This document shows positions 1-64,000 of a DNA stretch of 64,000 nucleotides, piece by piece. How positions within the stretch are numbered: the stretch's first letter is position 1; each line of letters opens with the position of its first letter. Both the position numbers and the translations under genes were made by a program. The DNA comes from Tepidibacter hydrothermalis (GTDB taxonomy: Bacteria > Bacillota > Clostridia > Peptostreptococcales > Peptostreptococcaceae): positions 930,001-994,000 of the forward strand of contig NZ_CP120733.1 of the NCBI RefSeq assembly GCF_029542625.1. The letters are read 5' to 3'. The notes under the pieces were generated by a model that ran no database searches, had not been told where the DNA came from, and was given only the letters and a program-made list of their open reading frames with translations.

Positions 1-40
1 AAATTTAAGTAACGAATTTTTTCTAAAAAGGGAGGAAAAA

Positions 41-184
41 ATGAAGATTTATTATGGGTCTATAGTCTGGATAATGATTATTATTATACTTATATCTATT
101 CAATATTCTATAAATAAGGTCATTATTTTACTAAGAGATATAAAAGAAATACTTATACAACTTAGAATAAAGGATAGATTATAA
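41..184 (+). CDS. Small single-pass membrane protein (47 aa), unknown
   Basis: Short reading frame of 47 codons with a strong GGAGG ribosome site at 31-35 ahead of the ATG. Residues about 6-33 form one hydrophobic, isoleucine-rich segment (start [12 protein letters not shown]), followed by a charged amphipathic tail rich in Lys, Arg and Glu. The stop ends one base before the start of the cdsR-like regulator, whose own ribosome site is poor, so the two are probably translationally coupled. I do not recognise a family. The good ribosome site, membrane segment and tight packing argue for a real gene. Function is unknown; a membrane partner or leader peptide for the regulator is a guess. Confidence 0.55.
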
Positions 185-185
185 T

Positions 186-1955
186 ATGGTAGATTTAATG
201 CTTATAAAAGAGGATATAAAAAATACAGCAGATGTTATATCATCTGTGTTAAATGTAGATGTAACTATAGTTGACCATGATTTGATCAGAATTGCAGGCA
301 CTGGAAAATATGCACATAAAATAGGAGAAAAGGTAAGTTTGTACTCTGCATTTAAAAATTCTCTAGATACAGGTGAGAGCTTTATAATTGAAAATCCAAG
401 AGAAGATAAGATATGTAAGATGTGCAAGGATAAAGAGCAGTGCAAAGAATTTGCAGAGGTATGTTGCCCTATAGCATTAGAAGAAAAGATATACGGAGTT
501 ATAGGCCTTATAGCATTTACACGAGAACAAGGCAACAATATAAAAAATAACAAAAGTCAATTAATGAGTTTTTTAACAAAAATGGCAGACTTGATATCAA
601 GTAAAATAAAAGTAGAGAATAAATCTTATGAGATTAAAATACAGGCAAAGAGGCTAGAAATGCTTCTCAATAATATGGACAAGGCTGTAGTATCTACTGA
701 TGTGTATGGAAATATAGATAAATACAATGATAAATTCAAAAATATATTTAAATTAGATGATAAATTAGATAAAAATAATATATTTGATATACTAAGATTT
801 ATAAATAAAAATGAAATGACAACTATAAAAAAAAGGTATAAAAGTACATCTTTTATATATAAAACCAAGAATTATACGTTGAGAGGAATATATAATATAA
901 ATACAATAATAATAGATGGAGATATAAAAGGATATGTATTCGATTTTATAGATAATTCTTCGGCTATAGAAAATTTTAATGAAATAACTGGGACAAACTA
1001 TAAAATAGGATTTGATAATATAATAGGAAATAGTTTATCTATGGAGCATGTAAAAAATGAGGCTCGGGTTGCGTCAAAAACTTCATCTACTGTATTGATA
1101 ACTGGAGAAAGTGGTACTGGAAAAGAGTTATTTGCAAGAGCTATACATAATAATGGAAGTAGATGTAAATACTCATTTATTGCTATTAACTGTGCAGCAA
1201 TCCCTGATAACTTGCTTGAGAGTGAACTGTTTGGGTATGAAGAAGGTGCATTTACAGGAGCTAAAAAAGGTGGGAAAGTAGGAAAGTTTGAACTTGCAAA
1301 TAGAGGAACTATATTCCTTGATGAAATAGGAGATATGAGCATACATTTACAGGGAAAGCTACTTAGAGTATTGCAGGAAAGAGAAGTTGAAAAAATAGGA
1401 GGGAAAATAAATATTCCAGTTGATGTTAGAATAATAGCTGCAACAAATAGGGATTTAGAAGAAATGGTTGCAAAGGGAGAGTTTAGAGAGGATTTATATT
1501 ATAGATTAAATGTAATTCCAATATCGATACCTCCGTTAAGAGATAGAAAAGAAGACATAGTATCATTGGTAGATAGTATAATTAAAGATTATTCTAAAAA
1601 ATTAAATAAATATATAACTGGAATAGAAGAATGTGCAATAACAAAAATACTGGATTATCCATGGCCTGGAAATGTAAGACAGCTTCAAAATGTAATTGAG
1701 TACAGTATAAATATGTCAAACTCATCAACAATAATATGTGAGAATCTACCTCAGAAAATAATGAAGAAAAATAAAGAAACTAAGTGTGATATAAATGGGG
1801 ATATAACTCCTCTTAAGGAAATAGAGAAGCAGGAAATAATAAAAGCTTTACACAAATTCAAGGATTACAAAAAAGATAAGGAAAGAGCTTGTGAGGCTCT
1901 TGGTATATCCAGAGCTACTCTTTATAGAAAAATGAAAGAATACCAGATAAAATAA
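186..1955 (+). CDS. cdsR: Sigma-54-dependent transcriptional activator, CdsR-like
   Basis: Enhancer-binding protein of 589 aa. The N-terminal sensory region (about 1-140) carries a Cys cluster ([10 protein letters not shown], then VCCP near residues 77-98), followed by a PAS-like segment (about 155-260). The AAA+ domain has Walker A GESGTGKE near residue 305, the sigma-54 contact loop GAFTGA near 354 and Walker B IFLDEIGD near 376. A Fis-type helix-turn-helix ([15 protein letters not shown]) ends the protein. It lies directly upstream of a cysteine desulfidase gene with a -24/-12 promoter, the arrangement known for C. difficile CdsR-CdsB, so cysteine-responsive activation of that gene is the natural inference. 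A start at the internal ATG (198) is possible. Confidence 0.8.
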
Positions 1956-1999
1956 TCTCAAATTGAGACTGAAATCTCAATTTGAGATTATTTTATTTC
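1951..1999 (+). terminator. Hairpin after cdsR, overlapping an activator site
   Basis: A perfect 18-bp stem (1951-1968 with 1975-1992) and a 6-base loop is followed by TTATTTC. It begins inside the stop codon of the regulator gene. It can act as an intrinsic terminator, but its arms are also two palindromes that look like an enhancer site (see next entry). Confidence 0.7.
1956..1987 (+). promoter_or_regulatory. Probable upstream activator site for the sigma-54 promoter
   Basis: Two 13-bp palindromes, TCTCAAATTGAGA (1956-1968) and TCTCAATTTGAGA (1975-1987), lie 19 bp centre to centre, about 130 bp upstream of the predicted cdsB transcription start. Paired dyads about two helical turns apart at this distance are typical of sites bound by Fis-type enhancer-binding proteins. 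The neighbouring cdsR-like protein is the obvious candidate to bind; this is inference. Confidence 0.6.
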
Positions 2000-2081
2000 A
2001 AAAAGATACAAGATGCCATATATAATATATGAAATTGATAAATAATAAACTACAAGTATTGAAAAAACTAGTTTGTAAAAG

Positions 2082-2097
2082 TTGGCATAGTTTGTGC
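2082..2097 (+). promoter_or_regulatory. Sigma-54 (-24/-12) promoter of cdsB
   Basis: The sequence TTGGCATAGTTTGTGC has the invariant GG (2084-2085) and GC (2096-2097) separated by exactly 10 bases, matching the TGGCAC-N5-TTGCW consensus. Transcription should start near 2109, about 30 bases before the cdsB start codon. The sigma-54 gene itself is at 17492. Confidence 0.8.
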
Positions 2098-2137
2098 TAT
2101 ATATAGATAGTATAAAAATTGAATTGGGGGTTTTAAA

Positions 2138-3424
2138 ATGAAAAAAATACTTGTAGATATGTTAAAAGCAGAAGTAAAGCCAGCTTTAGGATGTACAGAG
2201 CCAGTTGCAGTAGCTCTAGCTTGTGCAAAAGCTAAGGAATTATTAGGAGAAGAAATAGTTGAATGTAATATATTTGTAAGTCCTAATGTGTATAAAAATG
2301 GTATGTGCGTTGGAATACCAGGAACAACAAGATTAGGTCTTAAAATAGCGGCTTCTATGGGACTTAATGGAGGAGATTCTGAACTTGGACTTAGAGTATT
2401 AGAAAAATTAGGAGAAGAAGAAGTTAAAATATCAGAAAAATTCATGGACCAAAATATGGTTAAAATATCTCCTATAGAAACTACGGAAAAGGTTTACATA
2501 GAGGTTAACTTAAAAGGAAAAGAAAATACATCAAAAACTATAATAATGACTAAGCATGATAATTTTGTTCACATTCAAAAAAATGACTCTGTAATATTAA
2601 ATGGAGAAATAAGCTTAGATGTTGAATATAAACATGTTGACAGTCCAACAGTTAAACTTACAATTAAAGAATTAATTCAAGAAATAGAAAAAATGGATGA
2701 ATCTGATTTAGACTTCTTACTAGAAGGAATAGATATGAATATGGATATGGCAAACGTTGCTATAGAAGATAAAGTAGGTATTGGTGTAGGATACGGAATT
2801 AAAAAAGCTATGGATGATAAAATGCTTTCAGATGATCTTATGAATAAAGCTATGATGCTAACAGCAGCAGCTTCTGATGCTAGAATGAGTGGGGTTAATA
2901 AGCCTGTTATGAGTTCTAATGGAAGTGGAAATCATGGACTTACAGCTATACTTCCAATAGCTGCTTATAATGAAATGTATCCTCAAACAAAAGAAAAATT
3001 ATCAAAGGCATTAGCTATAAGTCATTTAGTTACAGGATATATAAAGAATTATACAGGAAGATTATCTGCGGTTTGTGGATGTGGAGTAGCAGCATCAACA
3101 GGATCAGCAGCAGCTATAACTTGGCTTATGGACGGAACTTATGAGCAAATAGATGGAGCAATTGAAAATATGATTGCAAACTTAAGTGGTATGATATGTG
3201 ATGGTGCAAAAGCTGGATGTGCCCTAAAACTTGCATCAGCAGCATCAGCAGCTATTCAAAGTGCTGTAATAGCAAAATATAACTGTGTAGTACCAGCTCT
3301 TAACGGAATAGTAGGAAACAAAGTTGAAGAAAGTATAAGAAATCTAGGAAAAGTTAGTGCACAAGGAATGACAATAACAGATGAGGTTATAATAAAAGTT
3401 ATGGATGGGATGAATAACAACTAA
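2138..3424 (+). CDS. cdsB: L-cysteine desulfidase (CdsB/CyuA, UPF0597 family)
   Basis: A 428-aa protein of the iron-sulfur cysteine desulfidase family, which breaks L-cysteine into pyruvate, ammonia and hydrogen sulfide. Family Cys positions are present: LGCTEP (Cys19), VCGCG (313 and 315) and the ICDGAKAGC stretch (about 353 and 360), matching cluster ligands and the active-site Cys described for this family. The glycine-rich stretch SSNGSGNHG is also typical. The start follows a GGGGG ribosome site. It is monocistronic behind a sigma-54 promoter, with the activator gene just upstream, so expression is probably induced by cysteine. Confidence 0.85.
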   Translation: MKKILVDMLKAEVKPALGCTEPVAVALACAKAKELLGEEIVECNIFVSPNVYKNGMCVGIPGTTRLGLKIAASMGLNGGDSELGLRVLEKLGEEEVKISEKFMDQNMVKISPIETTEKVYIEVNLKGKENTSKTIIMTKHDNFVHIQKNDSVILNGEISLDVEYKHVDSPTVKLTIKELIQEIEKMDESDLDFLLEGIDMNMDMANVAIEDKVGIGVGYGIKKAMDDKMLSDDLMNKAMMLTAAASDARMSGVNKPVMSSNGSGNHGLTAILPIAAYNEMYPQTKEKLSKALAISHLVTGYIKNYTGRLSAVCGCGVAASTGSAAAITWLMDGTYEQIDGAIENMIANLSGMICDGAKAGCALKLASAASAAIQSAVIAKYNCVVPALNGIVGNKVEESIRNLGKVSAQGMTITDEVIIKVMDGMNNN

Positions 3425-3499
3425 AGTAATATTGACAAAAATCTACTTTTTAATTAAAATAGAGTTTAAATTACAATTACTCTAGGAGGTTTATTATAA

Positions 3500-4039
3500 A
3501 TGGATATAGAAACTAAAGTATGGGAAACACTATGCTCTGAAGAAGATATAGTAAGAAGAACTGCTGAACTTGGAAAGCAGATATCTGAGGACTATAAGGA
3601 TAAGAAATTGTTCGTTATATCTCTTTTAAAAGGAAGCTTTATATTCACTGCTGATCTTGTTAGAAAGATAGATATTCCAGTTAAATTAGGATTTATGACG
3701 ACATCTAGCTATGGACACTCAGAAGAGTCAAGTGGAAAAATAAATGTTCTTGCAGATATAAATGATGATGTAGAAGGATATGATATTCTAGTAGTTGATG
3801 ATATAACAGATTCAGCTCTTACTATGAGTTTTGTTATGAATCATCTAAAGTCAAAAAATCCAGCAAGTATAAAATGCTGTGTGCTGTTAGATAAACCAGT
3901 TAGAAGAAAAGTAGATTTAGTTCCTGATTATGTAGGATTTGAGATAGATGATAAATTTGTAGTTGGATACGGACTGAACTATGGTGATTACTATAGAAAC
4001 GTTCCTTATGTATTTAATGTAACTAATCAAGATAGATAG
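3500..4039 (+). CDS. hpt: Hypoxanthine phosphoribosyltransferase
   Basis: A 179-aa type I phosphoribosyltransferase for purine salvage (hypoxanthine or guanine plus PRPP to IMP or GMP). Visible motifs are the PPi loop LLKGS (residues about 43-47), the flexible-loop region TTSSYG, and the PRPP-binding motif VVDDITDSALT (about 98-108), where the usual E-D is D-D. The aromatic stacking region PDYVGFEI and the C-terminal RNVPYV follow. Length fits the family (175-185 aa). AGGAGG ribosome site at 3484-3489; a terminator follows at once. Xanthine specificity cannot be excluded from sequence alone. Confidence 0.85.
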   Translation: MDIETKVWETLCSEEDIVRRTAELGKQISEDYKDKKLFVISLLKGSFIFTADLVRKIDIPVKLGFMTTSSYGHSEESSGKINVLADINDDVEGYDILVVDDITDSALTMSFVMNHLKSKNPASIKCCVLLDKPVRRKVDLVPDYVGFEIDDKFVVGYGLNYGDYYRNVPYVFNVTNQDR

Positions 4040-4042
4040 ATT

Positions 4043-4072
4043 AAAAAGATGGCTAATTAGCCATCTTTTTTT
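4043..4072 (+). terminator. Intrinsic terminator of hpt
   Basis: A 12-bp stem AAAAAGATGGCT (4043-4054) pairs with 4059-4070 around an AATT loop and ends in a T tract. The repeat element at 4075 begins immediately behind it. Confidence 0.9.
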
Positions 4073-4074
4073 AT

Positions 4075-4204
4075 GTTTAAGGAAACTATATCATTTTTGT
4101 TGATAACTTATTGAAAAGGCTACACTTGCGACTATTTTTGAGCAACGGAGCCCGTAGGGATCGTTGGCGATATGAGTCACCGCGTTAGCGAGTAGACGAA
4201 TTTT
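4075..4204. repeat. Interspersed two-hairpin repeat R1, copy 1
   Basis: Starts with TTTAAGGAAACTATA directly after the hpt terminator and ends with GTAGACGAATTTT at the stop codon of the TIGR00266 gene. The 65-bp core (4140-4204) folds into two hairpins. The first is CAACG (4143-4147) with CGTTG and an inner GAGCCC-GTA loop; the second is CGC-GTTA-GCG. Related copies lie at 12113, 26138, 28870 (chimeric) and 34891. No reading frame is conserved. Confidence 0.75.
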
Positions 4205-4976
4205 AGTAATTATTATCTCCTCCAAATAAACCTCCTAATATATCTGATCCTATGCCTCCAACTCCTTTACTTTCTCCTCTTTGAGTGTAAGATGCTGCTG
4301 AAGATATACGGTCAGCAAGTCTTGAGAAAGGAAGACTTTGAAGATAAACAATTCCTGGACCTGTAACGGTAGCTAAAAACATTCCTTCCCCACCAAATAA
4401 AGCGTTTTTAAATCCTCCAATAAATTGAATGTCATAATTGACTGAAGGAGAAAAACCTACCAAACATCCTGTATCAACACGAAGTGTTTCACCATGGTTA
4501 AGTTCTTTTTTTATAATAGTTCCACCAGCATGAATAAAAGCCATACCTTGTCCTTCAAGACGCTGAAGAATAAAACCTTCTCCTCCAAATAAACCGGTAC
4601 CTATTTTTTTACTAAAAGCTATATTTATATCTATTCCTCTTGCAGCGCATAAGAATGAATCCTTTTGACAAATAAAACTTCCTCCAACTAAATTTAAGTC
4701 AATAGGTATTATTTTTCCTGGATAAGGAGCTCCGAATGCAACATGACTTTTTCCAGCACCTGTATGAAGAAAAGTAGTTATAAAAAAACTTTCTCCTGTA
4801 AACATTCTTTTAAAACCGCTAAATATTCCTCCATCAGTTGATGTTTGCATCTGTATTCCATTTTCCATATATATCATAGCTCCAGCTTCTGCTCTTACGC
4901 CTTCACTAGGATCTAATTCAATTTCTACAGTTTGCATATCATCTCCATATATTTTGTAATCAATAACATCATACAT
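4203..4976 (-). CDS. TIGR00266/AIM24 family protein
   Basis: A 257-aa protein of the TIGR00266 (AIM24, tryptophan RNA-binding attenuator-like beta-fold) family. It has the typical glycine-rich repeats: VRAEAGAMIYMENGI, GGIFSGFKRMFTGESFF, GTGLFGGEGFILQRLEGQG and FIGGFKNALFGGEG. The tail is Gly- and Asn-rich (GGLFGGDNNY). The biochemical role of the family in bacteria is not established. It is a single gene on the minus strand between the dap operon and hpt, facing hpt. Its stop codon (4203-4205) abuts the repeat element on that side. Start at 4976 follows an AGGAGG-like site. Confidence 0.8.
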   Translation of the reverse strand: MYDVIDYKIYGDDMQTVEIELDPSEGVRAEAGAMIYMENGIQMQTSTDGGIFSGFKRMFTGESFFITTFLHTGAGKSHVAFGAPYPGKIIPIDLNLVGGSFICQKDSFLCAARGIDINIAFSKKIGTGLFGGEGFILQRLEGQGMAFIHAGGTIIKKELNHGETLRVDTGCLVGFSPSVNYDIQFIGGFKNALFGGEGMFLATVTGPGIVYLQSLPFSRLADRISSAASYTQRGESKGVGGIGSDILGGLFGGDNNY

Positions 4977-5040
4977 AAAAATACCTCCTAAACTTTATTA
5001 AAATATTTTATTGGTAATATTTTAGTTTACCATATAAAAA

Positions 5041-5086
5041 TATGCCTATGAAAATATCTATTCCATTCGGTATTTTCATAGGCATA
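5041..5086 (-). terminator. Terminator of the dap operon
   Basis: A perfect 16-bp stem (5041-5056 with 5071-5086, arm TATGCCTATGAAAATA) around a 14-base loop. On the minus strand it is followed by TTTTTATA. It separates dapH from the TIGR00266 gene. Confidence 0.85.
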
Positions 5087-5113
5087 CTTATGTGTTTTGA
5101 ATTTGAGTGAATG

Positions 5114-5821
5114 TTATCCTCTTAAATCTTCCATAAGCTTAGTTTTTTCTTTTGTTTTTTCATCTTTCATCTTTATAATCTTTGCAGGAGAACCAGCCAC
5201 AACTGCACCTTCAGGTACATTTTGAGTTACAACAGCACCTGCTGCTACAACAGCTCCTTTTCCAACTACAACACCTTCTAATATTACAGCATTTGCTCCT
5301 ACAACAACATCATCTTCAAGTATTACAGGTGTAGCAGAAGGGGGCTCAAGTACACCAGCAACGACAGCACCGGCTCCAAGATGTACATTCTTACCTATAG
5401 TTCCTCTTGCTCCTATAACGGCATTCATATCAATCATAGAACCTTCTCCGATTTCAGCTCCTATATTGATAACTGCACCCATCATTATAACTGCATTTTT
5501 ATCAATAGAAACCATATCTCTTATAATAGCGCCTGGTTCGATTCTAGCATCTTCATGCAAATAATTATAAGTAGGTATAGCAGAATTTCTTCTATCAAAT
5601 TCTAAGTGATAATCTGTTATAGTTTCTTTGTTATCTTCTAAAATATTTTTTACAGATGAATGTTCTCCTATTAAGATATAACTATTATCACTGCCAAATA
5701 TTTTTACGTTTTCGTAATGTTCATTTTTTAATGTTCCGTTTAAATATACTTTAACTGGTGTTTTTTTAGTTGCATTTTTAATGAATTTTGCTATTTCATA
5801 TGGGTCTGTTAATTTCATCAT
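5114..5821 (-). CDS. dapH: Tetrahydrodipicolinate N-acetyltransferase
   Basis: A 235-aa left-handed beta-helix acetyltransferase that acetylates tetrahydrodipicolinate in the acetylase branch of lysine/diaminopimelate synthesis. An N-terminal alpha/beta domain (about 1-85) is followed by hexapeptide repeats (residues about 90-215, for example [20 protein letters not shown] and the [18 protein letters not shown] loop). Last gene of the asd-dapA-dapB-dapH operon, 25 bases after dapB, with an AGGAGG site. The acetyl route fits the N-acetyldiaminopimelate deacetylase encoded divergently at 8770. Two consecutive ATG codons leave the start uncertain by one residue. Confidence 0.92.
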
Positions 5822-5846
5822 TAGTAATTTACCTCCTGAATTTATA

Positions 5847-6593
5847 TTACAAAGATACTATGTCTTTCATATTATAATATCCATTTTCTTTATTTACAAT
5901 AAATTTAGCTGCTTGAAGAGATCCTTGTGCAAATATTTCTTTTGATAAAGCGGTATGGTTAAGCTCAACTATTTCGTCCTTACCTGCGAATATAACGCTG
6001 TGATCTCCAACTATAGTTCCACCACGAACTGCATGGATACCTATTTCATTTTCTTTTCTTTTTGCATTTTTACCATGTCTTCCAAAATTAAATTCATTAT
6101 CTAGAACAGCTTGAATTTCATTTGCAAGCATTAAAGCAGTACCACTAGGTGCATCAACTTTTCTATTGTGGTGTTTTTCAATTATTTCTATGTCAAAATT
6201 ACTAAGAGCTTTAGCTGATATTTCTACAAGCTTTAACATAAGGTTTACTCCTAGTGACATATTTGAGCTATGAAATACTGGAACTTCTTTAGAATGCTCA
6301 CTTATCATATTAAGCTCTTCATTAGTATACCCAGTTGTAGCTATAACTAACGGCGTTTTAGTTTTTTTAGAATAAGTTAGCATATCTTTTAGTGTAGTTG
6401 GGTTGGAAAAGTCTATTATTACATCGGCTTTTTCGTTAATATCTAATATATTAGAGTATGCATTATAGCTAGTAGTTTCGTTAATTTCTCGAGAAACACC
6501 TGCTACAAGTTCAAAAGCTTCATCATCGAATATAGACTTTGTCAAAACTTTGCCCATTTTGCCAAGGCATCCATTGACTATAACTTTAATCAT
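5847..6593 (-). CDS. dapB: 4-hydroxy-tetrahydrodipicolinate reductase
   Basis: A 248-aa NAD(P)H-dependent reductase that converts the DapA product to tetrahydrodipicolinate. The N-terminal nucleotide-binding loop NGCLGKMGK is at residues 7-15. The catalytic and substrate-binding motif [15 protein letters not shown] lies near 139-153, with two His and the Lys present. The start has an ideal AGGAGG six bases upstream. Separated from dapA by 137 bases containing two hairpins, so dapB and dapH may be expressed at a different level from asd-dapA. Confidence 0.92.
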
Positions 6594-6620
6594 GTTAAAC
6601 CTCCTATAGTAATGCTATTT

Positions 6621-6654
6621 AAAATCCTATACCACATATGCAGTATAGGATTTT
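6621..6654 (-). terminator. Intra-operon hairpin between dapA and dapB
   Basis: A perfect 12-bp stem AAAATCCTATAC (6621-6632) with 6643-6654 around a 10-base loop. On the minus strand it ends in only four T bases, so it looks like a leaky terminator or an RNA-stability element rather than a full stop. Confidence 0.5.
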
Positions 6655-6660
6655 ATAAAT

Positions 6661-6711
6661 TGAAACTTAATTCAGACAGAGTTTTTACTCTGATTGAATT
6701 TTTAGTTGATT
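6661..6711. repeat. Short hairpin repeat R2, copy 1
   Basis: An imperfect stem (AATTCAGACAGAGT against ACTCTGATTGAATT, two mismatches) around TTTT. Nearly the same sequence, including the flanking GAAACTTAATT, recurs at 17218-17267. Both copies lie upstream of a minus-strand gene (dapB; LysM-CAP). Confidence 0.6.
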
Positions 6712-6730
6712 AAGTGACGTTTGAATAAAA

Positions 6731-7609
6731 CTATAATTTGAATCCGTAGTTTGTTAATTCATTCTTTAATACGTTTAAGTTAGAATCTTCCATATCAACT
6801 AATGGAAGTCTAAGTTCACCCATGTCAAATCCTAATAAATTCATAGCAGTTTTGACTGGTATAGGATTTACTTCTATAAATAATGAATCTATTAAAGGTT
6901 TCATATCTAATTGAAGCTTTCTAGAACCTTCAATATCTCCTTCAAAGTATTTAGCTACTAAATCATGAGTATCTTTTGGACATATATTTGCAACAACAGA
7001 TATAACACCACATCCTCCAAGAGATAATAGAGGTAGAATCATATCGTCATTTCCAGAGTATATTCCAAATCCATCAGGACAAACTCTTGCCATCTCAGCA
7101 ACTTGAGATATATTTCCGCTAGCTTCTTTAACTGCTACTATGTTTTTATGTTCAGCTATTTGAGCTAGTGTAGAAGGTTTTATATTAACTCCTGTTCTTC
7201 CTGGAACGTTATAAACTATTATAGGAATATTAACCGAATCAGCTATAGCGTTAAAGTGAGAAATAAGACCTTTTTGAGTAGATTTATTGTAATAAGGCGT
7301 TATAACTAAAAGACCATCTGTTCCCAATTCTTCAGCCTTTTGGCTAAGGTGTATAGAATGTGCTGTATTATTAGAACCAGTTCCTGCTATAACAGGTATT
7401 CTTTTATTTGTCTTATCTACTACAAATTTTATAGTTTCTATTTGCTCTTCATCAGTCATTGTAGATGCTTCCCCAGTAGTTCCACATACTATAAATGCAT
7501 CTGTTCCCTCTTTAATATGGTATTCTATAATTTCTCCTAATTTTTCAAAATCAATTTCTCCATTTTTAAATGGGGTAACTAAAGCAACACCAGAACCTTT
7601 AAATAGCAT
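6731..7609 (-). CDS. dapA: 4-hydroxy-tetrahydrodipicolinate synthase
   Basis: A 292-aa class I aldolase-type enzyme condensing pyruvate with aspartate semialdehyde. Family motifs: substrate loop GTTGE (near residues 42-46), the YYNKSTQKG stretch with the catalytic Tyr, the Schiff-base Lys in AVKEASGN (about 158-165) and YSGNDD. A longer frame starts at 7618, but its ATG sits inside the ribosome-site region. The ATG at 7609 has GAGAGG nine bases upstream and is preferred. It follows asd by 14 bases, so the two are co-transcribed. Confidence 0.92.
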
Positions 7610-7623
7610 GAAAATCATCCTCT

Positions 7624-8622
7624 CTATACTAAATTATATTTTAATAAAAGCTCAGCTATTTGAACTGTGTTAGTTGCAGCTCCTTTTCTTATATTGTCTG
7701 CAACAACCCACATATTGATACCATTATCTACACTAAAGTCTCTTCTTATTCTTCCTACGAATACTTCGTCTTTTCCTTCAGCATCGAGTGCAAGTGGATA
7801 TTGGTTGTTTTTAGGATCATCTACAACGATAATTCCATCTGTAGTGTTTAAAGTATCAAATATTTCTTTAACATCGAATTCTTTTTCAAATTCAATGTTT
7901 ACAGATTCACTATGAGCATACATTACTGGTACTCTTACAGTAGTAGCAGTTATTTTTATAGTATGATCATTTAATATTTTCTTTGTTTCATCTATCATTT
8001 TCATTTCTTCTTTTGTATAACCATTATCCATAAATACATCTATATGAGGTAGAGCATTGTAAGCTATAGGATGAGGATATAATTTATTCTCATTTCCTTT
8101 AATACCTTCTTTTAAATCAGCTATACCTTTAACACCAGAACCTGAAACTGCTTGATAAGTTGAGTATACTATTCTTTTTATACCAAATTTATCGTGAAGA
8201 GTTTTTAAAGGTACTACTGCTTGAATAGTAGAGCAGTTTGGATTTGCTATTATACCGTTGTGTTTTTTTACATCCTCTGGATTAACTTCTGGAACGACTA
8301 AAGGTACATCATCATACATTCTCCACATACTACTATTGTCTACTACTATAACTCCTTTTTCTTTGGCTATTGGAGCGAATTTTTTACTTATTTCGCCTCC
8401 AGCAGAGAATAAAGCAATATCTATATCTTTGTCAAATGAATTTTCTGTTAGTTCTTCTATTATGTAGTCTTTTCCATTAAAGTTAACAACATCACCAGCA
8501 GATTTTTTAGATGCTAATAGATATAGGTTTTCTATAGGAAAATCTCTTTCTTGTAAGATTTTTAAAAATGTTCGTCCTACCATTCCTGTTGCTCCAACTA
8601 TTGCAACGTTTACTTTTTTCAT
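7624..8622 (-). CDS. asd: Aspartate-semialdehyde dehydrogenase
   Basis: A 332-aa NADP-dependent dehydrogenase producing aspartate semialdehyde, the first gene of the lysine operon. It shows the nucleotide-binding [10 protein letters not shown] at residues 10-19, the catalytic Cys in NPNCSTIQ (about 127-134), the loop SGSGVKGI, and GRIRRD with the active-site region near the C-terminus. The start is preceded by GGGGG. The operon promoter is within the 147-bp divergent region shared with the deacetylase gene. Confidence 0.93.
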
Positions 8623-8696
8623 GGATAAACCCCCTTTATCATAAATATATGATATTATAAATTTTATAATGAATCAAAAAACAAATACTTTAATAT

Positions 8697-8725
8697 ATAG
8701 TACCATTCAATATAAATATATTCAA
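8697..8725 (-). promoter_or_regulatory. Likely sigma-A promoter of the asd-dapABH operon
   Basis: On the minus strand, TTGAAT (plus 8720-8725) and TACTAT (8697-8702) are separated by 17 bases, about 75 bases before the asd start. There is no room for, and no sign of, a lysine riboswitch in this 147-bp region. Confidence 0.55.
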
Positions 8726-8769
8726 CAAAATATGGTATTGTGATAATTCTTTTTTGAAAGGAGATAAAA

Positions 8770-9900
8770 ATGGATATAAGAGCAGATATTGCGGTGTTAG
8801 ATGATGTTGTATGTAAGCATAGAAAGAGTCTAAATAAAATAGCTGAACTGGGAATGAAGGAGTATAAAACATCTAAATATATAAGAGATTATTTAGATGT
8901 TTTAGGAGTAGAATATGAAGTTTATTTAGAAACAGCAATAGTAGGGATGATAAAAGGTAAAAAAGCTAAAAAAAATATAGCTTTTAGAGCAGATATGGAT
9001 GCTTTGAATATAGATGGACAAATAAAACATCTTTGCGGCCATGATGGACATATGAGTGTACTTTTAGGACTGATAGAGTATTTGAATATTAATAAAGATA
9101 GATTATTAGATAATATAGTTTTTATTTTTCAACCAGCAGAAGAATCACCAGGAGGAGCACTTCCTTTAATAAAAGAAGGAGTTTTGGAAAAATATAAGGT
9201 TGATGAAATCTACGGACTTCATATATACCCAAATATAGAAGAAGGATTTGTTGGAGTTAAACCTAATCATTTCTTAGCACAAACAGGGGAAATAGATATT
9301 GAAATAATAGGTAGAGGTGGCCATGGGGCTATGCCACAAAATGCTATTGATTCAATAGTGATAGCTTCAAATTTTATGAATTCTATACAAAGTATAATAT
9401 CTAGAAATATAAGACCTCTTGATGAAGGGGTATTAACAATTGGAAAAATAGACGGGGGAAGTAGAAGGAATATAATAGCTGAGAGTGTTAAACTTGAAGG
9501 AACAATGAGAGCATTTAAGCAAGAAGTGTATGACAAAATGAAGGAAAGAGTCCGTGAGATTGCTTGCGGATTTGAAAAATCTTTTAACTGCGAAATAAAT
9601 ATAGAAATAAGAGATGATTATCCTGCGGTTAATAATGATGAAGAACTATTTGATGAATTCAAAGAAGCTATTGATAATAAATATATAAAAATACTAGAGC
9701 CTTTAATGATAGCAGAGGATTTTTCATATTATCAACAACATGTGAAAGGGTTATTTTTTATGTTGGGTTCTAGAAATGTTGATAAAGAGTTTGTCAATGG
9801 ACTTCACCATATAAAATTCAATTTCGATGAAAAGATACTATTAAATGGTATAAACGTATATGTAGAGTTATTGGAGCATAAAGGTACTTTGTTAAAATAG
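8770..9900 (+). CDS. N-acetyldiaminopimelate deacetylase (M20 family)
   Basis: A 376-aa M20D amidohydrolase. Metal-site motifs: RADMDALNI, CGHDGHM (near residue 95), QPAEESPGG (about 125), GLHIYPN and the lid GRGGHGAMP (about 190). M20 enzymes also include hippurate and indole-acetyl hydrolases. The position, divergent from a dap operon with DapH-type acetylation, and the length point to deacetylation of N-acetyl-LL-diaminopimelate. It is set apart from the operon, with its own strong GAAAGGAG site at about 8756. A terminator follows. Confidence 0.8.
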   Translation: MDIRADIAVLDDVVCKHRKSLNKIAELGMKEYKTSKYIRDYLDVLGVEYEVYLETAIVGMIKGKKAKKNIAFRADMDALNIDGQIKHLCGHDGHMSVLLGLIEYLNINKDRLLDNIVFIFQPAEESPGGALPLIKEGVLEKYKVDEIYGLHIYPNIEEGFVGVKPNHFLAQTGEIDIEIIGRGGHGAMPQNAIDSIVIASNFMNSIQSIISRNIRPLDEGVLTIGKIDGGSRRNIIAESVKLEGTMRAFKQEVYDKMKERVREIACGFEKSFNCEINIEIRDDYPAVNNDEELFDEFKEAIDNKYIKILEPLMIAEDFSYYQQHVKGLFFMLGSRNVDKEFVNGLHHIKFNFDEKILLNGINVYVELLEHKGTLLK

Positions 9901-9933
9901 AATTAGTTTTTAAATTAATTTTCTTGTAACGAA

Positions 9934-9967
9934 AAAGAGGTCAGCTAATTAGCTGACCTCTTTCTTT
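9934..9967 (+). terminator. Intrinsic terminator of the deacetylase gene
   Basis: A 13-bp perfect stem AAAGAGGTCAGCT (9934-9946) with 9951-9963 and an AATT loop, then CTTTAT. Confidence 0.85.
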
Positions 9968-10117
9968 ATACTAAAGGGGGAGTGGGAAAATAATATTATT
10001 TCACAACGAAGTATATTGTATCATTGTATACAGTATAAATCAAGCGAAAAAAGTAAAAAAATGTCGAAGAATAATTTGAGCAAACATGGTAAAAATGAGT
10101 AAAAAGGAGGTTTTATC

Positions 10118-10300
10118 ATGGAGAAAAATAAAAAGAAGAAAATAGTTACAGAAAATGATATAATGAAATATGAAATTGCTGGTGAGATAGGCCTTATTGA
10201 TAAAATAAATGAACAAGGCTGGGCAGGGCTTACAGCAAAGGAAGCGGGCAGAATTGGTGGAATGCTTACCGCTAGGAAAAAAAATAAGAAAAAGAAATAG
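10118..10300 (+). CDS. Small acid-soluble spore protein, alpha/beta type
   Basis: A 60-aa DNA-binding spore protein. The core MKYEIAGEIGLIDKI keeps the E-I-A germination-protease site. GLTAKEAGRIGGMLT matches the second conserved block of alpha/beta SASPs. Both ends are lysine-rich (MEKNKKKK and KKNKKKK). Such proteins coat spore DNA and protect it from UV and chemical damage. AGGAGG precedes the ATG. The gap to the next gene is only 9 bases, so they probably form an operon. A forespore sigma factor is expected, but I could not assign a clear promoter. Confidence 0.82.
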   Translation: MEKNKKKKIVTENDIMKYEIAGEIGLIDKINEQGWAGLTAKEAGRIGGMLTARKKNKKKK

Positions 10301-10309
10301 GAGAAGGAT

Positions 10310-11050
10310 ATGCAGTATAAAGATTTCGCATTCATATACGATAATTTAATGGATAATGTAGATTATGATAAATGGGTAGAATATATAGAAGAAATAATAG
10401 AAAAAGAAAATGTAGATGTAAAAAACATACTAGAGCTTGCATGCGGAACAGGTAATTTAACTATACCTTTTGCAAAAAAAGATTATGATATTTTAGGAAT
10501 AGATATATCCGAGGATATGCTTAGTGTAGCAAGAGAAAAGTGTATAGATGATGGAATTGAGGTTGTATTTTTAAATCAGGATATGACTGAACTAGATTTT
10601 GAAATTTACAATTTAGATTGTGTCTTATGTGCATGTGATGGATTCAATTATATATTAGAGGATGAAGATATACAGACTATATTCCATAATGTATATGAAC
10701 TTCTTAAACAAAAAGGTGTGTTTATATTTGATATAAGTTCATATAATAAACTATCAAATATACTTGGCAATAACACTTTTGGAGAAAATAGAGAAGATAT
10801 AACTTATATATGGGAAAATTATTTTGATTATGAAAGTGATATAGTTGAGATGGATCTAGCCTTCTTTACAAGAGAGGGAGAACACTATCAGAAATTTGAA
10901 GAAACTCATTATCAAAGAGCCTATAAGAATGATGAAATACTAAGCATGCTAAAAAATGTAGGATTTGAAGATGTTAAGGTGTATAAAGATTTTACTTTTT
11001 CAAATGCAGATGAAGAATGTGAAAGAGCGTTTTTTGTGTGTAAAAAATAA
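10310..11050 (+). CDS. Class I SAM-dependent methyltransferase
   Basis: A 246-aa Rossmann-fold methyltransferase. Motif I is ILELACGTGNLTIPFAKK (residues about 40-57); motif II is ILGIDISEDML (about 63-73); LNQDMTELD (about 88-96) and LDCVLCACDGFNYI (about 101-114) follow. The sequence resembles the widespread uncharacterised YqeM-type methyltransferases of Firmicutes. The substrate cannot be told. It follows the SASP gene by 9 bases with AGGAGAAGG as ribosome site, and a hairpin lies at 11091. Confidence 0.75.
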   Translation: MQYKDFAFIYDNLMDNVDYDKWVEYIEEIIEKENVDVKNILELACGTGNLTIPFAKKDYDILGIDISEDMLSVAREKCIDDGIEVVFLNQDMTELDFEIYNLDCVLCACDGFNYILEDEDIQTIFHNVYELLKQKGVFIFDISSYNKLSNILGNNTFGENREDITYIWENYFDYESDIVEMDLAFFTREGEHYQKFEETHYQRAYKNDEILSMLKNVGFEDVKVYKDFTFSNADEECERAFFVCKK

Positions 11051-11090
11051 TATACATAATTGACTGCTTGTTATTTAGATGGTATACTTT

Positions 11091-11130
11091 TTCCCTGATA
11101 AAGTTAAACTTAAATATCAGGGAATTTTAA
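11091..11130 (+). terminator. Hairpin terminator of the methyltransferase gene
   Basis: Stem TTCCCTGATA (11091-11100) with TATCAGGGAA (11115-11124), followed by TTTTAAT. Confidence 0.7.
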
Positions 11131-11186
11131 TATTCAATTAAATTATAATTCTTTCGATTATAGATAATATTCATAAGGAGGCAAAT

Positions 11187-12065
11187 ATGAAAAATTACAT
11201 AATTAGAGCGAGTGCTGGAAATCACAGTATAAGAGCTTTTGCGGCGTTTACTACAGAGATGGTAGAGACGGCTAGAAAAATACATAATACAACTCCAGTT
11301 GCAAGTGCTGCACTTGGAAGAACTTTAACAGCTACATCTATGATGGGTGTTATGATGAAAAATGAAAATGATAAATTAACAGTTCAGATAAAAGGCGATG
11401 GTCCTGTTGGCAATATTGTTATAGTTAGTAATTCAAAGGGAATGGTAAAGGGATATGTATCAAATCCTTTTGCTGATGTTCCTCCTAAATACGCTGGTAA
11501 ACTTGATGTTGGAGCAGCGGTTGGAACAAAAGGAACTATAACGGTTATAAAAGATTTAGGTCTTAAAAAACCATATGTAGGTTCATATCCGTTAGTTAAT
11601 GGAGAAATAGCAGAGGATTTTACTGCATACTTTGCATATTCAGAACAACAACCATCTGCAATAGCTTTAGGAGTACTTGTTGATACTGATTATTCAATAA
11701 AAGCATCGGGAGGTTTTATAATTCAGCTTCTTCCTGATGCTTGTGAAGAAAGCATACAGATATTAGAAAAAAACTTATCAGATATGAAACCTATATCAAC
11801 TCTTATAGCTGATGGAAAAATGCCAGAAGATATATTAGATATAGCACTTAAAGGTCTTGATCACGAGATACTTGATAAGTATGAGGTTGGATTTGAGTGT
11901 GATTGTAGCAAGGAAAGATTCGAAAGAGCACTGATTAGTATAGGAAAGAAAGACTTAGAGGAGATACTTGAAACTGATAGAAAAGCAGAACTTACTTGTC
12001 ACTTCTGTAATACAAGTCATCAGTTTGATGAGGTAGATCTAAAGAAACTTATAGATAGTATATAA
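11187..12065 (+). CDS. hslO: Redox-regulated chaperone Hsp33
   Basis: A 292-aa cytosolic holdase switched on by oxidation. The C-terminal zinc centre is complete: CDC (Cys238 and Cys240) and CHFC (Cys271 and Cys274), the CXC...CXXC pattern of the family. The N-terminal domain shows ASAALGRTLTA, and QIKGDGPVGNIVIVS near residue 70. Length is normal. AAGGAGG precedes the ATG. It stands alone between two terminators. Confidence 0.93.
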   Translation: MKNYIIRASAGNHSIRAFAAFTTEMVETARKIHNTTPVASAALGRTLTATSMMGVMMKNENDKLTVQIKGDGPVGNIVIVSNSKGMVKGYVSNPFADVPPKYAGKLDVGAAVGTKGTITVIKDLGLKKPYVGSYPLVNGEIAEDFTAYFAYSEQQPSAIALGVLVDTDYSIKASGGFIIQLLPDACEESIQILEKNLSDMKPISTLIADGKMPEDILDIALKGLDHEILDKYEVGFECDCSKERFERALISIGKKDLEEILETDRKAELTCHFCNTSHQFDEVDLKKLIDSI

Positions 12066-12076
12066 TGTAGAGATTG

Positions 12077-12108
12077 AGACAGATAGAATTTTTCTATCTG
12101 TCTTTTTT
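12077..12108 (+). terminator. Intrinsic terminator of hslO
   Basis: Perfect 12-bp stem AGACAGATAGAA (12077-12088) with 12092-12103, then TTTTTAT. Repeat R1 copy 2 begins at 12113. Confidence 0.9.
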
Positions 12109-12112
12109 ATGC

Positions 12113-12264
12113 TTAAGGAAATTGAAAAGGCTACATTTTCAAGTATTTTTAAGCAACAGAGTGGCCAGACTTGTTGGCGCCATGAACTATGTGAATTTTG
12201 AGAATGAAGCCTGAAAGGATCCTTGGCGGTATGAGTTGCCGCGTTAGTGAGTAGACGAATTTTT
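12113..12264. repeat. Interspersed repeat R1, copy 2 (tandem double core)
   Basis: Begins TTAAGGAAATTGAAAAGG directly behind the hslO terminator and holds two core units, 12151-12199 and 12200-12264. In unit one, the outer stem is CAACA with TGTTG (12154-12158, 12172-12176). Compared with CAACG/CGTTG in copy 1, both sides changed together. Unit two keeps the GCGTTAG hairpin and the GTAGACGAATTTTT end. Confidence 0.7.
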
Positions 12265-12330
12265 ATATACTAAGGGATTATATAGTTTTTAAATTATAGA
12301 CAACATGGGTTAAATTACTACAGTATTAGC

Positions 12331-12400
12331 TATTTTGAGTAACGAAGCTTGCGACGAATGATGGAAAAATGCGTCGGCATTAAAAAAATAGACGGATTCC
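12331..12400. repeat. Degenerate R1-like fragment
   Basis: TATTTTGAGTAACGAAGC and a final ATAGACGGATTCC resemble the start and end of the R1 core, but the centre has diverged (GCGACG...CGTCGGC can still pair). The rest of 12066-12509, upstream of megL, holds only AT-rich DNA. No riboswitch or T-box signature was recognised. Confidence 0.4.
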
Positions 12401-12509
12401 TTGCATTGTTTATAAAAATTAAAATATTTTAATAAATCTAAAAATATAGACAATCCCTCTTGTAAGTGAATAAATTAACATGTAAAATATTATATGGAGG
12501 GGATATAAT

Positions 12510-13712
12510 ATGAGTAATTATAATTTAAAGAAAGCTGGTTTTTCTACAAAGACTATTCATGCTGGTTATAAGAAGGATATTGCATCAGGAGCCTTAACTA
12601 CTCCTATATATCAAACATCAACTTTTGTATTTGAGAATGCAGAGCAAGGCGGAAGAAGATTTGCACTGGAGGAGCCAGGATATATATATACAAGACTTGG
12701 TAACCCTACTTCTACGCAATTAGAAGAAAAAGTAGCAGCTCTTGAAAATGCTGAGGCTTGTATGTCTACAGGTTCAGGTATAGGAGCTATATCATCTGCA
12801 CTTTGGACTTCTTTAAAAGCTGGTGACCATGTTATTGCTGATGAAACTTTATATGGATGCACTTTTGCACTTTTAAATCATGGACTTACAAGATTTGGTG
12901 TAGAAGTTACTTTTGTAGATGCATCTAATGTAGATAATATTAAAAAAGCTATGAAGGATAATACTAAGGTTGTATACATAGAAACACCTGCTAATCCAAC
13001 TTTAAAGGTTGTTGATATTGAAGCAGTAGCTAAAGTTACTCATGAAAAAGAAGATTGTATATTAATGGTTGATAGTACGTTCTGTACACCTTTTATTCAG
13101 AGACCTATTGAACTTGGAGCGGATGTTGTAGTTCATTCTGCTACTAAGTACTTAAACGGCCATGGCGATGTTATAGCTGGTTTTGTAGTAGGAAAACAAG
13201 AATTTATAAATAATGTTAGATTATTTGGAGTAAAGGACATGACCGGATCAGTTCTTAGTCCATTTGATGCATACTTAGTAATAAGAGGATTAAAAACTTT
13301 AGATGTAAGAATGCAAAGACATTGTGAAAATGCAATGGAAGTTGCAAAGTTCTTACAAAAGCATGAAGCAATAGAGAAAGTATATTATCCAGGATGTGAA
13401 GATCACGAGCAATACGAAATAGCTAAAAAGCAAATGGATATGCCGGGAGCTATGATAGCTTTTGAAGTTAAAGGCGGAGTAGATGGAGGTATAAAATTCA
13501 TAAACAGTCTTGAACTTTGTACATTAGCGGTTAGTTTAGGTGATTGCGAAACATTAATTCAACATCCAGCATCTATGACTCACTCTCCGTACACTAAAGA
13601 AGAAAGAATGCAAGCTGGAATAAGTGATGGACTTGTAAGATTATCAGTAGGACTTGAAAATGCAGAAGATATAATTGCTGACTTAAAGCAAGGTTTAGAT
13701 AAATTATTATAA
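12510..13712 (+). CDS. megL: Methionine gamma-lyase
   Basis: A 400-aa PLP enzyme of the Cys/Met metabolism family that splits methionine to methanethiol, ammonia and 2-oxobutyrate. PLP-Lys lies in HSATKYLNGHGDV (about residues 209-221). YTRLGNPT (about 59-66) and the TGSGIGAISS loop (about 91-100) are present. The active-site Tyr-Gly-Cys in LYGCTFALLNHG (about 115-126) is diagnostic of methionine gamma-lyase rather than cystathionine gamma-lyase. Length fits (about 398). GGAGGGG is the ribosome site. It is monocistronic with its own terminator. Together with cdsB it gives this locus two sulfur amino acid-degrading enzymes. Confidence 0.85.
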   Translation: MSNYNLKKAGFSTKTIHAGYKKDIASGALTTPIYQTSTFVFENAEQGGRRFALEEPGYIYTRLGNPTSTQLEEKVAALENAEACMSTGSGIGAISSALWTSLKAGDHVIADETLYGCTFALLNHGLTRFGVEVTFVDASNVDNIKKAMKDNTKVVYIETPANPTLKVVDIEAVAKVTHEKEDCILMVDSTFCTPFIQRPIELGADVVVHSATKYLNGHGDVIAGFVVGKQEFINNVRLFGVKDMTGSVLSPFDAYLVIRGLKTLDVRMQRHCENAMEVAKFLQKHEAIEKVYYPGCEDHEQYEIAKKQMDMPGAMIAFEVKGGVDGGIKFINSLELCTLAVSLGDCETLIQHPASMTHSPYTKEERMQAGISDGLVRLSVGLENAEDIIADLKQGLDKLL

Positions 13713-13736
13713 TTAAAAAATTATAAATATATAATT

Positions 13737-13770
13737 AAAAGATGTGCCGATTAAAGGCACATCTTTTTTA
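13737..13770 (+). terminator. Intrinsic terminator of megL
   Basis: Perfect 12-bp stem AAAAGATGTGCC (13737-13748) with 13756-13767, then a T run. Confidence 0.9.
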
Positions 13771-13806
13771 TTTTGAGAGATAAAAAATAGACAGCTACTT
13801 TCGCCC

Positions 13807-14008
13807 CAAAATATAAACAATTAAATATCGATAATTCATATACCTTCTAATAAAACTATAGATTGTATCTTATCAAATATACTAAAACTTCTTAAACTCG
13901 CTACGGTCAAACAAAAGAAGTTTTTTAACGTATATTTGAACAATACAATCTAAGTTTCATAGTAGAAGGTATATGAAACTTATCTAACATTCAATTGTTT
14001 ATATTTTG
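13807..14008. repeat. Long cruciform element R3, copy 1
   Basis: A 202-bp interrupted palindrome built from nested matching blocks: 13807-13822 with 13993-14008 (16 bp); 13835-13849 with 13963-13977 (15 bp); 13860-13868 with 13943-13951; 13874-13882 with 13930-13938; 13884-13893 with 13915-13924. The loop (13894-13914) read on the minus strand is TTGTTTGACCGTAGCGAGTT. A second element with unrelated arms but a similar loop lies at 16390-16519. No open reading frame spans it. Confidence 0.75.
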
Positions 14009-14041
14009 AAGTATCTACTTTAACAGTTAAAGTAGATACTT
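14009..14041. repeat. 33-bp near-perfect palindrome
   Basis: Arms AAGTATCTACTTTAAC (14009-14024) and its exact complement (14026-14041) around one A, directly next to the R3 cruciform. A T-rich stretch follows (14046-14054). It could be a terminator-like hairpin or a dyad binding site. Confidence 0.6.
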
Positions 14042-14079
14042 TACCTATTTTTTTACCAATTATACTTATGATAAAATAA

Positions 14080-14168
14080 AAAATCACCCAAATGACAGTT
14101 CGCGTGGTGGGTTTGAGCTTGATGTTAAAATCAAGTTCAAAAGTAGAACATAATTATTAAATTAATTG
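14080..14168. repeat. Hairpin repeat R4, copy 1
   Basis: Contains the 12-bp stem TTTGAGCTTGAT / ATCAAGTTCAAA around GTTAAA and ends in TTATTAAATTAATT. The last 56 bp match 15566-15621 with few differences, so the two copies flank the lipoprotein gene as direct repeats. Confidence 0.6.
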
Positions 14169-14361
14169 GAACCACACTCTAACGGAAATAGACTGTAATT
14201 TTTATTACACTTATATTATACCTTATGTATAATTATATTCCTTTTTAAACTTCTCTTTACAGCCCTTTAACTGATTTATATGGTATAATTCACCTATATT
14301 ATTGAAAGTGGGGATTAGCAATAAAAGTAGTAAAGATTAACAAAATAAGGGAGAAGAAAAT

Positions 14362-15480
14362 ATGAAAAAGAAAAAAACTATATTGATATTAGTGATTTTC
14401 GTATTCTTAGGGGTATTAACTGCATGTAATAATAATGATGCTGTGATGTCACATAATTCTAATGACGTTAAGGCTTCTAAAAATAACAAATCAAATGTAC
14501 AAATAACAAGTGTAGGTAATTCAGATGAAAAAATTTCAAGCAATAATACTCAAACTATTATAGACATAGAAAATTGGAATCATTCAATTAAAAAATTTTT
14601 TTATAAGGGAGAACTATTAAAAATCGAACTAACAAAACAAAAAACATATCCAATATTTTATGTAAATCATGCAACTGTATCAAAAGATAAAGTTATTAAT
14701 TATTATTTAGATGGAACATATTTATCCATGCTAAAGGACAATGGTTTTTGGAATTTTGAAATAAGAGGTATTGACCAAAAATCAATTAGAATTATAGGTG
14801 ATAAAGAGGGAAAGTGTATTTCAAAAATTTTCTTAGATGATGAACAAATTGATATTCAAAAGTATGGTGATGAAGCAAAACTTGTATTAAATGCATTAAA
14901 GGCAAGACTTATAAAAAAAGATAATTCATCAGATTATTACTATTTTCGCAGCCCATATAATCAAAATAAACATCCTAAATACGATGAGGATTTTTATTGT
15001 TTAAATCCTATTACATATGATGATAAATCAAAAGCATATTTAATATTACTTTCACGAAAGACAGATACAGTAGCTACCTATTATCATGCTGTACTCAATA
15101 AAAATAATGTATATTTTTATTATGATACGCAATCTTACGATTATAACGAAGCAGAAGAAGTTAATCATGATTTTATTGAGGTAGAGAATTTATTTATAGA
15201 TCGATTTTTTATCCATAACAAAAATAAGGATGATAATAATTTAGCCCTAAAAGACGCTCCTAATAAATTTTTATATCAAGTTCATGTTTGGGAATTTGAT
15301 TATTCAAATAATAAATATTGCATAACATTGAGTCGTAGCTCAGATACTGCACAAAATTTTTTCTTGTATGATGCAGATCTTGATAAATTTTATAGGGATG
15401 GATCTCCACCAGAAGAAATAAAATGCCAAAATGATGTATATATATATATACCTTTTTATATGGATGACATAGAAGAATAA
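14362..15480 (+). CDS. Predicted lipoprotein, unknown function
   Basis: A 372-aa protein with a type II signal peptide: MKKKKTILILVIFVFLGVLTAC, lipobox LTAC, modified Cys22. Then comes a low-complexity Asn/Ser linker (to about residue 55) and a globular part rich in aromatic and Asp residues. I recognise no family, and no enzymatic motif is visible. The ribosome site AGGGAGAAG is good. It is a single gene flanked by two copies of repeat R4, with a low-GC composition similar to its surroundings. That arrangement is compatible with a gene acquired or moved as a unit, but there is no transposase. Confidence 0.7.
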   Translation: MKKKKTILILVIFVFLGVLTACNNNDAVMSHNSNDVKASKNNKSNVQITSVGNSDEKISSNNTQTIIDIENWNHSIKKFFYKGELLKIELTKQKTYPIFYVNHATVSKDKVINYYLDGTYLSMLKDNGFWNFEIRGIDQKSIRIIGDKEGKCISKIFLDDEQIDIQKYGDEAKLVLNALKARLIKKDNSSDYYYFRSPYNQNKHPKYDEDFYCLNPITYDDKSKAYLILLSRKTDTVATYYHAVLNKNNVYFYYDTQSYDYNEAEEVNHDFIEVENLFIDRFFIHNKNKDDNNLALKDAPNKFLYQVHVWEFDYSNNKYCITLSRSSDTAQNFFLYDADLDKFYRDGSPPEEIKCQNDVYIYIPFYMDDIEE

Positions 15481-15541
15481 TCATAATAGTAAAAATCTAT
15501 TTGAGATATTCTGCTAAAAATAAAAGAACAATTTTCTTAAA

Positions 15542-15622
15542 ATAAAAAAAACACCTGAATGGTAGTTTGAGCTACATGTTAAAATTAAGTTCAAAAATAG
15601 AAAATAGTTATTAAATTAATTT
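15542..15622. repeat. Hairpin repeat R4, copy 2
   Basis: Second copy of the module at 14080, lacking about 13 bases before TTTGAGCT; the stem has decayed on one side. A promoter-like TTGTATAATTTACC follows (about 15626), matching a similar GGTATAATTCACC after copy 1 (about 14281). Confidence 0.55.
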
Positions 15623-15704
15623 TTCTTGTATAATTTACCTATTGACTTAAAATGATTTATCGAGAATTTTGGTTATGCATAAACTATCTCGCTAAAGATA
15701 AATA

Positions 15705-16262
15705 ATGTTTAAAAGAATAATAGACGAAGAGATTGAATTGAAAATTTTAGAATACAGACATATAGAAGAAGATTATCTATTGATTGATAATAATAGAAGT
15801 TATTTAAGACGATGGCTACCGTGGTTAGACAATACTACTAGAGTTGAAGACGTCAATAAATTTATTAAATCATCTCTTCAGCAGTTTGCTAATAATGAAG
15901 GTTTTACAGCTGGTATATGGTATAGAGGTGATTTTGCAGGTGCTATTGGATACCACGAAGTAAATTGGTTACATAAAAAAGTGAGTATTGGATATTGGTT
16001 AGGTTATGAGTTTACTGATCTTGGCATAATGACAAGAGCTTGTAAATCTATGGTTGATTATGCTTTTTCAGAGTTAGGATTACATAGAGTTGAGATACGA
16101 TGTGCAGAAGGCAATGTAAAAAGTATGGGAATACCAGAGCGATTAGGTTTTAAGAATGAAGGAATATTAAGAGAAGCAGAATGGCTGTACGATCATTACG
16201 TAAGTCATGTTGTTTACAGTATGTTAGATATTGAGTGGAAGAGAACTGACGAATTTATATGA
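15705..16262 (+). CDS. GNAT acetyltransferase, RimJ/RimL type
   Basis: A 185-aa N-acetyltransferase of the ribosomal-protein acetyltransferase group. Motifs: LRRWLPWLDNT (residues about 28-38), GAIGYHEVNW (about 80-89), the acetyl-CoA loop region YEFTDLGIMTRACKSMVDYA (about 105-124) and the C-terminal NVKSMGIPERLGFKNEGILREAEW. The natural substrate is unknown; relatives acetylate ribosomal protein N-termini or small molecules. The ribosome site is weak (AAAGAT), so the start is less certain. Confidence 0.75.
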   Translation: MFKRIIDEEIELKILEYRHIEEDYLLIDNNRSYLRRWLPWLDNTTRVEDVNKFIKSSLQQFANNEGFTAGIWYRGDFAGAIGYHEVNWLHKKVSIGYWLGYEFTDLGIMTRACKSMVDYAFSELGLHRVEIRCAEGNVKSMGIPERLGFKNEGILREAEWLYDHYVSHVVYSMLDIEWKRTDEFI

Positions 16263-16389
16263 TTTAAAATGCTTTTATATAGTTTTTAGATAAAGAATAT
16301 GCATGGGAACATGTGATTCATTTAATCGGATAATATAATTTAACTACTACATACAAAATAAAGGATATTAAAATGTTAGAGAATGATTT

Positions 16390-16519
16390 AAATATTTTTG
16401 TATAAAACTTGTGTTACATCGATTGAATATCCGTTAAGAAAGTTCGTTGTTTGAACAGAGTGAGTTTAGAACTTTTAGGATATTCAATAGATGTAATGCT
16501 TAGTTTTATAAAAATATTT
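16390..16519. repeat. Long cruciform element R3, copy 2
   Basis: Nested palindrome between two convergent genes. Blocks: 16390-16409 with 16502-16519; 16414-16432 with 16478-16496 (18 of 19 bases); 16439-16445 with 16469-16475. The loop (16446-16468) contains GTTTGAACAGAGTGAGTTTA, close to the loop of copy 1. Weak pairing continues outward to about 16370 and 16540. It could serve as a bidirectional terminator for the GNAT and LysM-CAP genes; otherwise 16263-16573 is empty. Confidence 0.7.
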
Positions 16520-16573
16520 AACACATTCACGGTATTTTAATACCCTTTGTTTTTGCTTAAAGCACAAAAAAGT

Positions 16574-17194
16574 TTAAGGTCTTATAAACATTTGTGTCCA
16601 ATACTTAGTTCCATTAGACTTAGTAGCAAGACCCACTCCTATTTGAGTAAAATTAGGAGATAATATATTCTTTCTATGTCCTGGAGAGTTCATCCAAGAA
16701 TTCATAACATCAGCTGCTGTTCTTTGACCGTACGCTATGTTTTCTCCTGCAGTTGAATATTTTATACCGAAATTTTTCATCATATCAAATGGGCTTCCAT
16801 AAGTTGGTGATGTATGAGAAAAATAGTTTTTATTTATCATATCTTGAGATTTATATCTTGCAACTCTTGATAATTCCCAATTTTGAGTAAGTGGACTTAA
16901 ACCATTCTTAGATCTCTCTACATTTACAAGTCTTACAACTTCATTTTCAACAGCTTTCACGTTGTCTATTTGAGGAATAGTAAGTTTATTTCCTGGATAT
17001 ATAAGCGCTGGGTTTTTAATGTGTGGATTAGCACTTATTATTTCAGATAATCCAATTTCGTATTTTACAGCAATTTTCCACATGCTATCGCCTTTAACAA
17101 CTGTATAAGTGGTATCTGCATAAGATATACTTGCACACCCAAATATAAATAAGAAGACAAAGCTTAAAAGATGCAATTTGAAATTTTTAATCAT
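16574..17194 (-). CDS. Secreted LysM-CAP domain protein
   Basis: A 206-aa exported protein. The signal peptide is at residues 1-26 (cleavage probably after SYA; a poor lipobox FGC also occurs). A LysM peptidoglycan-binding domain (about 28-73, YTVVKGDSMWKIAVKY and NPALIYPGNKLTIP) precedes a CAP/SCP domain (about 82-206). CAP signatures include FSHTSP, AGENIAYG and NSPGHRKNIL. The architecture resembles the SafA-like and YkwD-like proteins of sporeformers, often linked to spore coat or cell wall. It is a single gene with AGGAGG site. The exact role is unknown. Confidence 0.85.
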   Translation of the reverse strand: MIKNFKLHLLSFVFLFIFGCASISYADTTYTVVKGDSMWKIAVKYEIGLSEIISANPHIKNPALIYPGNKLTIPQIDNVKAVENEVVRLVNVERSKNGLSPLTQNWELSRVARYKSQDMINKNYFSHTSPTYGSPFDMMKNFGIKYSTAGENIAYGQRTAADVMNSWMNSPGHRKNILSPNFTQIGVGLATKSNGTKYWTQMFIRP

Positions 17195-17491
17195 TTTACA
17201 ACCTCCTTAATAAAGTGAAACTTAATTAAGATAGAGTTTTTACTCTAAATGAATTTCTAACTTTAAGATAAAAACAGAAAAATGTTGAACTTGTAATTAG
17301 TATGTCAAAAAAACTGAAATTTATAGTAAAATATATATATCAAAAATTTCAAAAAAACCAAATAAATAGGGAATTAAAGCGAACAAAAAAATAAATAAAA
17401 TAGAGAGATAAATATTAAATTAAAATTAAATAAAATTTTTTTGATATAATAAGATTATTAAATATGAGTTTAATGTAAAGGGTGGATTTTT
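17195..17491. other. Divergent intergenic region between LysM-CAP and sigL
   Basis: 297 bp of AT-rich DNA carrying promoters for both directions. It includes repeat R2 copy 2 on the LysM-CAP side. No RNA gene was recognised. Confidence 0.5.
17218..17267. repeat. Short hairpin repeat R2, copy 2
   Basis: GAAACTTAATT followed by AGATAGAGTTTTTACTCT, closely matching 6661-6711. It sits 24 bases upstream of the LysM-CAP start on the minus strand. Confidence 0.55.
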
Positions 17492-18832
17492 ATGAAAATA
17501 AATTTTGGTTTAGAATTAAATCAAAGTCAAAAATTAGTGCTTACAAAACAATTAAAACAATCGTTAGATATATTGAATATGAGTACTCAAGATTTAGAAG
17601 AAGTTATATCTAAAGAAAGAGAAGAAAATCCTGTTATAGAAGTTGATAAGAACGATAAGATAGACTGGGAAAAATATATAGATAATATGAACAATAGAAC
17701 TTACAATCAAGCTAGCTCTGTCAATTATGACAATGAAGATTATAATATAGAAAATATGATTAAATATAATATGAATCTATATGAGTACTTGAAAAATCAA
17801 ATAAATTATTGTGATTTAAATAAAAAAGACAAAGATATAGTTGAATATATAATAGATTCAATAGATGAGCATGGATATTTTAAAAGTGATATAGAAGAAG
17901 TCTCAAATACATTAAAAACAACTAAAGAAGATATAATGAAAAACTTAAAGGTTGTTCAAACTCTAGAACCAAGTGGTATAGGAGCTAGAAATATAGAAGA
18001 ATGTTTAATGATTCAATTAAAAGAAAAAAATATACAAAATGATGTTCTAGAAAATGTTGTTGAAAACGATTTGAAATTATTAGGGGATAAAAAATATAAA
18101 GAAGTATGCAAAAAATATAAAATAAGTATGGAAAAATGTATCGAAATAGTAAATATAATAAAAACATTAGATCCAAAACCTGGGAATAAATATACTTATT
18201 CTAAAAATAACTATATAACACCAGATGTTATAGTTGAAAAAATAGGAACGGAATATGAAGTATATCTAAATGAAAAAAACACTACACATATAAAGATAAA
18301 TAAATTTTATGAAGAAATATTAAAAAATTCTCAAGATGATGAAAATGCTAAACAGTATATAAAAGAAAAATTAAATTCTGCATTTAATTTAGTTAAGAAT
18401 ATAGAAAGTAGAAAAAATACTATACTTAGGATTTCGAAAGAAATATTAAAACATCAATATGAATTTTTTGAAAATGGAAATAAGTATTTAAAGCAATTAA
18501 TATTAAAAGATATAGCTAATGATCTAGAAATACATGAATCAACAGTTAGTAGAGGCGTGAATGGAAAATATATGTTAACTCCACATGGAATGTTTGAGCT
18601 AAAATACTTTTTCAGCAGTGGATTAAATCAACAAGAGGATATAGCGTCTACTAGTATAAAAAATATAATAAAGGAAATAATAAATTCTGAAGATAAGAAA
18701 AAGCCATATAGTGATTCGAAAATATGCACTCTATTACAAGGGAAGGATATAAACATATCTAGAAGAACTGTTGCAAAATACAGAGAAGAACTAGGGATAA
18801 GATCATCTTCTAAAAGAAAAGAATTTTGTTAA
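17492..18832 (+). CDS. rpoN: RNA polymerase sigma-54 factor
   Basis: A 446-aa sigma-54 (SigL). Region I is the activator-interacting LNQSQKLVLTKQLKQSLDIL (residues 9-28). The acidic region II is short. The core-binding domain follows (GARNIEECLMIQLKEKN). The helix-turn-helix region is HESTVSRGVNGKYMLTPHGMFELK (about 348-371). The RpoN box is ISRRTVAKYREELGI (about 425-439). The position immediately before cggR matches C. difficile sigL. It serves the -24/-12 promoter of cdsB in this window. AGGGTGG ribosome site. Confidence 0.93.
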   Translation: MKINFGLELNQSQKLVLTKQLKQSLDILNMSTQDLEEVISKEREENPVIEVDKNDKIDWEKYIDNMNNRTYNQASSVNYDNEDYNIENMIKYNMNLYEYLKNQINYCDLNKKDKDIVEYIIDSIDEHGYFKSDIEEVSNTLKTTKEDIMKNLKVVQTLEPSGIGARNIEECLMIQLKEKNIQNDVLENVVENDLKLLGDKKYKEVCKKYKISMEKCIEIVNIIKTLDPKPGNKYTYSKNNYITPDVIVEKIGTEYEVYLNEKNTTHIKINKFYEEILKNSQDDENAKQYIKEKLNSAFNLVKNIESRKNTILRISKEILKHQYEFFENGNKYLKQLILKDIANDLEIHESTVSRGVNGKYMLTPHGMFELKYFFSSGLNQQEDIASTSIKNIIKEIINSEDKKKPYSDSKICTLLQGKDINISRRTVAKYREELGIRSSSKRKEFC

Positions 18833-18877
18833 GCATTAAAAATAAAATAAAAAAAATAATATTATTTCAAAAAAATA

Positions 18878-18906
18878 TTGAAAAAATTTCTATGTTAGTA
18901 TAGAAT
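18878..18906 (+). promoter_or_regulatory. Sigma-A promoter of the cggR-gap operon
   Basis: TTGAAA (18878-18883) and TAGAAT (18901-18906) with a 17-base spacer, directly upstream of the GGGAC repeats. Confidence 0.65.
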
Positions 18907-18919
18907 TAAATCAAGCGGT

Positions 18920-18999
18920 GGGACTAAAAAAAACGATAGGGACATTTTAGATCCCACTAAAAAAATAAGGATATAGGGACATAAAATAAACACAGGGAC
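18920..18999 (+). promoter_or_regulatory. Probable CggR operator
   Basis: Four GGGAC boxes at 18920, 18939, 18976 and 18995. Within each pair the spacing is 19 bases. The B. subtilis CggR operator has CGGGAC repeated 20 bases apart. The boxes lie between promoter and cggR, the position expected for a roadblock operator relieved by fructose-1,6-bisphosphate. A GATCCCAC on the opposite strand sense (18950-18957) adds dyad character. Confidence 0.65.
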
Positions 19000-19026
19000 T
19001 AAAAAAACCCTAAGAGGTATGAGATT

Positions 19027-20049
19027 ATGAAAAAATTGATACAAATTCAGAAAAAAATAATGCCTGAAGTTTTAGATGTTATGTATAGAAGATACAAAAT
19101 ATTAAATCAAATATCATTAAATGAGTCTATAGGAAGAAGATCTCTTTCAAATAAATTAGATTTGAGTGAGAGAGTAGTGAGATCAGAGGTTGAATTTTTG
19201 AAAAAACAAGATCTTATAGAAATATATACTTCTGGAATGAGCATAAATGAAAATGGACTCAATCTTCTTAATGATTTGAAAGTATTCATGGATGAAATAA
19301 TGGGTATTTCTGAGTTAGAAGAAAAAATAAAGAAAAAACTAGGCATAAAAAAAGTTATAATACTACCTGGAAATGCTGATGATGACTCTCTTGTTATAAA
19401 AGATATAGGTAAAGCAACTTACAAATATCTTACTAAAATAATAAAAAATGACTATATAATAGGAGTCACTGGCGGAAATACTATGCTTGAGTTTGCTAAT
19501 TGCTGCCATGAGACAAAAAAGTATGAAAATATTTTGGTAGTTCCGGCTAGAGGAGGACTTGGCAAAGAGGTAGAAATACAATCAAACAATATAGCTGCAA
19601 TAATTGGGAAAAAGTTTGGAGGAAACTATAAACTTTTACATGTTCCAGATAATGTAACTGAAGAAACTTTAAATAGCTTAATATTAGAGCCTGAGATAAA
19701 TAAAACATTAAACCATATACAGAATGTAGATATTTTAGTATTTGGGGTTGGAAGGGCAGATGATATGGCAAGAAGAAGAAAAATGCTTGATTCTGACTAC
19801 CAATATATAATGTCAAAAGGAGCTGTAGGTGAAGCTTTTGGATATTATTTTAACAGAGATGGTGAAATAATATATGAGACTAGTACTATAGGTATAAAGC
19901 TTGAGAATTTCAAAGCAATAAAAAATACTATAGGAATAGTTGGAGGAAGTAGAAAGGCAGAAGCTATACTTGCTATATCAAAGATAAAAAAAGATTTAGT
20001 ATTAGTTACTGATGAAGGTGCTGCAAATAAAATATGTGAATTAATTTAA
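19027..20049 (+). CDS. cggR: Central glycolytic genes regulator
   Basis: A 340-aa repressor of the SorC family. An N-terminal winged helix (residues about 20-80, IGRRSLSNKLDLSERVVRSE) precedes a sugar-phosphate-binding domain with VTGGNTMLEFA (about 147-157), VVPARGGLG (about 171-179) and FGVGRADDMARRRK (about 240-253). In Bacilli, CggR represses the gapA-pgk-tpi-pgm-eno operon and is released by fructose-1,6-bisphosphate. Here it is the first gene of the same operon, with GGGAC repeats ahead of it, so autoregulation is expected. Confidence 0.9.
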   Translation: MKKLIQIQKKIMPEVLDVMYRRYKILNQISLNESIGRRSLSNKLDLSERVVRSEVEFLKKQDLIEIYTSGMSINENGLNLLNDLKVFMDEIMGISELEEKIKKKLGIKKVIILPGNADDDSLVIKDIGKATYKYLTKIIKNDYIIGVTGGNTMLEFANCCHETKKYENILVVPARGGLGKEVEIQSNNIAAIIGKKFGGNYKLLHVPDNVTEETLNSLILEPEINKTLNHIQNVDILVFGVGRADDMARRRKMLDSDYQYIMSKGAVGEAFGYYFNRDGEIIYETSTIGIKLENFKAIKNTIGIVGGSRKAEAILAISKIKKDLVLVTDEGAANKICELI

Positions 20050-20086
20050 TATTATAAATCAATTCATAATTTAAAATATAAATTAA

Positions 20087-21106
<1,020 letters not shown>

Positions 21107-21127
21107 TACTATAATTTGAGTTTTAAA

Positions 21128-21168
21128 TAAGTCCGGGTTTGTAGTGTATACTACGGACTCAGGACTTT
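21128..21168 (+). terminator. Hairpin between gap and pgk
   Basis: Outer arms AAGTCC and GGACTT and inner arms GTAGT and ACTAC, followed by TTTTATATTT. Strong enough for termination, so pgk-eno may rely on read-through or on their own promoter (TTGAAT 21175-21180, TAACAT 21198-21203, spacer 17). Confidence 0.6.
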
Positions 21169-21174
21169 TTATAT

Positions 21175-21203
21175 TTGAATTAAAATATAAAAAAGTATAA
21201 CAT
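21175..21203 (+). promoter_or_regulatory. Possible internal promoter for pgk-tpi-gpmI-eno
   Basis: TTGAAT and TAACAT with a 17-base spacer; a second imperfect hairpin (AAAGTATA...TATACTTT, 21191-21229) covers the start region. Tentative. Confidence 0.35.
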
Positions 21204-21249
21204 TTTTATGAAAATGTGATATACTTTTAGCGAAAAGGAGTTGTATATT

Positions 21250-22449
21250 ATGTCAATGTTAAATAAAAAAACTATAGAAAATATAGATGTGAACGGAAAA
21301 AAAGTATTAGTAAGATGTGACTTTAATGTACCTTTAAAAGATGGTGTTATAACTGATGAGAATAGATTAGTTGGAGCTTTACCTACTATAAAATATTTAA
21401 TGGAAAATGGAGCAAAAGTTATTTTATGTTCTCACCTAGGTAAGCCAAAAGGAGAAGCTAAGCCGGAGCTTTCTTTAGCGCCTGTAGCTAAGAGATTATC
21501 AGAAATGTTAAACAAAGAAGTTGTATTTGCAGCAGATAATAGTGTTGTAGGAGAAAATGCTAAAAAAGCAGTTGCTGATATGAAAGATTCAGATATAGTT
21601 TTACTTCAAAACACTAGATATAGAAAAGAAGAAACTAAGAATGAAGAAAACTTCTCGAAAGAATTAGCATCTTTAGCAGATGTATTTGTAAATGATGCAT
21701 TTGGAACTGCTCATAGAGCTCATTGCTCTACTGTTGGAGTTAGCGAATTTGTTGAAACTAGCGCATGTGGATACTTAATTCAAAAAGAATTAAAATTCTT
21801 AGGAGAAGCTGTTGAGACTCCAGTAAGACCTTTTGTAGCTATACTTGGAGGAGCAAAGGTTTCTGATAAAATAAACGTTATAAATAACTTACTTGAAAAA
21901 GTAGATACTTTAATAATTGGTGGAGGAATGGCTTATACATTCTTAAAAGCACAAGGATATGGAATAGGAACTTCTTTACTTGAAGAAGATAAAATGGATT
22001 ATTCAATGGAAATGGTTAAAAAAGCAAAAGAAAAGGGAGTTAGATTGTTACTGCCTGTTGACCATGTTACTGGAGAAAAGTTTGATAAAGATACAGCTCC
22101 TGTTGTTACAGAAGATCAAAATATAAAAGAAGGATTTATGGGACTTGATATAGGACCTAAAACTGCAAAATTATATGCTGATGCTGTTAAAGAAGCTAAA
22201 ACTGTTATATGGAATGGACCTATGGGAGTATTCGAGTTTGAAAACTTTGCAAAAGGAACGATAGAAGTTGCTAAGGCTATGGCAGATGCTGATGCTACAA
22301 CTGTAATTGGTGGTGGAGACAGTGCTGCTGCTGTAAATATATTAGGCTTTGGAGAGAAAATGACTCACATATCTACTGGTGGTGGAGCTTCACTTGAATT
22401 CTTAGAAGGAAAAGAGCTTCCGGGAATAGTAGCTTTAAATAATAAATAA
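21250..22449 (+). CDS. pgk: Phosphoglycerate kinase
   Basis: A 399-aa kinase transferring phosphate from 1,3-bisphosphoglycerate to ADP. Motifs: [11 protein letters not shown] (residues about 18-28), [10 protein letters not shown] (about 57-66), the HRAHCSTVG stretch, GGAKVSDKI, and the nucleotide-binding GGGDSAAAV near the C-terminus. An upstream TTG at 21241 is in frame, but it touches the AAAAGGAG ribosome site (21233-21240); the ATG at 21250, nine bases away, is the sensible start. Confidence 0.96.
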
Positions 22450-22469
22450 TTTAAAAGGGGAGTGTAGTT

Positions 22470-23216
22470 ATGAGAAAACCTATCATTGCAGGAAATTGGA
22501 AAATGCATAAAACTATAAAAGAAGCTGTTGAATTTGTTAATGAAGTTAAATCTGAAATAAAGGGAACTGATGTTGAAGCAGTTATTTGTGCTCCGTTTAC
22601 TTTACTTAAGGATTTAAAAGAAGCATCTGAAGGAACTAATATTAAAATTGGTGCTCAAAATATGCACTTTGAAGAAAAAGGTGCTTTTACTGGAGAAATA
22701 TCTCCTCTTATGTTAAAAGAAATAGATGTTGACTACGTTGTAATAGGTCACTCTGAAAGAAGACAATACTTCAATGAAACTAATGAAACTGTAAATAAGA
22801 AGGTTATAAAGGCTTTAGAATACAAAATAAATCCTATAATCTGTGTTGGTGAAACTTTAGAAGAAAGAGAAGCTGATAAAACTAAGGATATAGTTAAAGT
22901 TCAAGTTGAAAAAGCTTTAGTAAACATAGACGAAAAAGATATAAAGGACATAGTTATAGCTTATGAGCCAATATGGGCTATAGGTACAGGAAAAACATCT
23001 AGTAGTAAAGATGCTAATGATGTTATAGCTTATATAAGAGAAGTTGTAGCTAATGTGTACTCTGAGGAAACTGCAGAAGAAGTTAGAATACAATATGGTG
23101 GAAGTGTTAAGCCAGCAAACGTAGAAGAAATAATGAATGAATCAGATATAGATGGTGCTTTAGTTGGTGGAGCAAGTCTTCAACCAAAAGATTACGTAGA
23201 ACTTGTTAATTTCTAA
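22470..23216 (+). CDS. tpiA: Triosephosphate isomerase
   Basis: A 248-aa (beta/alpha)8 enzyme. GNWKMHK carries the catalytic Lys (residue 11), IGHSERRQ the catalytic His (about 95) and [12 protein letters not shown] the catalytic Glu (about 166) and loop 6. YGGSV and GGASL bind phosphate. It follows pgk by 20 bases with AGGGGAG. Confidence 0.96.
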
Positions 23217-23229
23217 GGAGTTGATAGAC

Positions 23230-26096
<2,867 letters not shown>

Positions 26097-26106
26097 TCTA
26101 AAAATT

Positions 26107-26137
26107 ATAGGGAGGATATATATCCTTCCTATTTTAT
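26107..26137 (+). terminator. Intrinsic terminator of the glycolytic operon
   Basis: ATAGGGAGGATA (26107-26118) pairs with TATCCTTCCTAT (26121-26132), followed by TTTATATT. Repeat R1 copy 3 follows at once. Confidence 0.8.
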
Positions 26138-26322
26138 ATTTAAGGAAACTATAATATTTTTGTTTTGTAGATAGCATTGATTAAAGAACTATAATTACAA
26201 CTATTTTTAAGTAACAGAGTCGTAAGACTTGTTGATGTGATGAGCGTAGCGAATTTTGAGAACGGAGCCTGTTAGGGATCGTTGGCGACATGAGTCACCG
26301 CGTTAGCTAGTAGACGAATTTT
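26138..26322. repeat. Interspersed repeat R1, copy 3 (tandem double core)
   Basis: Starts TTTAAGGAAACTATA behind the eno terminator. Core unit one (26209-26257) has AACAGAGTC-GTAA-GACTTGTT. Core unit two (26258-26322) has GAACGGAGCC...GGGATCGTT and the CGCGTTAGC hairpin, ending GTAGACGAATTTT. It fills nearly all of the eno-secG gap (298 bp); the rest is the secG promoter region. Confidence 0.75.
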
Positions 26323-26394
26323 TTTTATTGAAGGATTAATTTATATATGTTAAACTAACTATATTAATTTAGCTTAAAATGGAGGAGGTGTAGC

Positions 26395-26622
26395 ATGAAA
26401 ACTTTTTTAATGGTAATTCAACTTATAACTAGTATAGTATTGATTGTAAGTGTATTACTTCAATCAGGAAAAAGTGCAGGTCTTTCTGGAAGTATAGCAG
26501 GAGGGGCAGAACAAGTTGTTGGAACTAAAGCAAGAGGTTTAGATGCTTTGTTTTCAAAGATAACATCAGTTTGTGCAACTTTATTTATAATAGTAGCATT
26601 AGCATTAGTTGCTATACAATAG
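26395..26622 (+). CDS. secG: Preprotein translocase subunit SecG
   Basis: A 75-aa subunit of the SecYEG channel. Two membrane segments (residues about 3-22 and 53-73) flank the conserved loop VLLQSGKSAGLSGSIAGG and a following VVGTKARGLDALFSKIT. Length is typical. GGAGGAGG site. In many Firmicutes secG lies just before rnr and smpB, as here apart from the inserted hppA and pspC genes. Confidence 0.93.
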   Translation: MKTFLMVIQLITSIVLIVSVLLQSGKSAGLSGSIAGGAEQVVGTKARGLDALFSKITSVCATLFIIVALALVAIQ

Positions 26623-26642
26623 TTTTATCTATTACTTAATTA

Positions 26643-26698
26643 AAAATGACGCTTATTAAAATACCTTTAAGGTATTTTAATAAGCGTCATTTTTAATT
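26643..26698 (+). terminator. Strong intrinsic terminator of secG
   Basis: A 23- to 24-bp perfect stem (from AAAATGACGCTTATT at 26643; right arm 26671-26694) around TTTAA, then TTAATTTTT. An R1-like start (TTTAAGGAAATTAG) follows at 26698, but no core. Confidence 0.9.
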
Positions 26699-26795
26699 TT
26701 TAAGGAAATTAGATATCATAATGGGACAAATAAAATAATATAAACTTAATATAGCTATTTAAAAGCTAAAATTAATCTTGAAAGGGGATGTTGAA

Positions 26796-28814
26796 ATGAT
26801 CTCATATGCCGGCATTGCATCAATTTCAGGTATTATCGCCTTGATATTTGCATTTATACTAGCAAATAAGATTAACAAGGTAGAGGTTGGTACTAACAGG
26901 ATGAAAGAAATTTCTTCGTACATACAGGAAGGTGCGATGGCTTTTCTCACTAGGGAGTACAAGAGTTTGGTTTTATTTGTAGCATCTATATTTATAGTAT
27001 TATGCTTATTTATAAACCCACTTACTGGAGTATGTTTTTTAGTAGGAGCATTATTTTCTACATTTGCAGGGTTCTTTGGAATGAAGGTTGCAACAAAGGC
27101 AAATGTAAGAACTGCAAATGCAGCTAAAAAAGATGGAATGAATAAGGCATTGAGTATTGCATTTTCAGGTGGAGCTGTAATGGGAATGACAGTAGTAGGT
27201 CTTGGGATTTTAGGAGTTGGATTTTTATTTTTAATTCTTTATAAATTAGGAAATGATCCATCTGAATCAGCAAAGATACTGACAGGATTTGGTCTTGGTG
27301 CGTCTTCTCTTGCATTATTTGGGCGTGTTGGAGGCGGTATATATACAAAGGCTGCCGATGTAGGCGCTGACCTTGTGGGTAAAGTGGAAGCGGGAATACC
27401 AGAAGATGATCCTAGAAATCCTGCTGTTATAGCTGATAATGTAGGTGATAATGTAGGTGATGTTGCAGGTATGGGTGCTGATTTATTTGAATCATATGTA
27501 GGATCATTAATAGCTGCTATAACACTTGGTCTTATAGCATATGGTATAAACGGAGCTATATTTCCTTTATTATTATCGGCAGGTGGAATAATAGGAAGTA
27601 TAATAGGTACATTCTTTGTAAAAGCGGATGAAAAGAGTGATCCTCATAAAGCACTTAAAATGGGAACCTATGTATCGTCAATTTTAACTATGGGTTTTGG
27701 AATTGTATTATCAAATAATTTGTTAGGAGATTTAAAGGGTTTTTGGGTAGTGTTGATAGGTATAATAGTCGGAATGTGTATAGGTCAATTAACTGAAATA
27801 TATACATCTAGTGACTATTCTCATGTACAAAAAATTGCAAATCAATCTGAAACAGGTCCTGCCACGACTATAATATCTGGTCTTGCTGTTGGAATGAAAT
27901 CTACATTATGGCCTATAATGGTTATGGCGTTTGGAATATTATTGTCTTATTCTGTATTAGGGATTTATGGGATAGCACTTGCGTCTGTAGGTATGCTATC
28001 AACTGCTGGAATGACAATAGCTGTAGATGCATATGGACCTATAGCTGATAATGCAGGTGGAATAGCAGAAATGTGTGAACTTCCAAGTGATGTTAGAGGT
28101 ATAACTGATAAATTAGATTCTGTTGGAAATACTACAGCGGCTATTGGAAAAGGATTTGCTATAGGATCAGCAGCACTTGCAGCACTTGCTTTATTTGCAT
28201 CATATACAGCAGCTGCAAACCTTAGTGGAATAGATATAACTAATCCTGTAGTTATATCAGGTATGTTAATTGGTGGTATGCTTCCATTTTTATTCTCATC
28301 AATGACTATGGAGGCTGTAGGAAAAGCTGCTTTTGAGATGATAGAAGAAGTTAGAAGACAGTTTAGAGAAATGCCTGGAATAATGGAGGGAACTACAAAA
28401 CCAGATTATGCAAAATGTGTAGATATATCTACAGCATCAGCTCTAAAGCAAATGGTGTTACCTGGTATTCTTGCTGTTTTATCACCTGTATTGGCAGGAT
28501 TATTACTTGGAACAGAGGGGCTAGGAGGTCTTTTAGCTGGAGCATTAGTATCTGGAATACTTATGGCTATAATGATGTCAAACGCAGGTGGAGCATGGGA
28601 TAATGCAAAAAAATATATAGAAGCAGGAAATCATGGAGGTAAAGGTGGAGAACCTCATAAAGCAGCTGTTGTAGGAGATACAGTAGGAGATCCATTTAAA
28701 GATACATCAGGTCCATCTATAAATATTTTGATCAAACTTATGACTATAGTATCACTAGTATTTGCTCCATTATTTGTTCAGTATGGAGGAATATTATTAA
28801 AAATATTAAAATAA
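26796..28814 (+). CDS. hppA: Membrane-bound ion-pumping pyrophosphatase, K+-dependent type
   Basis: A 672-aa protein with about 16 membrane helices that couples pyrophosphate hydrolysis to H+ or Na+ export. Catalytic motifs: [21 protein letters not shown] near residue 185, [21 protein letters not shown] (about 210-230) and [15 protein letters not shown] near the C-terminus. In [18 protein letters not shown] the Ala replaces the Lys of K+-independent enzymes, which indicates K+ dependence. The K+-dependent group contains Na+ and H+ pumps, so the ion is not decided here. An upstream TTG (26778) is in frame, but AAAGGGG sits just before the ATG at 26796. Confidence 0.93.
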
Positions 28815-28830
28815 ATGGTTGAATATTAAA

Positions 28831-28868
28831 AAGAACTGTATATTATATAATATATAGTTCTTTTTTTA
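28831..28868 (+). terminator. Intrinsic terminator of hppA
   Basis: AAGAACT (28831-28837) with AGTTCTT (28856-28862), extended by an AT-only inner stem, and a run of seven T. Confidence 0.8.
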
Positions 28869-28869
28869 T

Positions 28870-28998
28870 AATGAATAGGAAATTATATTCCTGTTTAAGT
28901 TAGGGATAAATATAATTTTCGTTATGAATTTCAAAAAAGTCTACATTTACAATCTTCAAAGGAAGAGAGTCACCGCGTTAGCGAGTAGGCGAATTTTT
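28870..28998. repeat. Chimeric repeat: R5 front, R1 end
   Basis: The first 75 bp (AATGAATAGGAAATTATATT onwards) match 34780-34856. The last 33 bp (GAGTCACCGCGTTAGCGAGT, then AGGCGAATTTT) match the end of the R1 core, but the first R1 hairpin is missing. It starts right behind the hppA terminator and ends 27 bases before the pspC start. Confidence 0.65.
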
Positions 28999-29025
28999 TA
29001 TTCAAATGAGAAAGGAAGGTGTTTT

Positions 29026-29436
29026 ATGGATAAGAAAGTTTACAGATCTATAGATGATAAGGTTTTAGCTGGAGTTTGCGGAGGTTTGGCAAAGTATTTT
29101 GATATTGATTCAACTATAATAAGGGTTTTGTGGATATTAGGATTTTTTGCAGGTGGATTAGGAATTTTAGCTTATATAATATGTGCAGTTATAATACCAC
29201 AAGAAAGCTTTGTTGAATATAATATGAATAAAAGCACATATAATGAAGCTATGCCTAGATACGATGAAGATAGATCTAAAAAAAATAAGGTTGTATTAGG
29301 AAGTATATTAGTTATAATAGGTGTTTTTAGCTTGATAGATGAGTATTTATATTGGATGGATATAGAAAAATTATGGCCTATAATTTTTATTGTAATTGGT
29401 ATATATATTATAGTAAAAAAACAGGGAGATGATTAA
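29026..29436 (+). CDS. PspC-domain membrane protein
   Basis: A 136-aa protein. The PspC domain (residues about 4-61, YRSIDDKVLAGVCGGLAKYF, then a membrane helix) is followed by a charged linker and two short membrane segments (about 88-132). PspC proteins act in envelope-stress responses. The frame stays open back to 28924, but that part only reads through the repeat element; AAGGAAGGTG precedes the ATG at 29026. It nearly overlaps the next small membrane gene. Confidence 0.85.
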   Translation: MDKKVYRSIDDKVLAGVCGGLAKYFDIDSTIIRVLWILGFFAGGLGILAYIICAVIIPQESFVEYNMNKSTYNEAMPRYDEDRSKKNKVVLGSILVIIGVFSLIDEYLYWMDIEKLWPIIFIVIGIYIIVKKQGDD

Positions 29437-29437
29437 G

Positions 29438-29611
29438 GTGAATAAAGGTGGGTTGATTTGGGGGATATTTTTTATACTTTTAGGAATAGGATGGACTTTA
29501 GAAAACTTTAACATTATAGATGTATCTACTATAGATATATTAGTTAAATTTTGGCCATTAATACTAATAGGTATAGGTGTTGATATTATTTATAAAAATA
29601 GAAAAAAATGA
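29438..29611 (+). CDS. Small two-helix membrane protein (LiaI/LiaF-TM-like)
   Basis: A 57-aa protein with two hydrophobic segments (GLIWGIFFILLGIGWTLENF and FWPLILIGIGVDIIY), the pattern of DUF5668/LiaF-type membrane domains. The FWP-LILIGIG motif also occurs in the end of the preceding PspC protein. The GTG at 29438 lies nine bases after GGGAG. An ATG at 29429 overlaps the pspC stop and is too close to that site. Probably a two-gene envelope-stress operon. Confidence 0.65.
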   Translation: MNKGGLIWGIFFILLGIGWTLENFNIIDVSTIDILVKFWPLILIGIGVDIIYKNRKK

Positions 29612-29747
29612 TGTATTAATATAGAAAAAGATGATATTATAAGGTTTAGTGTTAAAATTTACATTATTGATAAATAGTATTTAAAATAATAATAAATGGA
29701 TAACATATAAATATAATTAAAATTTCAATTTTAATAGGAGGTATTAA

Positions 29748-31895
29748 ATGGTACCAGGAATGAAAGAGACATTACTTACTTTTATGAGAGAAAATGCATA
29801 CAATCCTTTAACTAAAGAGGATCTTTCAAATATATTTGATATACATCCAGCTGAAAGAGCTATGTTTTATAATTTCTTAGATGAACTTGAAGAAGAAGGA
29901 GAAATATATAAGACTAAAAAAAATAGATACGGTCTTCCTAGCAAAATGAATTTATTTGTTGGAAGAATTCAGATGCATCAAAGAGGATTTGGATTTGTTA
30001 TATCTAATGAAGAGGGAGTAGAGGATCTGTTTATACCAGCAGAGCATTTAAATGGAGCTATGCACAATGATAAGGTTGTAGCTAGAATAATGGAAACAGC
30101 AAAAGAGAGTAGACGTGCAGAAGGCGAAGTTATAAAAATAGTTGAAAGGTCTATTAAGACTGTAGTTGGAGTTTATGAATCTAATAAAAACTTTGGATTT
30201 GTAGTGGCGGATAATAAAAGGTTTACAAGGGATATATATATACCAAAATCAGAATCGTTAAGAGCAAACCATGGAGATAAGGTAGTTTGTGAAATAACTC
30301 AATGGCCTAAAAAAGGAAGAAACCCAGAGGGAAAAATAATAGAGGTACTAGGTAAAAAAGGTGAAAAAGGTGTAGATATATTATCTGTAATTAGAGAACT
30401 TGATTTACCAGAAGAATTTCCTAATAAAGTATTAGCAGAAGCTCAAAGAATAGATAATGAAGTACCGAAAGAAGAAATACAAAGAAGAGTAGATTTAAGA
30501 GATATAACCACTTTTACTATAGATGGAGCAGATGCTAAGGATTTGGATGATGCTGTGTCAATAGAAGTTCTTGATAATGGAAATTATAAATTAGGAGTTC
30601 ACATAGCTGATGTAACTCATTACGTTAAAGAAGGAAGTAAGCTTGATAAAGAAGCCTTAAAAAGAGGAACTTCTGTATATTTAATAGATAGAGTAATTCC
30701 TATGCTTCCAACTAAATTATCAAATGGACTATGTAGTTTAAATCCAAATGTAGATAGACTTGCTTTATCTATATTTATGGAAATAGACGATAAGGGTAGT
30801 GTTGTAAATCATGAGATAGTTGAATCTGTAATAAACACTAAGGCTAGAATGGTGTATACAGATGTATCTGATATACTTGAAAATGAGGATGAAGAACTTA
30901 TAAATAAGTATAGTGAATTAGTTGAAGATTTTAAAACTATGGAAAAACTTGCAAGGGTTCTTATGAAGAGAAGAACATCAAGAGGAGCTATAGACTTTGA
31001 TTTTGCAGAAGCTAAAATAATACTTGATAAAAATGGAAAAGTATTAGATATTAAGAAGTATGAAAGAAGAATAGCTAATAGAATAATAGAGGAATTTATG
31101 CTTGTAAGTAATGAAACAGTAGCTGAACATTTTTTCTGGCTAAAGATGCCTTTTGTCTATAGAATACATGAAACTCCAAGTTTAGAAAGAATTGAGCAGT
31201 TTAATAAGTTTGTAGCAACGTTTGGATATCATATAAAGGGTGACCTTGAAGGAATACATCCAAAGAGCTTACAAATGCTTTTAAATGATATTAAGGGTAA
31301 AAACGAAGAAATGGTTGTTTCTACGCTTATGTTAAGATCATTAAAACAGGCTAAATATTCACCAGATTGTTCAGGGCATTTTGGGCTTGCTGCAAAATAT
31401 TATTCTCATTACACATCACCTATAAGAAGATATCCAGACCTTCAAATACACCGAATAATAAAAGAAGCTATAAATGGAAAAATAGATGATAAGAGAATTC
31501 AAGCTCTTAAAAAGATCGTCGCTTATTCGGCAGAACAGTCATCTATAAGAGAAAGGGCAGCGGATGATGCTCAAAGAGAAGTAGAAGATCTTAAAAAAGC
31601 AGAATATATGGCTGATAGAATTGGAGAGGAATTTGAAGGAAGAATATCTAGTGTTACATCATTTGGTATGTTTGTAGAAGTAGAGAATACTGTAGAGGGC
31701 CTTATAAGACTTTCTAATTTAAATGATGACTATTATATATTTGATTCTGATAATTATGTTTTAATTGGAGAGCACACTAAAAAAACATATAAGATAGGAG
31801 ATATTTTAAAAGTTAAAGTATCTAGTGTCAATATAGATTTTAAAGAAATAGAACTTACAATAGTAAAATCAGAAGATTCGAGCTTAGAAGATTAA
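29748..31895 (+). CDS. rnr: Ribonuclease R
   Basis: A 715-aa 3'-5' exoribonuclease for structured RNA. Domains: N-terminal winged helix (about 1-65), two cold-shock domains (about 70-215), RNB catalytic domain (about 245-570) with the metal-binding cluster IDGADAKDLDDAVS (about 260-273), and C-terminal S1 domain (about 625-710, GRISSVTSFGMFVEVENTVEG). TAGGAGG site. It precedes smpB, as in many Firmicutes, which fits joint action with tmRNA in trans-translation clean-up. Confidence 0.95.
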   Translation: MVPGMKETLLTFMRENAYNPLTKEDLSNIFDIHPAERAMFYNFLDELEEEGEIYKTKKNRYGLPSKMNLFVGRIQMHQRGFGFVISNEEGVEDLFIPAEHLNGAMHNDKVVARIMETAKESRRAEGEVIKIVERSIKTVVGVYESNKNFGFVVADNKRFTRDIYIPKSESLRANHGDKVVCEITQWPKKGRNPEGKIIEVLGKKGEKGVDILSVIRELDLPEEFPNKVLAEAQRIDNEVPKEEIQRRVDLRDITTFTIDGADAKDLDDAVSIEVLDNGNYKLGVHIADVTHYVKEGSKLDKEALKRGTSVYLIDRVIPMLPTKLSNGLCSLNPNVDRLALSIFMEIDDKGSVVNHEIVESVINTKARMVYTDVSDILENEDEELINKYSELVEDFKTMEKLARVLMKRRTSRGAIDFDFAEAKIILDKNGKVLDIKKYERRIANRIIEEFMLVSNETVAEHFFWLKMPFVYRIHETPSLERIEQFNKFVATFGYHIKGDLEGIHPKSLQMLLNDIKGKNEEMVVSTLMLRSLKQAKYSPDCSGHFGLAAKYYSHYTSPIRRYPDLQIHRIIKEAINGKIDDKRIQALKKIVAYSAEQSSIRERAADDAQREVEDLKKAEYMADRIGEEFEGRISSVTSFGMFVEVENTVEGLIRLSNLNDDYYIFDSDNYVLIGEHTKKTYKIGDILKVKVSSVNIDFKEIELTIVKSEDSSLED

Positions 31896-31908
31896 GCTCG
31901 AGTCTTAA
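31877..31908 (+). terminator. Hairpin at the end of rnr
   Basis: AGATTCGAGCTTA pairs with TAAGCTCGAGTCT around GAAGAT, overlapping the stop codon; only a short T stretch follows. Possibly a weak terminator or mRNA 3' end. Confidence 0.45.
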
Positions 31909-31910
31909 TC

Positions 31911-31939
31911 TTGACAATTAACTTTATACATGATATTAT
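31911..31939 (+). promoter_or_regulatory. Near-consensus sigma-A promoter of smpB-ssrA
   Basis: TTGACA (31911-31916) and TATTAT (31934-31939) with a 17-base spacer, 40 bases before the smpB start. Confidence 0.8.
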
Positions 31940-31979
31940 TATTTTTACAATAAGCATTGAAGTATTAAGAGGTGAGAAT

Positions 31980-32438
31980 ATGGGTGAAGGAAATAAAACT
32001 TTAGCATCAAATAGAAAAGCTAGACATAACTACTTTATAGAAGAAGTCTATGAGGCTGGTATCGAACTCAAAGGTACAGAAGTTAAGTCTATAAGAGCAG
32101 GTAAATTGAACTTAGCAGAAGGATATGCTTCTATTGATAATACAGAGGTGTTCTTAAAACAAGTTCATATAAGCCCATATGAACAAGGAAATATATTTAA
32201 TGTAGATCCTCTTAGACCCAGAAAGTTATTACTTCATAAACAAGAAATAAGAAAACTTATTGGACTTATAAACCAACAGGGATACTCATTAGTACCTCTT
32301 AGTGTATATTTAAAAAGAGGTAAGGTTAAAGTATCTATAGGCCTTGCAAAAGGTAAGAAGCTTTATGATAAACGCCATGATTTAGCTAAAAAAGATGCCC
32401 AAAGACGTATTCAAAGAGAAATGTCGGGCAAATACTAA
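31980..32438 (+). CDS. smpB: SsrA-binding protein
   Basis: A 152-aa tmRNA partner protein. It shows [15 protein letters not shown] near the N-terminus, [16 protein letters not shown] (residues about 31-46), HISPYEQGN and the basic tail [20 protein letters not shown]. The frame is open from 31911, but that TTG is the -35 box of the promoter. AGAGGTGAG precedes the ATG at 31980. The tmRNA gene begins 5 bases after the stop, so the two share a transcript or processing region. Confidence 0.95.
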
Positions 32439-32443
32439 AACAT

Positions 32444-32793
32444 GGGGGCGTAAAGGTTTCGACGGGGGTTTGGAACTTGAGGTAGCGAGTCATGTTTCTC
32501 TAGAGCATGTAAAAACTAGGGACTAAATATAAACGCAAACGATAATTACGCTTTAGCAGCCTAATAGCGCTGCTCGTTCTACCTAGCTTGCCCACGAGTT
32601 AGAATAGAACGTCATTTAAGTGGGGACCTATCTTTAGGGTGCCTTGACTAAAGACAGATTAACTGAGGCTGGTCGATCTTAGAGCCCGCTACTAGGCACT
32701 AGGAGAGACGAGAACTTAATATAGTAGATACACTCGTAGAAGCTTTAGGGAAAGGGCTTTCGGACAGGGGTTCGACTCCCCTCGCCTCCACCA
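32444..32793 (+). ncRNA. ssrA: tmRNA (10Sa RNA)
   Basis: A 350-base gene. The 5' end GGGGGCGTAAAGGTTTCGAC and 3' end TTCGACTCCCCTCGCCTCCA plus encoded CCA form the tRNA-like acceptor and T arm. The mRNA-like part starts at GCA (32535-32537) and encodes ANDNYALAA, ending at TAA (32562-32564), so the full tag including the tRNA-borne Ala would be AANDNYALAA. The pseudoknot region follows. It rescues stalled ribosomes with SmpB. Confidence 0.96.
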
Positions 32794-32804
32794 ATTGGGA
32801 TTGT

Positions 32805-32834
32805 AACCGTATAGAAAAATCTATACGGTTTTTT
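32805..32834 (+). terminator. Intrinsic terminator of ssrA
   Basis: 11-bp stem AACCGTATAGA (32805-32815) with 32820-32830, AAAA loop, then TTTT. It lies between tmRNA and the convergent polyketide-synthase-like gene. Confidence 0.9.
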
Positions 32835-32839
32835 AATGT

Positions 32840-33859
32840 TTATAAGTATTTTACTAAACTTGCACCAAGGAAAAATCCTGAACCAAATCCTAGAACTATA
32901 CCCAAATCACCAGGGGCTTTTATGTATTCTTTCTGTTCTGATAATGTACATAATCTATTTAATCCCACGGGTACACTTGCACATGATATATTTCCATATT
33001 CTTTATATACTTGAAGTGAAGGTTGCATTTGATCATCACTTAGGTCGAACAATTTCTTTACTCCAGCTAAAATTTTCTTTCCTCCAGAATGCATAACCCA
33101 ATGTTTAATGTCTTCTTTTTTCAAATCGTGTTCTTCAAGTAAAGAAGAAACTAATTTATATATATGTGGTGAGATGTTCTCAAGAAGTTTTTCATCAAGA
33201 TGAATTTTATTATTCGCCATTGACATACTGTTGCTATAATGAGTTGAGATTTTAGTATCTATAACTTGAAGGCAATTATTATTAAATGAATTATCTTTAG
33301 TAATTAATGTTGAAGAAGCACCATCACCGAATATTGTCAATGACATTAGTTGTCCATTATCATTAGGATCTAAGTTATCGAGATATGTTATAGCTTGAGC
33401 TTCACAACATACAACTAATATATTATTTATGTTATCATCTTTTAATAATGTTTTTGATAAATTTATTGCTGAAATAAATGAACCACAGCCTAAACCGAAT
33501 ATAGGATAGTTGTGAATACTTTTATTAAAATCTATTTCTGAGAATAATCTACTACTCAATCCTGGTAATTGTTGGTCAACTGAATTAGAACAAGTTATTA
33601 TACAATCTATATCTTTAGCTGTAATTTTATTATTTATAAAGAGCTTTTTTATTGATTTAAAACACATTTTTGTCATATCCTCATTGTATTTATTTTCTTT
33701 GAAATTGTATGTAGAAAATTTTTTGTCTATACCACCTTTTTTGAACAAAATTCTTAGTTTTCTAGAATCCTGTAATCCTAAGATTTCCATCATTTCTGCA
33801 TTGTTTTTAATTTCTAATTTGGGAAATCCTACTTCAGGTTTACTTATATAAGTTTGCAT
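32840..33859 (-). CDS. Type III polyketide synthase-like / KAS III-like thiolase-fold enzyme
   Basis: A 340-aa enzyme with the thiolase fold. The likely catalytic triad is visible: Cys in FGLGCGSFISAI, His in HWVMHSGGKKIL and Asn in YGNISCASVP. The C-terminal GFGSGFFLGASL resembles the GFGPG loop of chalcone-synthase-type enzymes. The HSGGKKIL stretch recalls the HPGG motif of type III PKS more than FabH. The product is unknown. No acyl carrier or methyltransferase partner is adjacent. The ATG at 33868 touches the GGGGG site; the ATG at 33859 is nine bases from it and preferred. It looks like accessory DNA inserted after ssrA, a common integration zone, but no integrase is seen. Confidence 0.65.
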   Translation of the reverse strand: MQTYISKPEVGFPKLEIKNNAEMMEILGLQDSRKLRILFKKGGIDKKFSTYNFKENKYNEDMTKMCFKSIKKLFINNKITAKDIDCIITCSNSVDQQLPGLSSRLFSEIDFNKSIHNYPIFGLGCGSFISAINLSKTLLKDDNINNILVVCCEAQAITYLDNLDPNDNGQLMSLTIFGDGASSTLITKDNSFNNNCLQVIDTKISTHYSNSMSMANNKIHLDEKLLENISPHIYKLVSSLLEEHDLKKEDIKHWVMHSGGKKILAGVKKLFDLSDDQMQPSLQVYKEYGNISCASVPVGLNRLCTLSEQKEYIKAPGDLGIVLGFGSGFFLGASLVKYL

Positions 33860-34183
33860 ATATTTCATCCCCCGTTTGCTTTAATTATATTTTAAGTATT
33901 AGTAATGATACTTTATGTAATGCGAAAAAATAATAATTAAACGATTTGAGTTGAAATTATTATTTTTTACAAAAAATTACATAAAATACATTTATTTCAA
34001 TATTATACTACAGATATGATAGAATGTTAATAATTATAAAAAGAATTATATGATTTTCCACTTTTAAAAAAGAAAACTCGTTGAGGTAATGAACTATGCG
34101 TTTGATATTGTTAAAAAAATAGCATGCAACTAAAATTAAGTTGAAGTAAAAGCTTTATCTAAATTAAGTTTTTTATATAATAT
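33860..34183. other. Intergenic region, AT-rich, with one dyad
   Basis: The promoter region of the polyketide-synthase-like gene. It includes a dyad AAGTAT (33894-33899) and ATACTT (33908-33913), a possible operator. Nothing else was recognised. Confidence 0.4.
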
Positions 34184-34756
34184 TTAAGATTTAACTTCAT
34201 AGGCAAGTTTAAAAAATGGTAGTCTATTAGATGGAGTTACAGAACGTAATTCTTTAAAAGATATTCTTAAAAAAGGAATTAGATAAGTGTCTTTATTTAA
34301 AGCAGAACCAAATGATGTTAAGGATGGTTTTGTAAAATCACCAACTAAAAACAAGCCTTTGTTTATTAAAGTATTATTTGACCACATGATTACAATATCT
34401 GTTATATCTATTTCAGAACATACATTGCAGGTAAGTGGGATAAAATTCTTCTTAACGTTCATATCTACTCTAGGATGATTTTCCCAGGTTGTAAAATCAC
34501 TAAAATAATCTAGTATTGGATATATAGAAAATTTTACAGTATAACAATCAAAGAAATCTTCAACTTTAAATAAAGCAATTTCAGCTGAATGTATTGAAAT
34601 ATTATCTGGAAGAGCAGAAATATCAAAAAAAAGATAACTGTGGTAATAATATGTCCCATCATTGCCAATGCTTATAGTCTCATCATTTAGATTTTTATTT
34701 GGAAATTTATTTGATACAGTTAAGCTTTTGCTAGCAGGTATAATGATATTTCTCAT
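34184..34756 (-). CDS. DNRLRE-like domain protein
   Basis: A 190-aa beta-rich protein without signal peptide. The middle resembles DNRLRE/disaggregatase-type carbohydrate-binding modules: SYLFFDISALPDNISIHSAEI, then a Trp-containing TTWENHPRVD and EIDITDIVIMW. Such modules occur in surface and cell-wall proteins. As a lone domain its role is unknown. Good GGTGG ribosome site. The next gene upstream is 360 bp away, filled with repeat elements, so they are separate units. Confidence 0.55.
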   Translation of the reverse strand: MRNIIIPASKSLTVSNKFPNKNLNDETISIGNDGTYYYHSYLFFDISALPDNISIHSAEIALFKVEDFFDCYTVKFSIYPILDYFSDFTTWENHPRVDMNVKKNFIPLTCNVCSEIDITDIVIMWSNNTLINKGLFLVGDFTKPSLTSFGSALNKDTYLIPFLRISFKELRSVTPSNRLPFFKLAYEVKS

Positions 34757-34779
34757 TTATTACCACCTCTATTTTTTTA

Positions 34780-34870
34780 TAATGAGTAGGAAATTATATT
34801 CTTATTTTAATTATTGATAAGTATAATTACCGTTACGAATTTCAAAAAAGTTTACATTCAAGATTCTTTA
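34780..34870. repeat. Repeat R5, copy 2
   Basis: AATGAGTAGGAAATTATATT and the following CGTTACGAATTTCAAAAAAG match the front part of the element at 28870. R1 copy 5 follows directly, so the two families again occur side by side. Confidence 0.55.
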
Positions 34871-34890
34871 GAGTAGAACTTTTTTACTGT

Positions 34891-35020
34891 ATAGGAAACT
34901 ATATGATTTTCAAGTTGTGGATAACATCGCTCGAAGTAGTGCAGTACCAACTATTTTGAGCAACGGAGCCCGTAGGACTCGTTGGCGACATGAGCTATGC
35001 GTTAGCATAAAGTGAATTTT
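34891..35020. repeat. Interspersed repeat R1, copy 5
   Basis: ATAGGAAACTATATGATTTT is the front part. In the core (34958-35020) the first hairpin CAACGGAGCCC-GTA-GGACTCGTTG (34961-34984) is the best paired of all copies. In the second hairpin, TATGC-GTTA-GCATA replaces CGC-GTTA-GCG with both arms changed. Confidence 0.75.
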
Positions 35021-35076
35021 TTATATTATTAACATATGTATATAAGAAAAATATGTTCAAGTTAATATATTTTAGA

Positions 35077-35113
35077 AAAAAGATTTGAAGCAATATGCTT
35101 CAAATCTTTTTAT
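35077..35113 (-). terminator. Terminator of the 96-aa gene
   Basis: A perfect 15-bp stem (AAAAAGATTTGAAGC, 35077-35091, with 35097-35111) and a five-base loop. On the minus strand it ends in a T run. Confidence 0.85.
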
Positions 35114-35116
35114 TTA

Positions 35117-35407
35117 TCATTTATAAGAAATATAAACACTTACATTATCAGCGGTTATACTACCAGCAAAGTCAGGATCAAGAGGAATAATTGGAAGAGC
35201 TTCATTGGCTGTACTTAGATCAATATCAGCTGCTTCAGCAGTTAAATCCATTTTATGAGTTTCGCCATAATAAGTATCAGTACCATCGTTTGCAGTTGCA
35301 ATAAAATAATAAGTAAATCCCTTAGCAAGAGTACCACTAGTAATTGTTACTTCAACTCTATTTTGAGGAGTGCTTTTTACGGCTACATCAAATGTAAAAA
35401 CAGACAT
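35117..35407 (-). CDS. Small protein of unknown function (96 aa)
   Basis: Acidic, Thr/Ala-rich and beta-strand-like (start MSVFTFDVAVKSTPQNRVEV; end VSVYISYK), with no signal peptide and no Cys. I do not recognise it. The frame extends to a GTG at 35416, but the ATG at 35407 is better spaced from AAAGG. It has its own terminator. The fold-like alternation of hydrophobic and polar residues suggests a secreted or surface beta-sandwich exported by another route, but that is speculation. Confidence 0.6.
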   Translation of the reverse strand: MSVFTFDVAVKSTPQNRVEVTITSGTLAKGFTYYFIATANDGTDTYYGETHKMDLTAEAADIDLSTANEALPIIPLDPDFAGSITADNVSVYISYK

Positions 35408-35731
35408 ATATTTCACTTACCTTTCTTAATAATATTAGGGATCCTTATCCCTGATACATATTATTAAAGATTGTACGATTTAGTTACTTAATTTAAATTT
35501 ATAATGTGTAAATAGAATAGATTCAAAGCAATTTTTGATTATCACAAAAAATCTCAATAGAAAAACATATATTTTTATAGCTATTAAAAAATTCAAGACT
35601 GTATACAAGTAAATTAGTATCCTCGTTTTAGAATGCTAAAAAAACATTTATGCGACATTTAATATGATATATAATAAAAAGTAAGTATTAGTTATAAATT
35701 AAAATTTAAAAAATTAAGTAGAGGGATAAAA
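35408..35731. other. Divergent intergenic region
   Basis: 324 bp between the 96-aa gene and the chemosensory operon. A small hairpin AGGGAT-CCTT-ATCCCT (near 35437-35452) lies in the leader of the minus-strand gene. On the plus strand a TATAAT-like box occurs near 35672. No RNA gene was seen. Confidence 0.4.
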
Positions 35732-37186
35732 ATGGTCAACAATATTTCAAAAAGTAGTCTTAATAATATAAATAACTTTATAGAAACAAGGTTTGGTTTA
35801 CACTTTACAGAAAAAAGATTTAATGATCTCATAAGAAGTATATCCAATGCAGCAAAACAAAAAAATATTGGTCTTGAAGAATATATAAATTTAATATTGT
35901 CAAATAAATTGTCTAAGGAAGATTTAAAGAATTTAGTTAATTGTCTTACTATTGGAGAAACGTATTTTTTTAGAGATAAAAAATTATTTGATGTAATGAG
36001 ACAAAGAATATTGCCAGATATAATTAATGATAGAAAATATTCTAGCAAAAGTTTGAAAATTTGGAGTGCAGGTTGCTCTTCTGGTGAAGAAGCGTATTCA
36101 ATAGCAATTTTAGTTAAAGAACTTATTCCTGATTATGAAGAATGGGATATTGAAATTATTGCTACTGATATAAATCATTCATCTCTTAGTAAAGCTAAAA
36201 AAGGAATATATAGTGAGTGGTCTTTTAGAGGTGTAGACTTAAGTATTAAAAATAAGTATTTTATTAGAATGGATGATATGAGTTACAAACTTAAGGATGA
36301 TATATTAAAACTTGTAAAATTTTATAGTTTAAATTTGGCTGATTCAAATTATATATTAGATGGTAAAATTATGAATAATAGTGATATTGTATTTTGTAGA
36401 AATGTTCTTATATATTTTAGTAAATATCAGGCTAGTAAGATAATTAATCGTTTCTACAATAATATTGTAGATGGAGGTTGGCTTGTTGTAGCACCTACTG
36501 AAAGTTTATTTCTTAATGATACTTCTTTTATACCTGTAAATATTAATGATATGTTTTTATACAATAAAAACATTACAAAAAATAATATATCAAAGTCATT
36601 TGATAATAATGTTTTTAATAATATTATTATAGATGAAAACTTGATAATGCAAAATGAAATAATGAAAAATGAGATGATTGAATATCGTGAGAATTTACAA
36701 ATAAATAATGTTATTACAATAAAAAGTAAGAATGAATTACCAAAGAAAGAGAAACTAGATTCACAGGAAATGGAAGCTCAGGAATTTGAAACAATAGCTC
36801 GTTCTTTTGCTAATGAGGGGAAACTTGAAGAAGCTATTGAATGGTGTAAAAAAGCTATTTCCGTTGATAAAATAAATCCTTTTTATTATTATCTTCTTGC
36901 GAGTATTCAGCAAGAGCAAGGAGATATTAATGAAGCTGTTATATCGTTAAAAAAAGTTATTTATCTTGATCATAACTTTATTATGGCTTATTTTGATTTA
37001 GGGAATTTAAATTTAAAACAAGATAAATATATTCAAGCATCTAAAAATTTTAAAAATACACTTGTATTACTTGATAATTTAAATGAGGACGATATAGTTC
37101 CTTATTCAGAAGAAATGACAGTGGGCGTATTAAAGTGTATGATTAAAAATATAGACCATAAGGGAGATTTCTATGGAAAAGTGTAA
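35732..37186 (+). CDS. CheR-type methyltransferase with TPR tail (WspC-like)
   Basis: A 484-aa protein. The N-terminal CheR domain (about 1-275) has the SAM motif WSAGCSSGEEAYSIA (about 110-124), ATDINHSSLSKAKKGIYSEW and DIVFCRNVLIYF. A polar linker is followed by tetratricopeptide repeats (about 350-460, EGKLEEAIEWCKKAISVDKINPFYY and similar). It methylates glutamates of the chemoreceptor. CheR with C-terminal TPRs is the WspC arrangement. First gene of a six-gene operon; its end overlaps the cheW start by 14 bases. Confidence 0.88.
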   Translation: MVNNISKSSLNNINNFIETRFGLHFTEKRFNDLIRSISNAAKQKNIGLEEYINLILSNKLSKEDLKNLVNCLTIGETYFFRDKKLFDVMRQRILPDIINDRKYSSKSLKIWSAGCSSGEEAYSIAILVKELIPDYEEWDIEIIATDINHSSLSKAKKGIYSEWSFRGVDLSIKNKYFIRMDDMSYKLKDDILKLVKFYSLNLADSNYILDGKIMNNSDIVFCRNVLIYFSKYQASKIINRFYNNIVDGGWLVVAPTESLFLNDTSFIPVNINDMFLYNKNITKNNISKSFDNNVFNNIIIDENLIMQNEIMKNEMIEYRENLQINNVITIKSKNELPKKEKLDSQEMEAQEFETIARSFANEGKLEEAIEWCKKAISVDKINPFYYYLLASIQQEQGDINEAVISLKKVIYLDHNFIMAYFDLGNLNLKQDKYIQASKNFKNTLVLLDNLNEDDIVPYSEEMTVGVLKCMIKNIDHKGDFYGKV

Positions 37187-37661
37187 TGAGAAAGGAAGAT
37201 TTGAAATTACTGAGATTTTAGAATTTGTGATAAGTGAGGATGATTCCAATCAAAGATATGCTATTGAAATTGGATATGTAAATGAGGTGTATTCTATAAA
37301 AAATGTTACTATGCTTCCTTGTACACCTGCATTTATAGTAGGGATAATGAATTTTAGAGGAAAAATAATATCAGTAATAGATATAAGAAATTTTTTAGGT
37401 TTTACTATGAAAAAAGTACATGAAGATAAAGTAAAAAAAGTAATTGTTGTAAATTGTGATGAAATAGAAGTTGGAATAGCTGTAGATGGGATTTTAGGAT
37501 GTCGGGACATTGTTTTATCAGAAATACAAAAAAATGTTTTAACTATAACTAATTTTAATACTAACTATTTTAAAGGAATAACAAAAGAAAGAAGTATTGT
37601 TTTAAATATAAAAAATATAATGATGGATGAAAAAATTATTGTTAATGAAGATGTAATTTAA
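37173..37661 (+). CDS. CheW-like scaffold protein
   Basis: A 162-aa CheW-domain protein linking receptor to CheA. The family pattern is [20 protein letters not shown], then [19 protein letters not shown] (about 46-64) and [11 protein letters not shown]. The only CheW in the cluster, whereas Pseudomonas Wsp has two. The start inside the cheR end, with AAGGGAG, implies translational coupling. Confidence 0.9.
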
Positions 37662-37686
37662 TCATTTGAAGGGAGAGAACATAAAT

Positions 37687-39732
37687 ATGATAAAGAAAAA
37701 ATTGATTAAAAGCTTAAAATCAAGGTTAATCATATGCTTTTTAATAGTAGCTATTATACCGGCTATTACTATAGGAGAATTAAGCTATTATAAATCAGAA
37801 AAATCTTTACAAAAAGTGGCTACTGACCAACTTATTTTTACAAGGGATACAAAGAAAAAAGAAATAGAAGATTATTTTAAAGTGAATCAAGAAAGAATTA
37901 CTTATATGGCACAGGAGCCATCTGTTGTAGAAGCTATGGAAGAATTCACTAAGATTGGATTAAATAGTAGTTCTTATGATGGTATATATGAAAAATATAA
38001 TCCAACATTTGCAAATTTTATTGATAAATTAGGGCATGGAGATGTAATGCTTGTAGATTCAAGTGGAAATGTTTTATATTCAGCATTTAAAGAAGATGAT
38101 TTTGGGACAAATCTATTAACTGGACCTTACAAAGATACAAATATTGCAAAGGCATATGATGTTGCAAGAAATAGTAATGATAAAGATTTTACAACAATTA
38201 CAGATTATGAATTCTATAGTCCTTCTAATGAAAAGCCAATTTTAGGAATAGCTTCTCCAATTTTTAAAGGAGAGCAAAAAATTGGTGTTCTTATTTTTAA
38301 AATGGGAACAGAAGAAATAGACAAAATTGTATCGAATAATAATAACTGGGAATCGTTAAAACTTGGTAAGAGTGGAGAAGTTGTTTTAATTGGACAAGAT
38401 TATAAATTAAGAAGTAATACTAGGTTTGTAGAAAATGAGACAGATGAAAAAATAAAGGCAAAAAAATCAGCTATACTTTTAAAGGAAATAAGAACAAAAG
38501 GAACAGCTGCTGTTGTAACAACTGGAGAGACTGCTGTTGATACATATTTTGATTATCATGGTGTTGAATCGATTGTTGCATATACCCCATTAAATATTAA
38601 TGGTTTAAAGTGGGATGTACTTGTTAAAATAGATGAAGCTGAAGCATTTCAATCAGTATATAAATTAAAAAATTTAACAACAGTTATTTTGATAGTTGCA
38701 GCAATAGTAATAACAATATTTTCGATTATTATATCTTCTAATATAGCAACTCCTTTGATAAAAATGGCAAATGTTGCTTCAAGGATAGCTACAGGAGATT
38801 TAACTGTTGAATTAGAAGAAGAAAAAAGATCAGATGAAATAGGAATTTTGACGAAAGCAATTAGGAATATGCTAAAGAATCTTAAAGAACAAACAAAGGA
38901 AACTATTAATGTAGTAGATGTACTTGCAGCTTCTGTTAATGAAATTACAGTTTCTCTTACTCAAGTTACCACGGGAGCAGCTCAAACTTCTTCAGCAGTT
39001 AGTGAAACGACAGCAACTGTTGAAGAGGTAAAACAGACGGTATATGTATCAAGTGAAAAAACAAAAAATGTTTCAAATAATGCAAAGAAATCACTTGAAA
39101 TATCAAAAGTAGGAAATAAAGCAACAGAAGATACATTACAAGGAATGAATGTTATCAATAGTCAGATGCAAGAAATAGCAGAAAGTATACTAGGTTTAAG
39201 TGAGCAGAGTCAGAATATAAGTGAGCTTATAGAGAGTGTTGATACTATTTCAGAGCAGTCTAATATACTTGCTGTAAATGCTTCAATAGAAGCAGCTAAA
39301 GCGGGAGAACATGGAAAAGGATTCTCAATAGTGGCACAGGAAATTAGAAATTTAGCAGAACAATCAAAACAAGGTACTAAGCAGATAAGAAATATATTAA
39401 GAGATATACAAAAAGCTGCGAATACAGCTGTAATGACAACAGAAAAAGGGATAAAACTTGTTGATGCAGGTATGAAGCAAGCGGGTGAAGCAGGTTATTC
39501 TATAAACCAACTTGTGGAAAATATAAATCTATCTGCACAGGCAGCTGTACAGATAGAAGCATCTAGCCAGCAGCAATTGATTGGAATGGATCAGGTAGCA
39601 ATTGCAATGGAAGGCATAAATGAGGCTAGTATTCAAAATGTTGATAGTATGAAACAATTAGAAGAGGCAACCAATAGACTTCAAGAGATGGGATATAGAC
39701 TTAAGCAGTTAAATGAAAAATATAAGGTTTAG
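37687..39732 (+). CDS. Methyl-accepting chemotaxis protein (WspA-like receptor)
   Basis: A 681-aa receptor. TM1 is at residues about 12-32, an extracellular Cache-type sensor at about 33-335 ([25 protein letters not shown]), TM2 at about 337-358, then a HAMP domain and the cytoplasmic signalling helices. The conserved tip is [20 protein letters not shown]. No C-terminal CheR-tethering pentapeptide is visible (end LNEKYKV). An in-frame TTG at 37666 precedes the ribosome site GAAGGGAG; the ATG at 37687 is preferred. The ligand is unknown. Confidence 0.9.
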
Positions 39733-39744
39733 GTATTAAAAAAG

Positions 39745-39795
39745 CAACTAGTCAGTATGATGCAAAATATACTAGTATCTGATTAGTTGTTTGTT
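39745..39795 (+). terminator. Intra-operon hairpin between the receptor and cheA genes
   Basis: CAACTAGTCAG (39745-39755) with CTGATTAGTTG (39779-39789), one G-T pair, then TTTGTT. Probably partial termination, leaving more receptor than kinase. Confidence 0.5.
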
Positions 39796-39825
39796 AAAGA
39801 TGCCTTAAGGAAAGAGAGGATAGGG

Positions 39826-42054
39826 ATGCATATAAATGATGCTGAGTTTTTTAAAAAGCTACGTTCTACCTTCATAATAGAGGCTCATGAGCATTTAAGA
39901 ACTATTTCCTTGTCATTAATTGAATTAGAAAAAATATCTACTAAAGAAGATAAAAAAACAATTATTGAAACGATACATAGAGAATTTCATAGTTTGAAAG
40001 GTGCATCAAGAGCAGTGAGTATGAAAGATATCGAAAATCTTTGTCATATTTCTGAAAATATATTCTCTAAAATAAAAAAAGAAACATTAGAATTAAGTGA
40101 GCAAATGTTTGATGTTTTTAATGAATCTATTGATACTATAGAAGATATTCTTTCTTTAAATGAAGATGAAATTAAAGATATTTCACTGATTATGGGTGAA
40201 CTGAAAAAAATAGAATGTGGAAGGTTACAAAAAAGTGATTCAATAAAATCTAAGGATGTGCATGAAGAAGATATAAAAAAGGACATAAATGTAAATTACA
40301 AAGAAGTACAGCGAGAAACAGTTGATCTTATAAAAAACTCTGAAGATATACAAATTAAAGAAGATATAAAAATACAAAATAACAATACTCTCAAAGCTCC
40401 TGAAGATAGGACAAATGAAGTTGTTAGAGTTTCTAAATCTAAATTGGATTCTTTATTACTTCAGGGAGAAGAAATGATTTATGCAAAACTTTCTTCTATT
40501 CAAAGGGCTAAGGAGATTAAAGAAGTTAAGGAATTACTTGATTTATACAAGAAGGAAAATGATTATACATTTATTGAAATGCTGGAAACTAATATAGATA
40601 ATTTGCTAAAATCTGCTGAAAATGAGGCAAAAACAATAGAAACGATGACAGACACTTTTATAGAAGATATAAAAAACATCATGCTGCTTCCATTTTCATC
40701 TATAATAGAAATATTTCCTAAGATGGTTAGGGATTTGTCTAGATATATGGGAAAGGAAATTGAATTTATAAGTAAGGGTACAGAAATAGAAATTGATAGA
40801 AGAATTTTAGAAGAAATGAAAGATCCTCTTATGCATATTATCAGAAATTGTATTGATCATGGTATTGAAAAATCTTCTAAAGGAACAATAAGTTTGAATA
40901 TTGTACAGGTGAGTAGTGATACAGTTAAAATTGAAATTTCGGATAATGGATCGGGAATAGATATTGAGAAATTAAAACAAAAAGCAATTAAAAATAGTGT
41001 TTTGACACAAGGTCAAGTTAATACTATTGATGATGAAAGTGCACAAATGCTTATTTTCAAATCAGGACTTTCTACTAGTGATATAATTACAGATATATCA
41101 GGGAGAGGATTAGGACTTGCTATTGTACATGAAAAAGTACAAAAGCTTGAAGGAACAATAAGTGTAAAAAGTAAAAAAGAAAAGGGAACTACATTTACTA
41201 TTATGCTACCTATAACCATTTCAACTAATAGAGGAATAATTGTAAGGGTAGAGAAACAAGATTTTGTAATACCAACTGGAAAAGTTGAGAAGGTTATGAG
41301 GGTTAAAAAAGATGAAGTTAAAATAATGGAAAATAGAGCGACTATACTATTAGATGGATATATTATCCCTATTGTTAGGCTAAAGGATATTTTAGAACTA
41401 AAGGATAAAAAAATAGAAGAAACCTCTAGCGATGTTATCTCGATTTTAGTGGTAAATGATATGGAAAATAAGATTGCTTTAAGTGTGGATGAGATAATAA
41501 TAGAGCAGGAAGTACTTGTGAAAAAGTTTAATAAACAATTAAAAAAAGTTAGAAATATTGCAGGAGCAACTATTTTAGGATCAGGAGATGTTGTACCTAT
41601 ATTAGCTGTACAGGATTTAATAAAATCATCACTTAAGAATGGTAATAAATCTTTAAATATTATTGGTGACAGGGAAAAAGAAGTTACGCAAAACAAAATG
41701 ATTCTTGTAGTAGAAGATTCAATTACATCAAGAACTCTTTTGAAAAATATTTTAGAAAGCCATGGATATAGTGTGAAAACTGCAGTTGATGGTCTTCGAG
41801 GCTGGAAATTAATAAAATCTGAGAAATTTGATCTTGTAATAACAGATGTAGAAATGCCTCAAATGGATGGATTTGAGTTGACATCAAATATTAGAAATGA
41901 TAATGAAATTTCTGAAACACCTGTTATTCTTGTAACTTCACTTGAATCAAGAGAAGACAAGGAGAGAGGTATAGATGTTGGAGCTAGTGCGTATATTGTA
42001 AAAAGTGATTTCAGACAAAATAATTTATTGGAAACTATAAAAAGGCTAATATAA
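39826..42054 (+). CDS. Hybrid histidine kinase CheA-REC (WspE-like)
   Basis: A 742-aa kinase. Hpt domain with phospho-His55 in FHSLKGASR; a charged linker (about 125-200); dimerisation helices; an ATPase domain with N box HIIRNCIDHGIE (about 337-348), ISDNGSGID and GRGLGLAIVHEKV; a CheW-like domain (about 465-600); and a C-terminal receiver with Asp674 in VITDVEMPQMDG. No CheY-binding P2 domain is obvious. CheA fused to a receiver is the WspE layout. An in-frame TTG at 39787 lies inside the hairpin; the ATG at 39826 follows AGAGAGGA. Confidence 0.9.
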   Translation: MHINDAEFFKKLRSTFIIEAHEHLRTISLSLIELEKISTKEDKKTIIETIHREFHSLKGASRAVSMKDIENLCHISENIFSKIKKETLELSEQMFDVFNESIDTIEDILSLNEDEIKDISLIMGELKKIECGRLQKSDSIKSKDVHEEDIKKDINVNYKEVQRETVDLIKNSEDIQIKEDIKIQNNNTLKAPEDRTNEVVRVSKSKLDSLLLQGEEMIYAKLSSIQRAKEIKEVKELLDLYKKENDYTFIEMLETNIDNLLKSAENEAKTIETMTDTFIEDIKNIMLLPFSSIIEIFPKMVRDLSRYMGKEIEFISKGTEIEIDRRILEEMKDPLMHIIRNCIDHGIEKSSKGTISLNIVQVSSDTVKIEISDNGSGIDIEKLKQKAIKNSVLTQGQVNTIDDESAQMLIFKSGLSTSDIITDISGRGLGLAIVHEKVQKLEGTISVKSKKEKGTTFTIMLPITISTNRGIIVRVEKQDFVIPTGKVEKVMRVKKDEVKIMENRATILLDGYIIPIVRLKDILELKDKKIEETSSDVISILVVNDMENKIALSVDEIIIEQEVLVKKFNKQLKKVRNIAGATILGSGDVVPILAVQDLIKSSLKNGNKSLNIIGDREKEVTQNKMILVVEDSITSRTLLKNILESHGYSVKTAVDGLRGWKLIKSEKFDLVITDVEMPQMDGFELTSNIRNDNEISETPVILVTSLESREDKERGIDVGASAYIVKSDFRQNNLLETIKRLI

Positions 42055-42085
42055 AGCTAAAAAATCTATACAGGAGTGTAAAAAA

Positions 42086-43117
42086 ATGATTAAAGTACTT
42101 GTAGTTGAAGATTCTCCTACTATTCAAGAGTTGATAACCTACATATTAAATTCTGATGAGAAAATTGAAGTGATTGGAGTAGTTAACAATGGAGAAAAAG
42201 CAATTAAATTTATAAACCAAAATAAGCCTGATATAATAACTATGGATATAAGCATGCCTATAATGGATGGATTTGAGGCAACGAGAAGGATAATGGAAAC
42301 AAATCCTATACCCATTATAGTAATAAGTGGATTGTTTGATTCAGATGATATAGATAGGACTTTTAAGGCTATTGAGGCTGGCGCTGTTTCAGTTATAGAA
42401 AAACCACAAGGAATTGATCATAACGATTTTTATAAAATATCACAAAATATAACGGATACGGTTAAATTAATGTCAGAAGTTAAAGTCGTAAAGCGTAAAG
42501 CGCATTATAAAAATACTAAACTGAATTTATCAAGGGCTAGTAAGCCAAAAGATGTATTCTATGACTTGAAAATAGCAGCTATAGGGGTATCTACAGGTGG
42601 TCCTCCTGTCCTTCAATCTTTATTCTCAAAACTTCCATCTGATATCAAAATTCCGATACTTGTAGTACAACATATATCTCCTGGTTTCTTAAATGGACTT
42701 ATTGATTGGCTTTCTAAATTTACAGAGTATCCTATTCATATAGCTTCACAGGGAGAAAAGGCATTGCCTGGACATATTTATTTTGCACCAGATGGATTTC
42801 ATATGGGAATTAGAAATAATGCACAAATATTTTTAAACAAAGGTGAAAAAGAAAATGGATTAAGACCGTCTGTTTCATATTTATTTAGATCTGTTGCAAA
42901 GTATTATGGTAAAAATTCAATGGCGATTCTTCTTACAGGTATGGGAAAAGATGGAGCACAAGAATTAAAGTTGTTGAAAGATAAAGACGCAATTACGGTA
43001 GCGCAGGATAAGAAAACTTGTGTAGTTTATGGTATGCCAGGAGAAGCTATAAAGCTTGATGCAGCTAAATATATCCTTTCACCTGAAAAAATTGCAGAAC
43101 TATTTACTAAAATATAG
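42086..43117 (+). CDS. Protein-glutamate methylesterase CheB (WspF-like)
   Basis: A 343-aa response regulator-esterase. The receiver domain has Asp54 in ITMDISMPIMDGFE. The methylesterase domain holds the catalytic Ser169 (GVSTGGPP), His196 (VVQHISPG) and Asp289 (GMGKDGAQ). It removes receptor methyl groups and gives adaptation feedback together with the CheR-TPR protein. All catalytic residues are intact. CAGGAG site, 31 bases after cheA. Confidence 0.93.
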   Translation: MIKVLVVEDSPTIQELITYILNSDEKIEVIGVVNNGEKAIKFINQNKPDIITMDISMPIMDGFEATRRIMETNPIPIIVISGLFDSDDIDRTFKAIEAGAVSVIEKPQGIDHNDFYKISQNITDTVKLMSEVKVVKRKAHYKNTKLNLSRASKPKDVFYDLKIAAIGVSTGGPPVLQSLFSKLPSDIKIPILVVQHISPGFLNGLIDWLSKFTEYPIHIASQGEKALPGHIYFAPDGFHMGIRNNAQIFLNKGEKENGLRPSVSYLFRSVAKYYGKNSMAILLTGMGKDGAQELKLLKDKDAITVAQDKKTCVVYGMPGEAIKLDAAKYILSPEKIAELFTKI

Positions 43118-43167
43118 ATTTAAAGCATAGTAGCAGCTATTAATATACAGGGAGGGGAATAATATAA

Positions 43168-44532
43168 ATGAATAAAGAAATACAAATTTTGGTTGTTGAA
43201 GATAGTTTAACTCAAGCTGAACAACTAAAGTTTATTCTTGAGAAAAAAAATTACAAAGTCATAATTGCGAATGATGGAGTTCAAGCTTTAGAATATATTA
43301 ATAAATTTATGCCTGATTTAGTAGTAACAGATATACTTATGCCTCATATGGATGGGTATAAGTTATGTCAAAAAATCAAAGAAGATGATAAACTCAACCA
43401 TATTCCAGTCATTTTACTTACATCACTTTCAGATCCCATAGATGTTATAAAAGGACTGAAGGTTAAGGCAGACAACTTTATAACAAAACCATACAATGAA
43501 AAATTTCTTCTTTCTCGAATTCAGCATATGCTAATTAATGTAGAGTTAAGAAAAAATAAGATTGGGGAAATGGGTATTGAAGTGTTTTTTGCAGGAGAAA
43601 AGCATTTTATTAATTCAGAAAGAATACAAATAATAGATCTTTTACTTTCAACATTTGAAAATGCAGTACAAAAAAGTAAAGAACTTGAGAATGCAAATGA
43701 TGAATTAAAAAAAGCATTTGAAACTATTAGAAAGCTTGAAAAAAATTACAGAGGAATTTTAGAAAGTAATACAGATGCTCTGGTAGTAATTAATCATGAT
43801 AAAAAAATATTATATCTTAATCCAGCAGCAAATAAACTGTTCGGTGAGAATTATGAGAAATTAATATTTGATATTTTAGATTTTGATGAAATTGAAAATG
43901 GAATTAAAGAAATTACAATAAATAATATAGATGGTAACCAAATTATTGGAGAGGTATGTATTTCAGAAACAGATTGGGAAGGTAAGGAAGCATATCTTTT
44001 ATCTATTAGAGATATTACTGAAAAAGTACGTCTTCGTGAAAAATTAAAAATTCAATCTCTTACAGATGAACTTACATCATTATATAATAGAAGAGGTTTT
44101 TTTAGCATAGTTGAACATAAAATTAAATTTGCAAAACGCAATAAAAAAGGAATGGTATTATTTTTTATTGATATTGATGGTATGAAGTATATTAACGATA
44201 ATTTATCTCATAATCAAGGAGATTGTGCATTAATTGGTGCTGCAAATATTTTAAAAGATACCTTTAATGAAAATGATGTACTAGCAAGAATCGGTGGAGA
44301 TGAATTTGCAGTTTTATGTATGGATGTATGTGAAGAACATGGAGAAAAACTAATAGATAAACTTTTAAAGAGACAAATGGAATTTAATGATAACAATAAT
44401 TATCTATTTAATATATCTATTAGTATAGGATATGCATATTTTGATCCTGAGAATCCAATTAATATTAAGGAATTAATGGTTAAAGCTGACAAATTGATGT
44501 ATGAACATAAAAAAAGAAAACGTAATACTTAA
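43168..44532 (+). CDS. REC-PAS-GGDEF diguanylate cyclase (WspR-like output)
   Basis: A 454-aa protein. The receiver domain (about 5-125) has Asp55 in VTDILMPHMDGY. A coiled-coil region (about 165-200) and a PAS domain (about 197-285, ILESNTDALVVINHDKKILYLNPAANKLFG) follow. The GGDEF domain (about 295-450) has intact catalytic motif RIGGDEFAVLC (GGDEF at about 376-380). It makes cyclic-di-GMP when phosphorylated, by analogy with WspR. The inhibitory I-site RxxD is not conserved: the aligned positions read NEND. Last gene of the operon. Confidence 0.9.
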   Translation: MNKEIQILVVEDSLTQAEQLKFILEKKNYKVIIANDGVQALEYINKFMPDLVVTDILMPHMDGYKLCQKIKEDDKLNHIPVILLTSLSDPIDVIKGLKVKADNFITKPYNEKFLLSRIQHMLINVELRKNKIGEMGIEVFFAGEKHFINSERIQIIDLLLSTFENAVQKSKELENANDELKKAFETIRKLEKNYRGILESNTDALVVINHDKKILYLNPAANKLFGENYEKLIFDILDFDEIENGIKEITINNIDGNQIIGEVCISETDWEGKEAYLLSIRDITEKVRLREKLKIQSLTDELTSLYNRRGFFSIVEHKIKFAKRNKKGMVLFFIDIDGMKYINDNLSHNQGDCALIGAANILKDTFNENDVLARIGGDEFAVLCMDVCEEHGEKLIDKLLKRQMEFNDNNNYLFNISISIGYAYFDPENPINIKELMVKADKLMYEHKKRKRNT

Positions 44533-44648
44533 GAAGTGAAAGATTCTAAATAATTAACCGTACTATAAATGGACTGCCCCCTGTCAAGTAGACAGTGGAA
44601 ATAATTAAAAACGTATAGCGTCAATCATTCAATTGATTGGCGCTATAT

Positions 44649-45569
44649 TTATGCAACTGATTCAGCCAAATAATTACGATACTCTAATGGTGTCATGCAT
44701 TTTAAGCGTTTTTGATAACGATTTTTGTTGTAGTAATCTATATACTCTTCTATTGCACACTTAAGATTTTCATAATCAGCAAACTTTTGAAGATGATACA
44801 TTTCGGATTTTAATATTCCCCAGAACCCTTCCATAGGGCCATTATCTATACAACGTCCTACACGAGACATACTTTGAGCCATTCCAGCTTGATCAAGTTT
44901 CTTTTTGAATACTTTGTTGGTGTACTGAAAACCACGATCACTATGGAAAATAGGTTTTGCATTAGGATGATTTTTAATAGCTATATCAAAGGTTTCAAAT
45001 ACAAGAGCATTGTTATTTGATTTCCCAATTACATAAGAAACAATACTTTTATCTCCAAGATCTAAAATTGCACTCAGATAGGCTTTCTTTCCTTCACCAT
45101 ATTTGAATTCAGTAACATCGGTAAGCCATTTTTCATGAATTTCATTTGTGCTAAAATCTCTATTTAGTATGTTTTCAGCTGTAATTTCAGGTGTCGATTT
45201 TATATAGTTTTTTCTTTTTCTACGACATACAGACTTCAACCCTATGCTACGCATAATACGATATATTCTTTTGTGATTGACGACCATGTTATGTTCACGA
45301 CGAATTTTAATCGTCATCTGGCGATAGCCAAGGATGCCATTTCTTTCTTCATATGCTTCTATAACAAGTTTTAAGAGATGCTCATTTTTCAATTCTCTTT
45401 GACTTTTTTCCCGGCGAAGCCATTTATAATATGCTGCTCTACTAATCTCTAAGATTTTACAAAGAGTCGTTATAGCATAGCCTTTTTCTGAAGATAGTGC
45501 CTTAATAGCAAGATATTTATTCTCATTTCTAATATTATTTAAGTTCGCCCCCCTTCGATTTCTTCCAAC
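44649..45569 (-). CDS. IS3-family transposase OrfB frame (made as OrfAB by -1 frameshift)
   Basis: The open region runs without stop from the slippery site (45569-45575) to 44649. A separate TTG start at 45392 would give only 247 aa. It contains the HTH-21-like YGYRQM-type segment (GILGYRQMTIKIRREHNMVVNHKRIYRIM) and the rve catalytic core. The DDE residues are in WLTDVTEFKYG, PIFHSDRGFQYTN and RCIDNGPMEGFWGILKSEMY. The -1 frame relation to orfA is as expected for IS150-group elements, where the fusion is the active transposase. Confidence 0.88.
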   Translation of the reverse strand, partial: VGRNRRGANLNNIRNENKYLAIKALSSEKGYAITTLCKILEISRAAYYKWLRREKSQRELKNEHLLKLVIEAYEERNGILGYRQMTIKIRREHNMVVNHKRIYRIMRSIGLKSVCRRKRKNYIKSTPEITAENILNRDFSTNEIHEKWLTDVTEFKYGEGKKAYLSAILDLGDKSIVSYVIGKSNNNALVFETFDIAIKNHPNAKPIFHSDRGFQYTNKVFKKKLDQAGMAQSMSRVGRCIDNGPMEGFWGILKSEMYHLQKFADYENLKCAIEEYIDYYNKNRYQKRLKCMTPLEYRNYLAESVA

Positions 45570-46222
45570 TTTTTTAATAGTTCATTTTCTATTTCTAAAC
45601 GTTTATTTTTAGCTTTTAATAGTTTCATCTCTGCTTTAAGTTTCTCAACTTCCGTTAGTTGATCTTCTGGCTTACATTTCCCTCTACGATCTAAAAGTCC
45701 ATCAATTCCTGATTCTTCGAATTTTATTACCCAATTGGGCACTTGTTGGTATGAAACTTGATATTTTTTTGCTGTTTTATTATAGTTCTTATCATTTTCT
45801 ATACAATATTCAACAATAGAAATTCGCTCTTTTAATGTTGTTGTTCTTCCTTTAGTCATGATTTGATTTCCTCCTACTCCCGATGATTTAATCTCTTCAT
45901 GACTATTATACTTCATAATCCAGTTTTGGAGCTGTTTCTTTGAACGTAATCCATATTTTAGGCTAATCGCCAACAAGGAATCATTTCCTGCTACATATTC
46001 TTCTATAGCTTTAATTTTTAGTTCCTTTGAATAGGAAGTATTTCTTGTCTGAGGGCATAGTCCAAATTCTCCCTTTGATTGATAAATCTTAATCCATTCT
46101 CTAACCGTAGTCTTACCAACGGATAGTTCATCACATATTTTTACAACGCTCTTTTTACCCTTTAAATAGTCTTGTACAGCTTTTATTTTTATTTCAGATA
46201 ATACATGAGATTTTCTTCCCAT
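45539..46222 (-). CDS. IS3-family transposase OrfA
   Basis: A 227-aa DNA-binding protein with two helix-turn-helix units (KSVVKICDELSVGKTTVREW and NKTAKKYQVSYQQVPNWV) and a C-terminal leucine-zipper-like coiled coil (EVEKLKAEMKLLKAKNKRLE). Near its end, TTA AAA AAG forms the slippery heptamer for the shift into orfB. It binds the terminal inverted repeats. Confidence 0.88.
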   Translation of the reverse strand: MGRKSHVLSEIKIKAVQDYLKGKKSVVKICDELSVGKTTVREWIKIYQSKGEFGLCPQTRNTSYSKELKIKAIEEYVAGNDSLLAISLKYGLRSKKQLQNWIMKYNSHEEIKSSGVGGNQIMTKGRTTTLKERISIVEYCIENDKNYNKTAKKYQVSYQQVPNWVIKFEESGIDGLLDRRGKCKPEDQLTEVEKLKAEMKLLKAKNKRLEIENELLKKLEEIEGGRT

Positions 46223-46310
46223 AATAAAACTCCCCTCATAATAAACAGTTATATTATTTTAACTGTCTACTATAAGGGGAGCATATCATAAATAATATAG
46301 TACGGTTTTT

Positions 46311-47375
46311 TTAAAAAGAGAATTTATCGTTGTCTAAATAAATTTTTTTATTAGGAAGTACTAATTTATTAAATAATATAGCTATAAAAGCCCCTATAAA
46401 AACGTATAGGACTCTATATATTGTAGCTGTTATAGACGATAATGAAATTATAGAACAAGATAATGTAACATAGGTAGAGAATACAAATGATTCGGTTTGA
46501 CGGTTATGAGGAAGATAAGCAAATGTTAGTAAAATACTAAATGATGCAAGTATCATAAAAGTAAATGTATCTTTTATTAAAAAAGAACTAATTAAAAATA
46601 TAAATGCACCTATAACGGTTCCTTTAATTCTATTAAAGGCTCTAGCATTATTTTCACTACATATAGGAACTAAAGTACAGCAAGAAGATATAGATATCCA
46701 ATACCATTTTGGTAAATTTAAGTATTTAAAAAAAACAAATGAAAAAACTGTAGCAATAGATAATCTAAATGCAAATCTTGATATAAACGAATCTAAATTT
46801 AAACCATTTCTTAATTTTGTATAATTAGATTTTAAGCTTATAAAAAAATATTCTTTAAAATCAATAATATCTACATCTATATTTTTATGATTTTTAGAAA
46901 AAATAACTTCTTCAAATACATACCCTATAATTAAGGCTATAAAAATAGATAATAAATAGAAATTAAGAATATCTAAGTTTATATTAAGAATTTGCATAAA
47001 AATAAATAAAAAATAATAAAACATATATCCATTAATATTAGTTTCGTTAGTAAGTACACATACTACAACAAATGGAACTAATAGATTAAATAGTAAAGAT
47101 AGAAATAAATTAGTAGTTGCTAAATAACCTAAGAATGTAATTGAAATGATATTCAAATAAATATAAGCAATTTTAGATAAAGGTCTGATTTTAATATTTC
47201 TATTAGGTATAGTAAAGTATAAGAAAGATATTATAGCACTTAATAATCCAAAATTTAATCCAAATAGATATCCATTAAAAGTTAATGAAAGTAAGAATAT
47301 AAAAGTATATCTAAATCCAAACTTAAAATCAAGCTTATCAAATTGTAAGTTTAATTTATTGTTAATAAACTGCAT
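46311..47375 (-). CDS. FUSC-family (aromatic acid exporter-like) membrane protein
   Basis: A 354-aa protein with two blocks of membrane helices, each about five to six, separated by a cytoplasmic segment (about 170-205). The second block has NARAFNRIKGTVIGAFIF, the RxxGTxxG signature of FUSC/YccS/ArAE transporters. Relatives export aromatic acids or drugs. The longer frame from 47420 is not supported: AGGAG lies eight bases before the ATG at 47375. It is divergent from a TetR gene and probably controlled by it. Its stop adjoins the split terminator. Confidence 0.75.
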   Translation of the reverse strand: MQFINNKLNLQFDKLDFKFGFRYTFIFLLSLTFNGYLFGLNFGLLSAIISFLYFTIPNRNIKIRPLSKIAYIYLNIISITFLGYLATTNLFLSLLFNLLVPFVVVCVLTNETNINGYMFYYFLFIFMQILNINLDILNFYLLSIFIALIIGYVFEEVIFSKNHKNIDVDIIDFKEYFFISLKSNYTKLRNGLNLDSFISRFAFRLSIATVFSFVFFKYLNLPKWYWISISSCCTLVPICSENNARAFNRIKGTVIGAFIFLISSFLIKDTFTFMILASFSILLTFAYLPHNRQTESFVFSTYVTLSCSIISLSSITATIYRVLYVFIGAFIAILFNKLVLPNKKIYLDNDKFSF

Positions 47376-47400
47376 ATGCAACACTCCTAGAAATAGAATG

Positions 47401-47424
47401 AAACTTGAATATATATTCAAGTTT
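47401..47424. promoter_or_regulatory. Perfect 24-bp palindrome, probable TetR operator
   Basis: Arms AAACTTGAATAT and complement, between the FUSC and tetR starts. A half-site TTCAAGTTTT recurs at 47478-47487. The size and symmetry fit a TetR-dimer operator. Confidence 0.65.
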
Positions 47425-47544
47425 TAAAAGTATTATATATAATAAAATATGTGAAGTCAATAAAAAATGAATGTTGATTCAAGTTTTACAAACTATACTA
47501 AAAACTAAAAATGTATTAAAATTAGTATAAAGGAGTGAAAATAC

Positions 47545-48147
47545 TTGAAAGATATAAAAGAGCCTATTCAAAAAAGAGCAATAGAGAAAAAGTTAAAACT
47601 TATAGAATCTGCTAAAAAAGTATTTAATGATAAAGGATATCATAATACACATATAAAAGATATAACTTTAGAAGCTGGAATTTCAACAGGTTTATTTTAC
47701 AAATATTTCAAAGATAAGAATGATATTTATATACAAGTGGTAAAGTTATTAATTGAAAAGGACATGGAAGTGGTTTTAGATTTTAAGGATAGAATGAGTA
47801 AAGAAGATAATAAAAAGCAGGTTATAAGAAGTTATATTGAAAATAGAATGGAACTAATTATATATAAAGGAATTATGGAAGAATTAGATGTTTTAATTAA
47901 AGAAAATCAGTCTATAAAGAATTTTATAAATAATGTTAAAAAAGGATATTTAAATGCAATTAAAGACATTTTATTTCAGATTTGGGATAATACAACAGAG
48001 TCAACTATACATGTTGGAGCTATGTTAATATGGCGTACCATATATAGTAATATTATAGAAATAGCCAATATGAATAATTTAGAATTGAAAAATGAATATA
48101 TAGATAATTTAACTGATTTAATATATCAATATATGAAGTTAGATTAA
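47545..48147 (+). CDS. TetR/AcrR-family regulator
   Basis: A 200-aa repressor. The N-terminal helix-turn-helix is at residues about 15-60 (IKDITLEAGISTGLFYKYFKDK), followed by an all-helical ligand domain. It starts with TTG at 47545, nine bases after AGGAG. Divergent from the FUSC transporter with a 24-bp palindrome between them, so autoregulation and control of the exporter are likely. An inverted repeat CCAATAATA (48174-48182, 48209-48217) behind it may terminate. Confidence 0.85.
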   Translation: MKDIKEPIQKRAIEKKLKLIESAKKVFNDKGYHNTHIKDITLEAGISTGLFYKYFKDKNDIYIQVVKLLIEKDMEVVLDFKDRMSKEDNKKQVIRSYIENRMELIIYKGIMEELDVLIKENQSIKNFINNVKKGYLNAIKDILFQIWDNTTESTIHVGAMLIWRTIYSNIIEIANMNNLELKNEYIDNLTDLIYQYMKLD

Positions 48148-48281
48148 TAACTATAGATATAATAAAACTAATACCAATAATATTTAATATATTTATTTGA
48201 GAAATAGGTATTATTGGTTACAATTGTGCGATTAAGCACTTACATAGAGAGTTTAATATTCATAAAATGCCATGAAAACAT

Positions 48282-48312
48282 AAAAGATGCTCTTTTAAGA
48301 GCATCTTTTATA
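48282..48312 (-). terminator. Terminator at the end of the germination permease gene
   Basis: AAAAGATGCTC (48282-48292) with 48299-48309 around TTTTAA. It overlaps the coding end and may act on both strands. Confidence 0.7.
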
Positions 48313-49380
48313 TTTTTTTACTTGGGCAGCAATAAGCACAATTACAGGTAAGATTATCTCAAATATAAAAGAATAATAAAGCCATCCTGAAGCATTCCAA
48401 TCAACAAATTCCATTCTACTGTTGAATTGAATGTATGAGAAATTAAGAATAAGTAGGCAAATTGGGATTACTATAAATCGATAATTACTAAAATTGAATA
48501 CTTTGCTAATTCCAAGACATGTAGCAAGTAAAACTATAGTTATTTTAACAAAACCTCCTATTACAAATACAAGTGATGATATTATTTCAAGTCTTTGAAT
48601 GAAATCACCTATATCTATTTTTGCACTAGTATTATATGCAGAGTAATATTTTTGTAGAGCTTCTGTTGGAATTACAACTAAAACTGTGGATAAAGAAAGA
48701 AGGAAAGCACATATCCCTCCTATTAATAAACCTAATACATATACATTATAATATGATTTTTTTGTTTTGAAGCGGGAAAAAATCATTGAAAGCATTACTA
48801 CTTGACCAAAAGGAAATGTAAATGATGAATAAGCTCCTTTGAGTACAGGTTTTATTCCTTCATCTAATATAGGAAGAATATTATTTATATCCATTTTAGG
48901 AACTAATAATACTACTACAAGAAACACAAATACTATAAATGGAACAATAAAAAAACTTGACCATCTGCCGATTACTTCAATACCTTCCTTAACAGCCCAA
49001 ACACATAAAAATAAAAGAGCTATTCTAGGTATAAGCATAGGGGTTTCCATAAGAGCAGTATCTCTAAGAAATTGACTGTTATTTATTAAAACTTGAGTTG
49101 CTTCTTCAAAAGCAAACCAAGTGAATAATAATATAAATATATTACCTATAAATTTTCCAAAGCAGATTTCACAAATATCAAATAAATTTTTATCAGGAAA
49201 CATAAGGTGGAGTCTAATGAATATAAGAGATATAACAATACCCATAATTATAGATAATATAATAGCTAACCATACATCTTTTTTTGCTTCAAGTCCAAGA
49301 GAGAGTATAGAAGATGTTCCTGCTATAAAAATAGCAACAATAGATATACCCTGCTTATCAGAAATAATTTCTCTATTCAC
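48295..49380 (-). CDS. Spore germination permease, GerAB/GerKB family
   Basis: A 361-aa membrane protein with ten helices of the APC superfamily. It has the GerAB pattern: start VNREIISDKQGISIVAIFIAG, the FEEATQVLINNSQFLRDTAL loop region and SSFTFPFGQVVMLSM. It is the B subunit of a germinant receptor in the spore inner membrane. A and C subunits are absent here, so it is an orphan or works with subunits elsewhere. The frame reaches 49395, but GGAGG supports the GTG at 49380, eight bases away. Confidence 0.8.
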   Translation of the reverse strand: MNREIISDKQGISIVAIFIAGTSSILSLGLEAKKDVWLAIILSIIMGIVISLIFIRLHLMFPDKNLFDICEICFGKFIGNIFILLFTWFAFEEATQVLINNSQFLRDTALMETPMLIPRIALLFLCVWAVKEGIEVIGRWSSFFIVPFIVFVFLVVVLLVPKMDINNILPILDEGIKPVLKGAYSSFTFPFGQVVMLSMIFSRFKTKKSYYNVYVLGLLIGGICAFLLSLSTVLVVIPTEALQKYYSAYNTSAKIDIGDFIQRLEIISSLVFVIGGFVKITIVLLATCLGISKVFNFSNYRFIVIPICLLILNFSYIQFNSRMEFVDWNASGWLYYSFIFEIILPVIVLIAAQVKKYKRCS

Positions 49381-49641
49381 TATAAGAGCCTCCAAATTAT
49401 ATATTCTAAATTATATTTTTAGCAAAAGTATATTTATTTATACTTGGTTATTACTTGACATTAGGGAGGGATAATAAATACTTAAATGTACCATTGAAAA
49501 TCAAACGATTAACATGTTAAAATATAAAAGCATGCTAGTGAATACCTGATAAAATAAATATACTATGGACATAAAGCTAAAAAGGATTCATATAGTAATA
49601 TTTACAATATAGGTGTTAATATTATTTTGAGAGGTATTATT

Positions 49642-50325
49642 ATGTATGAAAAAATTTTTGACCAAGAAATACAAAAAGAAATGGATAGCTTCTTTATAAA
49701 CAATCTATCTGGTTATGGAAAAATTGAAACATTAAGAAAGGGTCATGTTATAAATCAAAAAAATCAAGATAATATTTATATTATTCTTGAAGGTGAGTTT
49801 AATCAAATAATGTATTCAAAAAATGGTGATGAAATAATTTTTTTTAGGATGACGGCTGGAGATATATTTGGAGAAACTGATTTTTTTGATAATAGTAGAA
49901 CTTTTGTGATATATAAGGCAATAAAAAATGCAAAAGTATCAATCCTTAATAGAGAAATTTTAGAAGCTAAGCTAATGGAATTCCCTAATATGTATAATTA
50001 TTTTTTGAAGAGTATAATAAGAAAACAAAGAATGATTATGATAGAGCTTAGCAATTTTAAATTCAATGATTCTATTGGAAAACTAGCGGACTTTTTAGTA
50101 AGACTTTATTACACAGAAGATATAAATATAAATTTTAAAAACCATATAAGCATAGTATTGACTCATGAAGAAATAGCTAATAGGATAGGGCTTAACAGAA
50201 CTACGGTTACAAATGTACTTAAAATTTTTAAAGATAGAAATCTTATAGAAGTAAAAGATAGGAAATTAATAATAAAAGATATACAAGGTCTTAAAAATTT
50301 AACAAATATACCATTAGAGGAATAA
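49642..50325 (+). CDS. Crp/Fnr-family transcriptional regulator
   Basis: A 227-aa protein with an N-terminal cyclic-nucleotide-type beta barrel (about 25-125, ILEGEFNQIMYSKNGDEIIFF, GDIFGETDFF) and a C-terminal winged helix (TVTNVLKIFKDRNLIEVKD; recognition region ANRIGLNRTTVTN near 182-194). No Fe-S cysteine cluster is visible. It lies just upstream of pepV-yfcC on the same strand, separated by a terminator, and is a candidate local regulator. An in-frame TTG at 49627 is part of the ribosome-site region; the ATG at 49642 is used. Confidence 0.85.
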   Translation: MYEKIFDQEIQKEMDSFFINNLSGYGKIETLRKGHVINQKNQDNIYIILEGEFNQIMYSKNGDEIIFFRMTAGDIFGETDFFDNSRTFVIYKAIKNAKVSILNREILEAKLMEFPNMYNYFLKSIIRKQRMIMIELSNFKFNDSIGKLADFLVRLYYTEDININFKNHISIVLTHEEIANRIGLNRTTVTNVLKIFKDRNLIEVKDRKLIIKDIQGLKNLTNIPLEE

Positions 50326-50355
50326 TCATGACTATGTCATGGTTGTTTTTTTTTT
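50324..50355 (+). terminator. Intrinsic terminator of the Crp-like gene
   Basis: AATCATGAC-TAT-GTCATGGTT (50324-50344), one G-T pair, then a run of T. A TTGT-N7-ACAA dyad (about 50364-50378) follows and could be a Crp-type site for pepV. Confidence 0.75.
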
Positions 50356-50442
50356 GACATATTGTGACCTAGACAACAGAAATTTTATGAAATTTTATAT
50401 AAAATTTTTATTGAACATAAAAAATATAAAAAGGGGCTATGT

Positions 50443-51786
50443 ATGAAAAGTATAAAAGAGAAAATTGAATCAAATTTTAATGATTTTGTTACTGATCTTC
50501 AAAGTTTAATCAAAATACCTAGTGTATATGAAGAAGATAACAGTAATTATCCCTTTGGAAAAAATATTGATGATGCTTTAAAAGAAATGTTGTCAATAGC
50601 TGAAAAGCTAGGTTTTAAAACATATTATGATCCTAATGGGTATTATGGGTATGCTGAATATGGTAGTGGGGAAGAAATGGTTGGAGTATTAGGACATCTA
50701 GATGTTGTTCCAGCAGGAGATTTGAAAAAATGGAATACTAACCCTTTTGATCCTGTAATCGTAGATGGAAAATTATTTGGGAGAGGAACTCAAGATGATA
50801 AAGGACCAACTCTTGCCGCAATGTATGCTTTTAAAGCATTACTAGATTCTGATGCTGAAATTAATAAGAAGATAAGATTTATATATGGTACAGATGAAGA
50901 AAACCTTTGGAAGGGAATCACTGAATACAACAAAAAAGAGAGAGTACCTGATTATGGATTTACTCCAGATGCTAATTTTCCGCTAATATATGCAGAAAAA
51001 GGTCTTCTACAAGTTGATTTAGTTGGTAAAAATGAAACAGATATAAGATTAAATGGTGGAGATGCTTATAATTCTGTTCCTTCAAATATGTCTTATGAAT
51101 CTAAAAATCCAAAGAAGGTAGAAGAAGCTCTTAAGGATTTAGGGTTTGAATATAAAAGAGAAGATAATAATATAACAATTATTGGAAAAAGCGTACACGC
51201 TAAAGATTCAGAAAAAGGTGTCAATTCTATATCTAGATTATTAATAGCTATGAACAAAATCGGTCTTAGATCAAAAGCTATAGACTTTGTAGTAGACAAT
51301 ATTAAGGAAGATGCATTTGCAACTAAGATATTTCGTGAATGTACGGATGAAGCTTCAGGTAATTTGAAGTTTAATATTGGAAAGATAATCATTGATGAAG
51401 ACAAAGAGGTTTTAAATATAGATATTAGAATTCCTGTAACTGTTGAAAAGGACTTTGTTATAGGAAGATTGAATGAAGTAGTACAAAAATATGGTTTTGA
51501 TATTGAGGAAAATGATTACTTAAGATCTATATATACTCCTCTTGATTCAGAATTAGTAAAAACTTTGATGGACTCTTATGTAGAAGTTACTGGAGATACA
51601 AAAAGCCAACCTATTTCATCTGGTGGAGCAACTTATGCAAGAGCTATGGATAATTGTGTAGCTTTTGGACCAGCTTTTCCATATTCAAAAGAGACAGAAC
51701 ATCAACCAAATGAGTACATTGAGCTAGATGAAATAAAAACAGCAATAGAGATTTATTCATCAGCTTTAGTTAAATTATTAAAATAA
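50443..51786 (+). CDS. pepV: Dipeptidase PepV (Sapep family, M20)
   Basis: A 447-aa zinc/manganese dipeptidase. Metal motifs are GHLDVVPAGD (about 84-93), GRGTQDDKGPT (about 107-117) and YGTDEENLWKG (about 148-158). A lid domain follows, then C-terminal SSGGATYARAMDNCVAFG. It cleaves unbranched dipeptides in the cytosol. It is followed after 18 bases by a YfcC-type transporter, so peptide or amino acid use is the likely theme of the operon. Confidence 0.85.
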   Translation: MKSIKEKIESNFNDFVTDLQSLIKIPSVYEEDNSNYPFGKNIDDALKEMLSIAEKLGFKTYYDPNGYYGYAEYGSGEEMVGVLGHLDVVPAGDLKKWNTNPFDPVIVDGKLFGRGTQDDKGPTLAAMYAFKALLDSDAEINKKIRFIYGTDEENLWKGITEYNKKERVPDYGFTPDANFPLIYAEKGLLQVDLVGKNETDIRLNGGDAYNSVPSNMSYESKNPKKVEEALKDLGFEYKREDNNITIIGKSVHAKDSEKGVNSISRLLIAMNKIGLRSKAIDFVVDNIKEDAFATKIFRECTDEASGNLKFNIGKIIIDEDKEVLNIDIRIPVTVEKDFVIGRLNEVVQKYGFDIEENDYLRSIYTPLDSELVKTLMDSYVEVTGDTKSQPISSGGATYARAMDNCVAFGPAFPYSKETEHQPNEYIELDEIKTAIEIYSSALVKLLK

Positions 51787-51804
51787 TAAAGGAGGATATT
51801 AAAA

Positions 51805-53313
51805 ATGACAAAAGCTAAGAAAAAAATGAGTTTCCCAACTGCGTATACGGTATTATTTATTGTATTAATTTTAGCAGCAGTATTAACTCACATAGTTCCA
51901 GCTGGTTCTTATGGTAAGCTTGTATATGATGATTCTGTACAAAAGTTTGTTGTTACAGCACCAAATGGATCTACTAAAGAATATGAGGGTACGCAGGCAA
52001 CTCTTGATGAATTAGGAATAAAAATAGATGTTACTAAATTCACAGATGGAAGTATTTATAAAGCTGTAGCAATTCCTAATACGTATGAACAACTTGAAAG
52101 CAATCCTCAAGGTATTAAAGAGGTTATTCAAGCTCCTATTCAAGGTGTGTATGAAACAAAAGACATTATGCTATTTGTATTTATAATTGGAGGTATAATA
52201 GGAGTATTAAATAATAGTGGAGCATTTGATGCAGGTTTTGCAAGTCTTTCACGTGCAACAAATGGAAGAGAGTATTTACTAATAGTTATAGTTACTTTCC
52301 TAATTGCTCTAGGTGGTACAAGCTTTGGACTAGCAGAAGAGACTATAGCACTTTATCCAATACTAGTTCCGGTGTTTATGGTAGCTGGATATGATGCAAT
52401 TGTTTGTATAGCTGCTTTATACATGGGTTCATCTATTGGTACAATGTTCTCGACTGTGAATCCTTTCTCTTCAGTTATAGCATCTAATGCGGCTGGAATA
52501 GCATTTACAAATGGGCTTAAATTTAGAATGGCGGGTCTTGTAATAGCTACTATAATAACTATTGTATATATTATCAAGTATGCTGAAAAAATTAAGAAAG
52601 ATCCATCAAAGTCTCTTATATTTAGTCAAAAAGAAGATTTAGAAAAGAAATTCTTAAATCAAGATAAAGAAGTTCCAGAGTTTACTGGTAGACGTAAACT
52701 TATGTTAGCTTTATTTACAGCTGCTTTTGGTGTTATGATCTGGGGAGTTTCATCTCAAGGATGGTGGTTCCTAGAAATGACAACACTATTCTTAGTAGTA
52801 GGTATTCTTATTTGTGCTATTTCTGGAATGGGAGAGAAGGAAGCTGTTCATAATTTTGTTGCAGGAGCTGCTGATCTTGTAGGTGTTGGACTTACGATTG
52901 GGGTAGCAAGAGCAGTTAACTTAATATTAGATAATGGACTTATTTCTGATTCAATACTTAATAGTGCTACACATGTAGTTCAAGGAATGAATGGAGGAAT
53001 ATTTGCTATATTAATGTTATTCATATTCTCTGTTCTTGGATTCTTTATTCCATCATCATCAGGTCTTGCAGTTTTATCTATGCCTATAATGGCACCTCTT
53101 GCAGATACTGTTGGACTTCCAAGAGATGTGATAGTTAGTGCTTATCAATATGGACAAGGTCTAATGGCTTTTATAACTCCTACAGGACTTATATTGGTAA
53201 CTCTTTCTATGGTAGATGTAACGTATGATAAGTGGTTGAAGTTTATCATGCCTTTAATGGGTATAATAGCAGCATTCTCAGGAATTATGTTATTAGTACA
53301 AGCTTTAATTTAA
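51805..53313 (+). CDS. YfcC-family transporter
   Basis: A 502-aa permease with about 12 membrane helices, of the YfcC/DcuC ion-transporter superfamily. Start FPTAYTVLFIVLILAAVLTHIVPAG; GGIIGVLNNSGAFDAG, GTSFGLAEETIALYPILVPVF and FFIPSSSGLAVLSMPIMAPLAD are family hallmarks. Substrates of relatives include amino acids (arginine/ornithine) and C4-dicarboxylates; pairing with PepV favours peptides or amino acids. AGGAGG site. A terminator follows. Confidence 0.82.
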   Translation: MTKAKKKMSFPTAYTVLFIVLILAAVLTHIVPAGSYGKLVYDDSVQKFVVTAPNGSTKEYEGTQATLDELGIKIDVTKFTDGSIYKAVAIPNTYEQLESNPQGIKEVIQAPIQGVYETKDIMLFVFIIGGIIGVLNNSGAFDAGFASLSRATNGREYLLIVIVTFLIALGGTSFGLAEETIALYPILVPVFMVAGYDAIVCIAALYMGSSIGTMFSTVNPFSSVIASNAAGIAFTNGLKFRMAGLVIATIITIVYIIKYAEKIKKDPSKSLIFSQKEDLEKKFLNQDKEVPEFTGRRKLMLALFTAAFGVMIWGVSSQGWWFLEMTTLFLVVGILICAISGMGEKEAVHNFVAGAADLVGVGLTIGVARAVNLILDNGLISDSILNSATHVVQGMNGGIFAILMLFIFSVLGFFIPSSSGLAVLSMPIMAPLADTVGLPRDVIVSAYQYGQGLMAFITPTGLILVTLSMVDVTYDKWLKFIMPLMGIIAAFSGIMLLVQALI

Positions 53314-53317
53314 ATTT

Positions 53318-53357
53318 AAAGGACTATAATAATTTTTAATTATTATAGTCCTTTTTG
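53318..53357. terminator. Terminator between convergent yfcC and MATE genes
   Basis: A perfect 16-bp stem AAAGGACTATAATAAT (53318-53333) with 53339-53354 and a five-base loop; T runs on both strands. Confidence 0.88.
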
Positions 53358-53401
53358 TATATAATAAAGTTATTATAGTTTAGAATTTGTGTTCCATTTT
53401 G

Positions 53402-54760
53402 TTAACATAATTGATTTTTTGGACTTAAGTATATTTTCTTATACTGTCTTATTGCAAATACTAAAGAACATAAAGATGATAGTAAATCTGATATAGGGAA
53501 TGATATCCAAATACCTAATATTCCTAAATTGGATACAGAAGGCAATATAATAGAAAGTGGAATAAAGAATATTATTTGTCTAAGCAAAGATAATATTAAA
53601 GATTCTTTTCCTTTACCTATAGATTGATAAAATCCTACAGCCACCATATATAGTCCTAGTATTGGATACATAAAAATTACTATTTTTAAAACATCACTAC
53701 CTTGGGATATTAAATTTTTATCTGTACTAAATAAGTTGATAATAAGTTCAGGAAATAAGAATATTAATGCTGTTAATACGGTAGATATACAGGTAGAAAC
53801 TATTAAGTTTATTTTAACTGTATTTTTAATTCTATCGATATTTTTAGAACCTAGATTGTAACCTATAAGAGGTTGCATCCCTTGTATAAGTCCTGCTAAT
53901 GGCATTTGTATAAATAAAGTTAGTTTGTATACTATTCCATATACAGAAATAGCTTGATCTCCACCATAATTATACAGAGAATAGTTTAGTAATAAAGTTA
54001 CTATACTCATAGATATTTGAGTGATAAAAGCTGATGAACCTATTGCTATAGTTTGTTTTGAGATATTACTATCAAATTTAAAGTATTTGAAATTAATATC
54101 TATAGAAGATTTTTTTATAAAGTAATAAGATATATACGCAAAGTTCAAACCTTTAGATATAGAAGTAGCTAATCCAGCTCCAGTTATGCCCATATCAAAT
54201 ACATATATAAATAAGTAATCTAAAAATACATTTGCAATCATACCGATTATCATACTGTTCATAGCATCTTTTGCATTTCCTTCTGCTCTAATTATATTAT
54301 TTGAAGCTACGCAAATAGGAAAAACTAGTACACCTAGAAACATAGTTTTAGCGTAACTGGCTGCGTATGGAAGAACTGTGTGACTAGCACCAAAGAGTTT
54401 TACTATGCTATTAGCAAATATAAATCCAAATACAGAAACAAAAAATGAAAATAGACCTATTATGAAGAATAGATTACCACTAGCTTTATTTGCACCTTCT
54501 AAATCTTTACTTCCTAATTTTCTAGAAACAATTGAGGCTGTTCCAACACCTATTAATAATGACACAGACATTATTACCATTTGTATAGGTAGATAAATTG
54601 ATACACCCGCTATACCCAGAGAGCCTACACCTCTACCTATAAATATTGTGTCTACAATATTGTAAATAGCATTCACAAGCATGGCTATAGTAGCTGGAAT
54701 ACTGAGCTTCATTAAAGCTTTAAATTCTTTTTCTTGACCTAATATATAGTCTCTAGTCAT
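53402..54760 (-). CDS. MATE-family efflux transporter
   Basis: A 452-aa protein with 12 membrane helices. The first MATE repeat shows LSIPATIAMLVNAIYNIVDTIFIGRGVGSLGIAGVSI; later, GTASIVSRKLGSKD and RAEGNAKDAMNSMIIG (about 155-170); the second repeat has GLIQGMQPLIGYNLGSKN. It expels drugs or metabolites in exchange for Na+ or H+. Divergent from a MarR gene with two similar dyads between them. GGAGG site. Confidence 0.9.
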   Translation of the reverse strand: MTRDYILGQEKEFKALMKLSIPATIAMLVNAIYNIVDTIFIGRGVGSLGIAGVSIYLPIQMVIMSVSLLIGVGTASIVSRKLGSKDLEGANKASGNLFFIIGLFSFFVSVFGFIFANSIVKLFGASHTVLPYAASYAKTMFLGVLVFPICVASNNIIRAEGNAKDAMNSMIIGMIANVFLDYLFIYVFDMGITGAGLATSISKGLNFAYISYYFIKKSSIDINFKYFKFDSNISKQTIAIGSSAFITQISMSIVTLLLNYSLYNYGGDQAISVYGIVYKLTLFIQMPLAGLIQGMQPLIGYNLGSKNIDRIKNTVKINLIVSTCISTVLTALIFLFPELIINLFSTDKNLISQGSDVLKIVIFMYPILGLYMVAVGFYQSIGKGKESLILSLLRQIIFFIPLSIILPSVSNLGILGIWISFPISDLLSSLCSLVFAIRQYKKIYLSPKNQLC

Positions 54761-54775
54761 AATAAACCTCCAATT

Positions 54776-54824
54776 TAGTTGTGATCAACAACTATTATAA
54801 AGCAAAAAGTTGCAAAATTCAACT
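54776..54824. promoter_or_regulatory. Two MarR-type operators
   Basis: TAGTTG-N7-CAACTA (54776-54794) and AGTTG-N7-CAACT (54808-54824) share the same arms and the same 7-base spacer, 31 bp centre to centre (about three helical turns). They lie in the MATE-marR divergent promoter region. Confidence 0.7.
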
Positions 54825-54897
54825 AAAAAAGTTATAGCATATTTTATTATATAAGTGTAATCTATAATTATACAAAAAAGTAAAGGAGAAAAATATA

Positions 54898-55371
54898 ATG
54901 AATCTCAAAGATGAAGTATTTATAACTGAAACAGTATCATTTGGTAAATTTGTAGACCGTATATACAGAAATAATAATTATTATGTAGGGAAGCATCTTG
55001 AAAAATATAATTTAAATAAAAGTGAATATAAATATTTGATCCAAATATATTTAAATGAAGGAATATGTCAGGATGATATAGTAAATACACTGAAAGTAGA
55101 CAAGTATGATGTTGCAAAAGGAATAAAATCTTTAATTGAAAAAGGATATACTTATAAAGAAAAAGATAATTTAGATAAGAGAAAGCATAGATTATATATA
55201 ACAGAAAAAGGAAATAGTATTAAAGATGGATTTATAGAAATTTTAAGAGAATCATCAGAAATTTTAACTAAGGGTTTTACAGAAGAAGAAAAGGATGCAG
55301 CACTAGGATTTCTTATAAGAATGGCGCAAAATGTATGTGAGGAGACAATGAAATTAAAAAATAATAGATAG
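54898..55371 (+). CDS. MarR-family regulator
   Basis: A 157-aa winged-helix regulator. The DNA-binding part is QDDIVNTLKVDKYDVAKGIKSLIEKGYTYKEKDNLDKRKHRLYIT (residues about 60-105, wing DKRKHRLYIT). Acidic helices at both ends form the dimer. It probably represses itself and the divergent MATE exporter. AAAGGAG site. A terminator follows. Confidence 0.88.
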   Translation: MNLKDEVFITETVSFGKFVDRIYRNNNYYVGKHLEKYNLNKSEYKYLIQIYLNEGICQDDIVNTLKVDKYDVAKGIKSLIEKGYTYKEKDNLDKRKHRLYITEKGNSIKDGFIEILRESSEILTKGFTEEEKDAALGFLIRMAQNVCEETMKLKNNR

Positions 55372-55384
55372 TTTCAACTGTTGA

Positions 55385-55422
55385 AAAAGTCTGAGGGCAA
55401 AGTTTTGTTCTCAGATTTTTTT
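55385..55422 (+). terminator. Intrinsic terminator of marR
   Basis: TCTGAG (55390-55395) with CTCAGA (55410-55415), flanked by A and T runs that extend the stem. Confidence 0.75.
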
Positions 55423-55470
55423 GTATAAATAAATTTTATGAAAGTAAATTCCAATATAGGTAATTTCTAT

Positions 55471-55499
55471 TCGACAATATTGTGCAAATATTGTATTAT
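55471..55499 (+). promoter_or_regulatory. Operon promoter with embedded 21-bp palindrome
   Basis: TCGACA (55471-55476) and TATTAT (55494-55499) with a 17-base spacer. Between them lies ACAATATT-GTGCA-AATATTGT (55474-55494), a perfect 8-bp-arm dyad that overlaps the end of the -35 box and the start of the -10 box. A repressor bound there would block polymerase. Confidence 0.6.
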
Positions 55500-55556
55500 T
55501 TCATTGTACAGAATTTTAAGAATTTATATAAATCATAACAGAGGAGGATTTATTAG

Positions 55557-56834
55557 ATGAAAAGACTATTTGCCATGGCTTTAATTTTAGTTATGACAGT
55601 ATCTGTTCTAGCAGGATGTGGTTCAACTTCTACTGAAAAATCAGAAGAAGCTACAAAAGAGTTAACTGTATGGTTACCGCCTATAGGGGAAAATGATAAA
55701 CCTGTTTGGGAGCCTATACTTAAAGAATTTGAAGAAAAAAATAATGTGAAAATTAATTTAGAAATAATACCATGGGAAGGATATCCTGAAAAATATGCAA
55801 CTGCAATTGCTGCAGGAGAAGGACCTGATGTTGGTTACATGTATGCAGAAATGTTCCCTCAATTCATAAAAATGGGAGCAGTTGAAGATTTAACAAATTA
55901 CTTAACAGAAAAAGATATGGAAAACTACATATACATAGATGATTGTAAAATGTTAGGTGGAATATATGGACTTGCTATAGAAGCTGCAAACCCAGCAGTT
56001 CTTTACTATAACAAAGATATATTAGCAGAACTTGGAGAAGAACCTCCAAAAACTTGGGAAGATTTTAGAAGAATAGCTAAAAAAGCAACAAAAGATACTG
56101 ATGGAGATGGAAAAATAGATCAATGGGGATTCTCTCAAGGTTGGGGAGCAAACTTCTTTGGAGATCTTAACTGGAACTGGTATGGATTTTTATGGCAAGC
56201 AGGTGGAGAACTTTATAACGATGACTTAAAAACTGTAAGATTTAATGATGAAGCAGGGTTAGAAACAGCTCAATTTTTATATGACCTTAAGTTTAAAGAT
56301 AAAGTAATTCCAGATAATGCAATGGCACAAAATAATAAAGAAATGTTACAAACTACATTTGGACCTGGAAAATCTGCATTTACAATCTGGCTTTCATCAG
56401 CAGCACATGAAATACTAGATAAGTCATTCCCAGATCTTAACTATGGATTTATTACTTCACTAGAAAATAAAGATATGGGAACATTTGCATCAGTTGATCA
56501 ATTAACTTTAATGTCAGCAACTGAAGATAAAGAATTATCATTTAAGTTAATGCAGCATATGCTAAGTGCTGATTCTATGACAAAATTCCATAAATATCAT
56601 CCAAGAGCTCCAATATCTAAAGATGAACCATATCAAGGAGATCCACAACTTAAAGAGATGATAGAAAATGATAAAGGAATATACAGACCATTAGTTGTAG
56701 CTCCTCACGGTGTTGAAGTGTATGACTACCTATGGAAGCAACTACAAAGAATGATGGTTGGAGAAGTAGAACCTAAAGAAGCTTTAGATGAAGCAGCTAA
56801 ATATGCAAATGATTTATTAGCAGAAGATCAGTAA
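55557..56834 (+). CDS. Sugar-type ABC transporter solute-binding lipoprotein
   Basis: A 425-aa family-1 extracellular solute-binding protein. Lipobox VLAGC (Cys21) anchors it to the membrane. Typical features are KELTVWLPPIGENDKPVWEP, FEEKNNVKINLEIIPWEGY and the TPEEW-like EEPPKTWEDFRRIAKK. A calcium-loop-like DTDGDGKIDQWGF (about 181-193) and several Trp in NWNWYGFLWQAGG suggest a carbohydrate or glycoside ligand. First gene of an eight-gene operon; a weak hairpin behind it probably gives it higher expression than the permeases. Confidence 0.88.
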   Translation: MKRLFAMALILVMTVSVLAGCGSTSTEKSEEATKELTVWLPPIGENDKPVWEPILKEFEEKNNVKINLEIIPWEGYPEKYATAIAAGEGPDVGYMYAEMFPQFIKMGAVEDLTNYLTEKDMENYIYIDDCKMLGGIYGLAIEAANPAVLYYNKDILAELGEEPPKTWEDFRRIAKKATKDTDGDGKIDQWGFSQGWGANFFGDLNWNWYGFLWQAGGELYNDDLKTVRFNDEAGLETAQFLYDLKFKDKVIPDNAMAQNNKEMLQTTFGPGKSAFTIWLSSAAHEILDKSFPDLNYGFITSLENKDMGTFASVDQLTLMSATEDKELSFKLMQHMLSADSMTKFHKYHPRAPISKDEPYQGDPQLKEMIENDKGIYRPLVVAPHGVEVYDYLWKQLQRMMVGEVEPKEALDEAAKYANDLLAEDQ

Positions 56835-56854
56835 TTTGGATAAATAATAATATG

Positions 56855-56890
56855 AAGCATCAAGAATATCTAATATTTTTGATGCTTTAT
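56855..56890 (+). terminator. Intra-operon hairpin after the binding-protein gene
   Basis: AAGCATCAA (56855-56863) with TTGATGCTT (56879-56887). The T run is short, which fits partial termination or mRNA-stabilising roles common behind binding-protein genes. Confidence 0.55.
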
Positions 56891-56985
56891 GTTTATATAG
56901 ATGAATTATTAGTTCAAAATCTATAGGATGTACTGTGGATTTTGAAGTGCTAATTTAAAAATTAGACTCAAAGAGGAGCTTTTTT

Positions 56986-57927
56986 ATGGAAGATATAATT
57001 TTAAAGAAAAATGAAGAATTAAAAAAATCTAGAGTTCGTACCTTTAATAAAAGAAAAATATTAAAAAAGTCTACGCCTTATACATACATACTTCCGATAG
57101 GGATATTATTATTAAGTTTTTATGTAATTCCAATAATAATGTCTATTTATTTTAGCTTTACAAAATACAATATAATGACACCTGCAAAATTCGTTGGATT
57201 TAAAAACTATTTAAATCTTGCTCAGGATAAGATGTTTATGGCATCACTTAAAAACACAATCATATACACAGTAGGTGTTGTACCACTTCAAACTTCAATA
57301 GCTTTATTAATGGCTGTATGGATAACTAAAAGAGAGAAAAGTAGACTAAATGAATTAGTTAAAGGAGCCATGTTTGTACCTGTAATATCTTCTATGATAC
57401 TTATTGGAATTATATGGAGAATATTTTTGAATGGAGAATTGTCACCACTTAATATGATTTTTACTTATGTAGGATTAAATACTCCTAATTGGATAGGGGA
57501 TACAAAACTTGCATTACCTACACTTATGGGGATATCAATATGGAAAAATGTAGGATACTTTATGGTTATATACATATCAGCTCTTATGGATATTCCAAAG
57601 AGTTATTATGAATCAGCCAGAGTTGATGGAGCTAATAAACTTCATGAATTCTTTTATATAACTGTACCACTTTTAAAACCTACTACTATAATGGTTGTTT
57701 TTCTAGGTTGTATATGGTCGCTTCAAACATTTGATCTCGTATATACATTAACAGGTGGAGGACCTGGGGTATCTACTATGACTATGGTACTTCATATATA
57801 TAATTTAGTTTTTAAACAATTTAGAGCTGGATATGCAATGGCTGTTGCAAATGTACTATTCCTTTTAATAGCCATTATATCAATATTTCAAAGAAAATTA
57901 CTTCAAAGGGATAAATCTATTTACTAA
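56986..57927 (+). CDS. Sugar ABC transporter permease (MalF/UgpA type)
   Basis: A 313-aa inner-membrane permease with six helices. The EAA loop ESARVDGANKLHEFFYITVP contacts the ATPase. N-terminal residues 1-30 are cytosolic and basic. It pairs with the next gene. No ATP-binding subunit is encoded in this operon, so a shared MsmK-type ATPase elsewhere is needed. Confidence 0.92.
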   Translation: MEDIILKKNEELKKSRVRTFNKRKILKKSTPYTYILPIGILLLSFYVIPIIMSIYFSFTKYNIMTPAKFVGFKNYLNLAQDKMFMASLKNTIIYTVGVVPLQTSIALLMAVWITKREKSRLNELVKGAMFVPVISSMILIGIIWRIFLNGELSPLNMIFTYVGLNTPNWIGDTKLALPTLMGISIWKNVGYFMVIYISALMDIPKSYYESARVDGANKLHEFFYITVPLLKPTTIMVVFLGCIWSLQTFDLVYTLTGGGPGVSTMTMVLHIYNLVFKQFRAGYAMAVANVLFLLIAIISIFQRKLLQRDKSIY

Positions 57928-57941
57928 AAAGGAGGGACTAT

Positions 57942-58751
57942 ATGAAAAGCATAAAAAGAATAATTGGAAATATAATCTTACTTATGATTGCAAGTTGTAT
58001 GATAGTTCCTTTTGTATATATGGTAATAACATCTTTTAAGATTACATATACAGCGTACAATTTCGATTTTTCTTTATCAGATATAACTTTACAAAACTAC
58101 ATAACTATAATTAGAGATACTAATTTTGTGCATTATTTTTTGAACAGTTTATTTATAGCTATATCAGGTGTCGTATTAAATGTACTATTTAGTAGTTTAG
58201 CTGGATTTGCTTTTGCCAAAAAGGAGTTTCCTGGGAATGAAAAATTATTTTTCTTTATGATTATGACACTTATAATACCTTCTCAAGTAACAATGATTCC
58301 TCTTTATATAATAATGAGACAATTAGGATGGATTAATAGCTATTTTGCGCTTATACTTCCAATACCAACTGCTTTTGGAGTGTTTTTAATGAGACAAGCA
58401 ATACTTAATATACCTAATGATTTAATAGATTCAGCTAGAATAGATGGTTGTTCTGACATTAGGATATTTTTTCAAATAGTAGTTCCTTTAATAAAACCTG
58501 CAATAATAACACTTACTATATTTACATTTATAGGTGCATGGAATGAATTTTTATGGCCGCTAATCGTTACAACTAATGATTCTGTTAGAACATTGACAGT
58601 TGGCCTTTCAAGCTTAAATGCTCAATATACTGTTAATTATGGGTTAGTTATGGCTGGATCTACATTAACCTTTTTACCATCTTTTATAATTTATTTGATT
58701 TTGCAAAAACGATTCGTAGAAGGAGTTACTCTTTCTGGAATAAAAGGATAA
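57942..58751 (+). CDS. Sugar ABC transporter permease (MalG/UgpE type)
   Basis: A 269-aa second permease with six helices; EAA loop DSARIDGCSDIRIFFQIVVP; end FVEGVTLSGIKG is typical of this subfamily. AGGAGGG site, 14 bases behind the first permease. Together with the binding lipoprotein it makes a CUT1-type importer for oligosaccharides or glycosides. Confidence 0.92.
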   Translation: MKSIKRIIGNIILLMIASCMIVPFVYMVITSFKITYTAYNFDFSLSDITLQNYITIIRDTNFVHYFLNSLFIAISGVVLNVLFSSLAGFAFAKKEFPGNEKLFFFMIMTLIIPSQVTMIPLYIIMRQLGWINSYFALILPIPTAFGVFLMRQAILNIPNDLIDSARIDGCSDIRIFFQIVVPLIKPAIITLTIFTFIGAWNEFLWPLIVTTNDSVRTLTVGLSSLNAQYTVNYGLVMAGSTLTFLPSFIIYLILQKRFVEGVTLSGIKG

Positions 58752-58764
58752 GGGAGTGATTAAT

Positions 58765-60498
58765 TTGAATTTTGACATGAAACTATATGATTCATCTACA
58801 AAGCATATAAGAGGACAAGAAGAAAACTTAATAGAAATGAATCGAGAAATTGATATTTTAAGACAAGAAGAATTCGGATTTCAAATTCTAATAAATTCAG
58901 ATAAAGAGTACTTTTGTCAGTTAGGAAAAACCAATGATATTCATTGGAAAGGGTTAGGAGATAAAATTCGTTTAGAATTAGATATAGATGAGAATTTAAG
59001 AGAATATTTTAAAATAAAATTTTTAGGATATGTAAAAGATGATATGAGAAATTTAGTAGCAGATCCTATACTAGATAAAAAGTCTTTGTATATACAAGAA
59101 GATTATCAGATGATTTGGGTAGAAGGTGAAATTCCTGAAAATTATAATAAAGAAACTATAAAAGTAAAAATTAAAGCTTTTTACTCTAAGGAATACGATA
59201 GAGAAAAATTAGTAGCAGAAAAAGAGTTAGAAATTAAAGTAATAGATTATACATTAAAACCAATAAAAGAAGGAGAATTTTTTCTGGATTTATGGCAGCA
59301 TCTGTGCAATTGGGCAAGAGTGTATGATGTAGAATATTTTTCAGATGAACATTTTGAGATAATAGATAACTATATAAAAGACTTGAGTAATCTAGGGCAA
59401 AGAGTTATAGACCTTGTAGTTACAGATTATTCATGGGCTGGTCAAAGATGCTTTGAAGTCGATGAAAACTTTTCGAATTTATTTGAGATGAACATTGTAA
59501 AGGTATTTAAGAATAGGGAAGGTAAAATACAATGTGATTTTTCTTCATTAGATAGATACATAGAGACATGTTTTAAACATGGAATAAAACAAGAGATTAA
59601 CTTATTTGGACTAATAGGAAATTGGGATGCTTTTTTATTTGGGAATCCTGTAAAAGAACATAAAGATGCTTTAAGAGTTATATATTATGATGAAAACGAT
59701 GGGTGTTTTGATTATATAAAAAATAAGGAAGAATTAAAAGATTACTTATCATTAATTTTTAATCATCTTGTAGATATGAAATTATGGGATAAGGTAAAAG
59801 TGATGAGTGATGAACCTGATAATGCTCAAATATTTAAAGAATGCTCTGATTTTATGCAATCAGCTATACCAGAATATGAAATAAAATATAAATGTGCAAT
59901 ACATAACCAGGAGTTTTTTGATAAACATGGAGATAATATAGAATCACTATCACTTAGTACATGTGAAATTGTAAATAATATAGACACTATAAAAGAACTA
60001 AAAAAAGAAGTAGATAAAAGAGGCGGAGTTTTAACTTGGTATTCATGCTGTTTTCCAGAAAAACTGAATATATTCTTAAAATCACCTTTAATAGAAAGTA
60101 GACTTAAAGGATGGTTTACTTATTATTTTGAGGTTGATGGATTTTTAAGATGGGCATATGGGATATGGCCTGGAAATGTTTTTGAAGATGTAAGTTATAA
60201 ATATCCTAGATGGACTGCGGGAGACATGTTCTTTGTATATCCAGGGAAAAATTTAAAGCCTATGCATAGTGTAAGATATAAGAATTTTTTATTTGGAATA
60301 CAAGATTTTGATATATTTAGAGAAATAGAGAAAAAAGGAATATTGAAAGATGAAATTTTAAATCAAATACAGAATCTTTTAGGAAGTAAAGAAGATATGA
60401 GAGCTTTGCCTGAAAGAAAAGTAAAAATGGATTATTCACTAGATTATAACAAATATAATGAATTGAGAAATAAACTTGTAGAAAAATATTTAGTTTAA
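58765..60498 (+). CDS. GH123/DUF4091-like glycoside hydrolase family protein
   Basis: A 577-aa cytosolic protein (no signal peptide). The N-terminal beta domain (about 1-165) is followed by a DUF4091/GH123-like barrel: FFLDLWQHLCNWARVYDVEYF, VVTDYSWAGQRCF, then KVMSDEPDN (about 350), whose D-E pair matches the catalytic position in GH123 beta-N-acetylgalactosaminidases, and C-terminal RWTAGDMFFVYPG. It probably trims the imported glycoside inside the cell. GGGAG at 58752-58756 supports the TTG at 58765 over the GTG at 58756. Confidence 0.72.
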   Translation: MNFDMKLYDSSTKHIRGQEENLIEMNREIDILRQEEFGFQILINSDKEYFCQLGKTNDIHWKGLGDKIRLELDIDENLREYFKIKFLGYVKDDMRNLVADPILDKKSLYIQEDYQMIWVEGEIPENYNKETIKVKIKAFYSKEYDREKLVAEKELEIKVIDYTLKPIKEGEFFLDLWQHLCNWARVYDVEYFSDEHFEIIDNYIKDLSNLGQRVIDLVVTDYSWAGQRCFEVDENFSNLFEMNIVKVFKNREGKIQCDFSSLDRYIETCFKHGIKQEINLFGLIGNWDAFLFGNPVKEHKDALRVIYYDENDGCFDYIKNKEELKDYLSLIFNHLVDMKLWDKVKVMSDEPDNAQIFKECSDFMQSAIPEYEIKYKCAIHNQEFFDKHGDNIESLSLSTCEIVNNIDTIKELKKEVDKRGGVLTWYSCCFPEKLNIFLKSPLIESRLKGWFTYYFEVDGFLRWAYGIWPGNVFEDVSYKYPRWTAGDMFFVYPGKNLKPMHSVRYKNFLFGIQDFDIFREIEKKGILKDEILNQIQNLLGSKEDMRALPERKVKMDYSLDYNKYNELRNKLVEKYLV

Positions 60499-60510
60499 AG
60501 GGTGATAAAA

Positions 60511-61635
60511 TTGTTAAAGCCTGATAGTGCAAAAATAGAAGAATTTGAAGATGTTATAAAGCTTATAAATAAAGTTTTTAGAGTATCTAGGGGATATAAT
60601 CCTACTATGCAACAGGAATTTCCGCTACTTCTCAATAAAGATAATATAAACAATATGATTGTTATAAAAGAAAATGGGAAAATAGTATCAGATGTGAATT
60701 ACTTAATTCAAGATGTACTTATACAAGGCATAAACATAAAAGTTGCATCAATAGGTGCTGTTTGTACTGACCCTGAGCACGAGGGAAAAAGATATTCATC
60801 AAAAATCTTAGATAAAGTAGAAGAAAAGATGCACGATGATGGTGTCGATATAGTTTTAATATCAGGAGATAGAAGCTTATATACAAGAAGAATGTGTAGC
60901 AAGGTTAAGAATTTCTATAAATATACTTTAATGCCTAAAGATATCTCATTAAATATAGACATAGAAGAATATGATGAAAAATATAAAAAAGAAATGATAC
61001 AAATTTACAATCAAAACTCTACTAGATATTTTAGAACAAGAGAACAGTTTGAGATATTATTAAAATCTGCTACAGTTCCTTGGGGTAACTATACATACAA
61101 AAAATTGGTAATAAGAAAAGATGATAAGTTAATTGGATATATGATTATAAGAATAATAGATAACGAAGAAAAAAAGCTAGGACAAATTATAGAATTAAAT
61201 TTACCATGTAATTATGTACATGATACTATTTCTTATCTTGCATATAAATATGATTTAAATTATTTAGATTATTGGGTACATGTAAAAGATTATAAAAATC
61301 ATATAGAAAAATACGACGAAGTCTGTATTGACTACTTACATGGAACTATAAAGATTATAAATTATGAAAAAATGTGTAAAAGCTTATATAACTATTTTAT
61401 TCAATATGCAGATAAGAAGGTTTTGGATAACATTGAGTTTAAAGAATTAAGTGGAAAATATCTAATTAAATATAAAGATGAAGAGCTCTTGATAGAAGAT
61501 GTAGAATGTCTAAATAAATTATTTTTCGAAGGGAAAATTAGAGAAGATTTAAGTAAAAAGCCTAATATTGAAAAATTTATAAAAAATGTATTCCCGATAA
61601 ATTTTGTATGGCCAGCTAATCTTAACTATCAATAA
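60511..61635 (+). CDS. GNAT acetyltransferase, Eis-like
   Basis: A 374-aa protein. The N-terminal GNAT domain (about 1-150) has the acetyl-CoA region VASIGAVCTDPEHEGKRYSS and ISGDRSLYTRRMCSKV. A second, weaker GNAT-like part and a C-terminal tail (NVFPINFVWPANLNYQ) follow, as in Eis-type enzymes. Substrate unknown. Within this operon, acetylation of an amino sugar or of the imported compound is conceivable. AAAGGGTG favours the TTG at 60511; the GTG at 60502 sits inside that site. Confidence 0.68.
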   Translation: MLKPDSAKIEEFEDVIKLINKVFRVSRGYNPTMQQEFPLLLNKDNINNMIVIKENGKIVSDVNYLIQDVLIQGINIKVASIGAVCTDPEHEGKRYSSKILDKVEEKMHDDGVDIVLISGDRSLYTRRMCSKVKNFYKYTLMPKDISLNIDIEEYDEKYKKEMIQIYNQNSTRYFRTREQFEILLKSATVPWGNYTYKKLVIRKDDKLIGYMIIRIIDNEEKKLGQIIELNLPCNYVHDTISYLAYKYDLNYLDYWVHVKDYKNHIEKYDEVCIDYLHGTIKIINYEKMCKSLYNYFIQYADKKVLDNIEFKELSGKYLIKYKDEELLIEDVECLNKLFFEGKIREDLSKKPNIEKFIKNVFPINFVWPANLNYQ

Positions 61636-61650
61636 TAAGGGGGATATTGT

Positions 61651-62319
61651 GTGAATGATGTATTAGAAAAAATATCAGATTGTATAGTAAATATGGAAGA
61701 ATCAAGTATTGAAAATTTAATTGAAAAAGCTTTAAACTGTGATGATATAAATATAGATGATATTTATTCTAAGGGATTAAATTCGGGAATGAATAAAGCT
61801 ATAGAACTATTTGAAAACAAAGAGTATTATATACCAGAGGTTATAGTTTGTGCAGATACTCTAAATAAAGGCCTTGAAGTATTAAGAGCTTATGGAAAAA
61901 TAAATAAAAAAAGTAAGGGAAAAGTAGTTTTTGCTGTAGTTAAAGGTGATACCCATGAAATAGGTAAAAATATTGTGAAAATTATGCTTGAAGCTGCTGG
62001 GTATGAAGTTATAGATCTTGGAGTAAACATAGATAATAAAGATATAATAGATTCAGCTATAAAGGAAGAGGCTCAAGTTATAGCAGTTTCTTCTATGATG
62101 ACGACTACTATGACTGAAATGAAAATACTAATAGAACAGTTAAATAGTATTAATATTAAAAATAAGCCATATGTAATTATTGGTGGAGGTTGTATAACCA
62201 AAAACTATGCTGTAGAAATAGGTGCTGATGGATATTCTGAAAATGCTCCAAAAGCAGTAAAGCTTGTAGCACGTTTGATTGAGGAGGGAAAAGATGACTT
62301 TATTAGAGTATATAAATAG
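61651..62319 (+). CDS. Corrinoid (B12-binding) protein, MtaC/MtbC type
   Basis: A 222-aa protein with the standard two domains. A helical cap (about 5-85, KGLNSGMNKAIELFENKEYY, then IPEVIVCADTLNKGL) precedes the Rossmann B12 domain (about 90-215) with KGDTHEIGKN, whose His is the cobalt ligand (DxHxxG), plus SSMMTTTMTEMK and VIIGGGC. It carries methyl groups between a substrate and an acceptor. It starts with GTG after AAGGGGG. Its end overlaps the next gene by 26 bases, indicating matched production. Confidence 0.92.
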   Translation: MNDVLEKISDCIVNMEESSIENLIEKALNCDDINIDDIYSKGLNSGMNKAIELFENKEYYIPEVIVCADTLNKGLEVLRAYGKINKKSKGKVVFAVVKGDTHEIGKNIVKIMLEAAGYEVIDLGVNIDNKDIIDSAIKEEAQVIAVSSMMTTTMTEMKILIEQLNSINIKNKPYVIIGGGCITKNYAVEIGADGYSENAPKAVKLVARLIEEGKDDFIRVYK

Positions 62320-63295
62320 TGAGGATAGAGGATTTTTTCTTCCTGATATGGCTACTAATGGATTGTTTTTAACTAATTATAAAGCTTATGATATTTATGA
62401 AAATCCAAATAATCAACTAGAAATGGCCAAGGTTATGGATGAAACATTTGAGTCGGATTTTATATATTCATTTTGTGATGGGATAATTTTTTGTGAAACA
62501 TTGGGACTTGATATATTAAAGTCTGATTATGACTTTCCAAGTGTATTGAATCATCCAATAACAGATATAGAAATATTAAGTAAATGTGAGGTTCCAGACC
62601 CTTATAAAACTGGTAGAATGCCTGTTAATATTGAAAGTCTGACATTAATAGCAAATAATATAAAAAAACCATTGTACGTTTCTATACAAGGACCATTTAC
62701 ACTAGCTATACAGCTTGCAGGAGCTACTCATCTTTTGAGAAGTATAATAACGGATCCTGAATTTGTAGAAAAACTATTAGAGTTTACTACAGAAACTGTG
62801 AGAAGGTATAGTGTGGCGGTCAATAAAGCAGGCGCTAAACTTATATCTATATCAGAACCAGCAGCTGTTACATTAAATCCAGAAAGATTTGATAAATATG
62901 TTGTACCTAATGTAGAGAAAATATATAAAGAATTAACTTGTTGGAAGAGTATGCACATATGTGGAGATACATCTTATATATTAGATAATATGTTGAGTTG
63001 TAGTATAGATGCTATAAGTTTGGATCAAATCATGAATTATGAAGATGTAAAACATAGAATACCCGATGATATTGTGCTGATAGGAAATCTTGATCCTATA
63101 GAACTTTTAGGAAGAGGAAAACCAGAGGATATAAGAAAAGAAACTATAAAATTGATGAAGATTATGAGGGAGAATAACAATTATTTATGTGCTTTTGGCT
63201 GTAATTGCTTAAATGATACACCAGTAGAAAATCTACAAAGTGCAATTAAAACAGGCAGAATGGCTTATAAAGAATTAGATAGTATTCATTTATAG
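62294..63295 (+). CDS. UroD-family corrinoid methyltransferase (MtaA/MtbA-like)
   Basis: A 333-aa (beta/alpha)8 protein of the uroporphyrinogen decarboxylase superfamily. The zinc-type motif of methyltransferases is present: SMHICGDTSYIL (His-x-Cys) and FGCNCLNDTPVENL (Cys). True HemE residues are lacking. Members move methyl groups to or from corrinoid proteins. Here it could demethylate the substrate or pass the methyl on to a thiol or folate. A TTG at 62279 is in frame, but GAGGAGGG points to the ATG at 62294. Confidence 0.85.
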   Translation: MTLLEYINSEDRGFFLPDMATNGLFLTNYKAYDIYENPNNQLEMAKVMDETFESDFIYSFCDGIIFCETLGLDILKSDYDFPSVLNHPITDIEILSKCEVPDPYKTGRMPVNIESLTLIANNIKKPLYVSIQGPFTLAIQLAGATHLLRSIITDPEFVEKLLEFTTETVRRYSVAVNKAGAKLISISEPAAVTLNPERFDKYVVPNVEKIYKELTCWKSMHICGDTSYILDNMLSCSIDAISLDQIMNYEDVKHRIPDDIVLIGNLDPIELLGRGKPEDIRKETIKLMKIMRENNNYLCAFGCNCLNDTPVENLQSAIKTGRMAYKELDSIHL

Positions 63296-63309
63296 TTAGG
63301 AGATATACA

Positions 63310-63945
63310 ATGGAAAGCATTTATAAAGTTTATATAGATAAAAATAAGGTATTGAAATTCCTAGGTTACTCTAAGAGAAAACCTTCAGAAATTATACTCA
63401 GAAAAATTGATGAAGAATGTGATATAGCAGATAAATTTATAAAACCACAGGTGTCATTAAAGCAGTTTGAAATAAATCATGATAACAATCAAATTACTAT
63501 TGCAGATAAATATGTTCTTAAAGGAAAATATGCTTTTGATAGGTTAAAAGACTGTAAAAATATTTATATAGCACTGTATACAATAGGAACAGATATAGAG
63601 GAAAGAATAAAATACTATACTAATAATAATGAAATGATAAGAGGTATGGTATTAGATAAAATAGGTATAGTTGCACTAGATTATATAAATGATAAAATTA
63701 AATATAATATTTTAAATCAAATACCGGGATTAAAAATATCTTCAGAAATATACCCAGGGGAAAGTGACTTTGATGTATCAAACCAAAAAATTATATTCGA
63801 TTTATTGAAAAATGAAAATAGTAATATCAGAATAAATGAACATTATCAATTATTCCCTATAAAAACTGTAGGAGTTATATTTGGAGTAGGATTAAAGGAT
63901 AATAATATAGGTCGATGTGATAATTGTAAAAATAAATGTTATTAA
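63310..63945 (+). CDS. MetH activation-domain-like protein
   Basis: A 211-aa protein resembling the cobalamin-dependent methionine synthase activation domain: GYSKRKPSEIILRKIDEE, IYIALYTIGTDIEERI, MVLDKIGIVALDYINDKI, then SEIYPGESDFDVSNQKIIFDLL and QLFPIKTVGVIFGVG. A Cys triad ends the protein (GRCDNCKNKCY). In MetH this domain binds SAM for reductive remethylation of cob(II)alamin. A stand-alone version beside a corrinoid protein probably reactivates it; the Cys triad could bind a metal or cluster. TAGGAGA site; last gene of the operon. Confidence 0.78.
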   Translation: MESIYKVYIDKNKVLKFLGYSKRKPSEIILRKIDEECDIADKFIKPQVSLKQFEINHDNNQITIADKYVLKGKYAFDRLKDCKNIYIALYTIGTDIEERIKYYTNNNEMIRGMVLDKIGIVALDYINDKIKYNILNQIPGLKISSEIYPGESDFDVSNQKIIFDLLKNENSNIRINEHYQLFPIKTVGVIFGVGLKDNNIGRCDNCKNKCY

Positions 63946-63982
63946 AAACGGCATTAGATAGTATCTAGTGCTGTTTTTAATA
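63944..63982 (+). terminator. Terminator of the corrinoid operon
   Basis: AAAAACGGCATTAGATA (63944-63960) pairs with 63962-63978, with two G-T pairs, and a T run. It overlaps the last stop codon. Confidence 0.85.
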
Positions 63983-64000
63983 TATCATTTAGTTTAATTG

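Follow-up and report, generated by a model that had tools for sequence, protein, structure and literature searches.

What substrate would call for a sugar importer, a glycosidase and a corrinoid-dependent methyl-transfer system in one and the same operon? The question is raised by an eight-gene operon of Tepidibacter hydrothermalis, situated at 55557-63945 on the + strand of the window, i.e. the whole stretch of 64,000 nucleotides that was analyzed. The operon encodes, in order, a binding protein, two permeases, a GH123 family glycosidase, a GNAT N-acetyltransferase, a corrinoid protein, a UroD-superfamily methyltransferase and a homolog of the MetH activation domain. The sequence-only reading had described eight such genes on a single strand, and this is borne out by family assignments from Pfam and NCBIfam and, for the last protein, by a match to a structural homolog; genes outside the fetched stretches of the genome were searched by family.

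A promoter-like site, TCGACA-17-TATTAT (55471..55499, +), was found by scan ahead of the first gene, inside a block that is conserved upstream in two congeners, G240 and G195, such conservation of sequence being no proof of function. The binding-protein gene is separated from the first permease gene by a gap of 151 nt, which holds a strong hairpin (56840..56900, +; 21-bp stem, -22.5 kcal/mol) that likely acts in transcript processing or attenuation, and transcript levels may therefore differ across the gap. From the first permease gene onward, intergenic gaps range from -26 to +15 nt, and a clear ribosome-binding site stands at most gene starts of the operon; the UroD gene starts at ATG 62294, not at TTG 62279. 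A strong intrinsic terminator (63940..63982, +; 20-bp stem, T-rich tail) closes the operon and is followed by a convergent gene. The earlier picture of one promoter leading to one terminator is retained at both ends, with a site that is promoter-like at the first, and amended by the hairpin in between. No Rfam element reached gathering score in the operon or upstream, and an upstream MarR-type gene was rejected as a part of the system since it is not found upstream in G240.

The importer is composed of an SBP_bac_1 extracellular solute-binding lipoprotein (55557..56834, +; PF01547, E=2.7e-34) and two BPD_transp_1 permeases, A (56986..57927, +; PF00528, E=1.2e-17) and B (57942..58751, +; PF00528, E=1.1e-20), a composition that places it in the CUT1 type. 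No MalK-type ATPase gene lies inside the operon; at the Peptoclostridium litorale locus, an ABC ATPase gene adjoins GH123. The solved proteins nearest to the binding protein, 5ci5 and an arabino-oligosaccharide-binding protein (E ~1e-23), are too distant for a ligand to be named from sequence, and the attempt was dropped. Orthologs of the binding protein, 60-97% identical, share an operon with GH123 in eight other loci, and the importer type is exchangeable between loci, being CUT2, another CUT1 or none at the locus. This swapping of importers, together with a GH123 that has no signal sequence, was counted in favor of a small ligand.

The glycosidase (58756..60498, +; GH123_cat, E=2.5e-85) scores 287 bits against a curated cut-off of 23 and matches the GH123 structures 5l7v (E ~1e-26) and 5fqe (E ~1e-22). 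It keeps the DE pair D352-E353 along with Y429, G462, W466, Y495 and R507, which represent the DE motif and the universally conserved residues of the family, and the matching residues have been reported to be essential in β-NGAs (PMC11087588). By these retained residues, it is probably a β-N-acetyl-galactosaminidase/hexosaminidase of the acetamido-assisted type. The same catalytic pair and the conserved Y, G, W, Y and R are found in the GH123/DUF4091 β-N-acetylgalactosaminidases CpNga123 and BvGH123; unlike these, the GH123 of the module shows no signal sequence (N-terminus MINLNFDMKLYDSSTKHIRG) and has a corrinoid protein or a GNAT as its partner or as part of a fusion. In the literature covered, no GH123 was found to be described together with a partner for methyl transfer. 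Thioglycoside cleavage by acetamido-assisted hexosaminidases is known for O-GlcNAcase, and not for GH123. The adjacent Eis-like tandem GNAT (60502..61635, +; Acetyltransf_9, E=7e-22) yields an AF2 model with a pLDDT of 72.8 that matches the Eis-type GNATs 2ozg, 3n7z and 3ryo (Foldseek E 1e-16 to 1e-13), and two loci, L031 and L048, have no GNAT beside GH123.

The methyl half begins with the corrinoid (methyl-carrier) protein (61651..62319, +; PF02607 and PF02310, i.e. B12-binding_2 and B12-binding), which carries the DxHxxG motif as GDTHEIG and is MtbC/MtgC-like, with E ~1e-44 to 1e-47, under the family cut-offs. Its neighbor, the MtaA-like UroD protein (62294..63295, +; URO-D, E=6e-53), matches MtaA (4ay7) with E=2e-20 and 25% identity over 253 aligned residues, the SCMT threshold being >25% to a characterised SCMT. 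The structural model (pLDDT 88) also has 4ay7 as top match (Z=35.1, rmsd 2.3 over 320 residues), a lead of only 1 Z above UROD itself, so the fold alone is no decider of function. A putative zinc site, His221-Cys223-Cys303, aligns with the MtaA ligands. MtaA and other enzymes of the thiol-acceptor side (second step) have this ligand set too, and the UroD protein could itself be an acceptor-side enzyme. His-Cys-Cys is present in 12/12 orthologs checked, both Cys positions being Cys and neither holding a carboxylate or a non-coordinating residue of the O-demethylase type. It is the zinc ligand set published for S/Se-methyltransferases, one of which, the HCC enzyme ClMlp2, is active with selenide, while O-demethylases carry carboxylates (PMC10418091). 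A methyl group on S or Se is thereby favored over one on O, and the O-methyl sugar or methyl O-glycoside put forward by the sequence-only reading is not the favored donor.

The last protein (63310..63945, +) has no Pfam hit and matches the MetH activation domain structure of Thermotoga TM0269 (1j6r, E=4.5e-9), with homology over 150 residues. The SAM-binding signature RxxPGY, kept in the split-MetH activation protein of the same genome, is absent from 9/9 activation proteins of the module, the one in the window reading EIYPGE. Three cysteines in a C-terminal C-x2-C-x3-C are retained and are also found in the split-MetH version. To judge from its sequence, this SAM-less homolog is a probable corrinoid reductive activator.

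To call the methyl-transfer module 'complete' was an overstatement. The operon holds neither a corrinoid:folate methyltransferase nor a RACE/Ram activase nor an MtaB-type methanol enzyme, no RACE-like gene occurs in the operon or 10 kb downstream, and the four Pterin_bind places of the genome are all >800 kb from the operon, with none within 20 kb. The nearest described systems are the type 1 mlp gene clusters (Kountz & Balskus, PMC10418091), which likewise pair an MtaA-like His-Cys-Cys UroD enzyme with a monomeric corrinoid protein, have no folate methyltransferase and occur in anaerobic Bacillota. By their criteria, the operon agrees in its corrinoid protein and in having 20 kb around it free of folate methyltransferases, but it encodes a single UroD where those clusters have two or three Mlps (≥2, Mlp2 and Mlp3), lacks a RACE/Ram activase and adds the importer, GH123, GNAT and the SAM-less MetH-activation homolog. 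A separate cluster in the same genome (L066) resembles a type 1 MGC, and its closest enzyme is ~25% identical to the operon's UroD protein. The methylcobamide:CoM methyltransferases MtaA, MtbA and MtsA share with the UroD protein its fold, zinc ligands and corrinoid partner; unlike them, it is bacterial, of ~25% identity, glycosidase-linked and likely on the donor side instead of methylating CoM. The UroD-type O-demethylases and haloalkane enzymes (MtvB, OdmB, VdmB, MtoB, CdmB and CmuA) also combine a UroD-superfamily enzyme with a corrinoid protein, but, in contrast to this operon, typically come with folate methyltransferases and ATP-dependent activators. Carboxylates serve as ligands in the O-demethylases, and CdmB works without zinc (PMC10418091, PMC13222342).

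The linkage of the two halves extends well beyond one genome. The eight-gene order recurs gene for gene in one congener, and the core GH123-GNAT-corrinoid-UroD-activation protein is contiguous in five genomes; conservation of the gene order holds in part, as the two halves lie apart in C. difficile, P. litorale and G189, and the importer varies. Among 247 genomes of the order, GH123 is present in 16/16 with this UroD versus 7/231 without it, and, at the genus level, in 8/8 with UroD versus 11/121 overall. Moreover, the sugar half is bound to the methyl half by two gene fusions, one of GH123 with the corrinoid protein in G194 and one of GH123 with GNAT in G189. Conservation, co-occurrence and fusion together support the earlier proposal that importer, glycosidase and corrinoid methyl transfer are functionally coupled. 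Seven genomes possess the sugar half alone, i.e. GH123 together with the importer, GNAT or both, while the methyl half without GH123 was found in none of the order's genomes examined, which suggests that the methyl half is probably downstream. As a strict rule, the dependence holds within the order (16/16) and is broken outside it by G999, where activation protein, corrinoid protein and UroD occur without any GH123.

The explanation that we tentatively prefer, at somewhat less than even confidence, is a catabolic scavenging operon in which a β-N-acetylhexosaminide is imported and cleaved, and the corrinoid takes over the methyl group of the released methylthiol or methylselenol. A small amino-sugar glycoside would be imported whole and, should its amino group be free, may be N-acetylated by the Eis-like GNAT. 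Cytoplasmic GH123 would then cleave it with assistance of the 2-acetamido group, giving N-acetylhexosamine and methanethiol or methylselenol. The thiolate-type zinc site of the UroD protein would bind the soft S/Se atom, and the methyl would pass to Co(I) of the corrinoid protein with sulfide or selenide set free, oxidised cobalt being re-reduced by the SAM-less MetH-activation homolog. The methyl would exit to one-carbon metabolism via a methyltransferase encoded elsewhere; the host is a probable acetogen, whose genome contains acs and CODH genes and encodes several enzymes that might accept the methyl group. Of this picture, the gene content, the linkage, the fusions and the conserved residues are observed, and the substrate, the direction, the choice of S/Se over O and the parts played by GNAT and activator are inferred from them.

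It is unlikely, by comparison, that the UroD protein is the second enzyme, methylating a thiol (homocysteine, sulfide or other) with the methyl group of the corrinoid after a first transfer by another protein, perhaps the GH123-like barrel. Its closest solved relative, MtaA, is a thiol-acceptor enzyme, the order GH123-corrinoid-UroD resembles MtaB-MtaC-MtaA, and the GH123-corrinoid fusion would fit, but GH123 retains hydrolase residues, UroD, corrinoid and activation proteins stand without it in G999, and no separate first methyltransferase is conserved across loci. A methyl-transferring GH123 barrel is further weakened by the seven genomes that have GH123 without UroD. Quite unlikely is the import and hydrolysis of an O-methylated sugar or methyl O-glycoside, with the UroD protein O-demethylating the sugar or the released methanol for one-carbon metabolism: the shared operon and an acetogen-like genome able to use methyl groups would accord with it, and at a distant locus (L069) with GH123, UroD and CUT1, Asp replaces the first zinc Cys, so an O-type cousin may exist, but the invariant His-Cys-Cys is unlike O-demethylases (PMC10418091), and neither an MtaB-type enzyme nor a folate methyltransferase is in the operon. 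That the halves share regulation only, e.g. in host amino-sugar glycan use, and no common substrate, is improbable, for the split loci and the solitary sugar halves are outweighed by the GH123-corrinoid fusion in a single protein and by the fact that, within the order, UroD depends on GH123 at the genome level and not the reverse.

For the preferred scavenging operon, the best-fitting natural substrate would be the mammalian urinary selenosugar 1β-methylseleno-N-acetyl-D-galactosamine, selenosugar being the main urinary Se form (PMC5372522, PMC9953619). A pathway dedicated to it, in which GH123 would cleave this compound, and its amino form after GNAT acetylation, to methylselenol, and the corrinoid system, served by a MetH-type activator working without SAM, would demethylate the latter to selenide as a supply for SelD, is on the whole rather unlikely. 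selB is present, no selenium genes adjoin the operon, and selD is found in all 15 complete genomes of the order that carry the module and in 3/3 others. As selD is common in the order (160/210 complete genomes) and almost all members of the family have it, the link to selenium is weak, with relatedness as a confounder, and the difference (p ~0.014, uncorrected for relatedness) is not convincing as a discriminator.

In the part of the literature covered, no previous report was found that links a glycosidase to a corrinoid demethylase, nor anything that treats GH123 together with corrinoid proteins or the catabolism of selenosugar by bacteria. The preferred reading predicts a corrinoid reductive activator that is derived from the MetH activation domain and does not use SAM. 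If true, it would provide a route to the methylated S/Se of sugar conjugates for anaerobes, among them acetogens and gut-associated relatives of C. difficile. Should the substrate be the selenosugar, it would answer what becomes of the main Se excretion product of mammals on meeting anaerobic bacteria, and the operon could serve in the recovery of selenium, or sulfur, from methylated sugars excreted by animals.

The stretch at 55557-63945 is filled by eight genes, all on the + strand, assigned by Pfam and NCBIfam to a CUT1 solute-binding protein (SBP), two permeases (PermA and PermB), a GH123 catalytic-domain protein, a GNAT protein, a corrinoid protein (Corr) and an MtaA-like UroD-superfamily protein (UroD; start codon ATG 62294), while the last product (Act, 211 residues) has no match in a Pfam search but shows homology to 1j6r, a MetH activation domain structure. 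Beginning with the first permease gene, neighbours overlap or lie 3-15 nt apart, and a strong hairpin separates the binding-protein and permease genes. A promoter-like site falls within a segment conserved in two congeners, and a strong terminator closes the unit, with a convergent gene beyond. The observation made in the sequence-only reading is confirmed.

Among 247 genomes of the order, 17 carry a UroD relative at E<=1e-60, 16 of these at E<=1e-100. Relatives with a name that carry the UroD are C. difficile strains, Oceanirhabdus seepicola, a Gallicola MAG, Peptoclostridium litorale and ‘Lutibacter sp. B2’. The exact eight-gene operon is found in a congener (G240). Elsewhere GH123-GNAT-Corr-UroD-Act follows a CUT2-type importer (G101 and G061) or lacks an importer (O. 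seepicola), and GH123-Corr-UroD-Act follows a different CUT1 importer (G209) or none (Gallicola). Where, within the order, the methyl half (Corr-UroD-Act) has no GH123 beside it, as in CUT2-Corr-UroD-Act of G189 and GNAT-Corr-UroD-Act of the C. difficile group, a GH123 ortholog lies elsewhere in the same genome; the separate loci read SBP-PermA-PermB-GH123 in C. difficile and SBP-PermA-PermB-GNAT-GH123 in P. litorale. In one C. difficile strain (G093, L037:7868-11784), the corrinoid gene is interrupted by an insertion carrying a 614-aa ORF, by appearance a putative group II intron maturase/reverse transcriptase. A few kb from GNAT-Corr-UroD-Act, C. difficile relatives carry genes for a NifH/NifDK-like reductase, of a sort linked to methyl-sulfur metabolism (PMC10418091), and an iron/cobalamin-type ABC transporter (L032:1857-7919 and similar loci).

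GH123 is present in 16/16 genomes with UroD at E<=1e-100 versus 7/231 others in the order sample (Fisher p=4e-20, or p=2e-10 when counted by genus, neither corrected for relatedness), and the seven GH123-only genomes retain importer genes and/or GNAT beside it. The sugar half is therefore able to exist by itself, whereas within the order the methyl half never occurs without it; beyond the order, Act-Corr-UroD is found in G999, which lacks GH123. Moreover, GH123 is fused to GNAT in G189 (945 residues) and to the corrinoid protein in G194 (798 residues, no stop), where UroD adjoins. Conservation, co-occurrence and fusions thus strengthen the claimed coupling of importer, GH123 and corrinoid methyl transfer. 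Corrinoid/UroD systems, GH123 enzymes and CUT1 importers are already known kinds; neither their conserved and fused GH123/corrinoid combination nor an activator without the SAM motif was found in the literature searched.

GH123 retains the DE pair as well as five residues (Tyr, Gly, Trp, Tyr, Arg) that do not vary between the groups of beta-N-acetylgalactosaminidases and are required for activity or stability, catalysis there being assisted by the substrate 2-acetamido group (PMC11087588). Since it has no signal sequence, its expected substrate is an imported compound. GNAT has an Eis-like structure model, the Eis family being known for amine acetylation, and its fusion to GH123 suggests that both act on the same sugar. 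RxxPGY, the SAM-binding signature of MetH, is absent from all nine module activation proteins, which share three C-terminal cysteines, and is retained in the genome's own split-MetH activation protein.

UroD His221, Cys223 and Cys303 align with the zinc ligands of MtaA and are retained in 12/12 orthologs. According to Kountz and Balskus (PMC10418091), His-Cys-Cys is the S-methyltransferase ligand set of the superfamily, and ClMlp2, an enzyme with this set, acts with selenide. The simplest ligand to account for an N-acetyl-requiring hydrolase, its fusion to an acetyltransferase in one genome and to the corrinoid protein in another, and a soft-metal demethylase is a beta-linked amino-sugar glycoside whose aglycone would carry a methyl on S or Se. 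Thioglycosides are cleavable by acetamido-assisted hexosaminidases (O-GlcNAcase). The main urinary selenium compound, 1beta-methylseleno-N-acetyl-D-galactosamine (PMC5372522, PMC9953619), matches exactly the predicted ligand type, and channelling would be favoured by the volatility of methylselenol. The selenium trait lends weak support, because selD, found in 15/15 complete genomes of the order that carry the module and in three further module genomes, also occurs in 76% of all complete genomes of the order. The data allow a methylthio analogue just as readily. The main rival to a demethylating UroD makes it the acceptor-side enzyme. The O-methyl sugar first proposed is disfavoured, as O-demethylases have a carboxylate or non-coordinating residue in place of Cys (PMC10418091), against His-Cys-Cys in all 12 orthologs.

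In another family of the phylum (G569, L069:4686-11059), sugar-oxidoreductase-like genes precede a row of CUT1 importer, distant UroD and distant GH123 (33% identical); there, as an internal contrast, Asp replaces the first zinc Cys, and the locus is possibly an O-methyl-sugar counterpart. In G150 (L042:369-8160), another importer-linked corrinoid system combines a pair of UroD genes and a corrinoid protein with a CUT1-like importer, GH123 being absent.

The host's own genome holds a separate cluster resembling the type 1 mlp gene cluster (L066:7053-15119; C1:762053-770119), with UroD, permease, corrinoid protein, UroD, RACE-like activase, CobW-like GTPase and a short UroD-like gene. An MttB-like gene adjoins a corrinoid gene at L067:5596-7870, and a corrinoid gene accompanies an MtrH-like gene and a RACE-like activase at L065:5269-8832; these two are additional methyl-transfer systems and could be the source of the folate methyltransferase. 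As the 4.16 Mb genome contains acs and CODH genes, identified from the sequence by eye, the organism is probably an acetogen.
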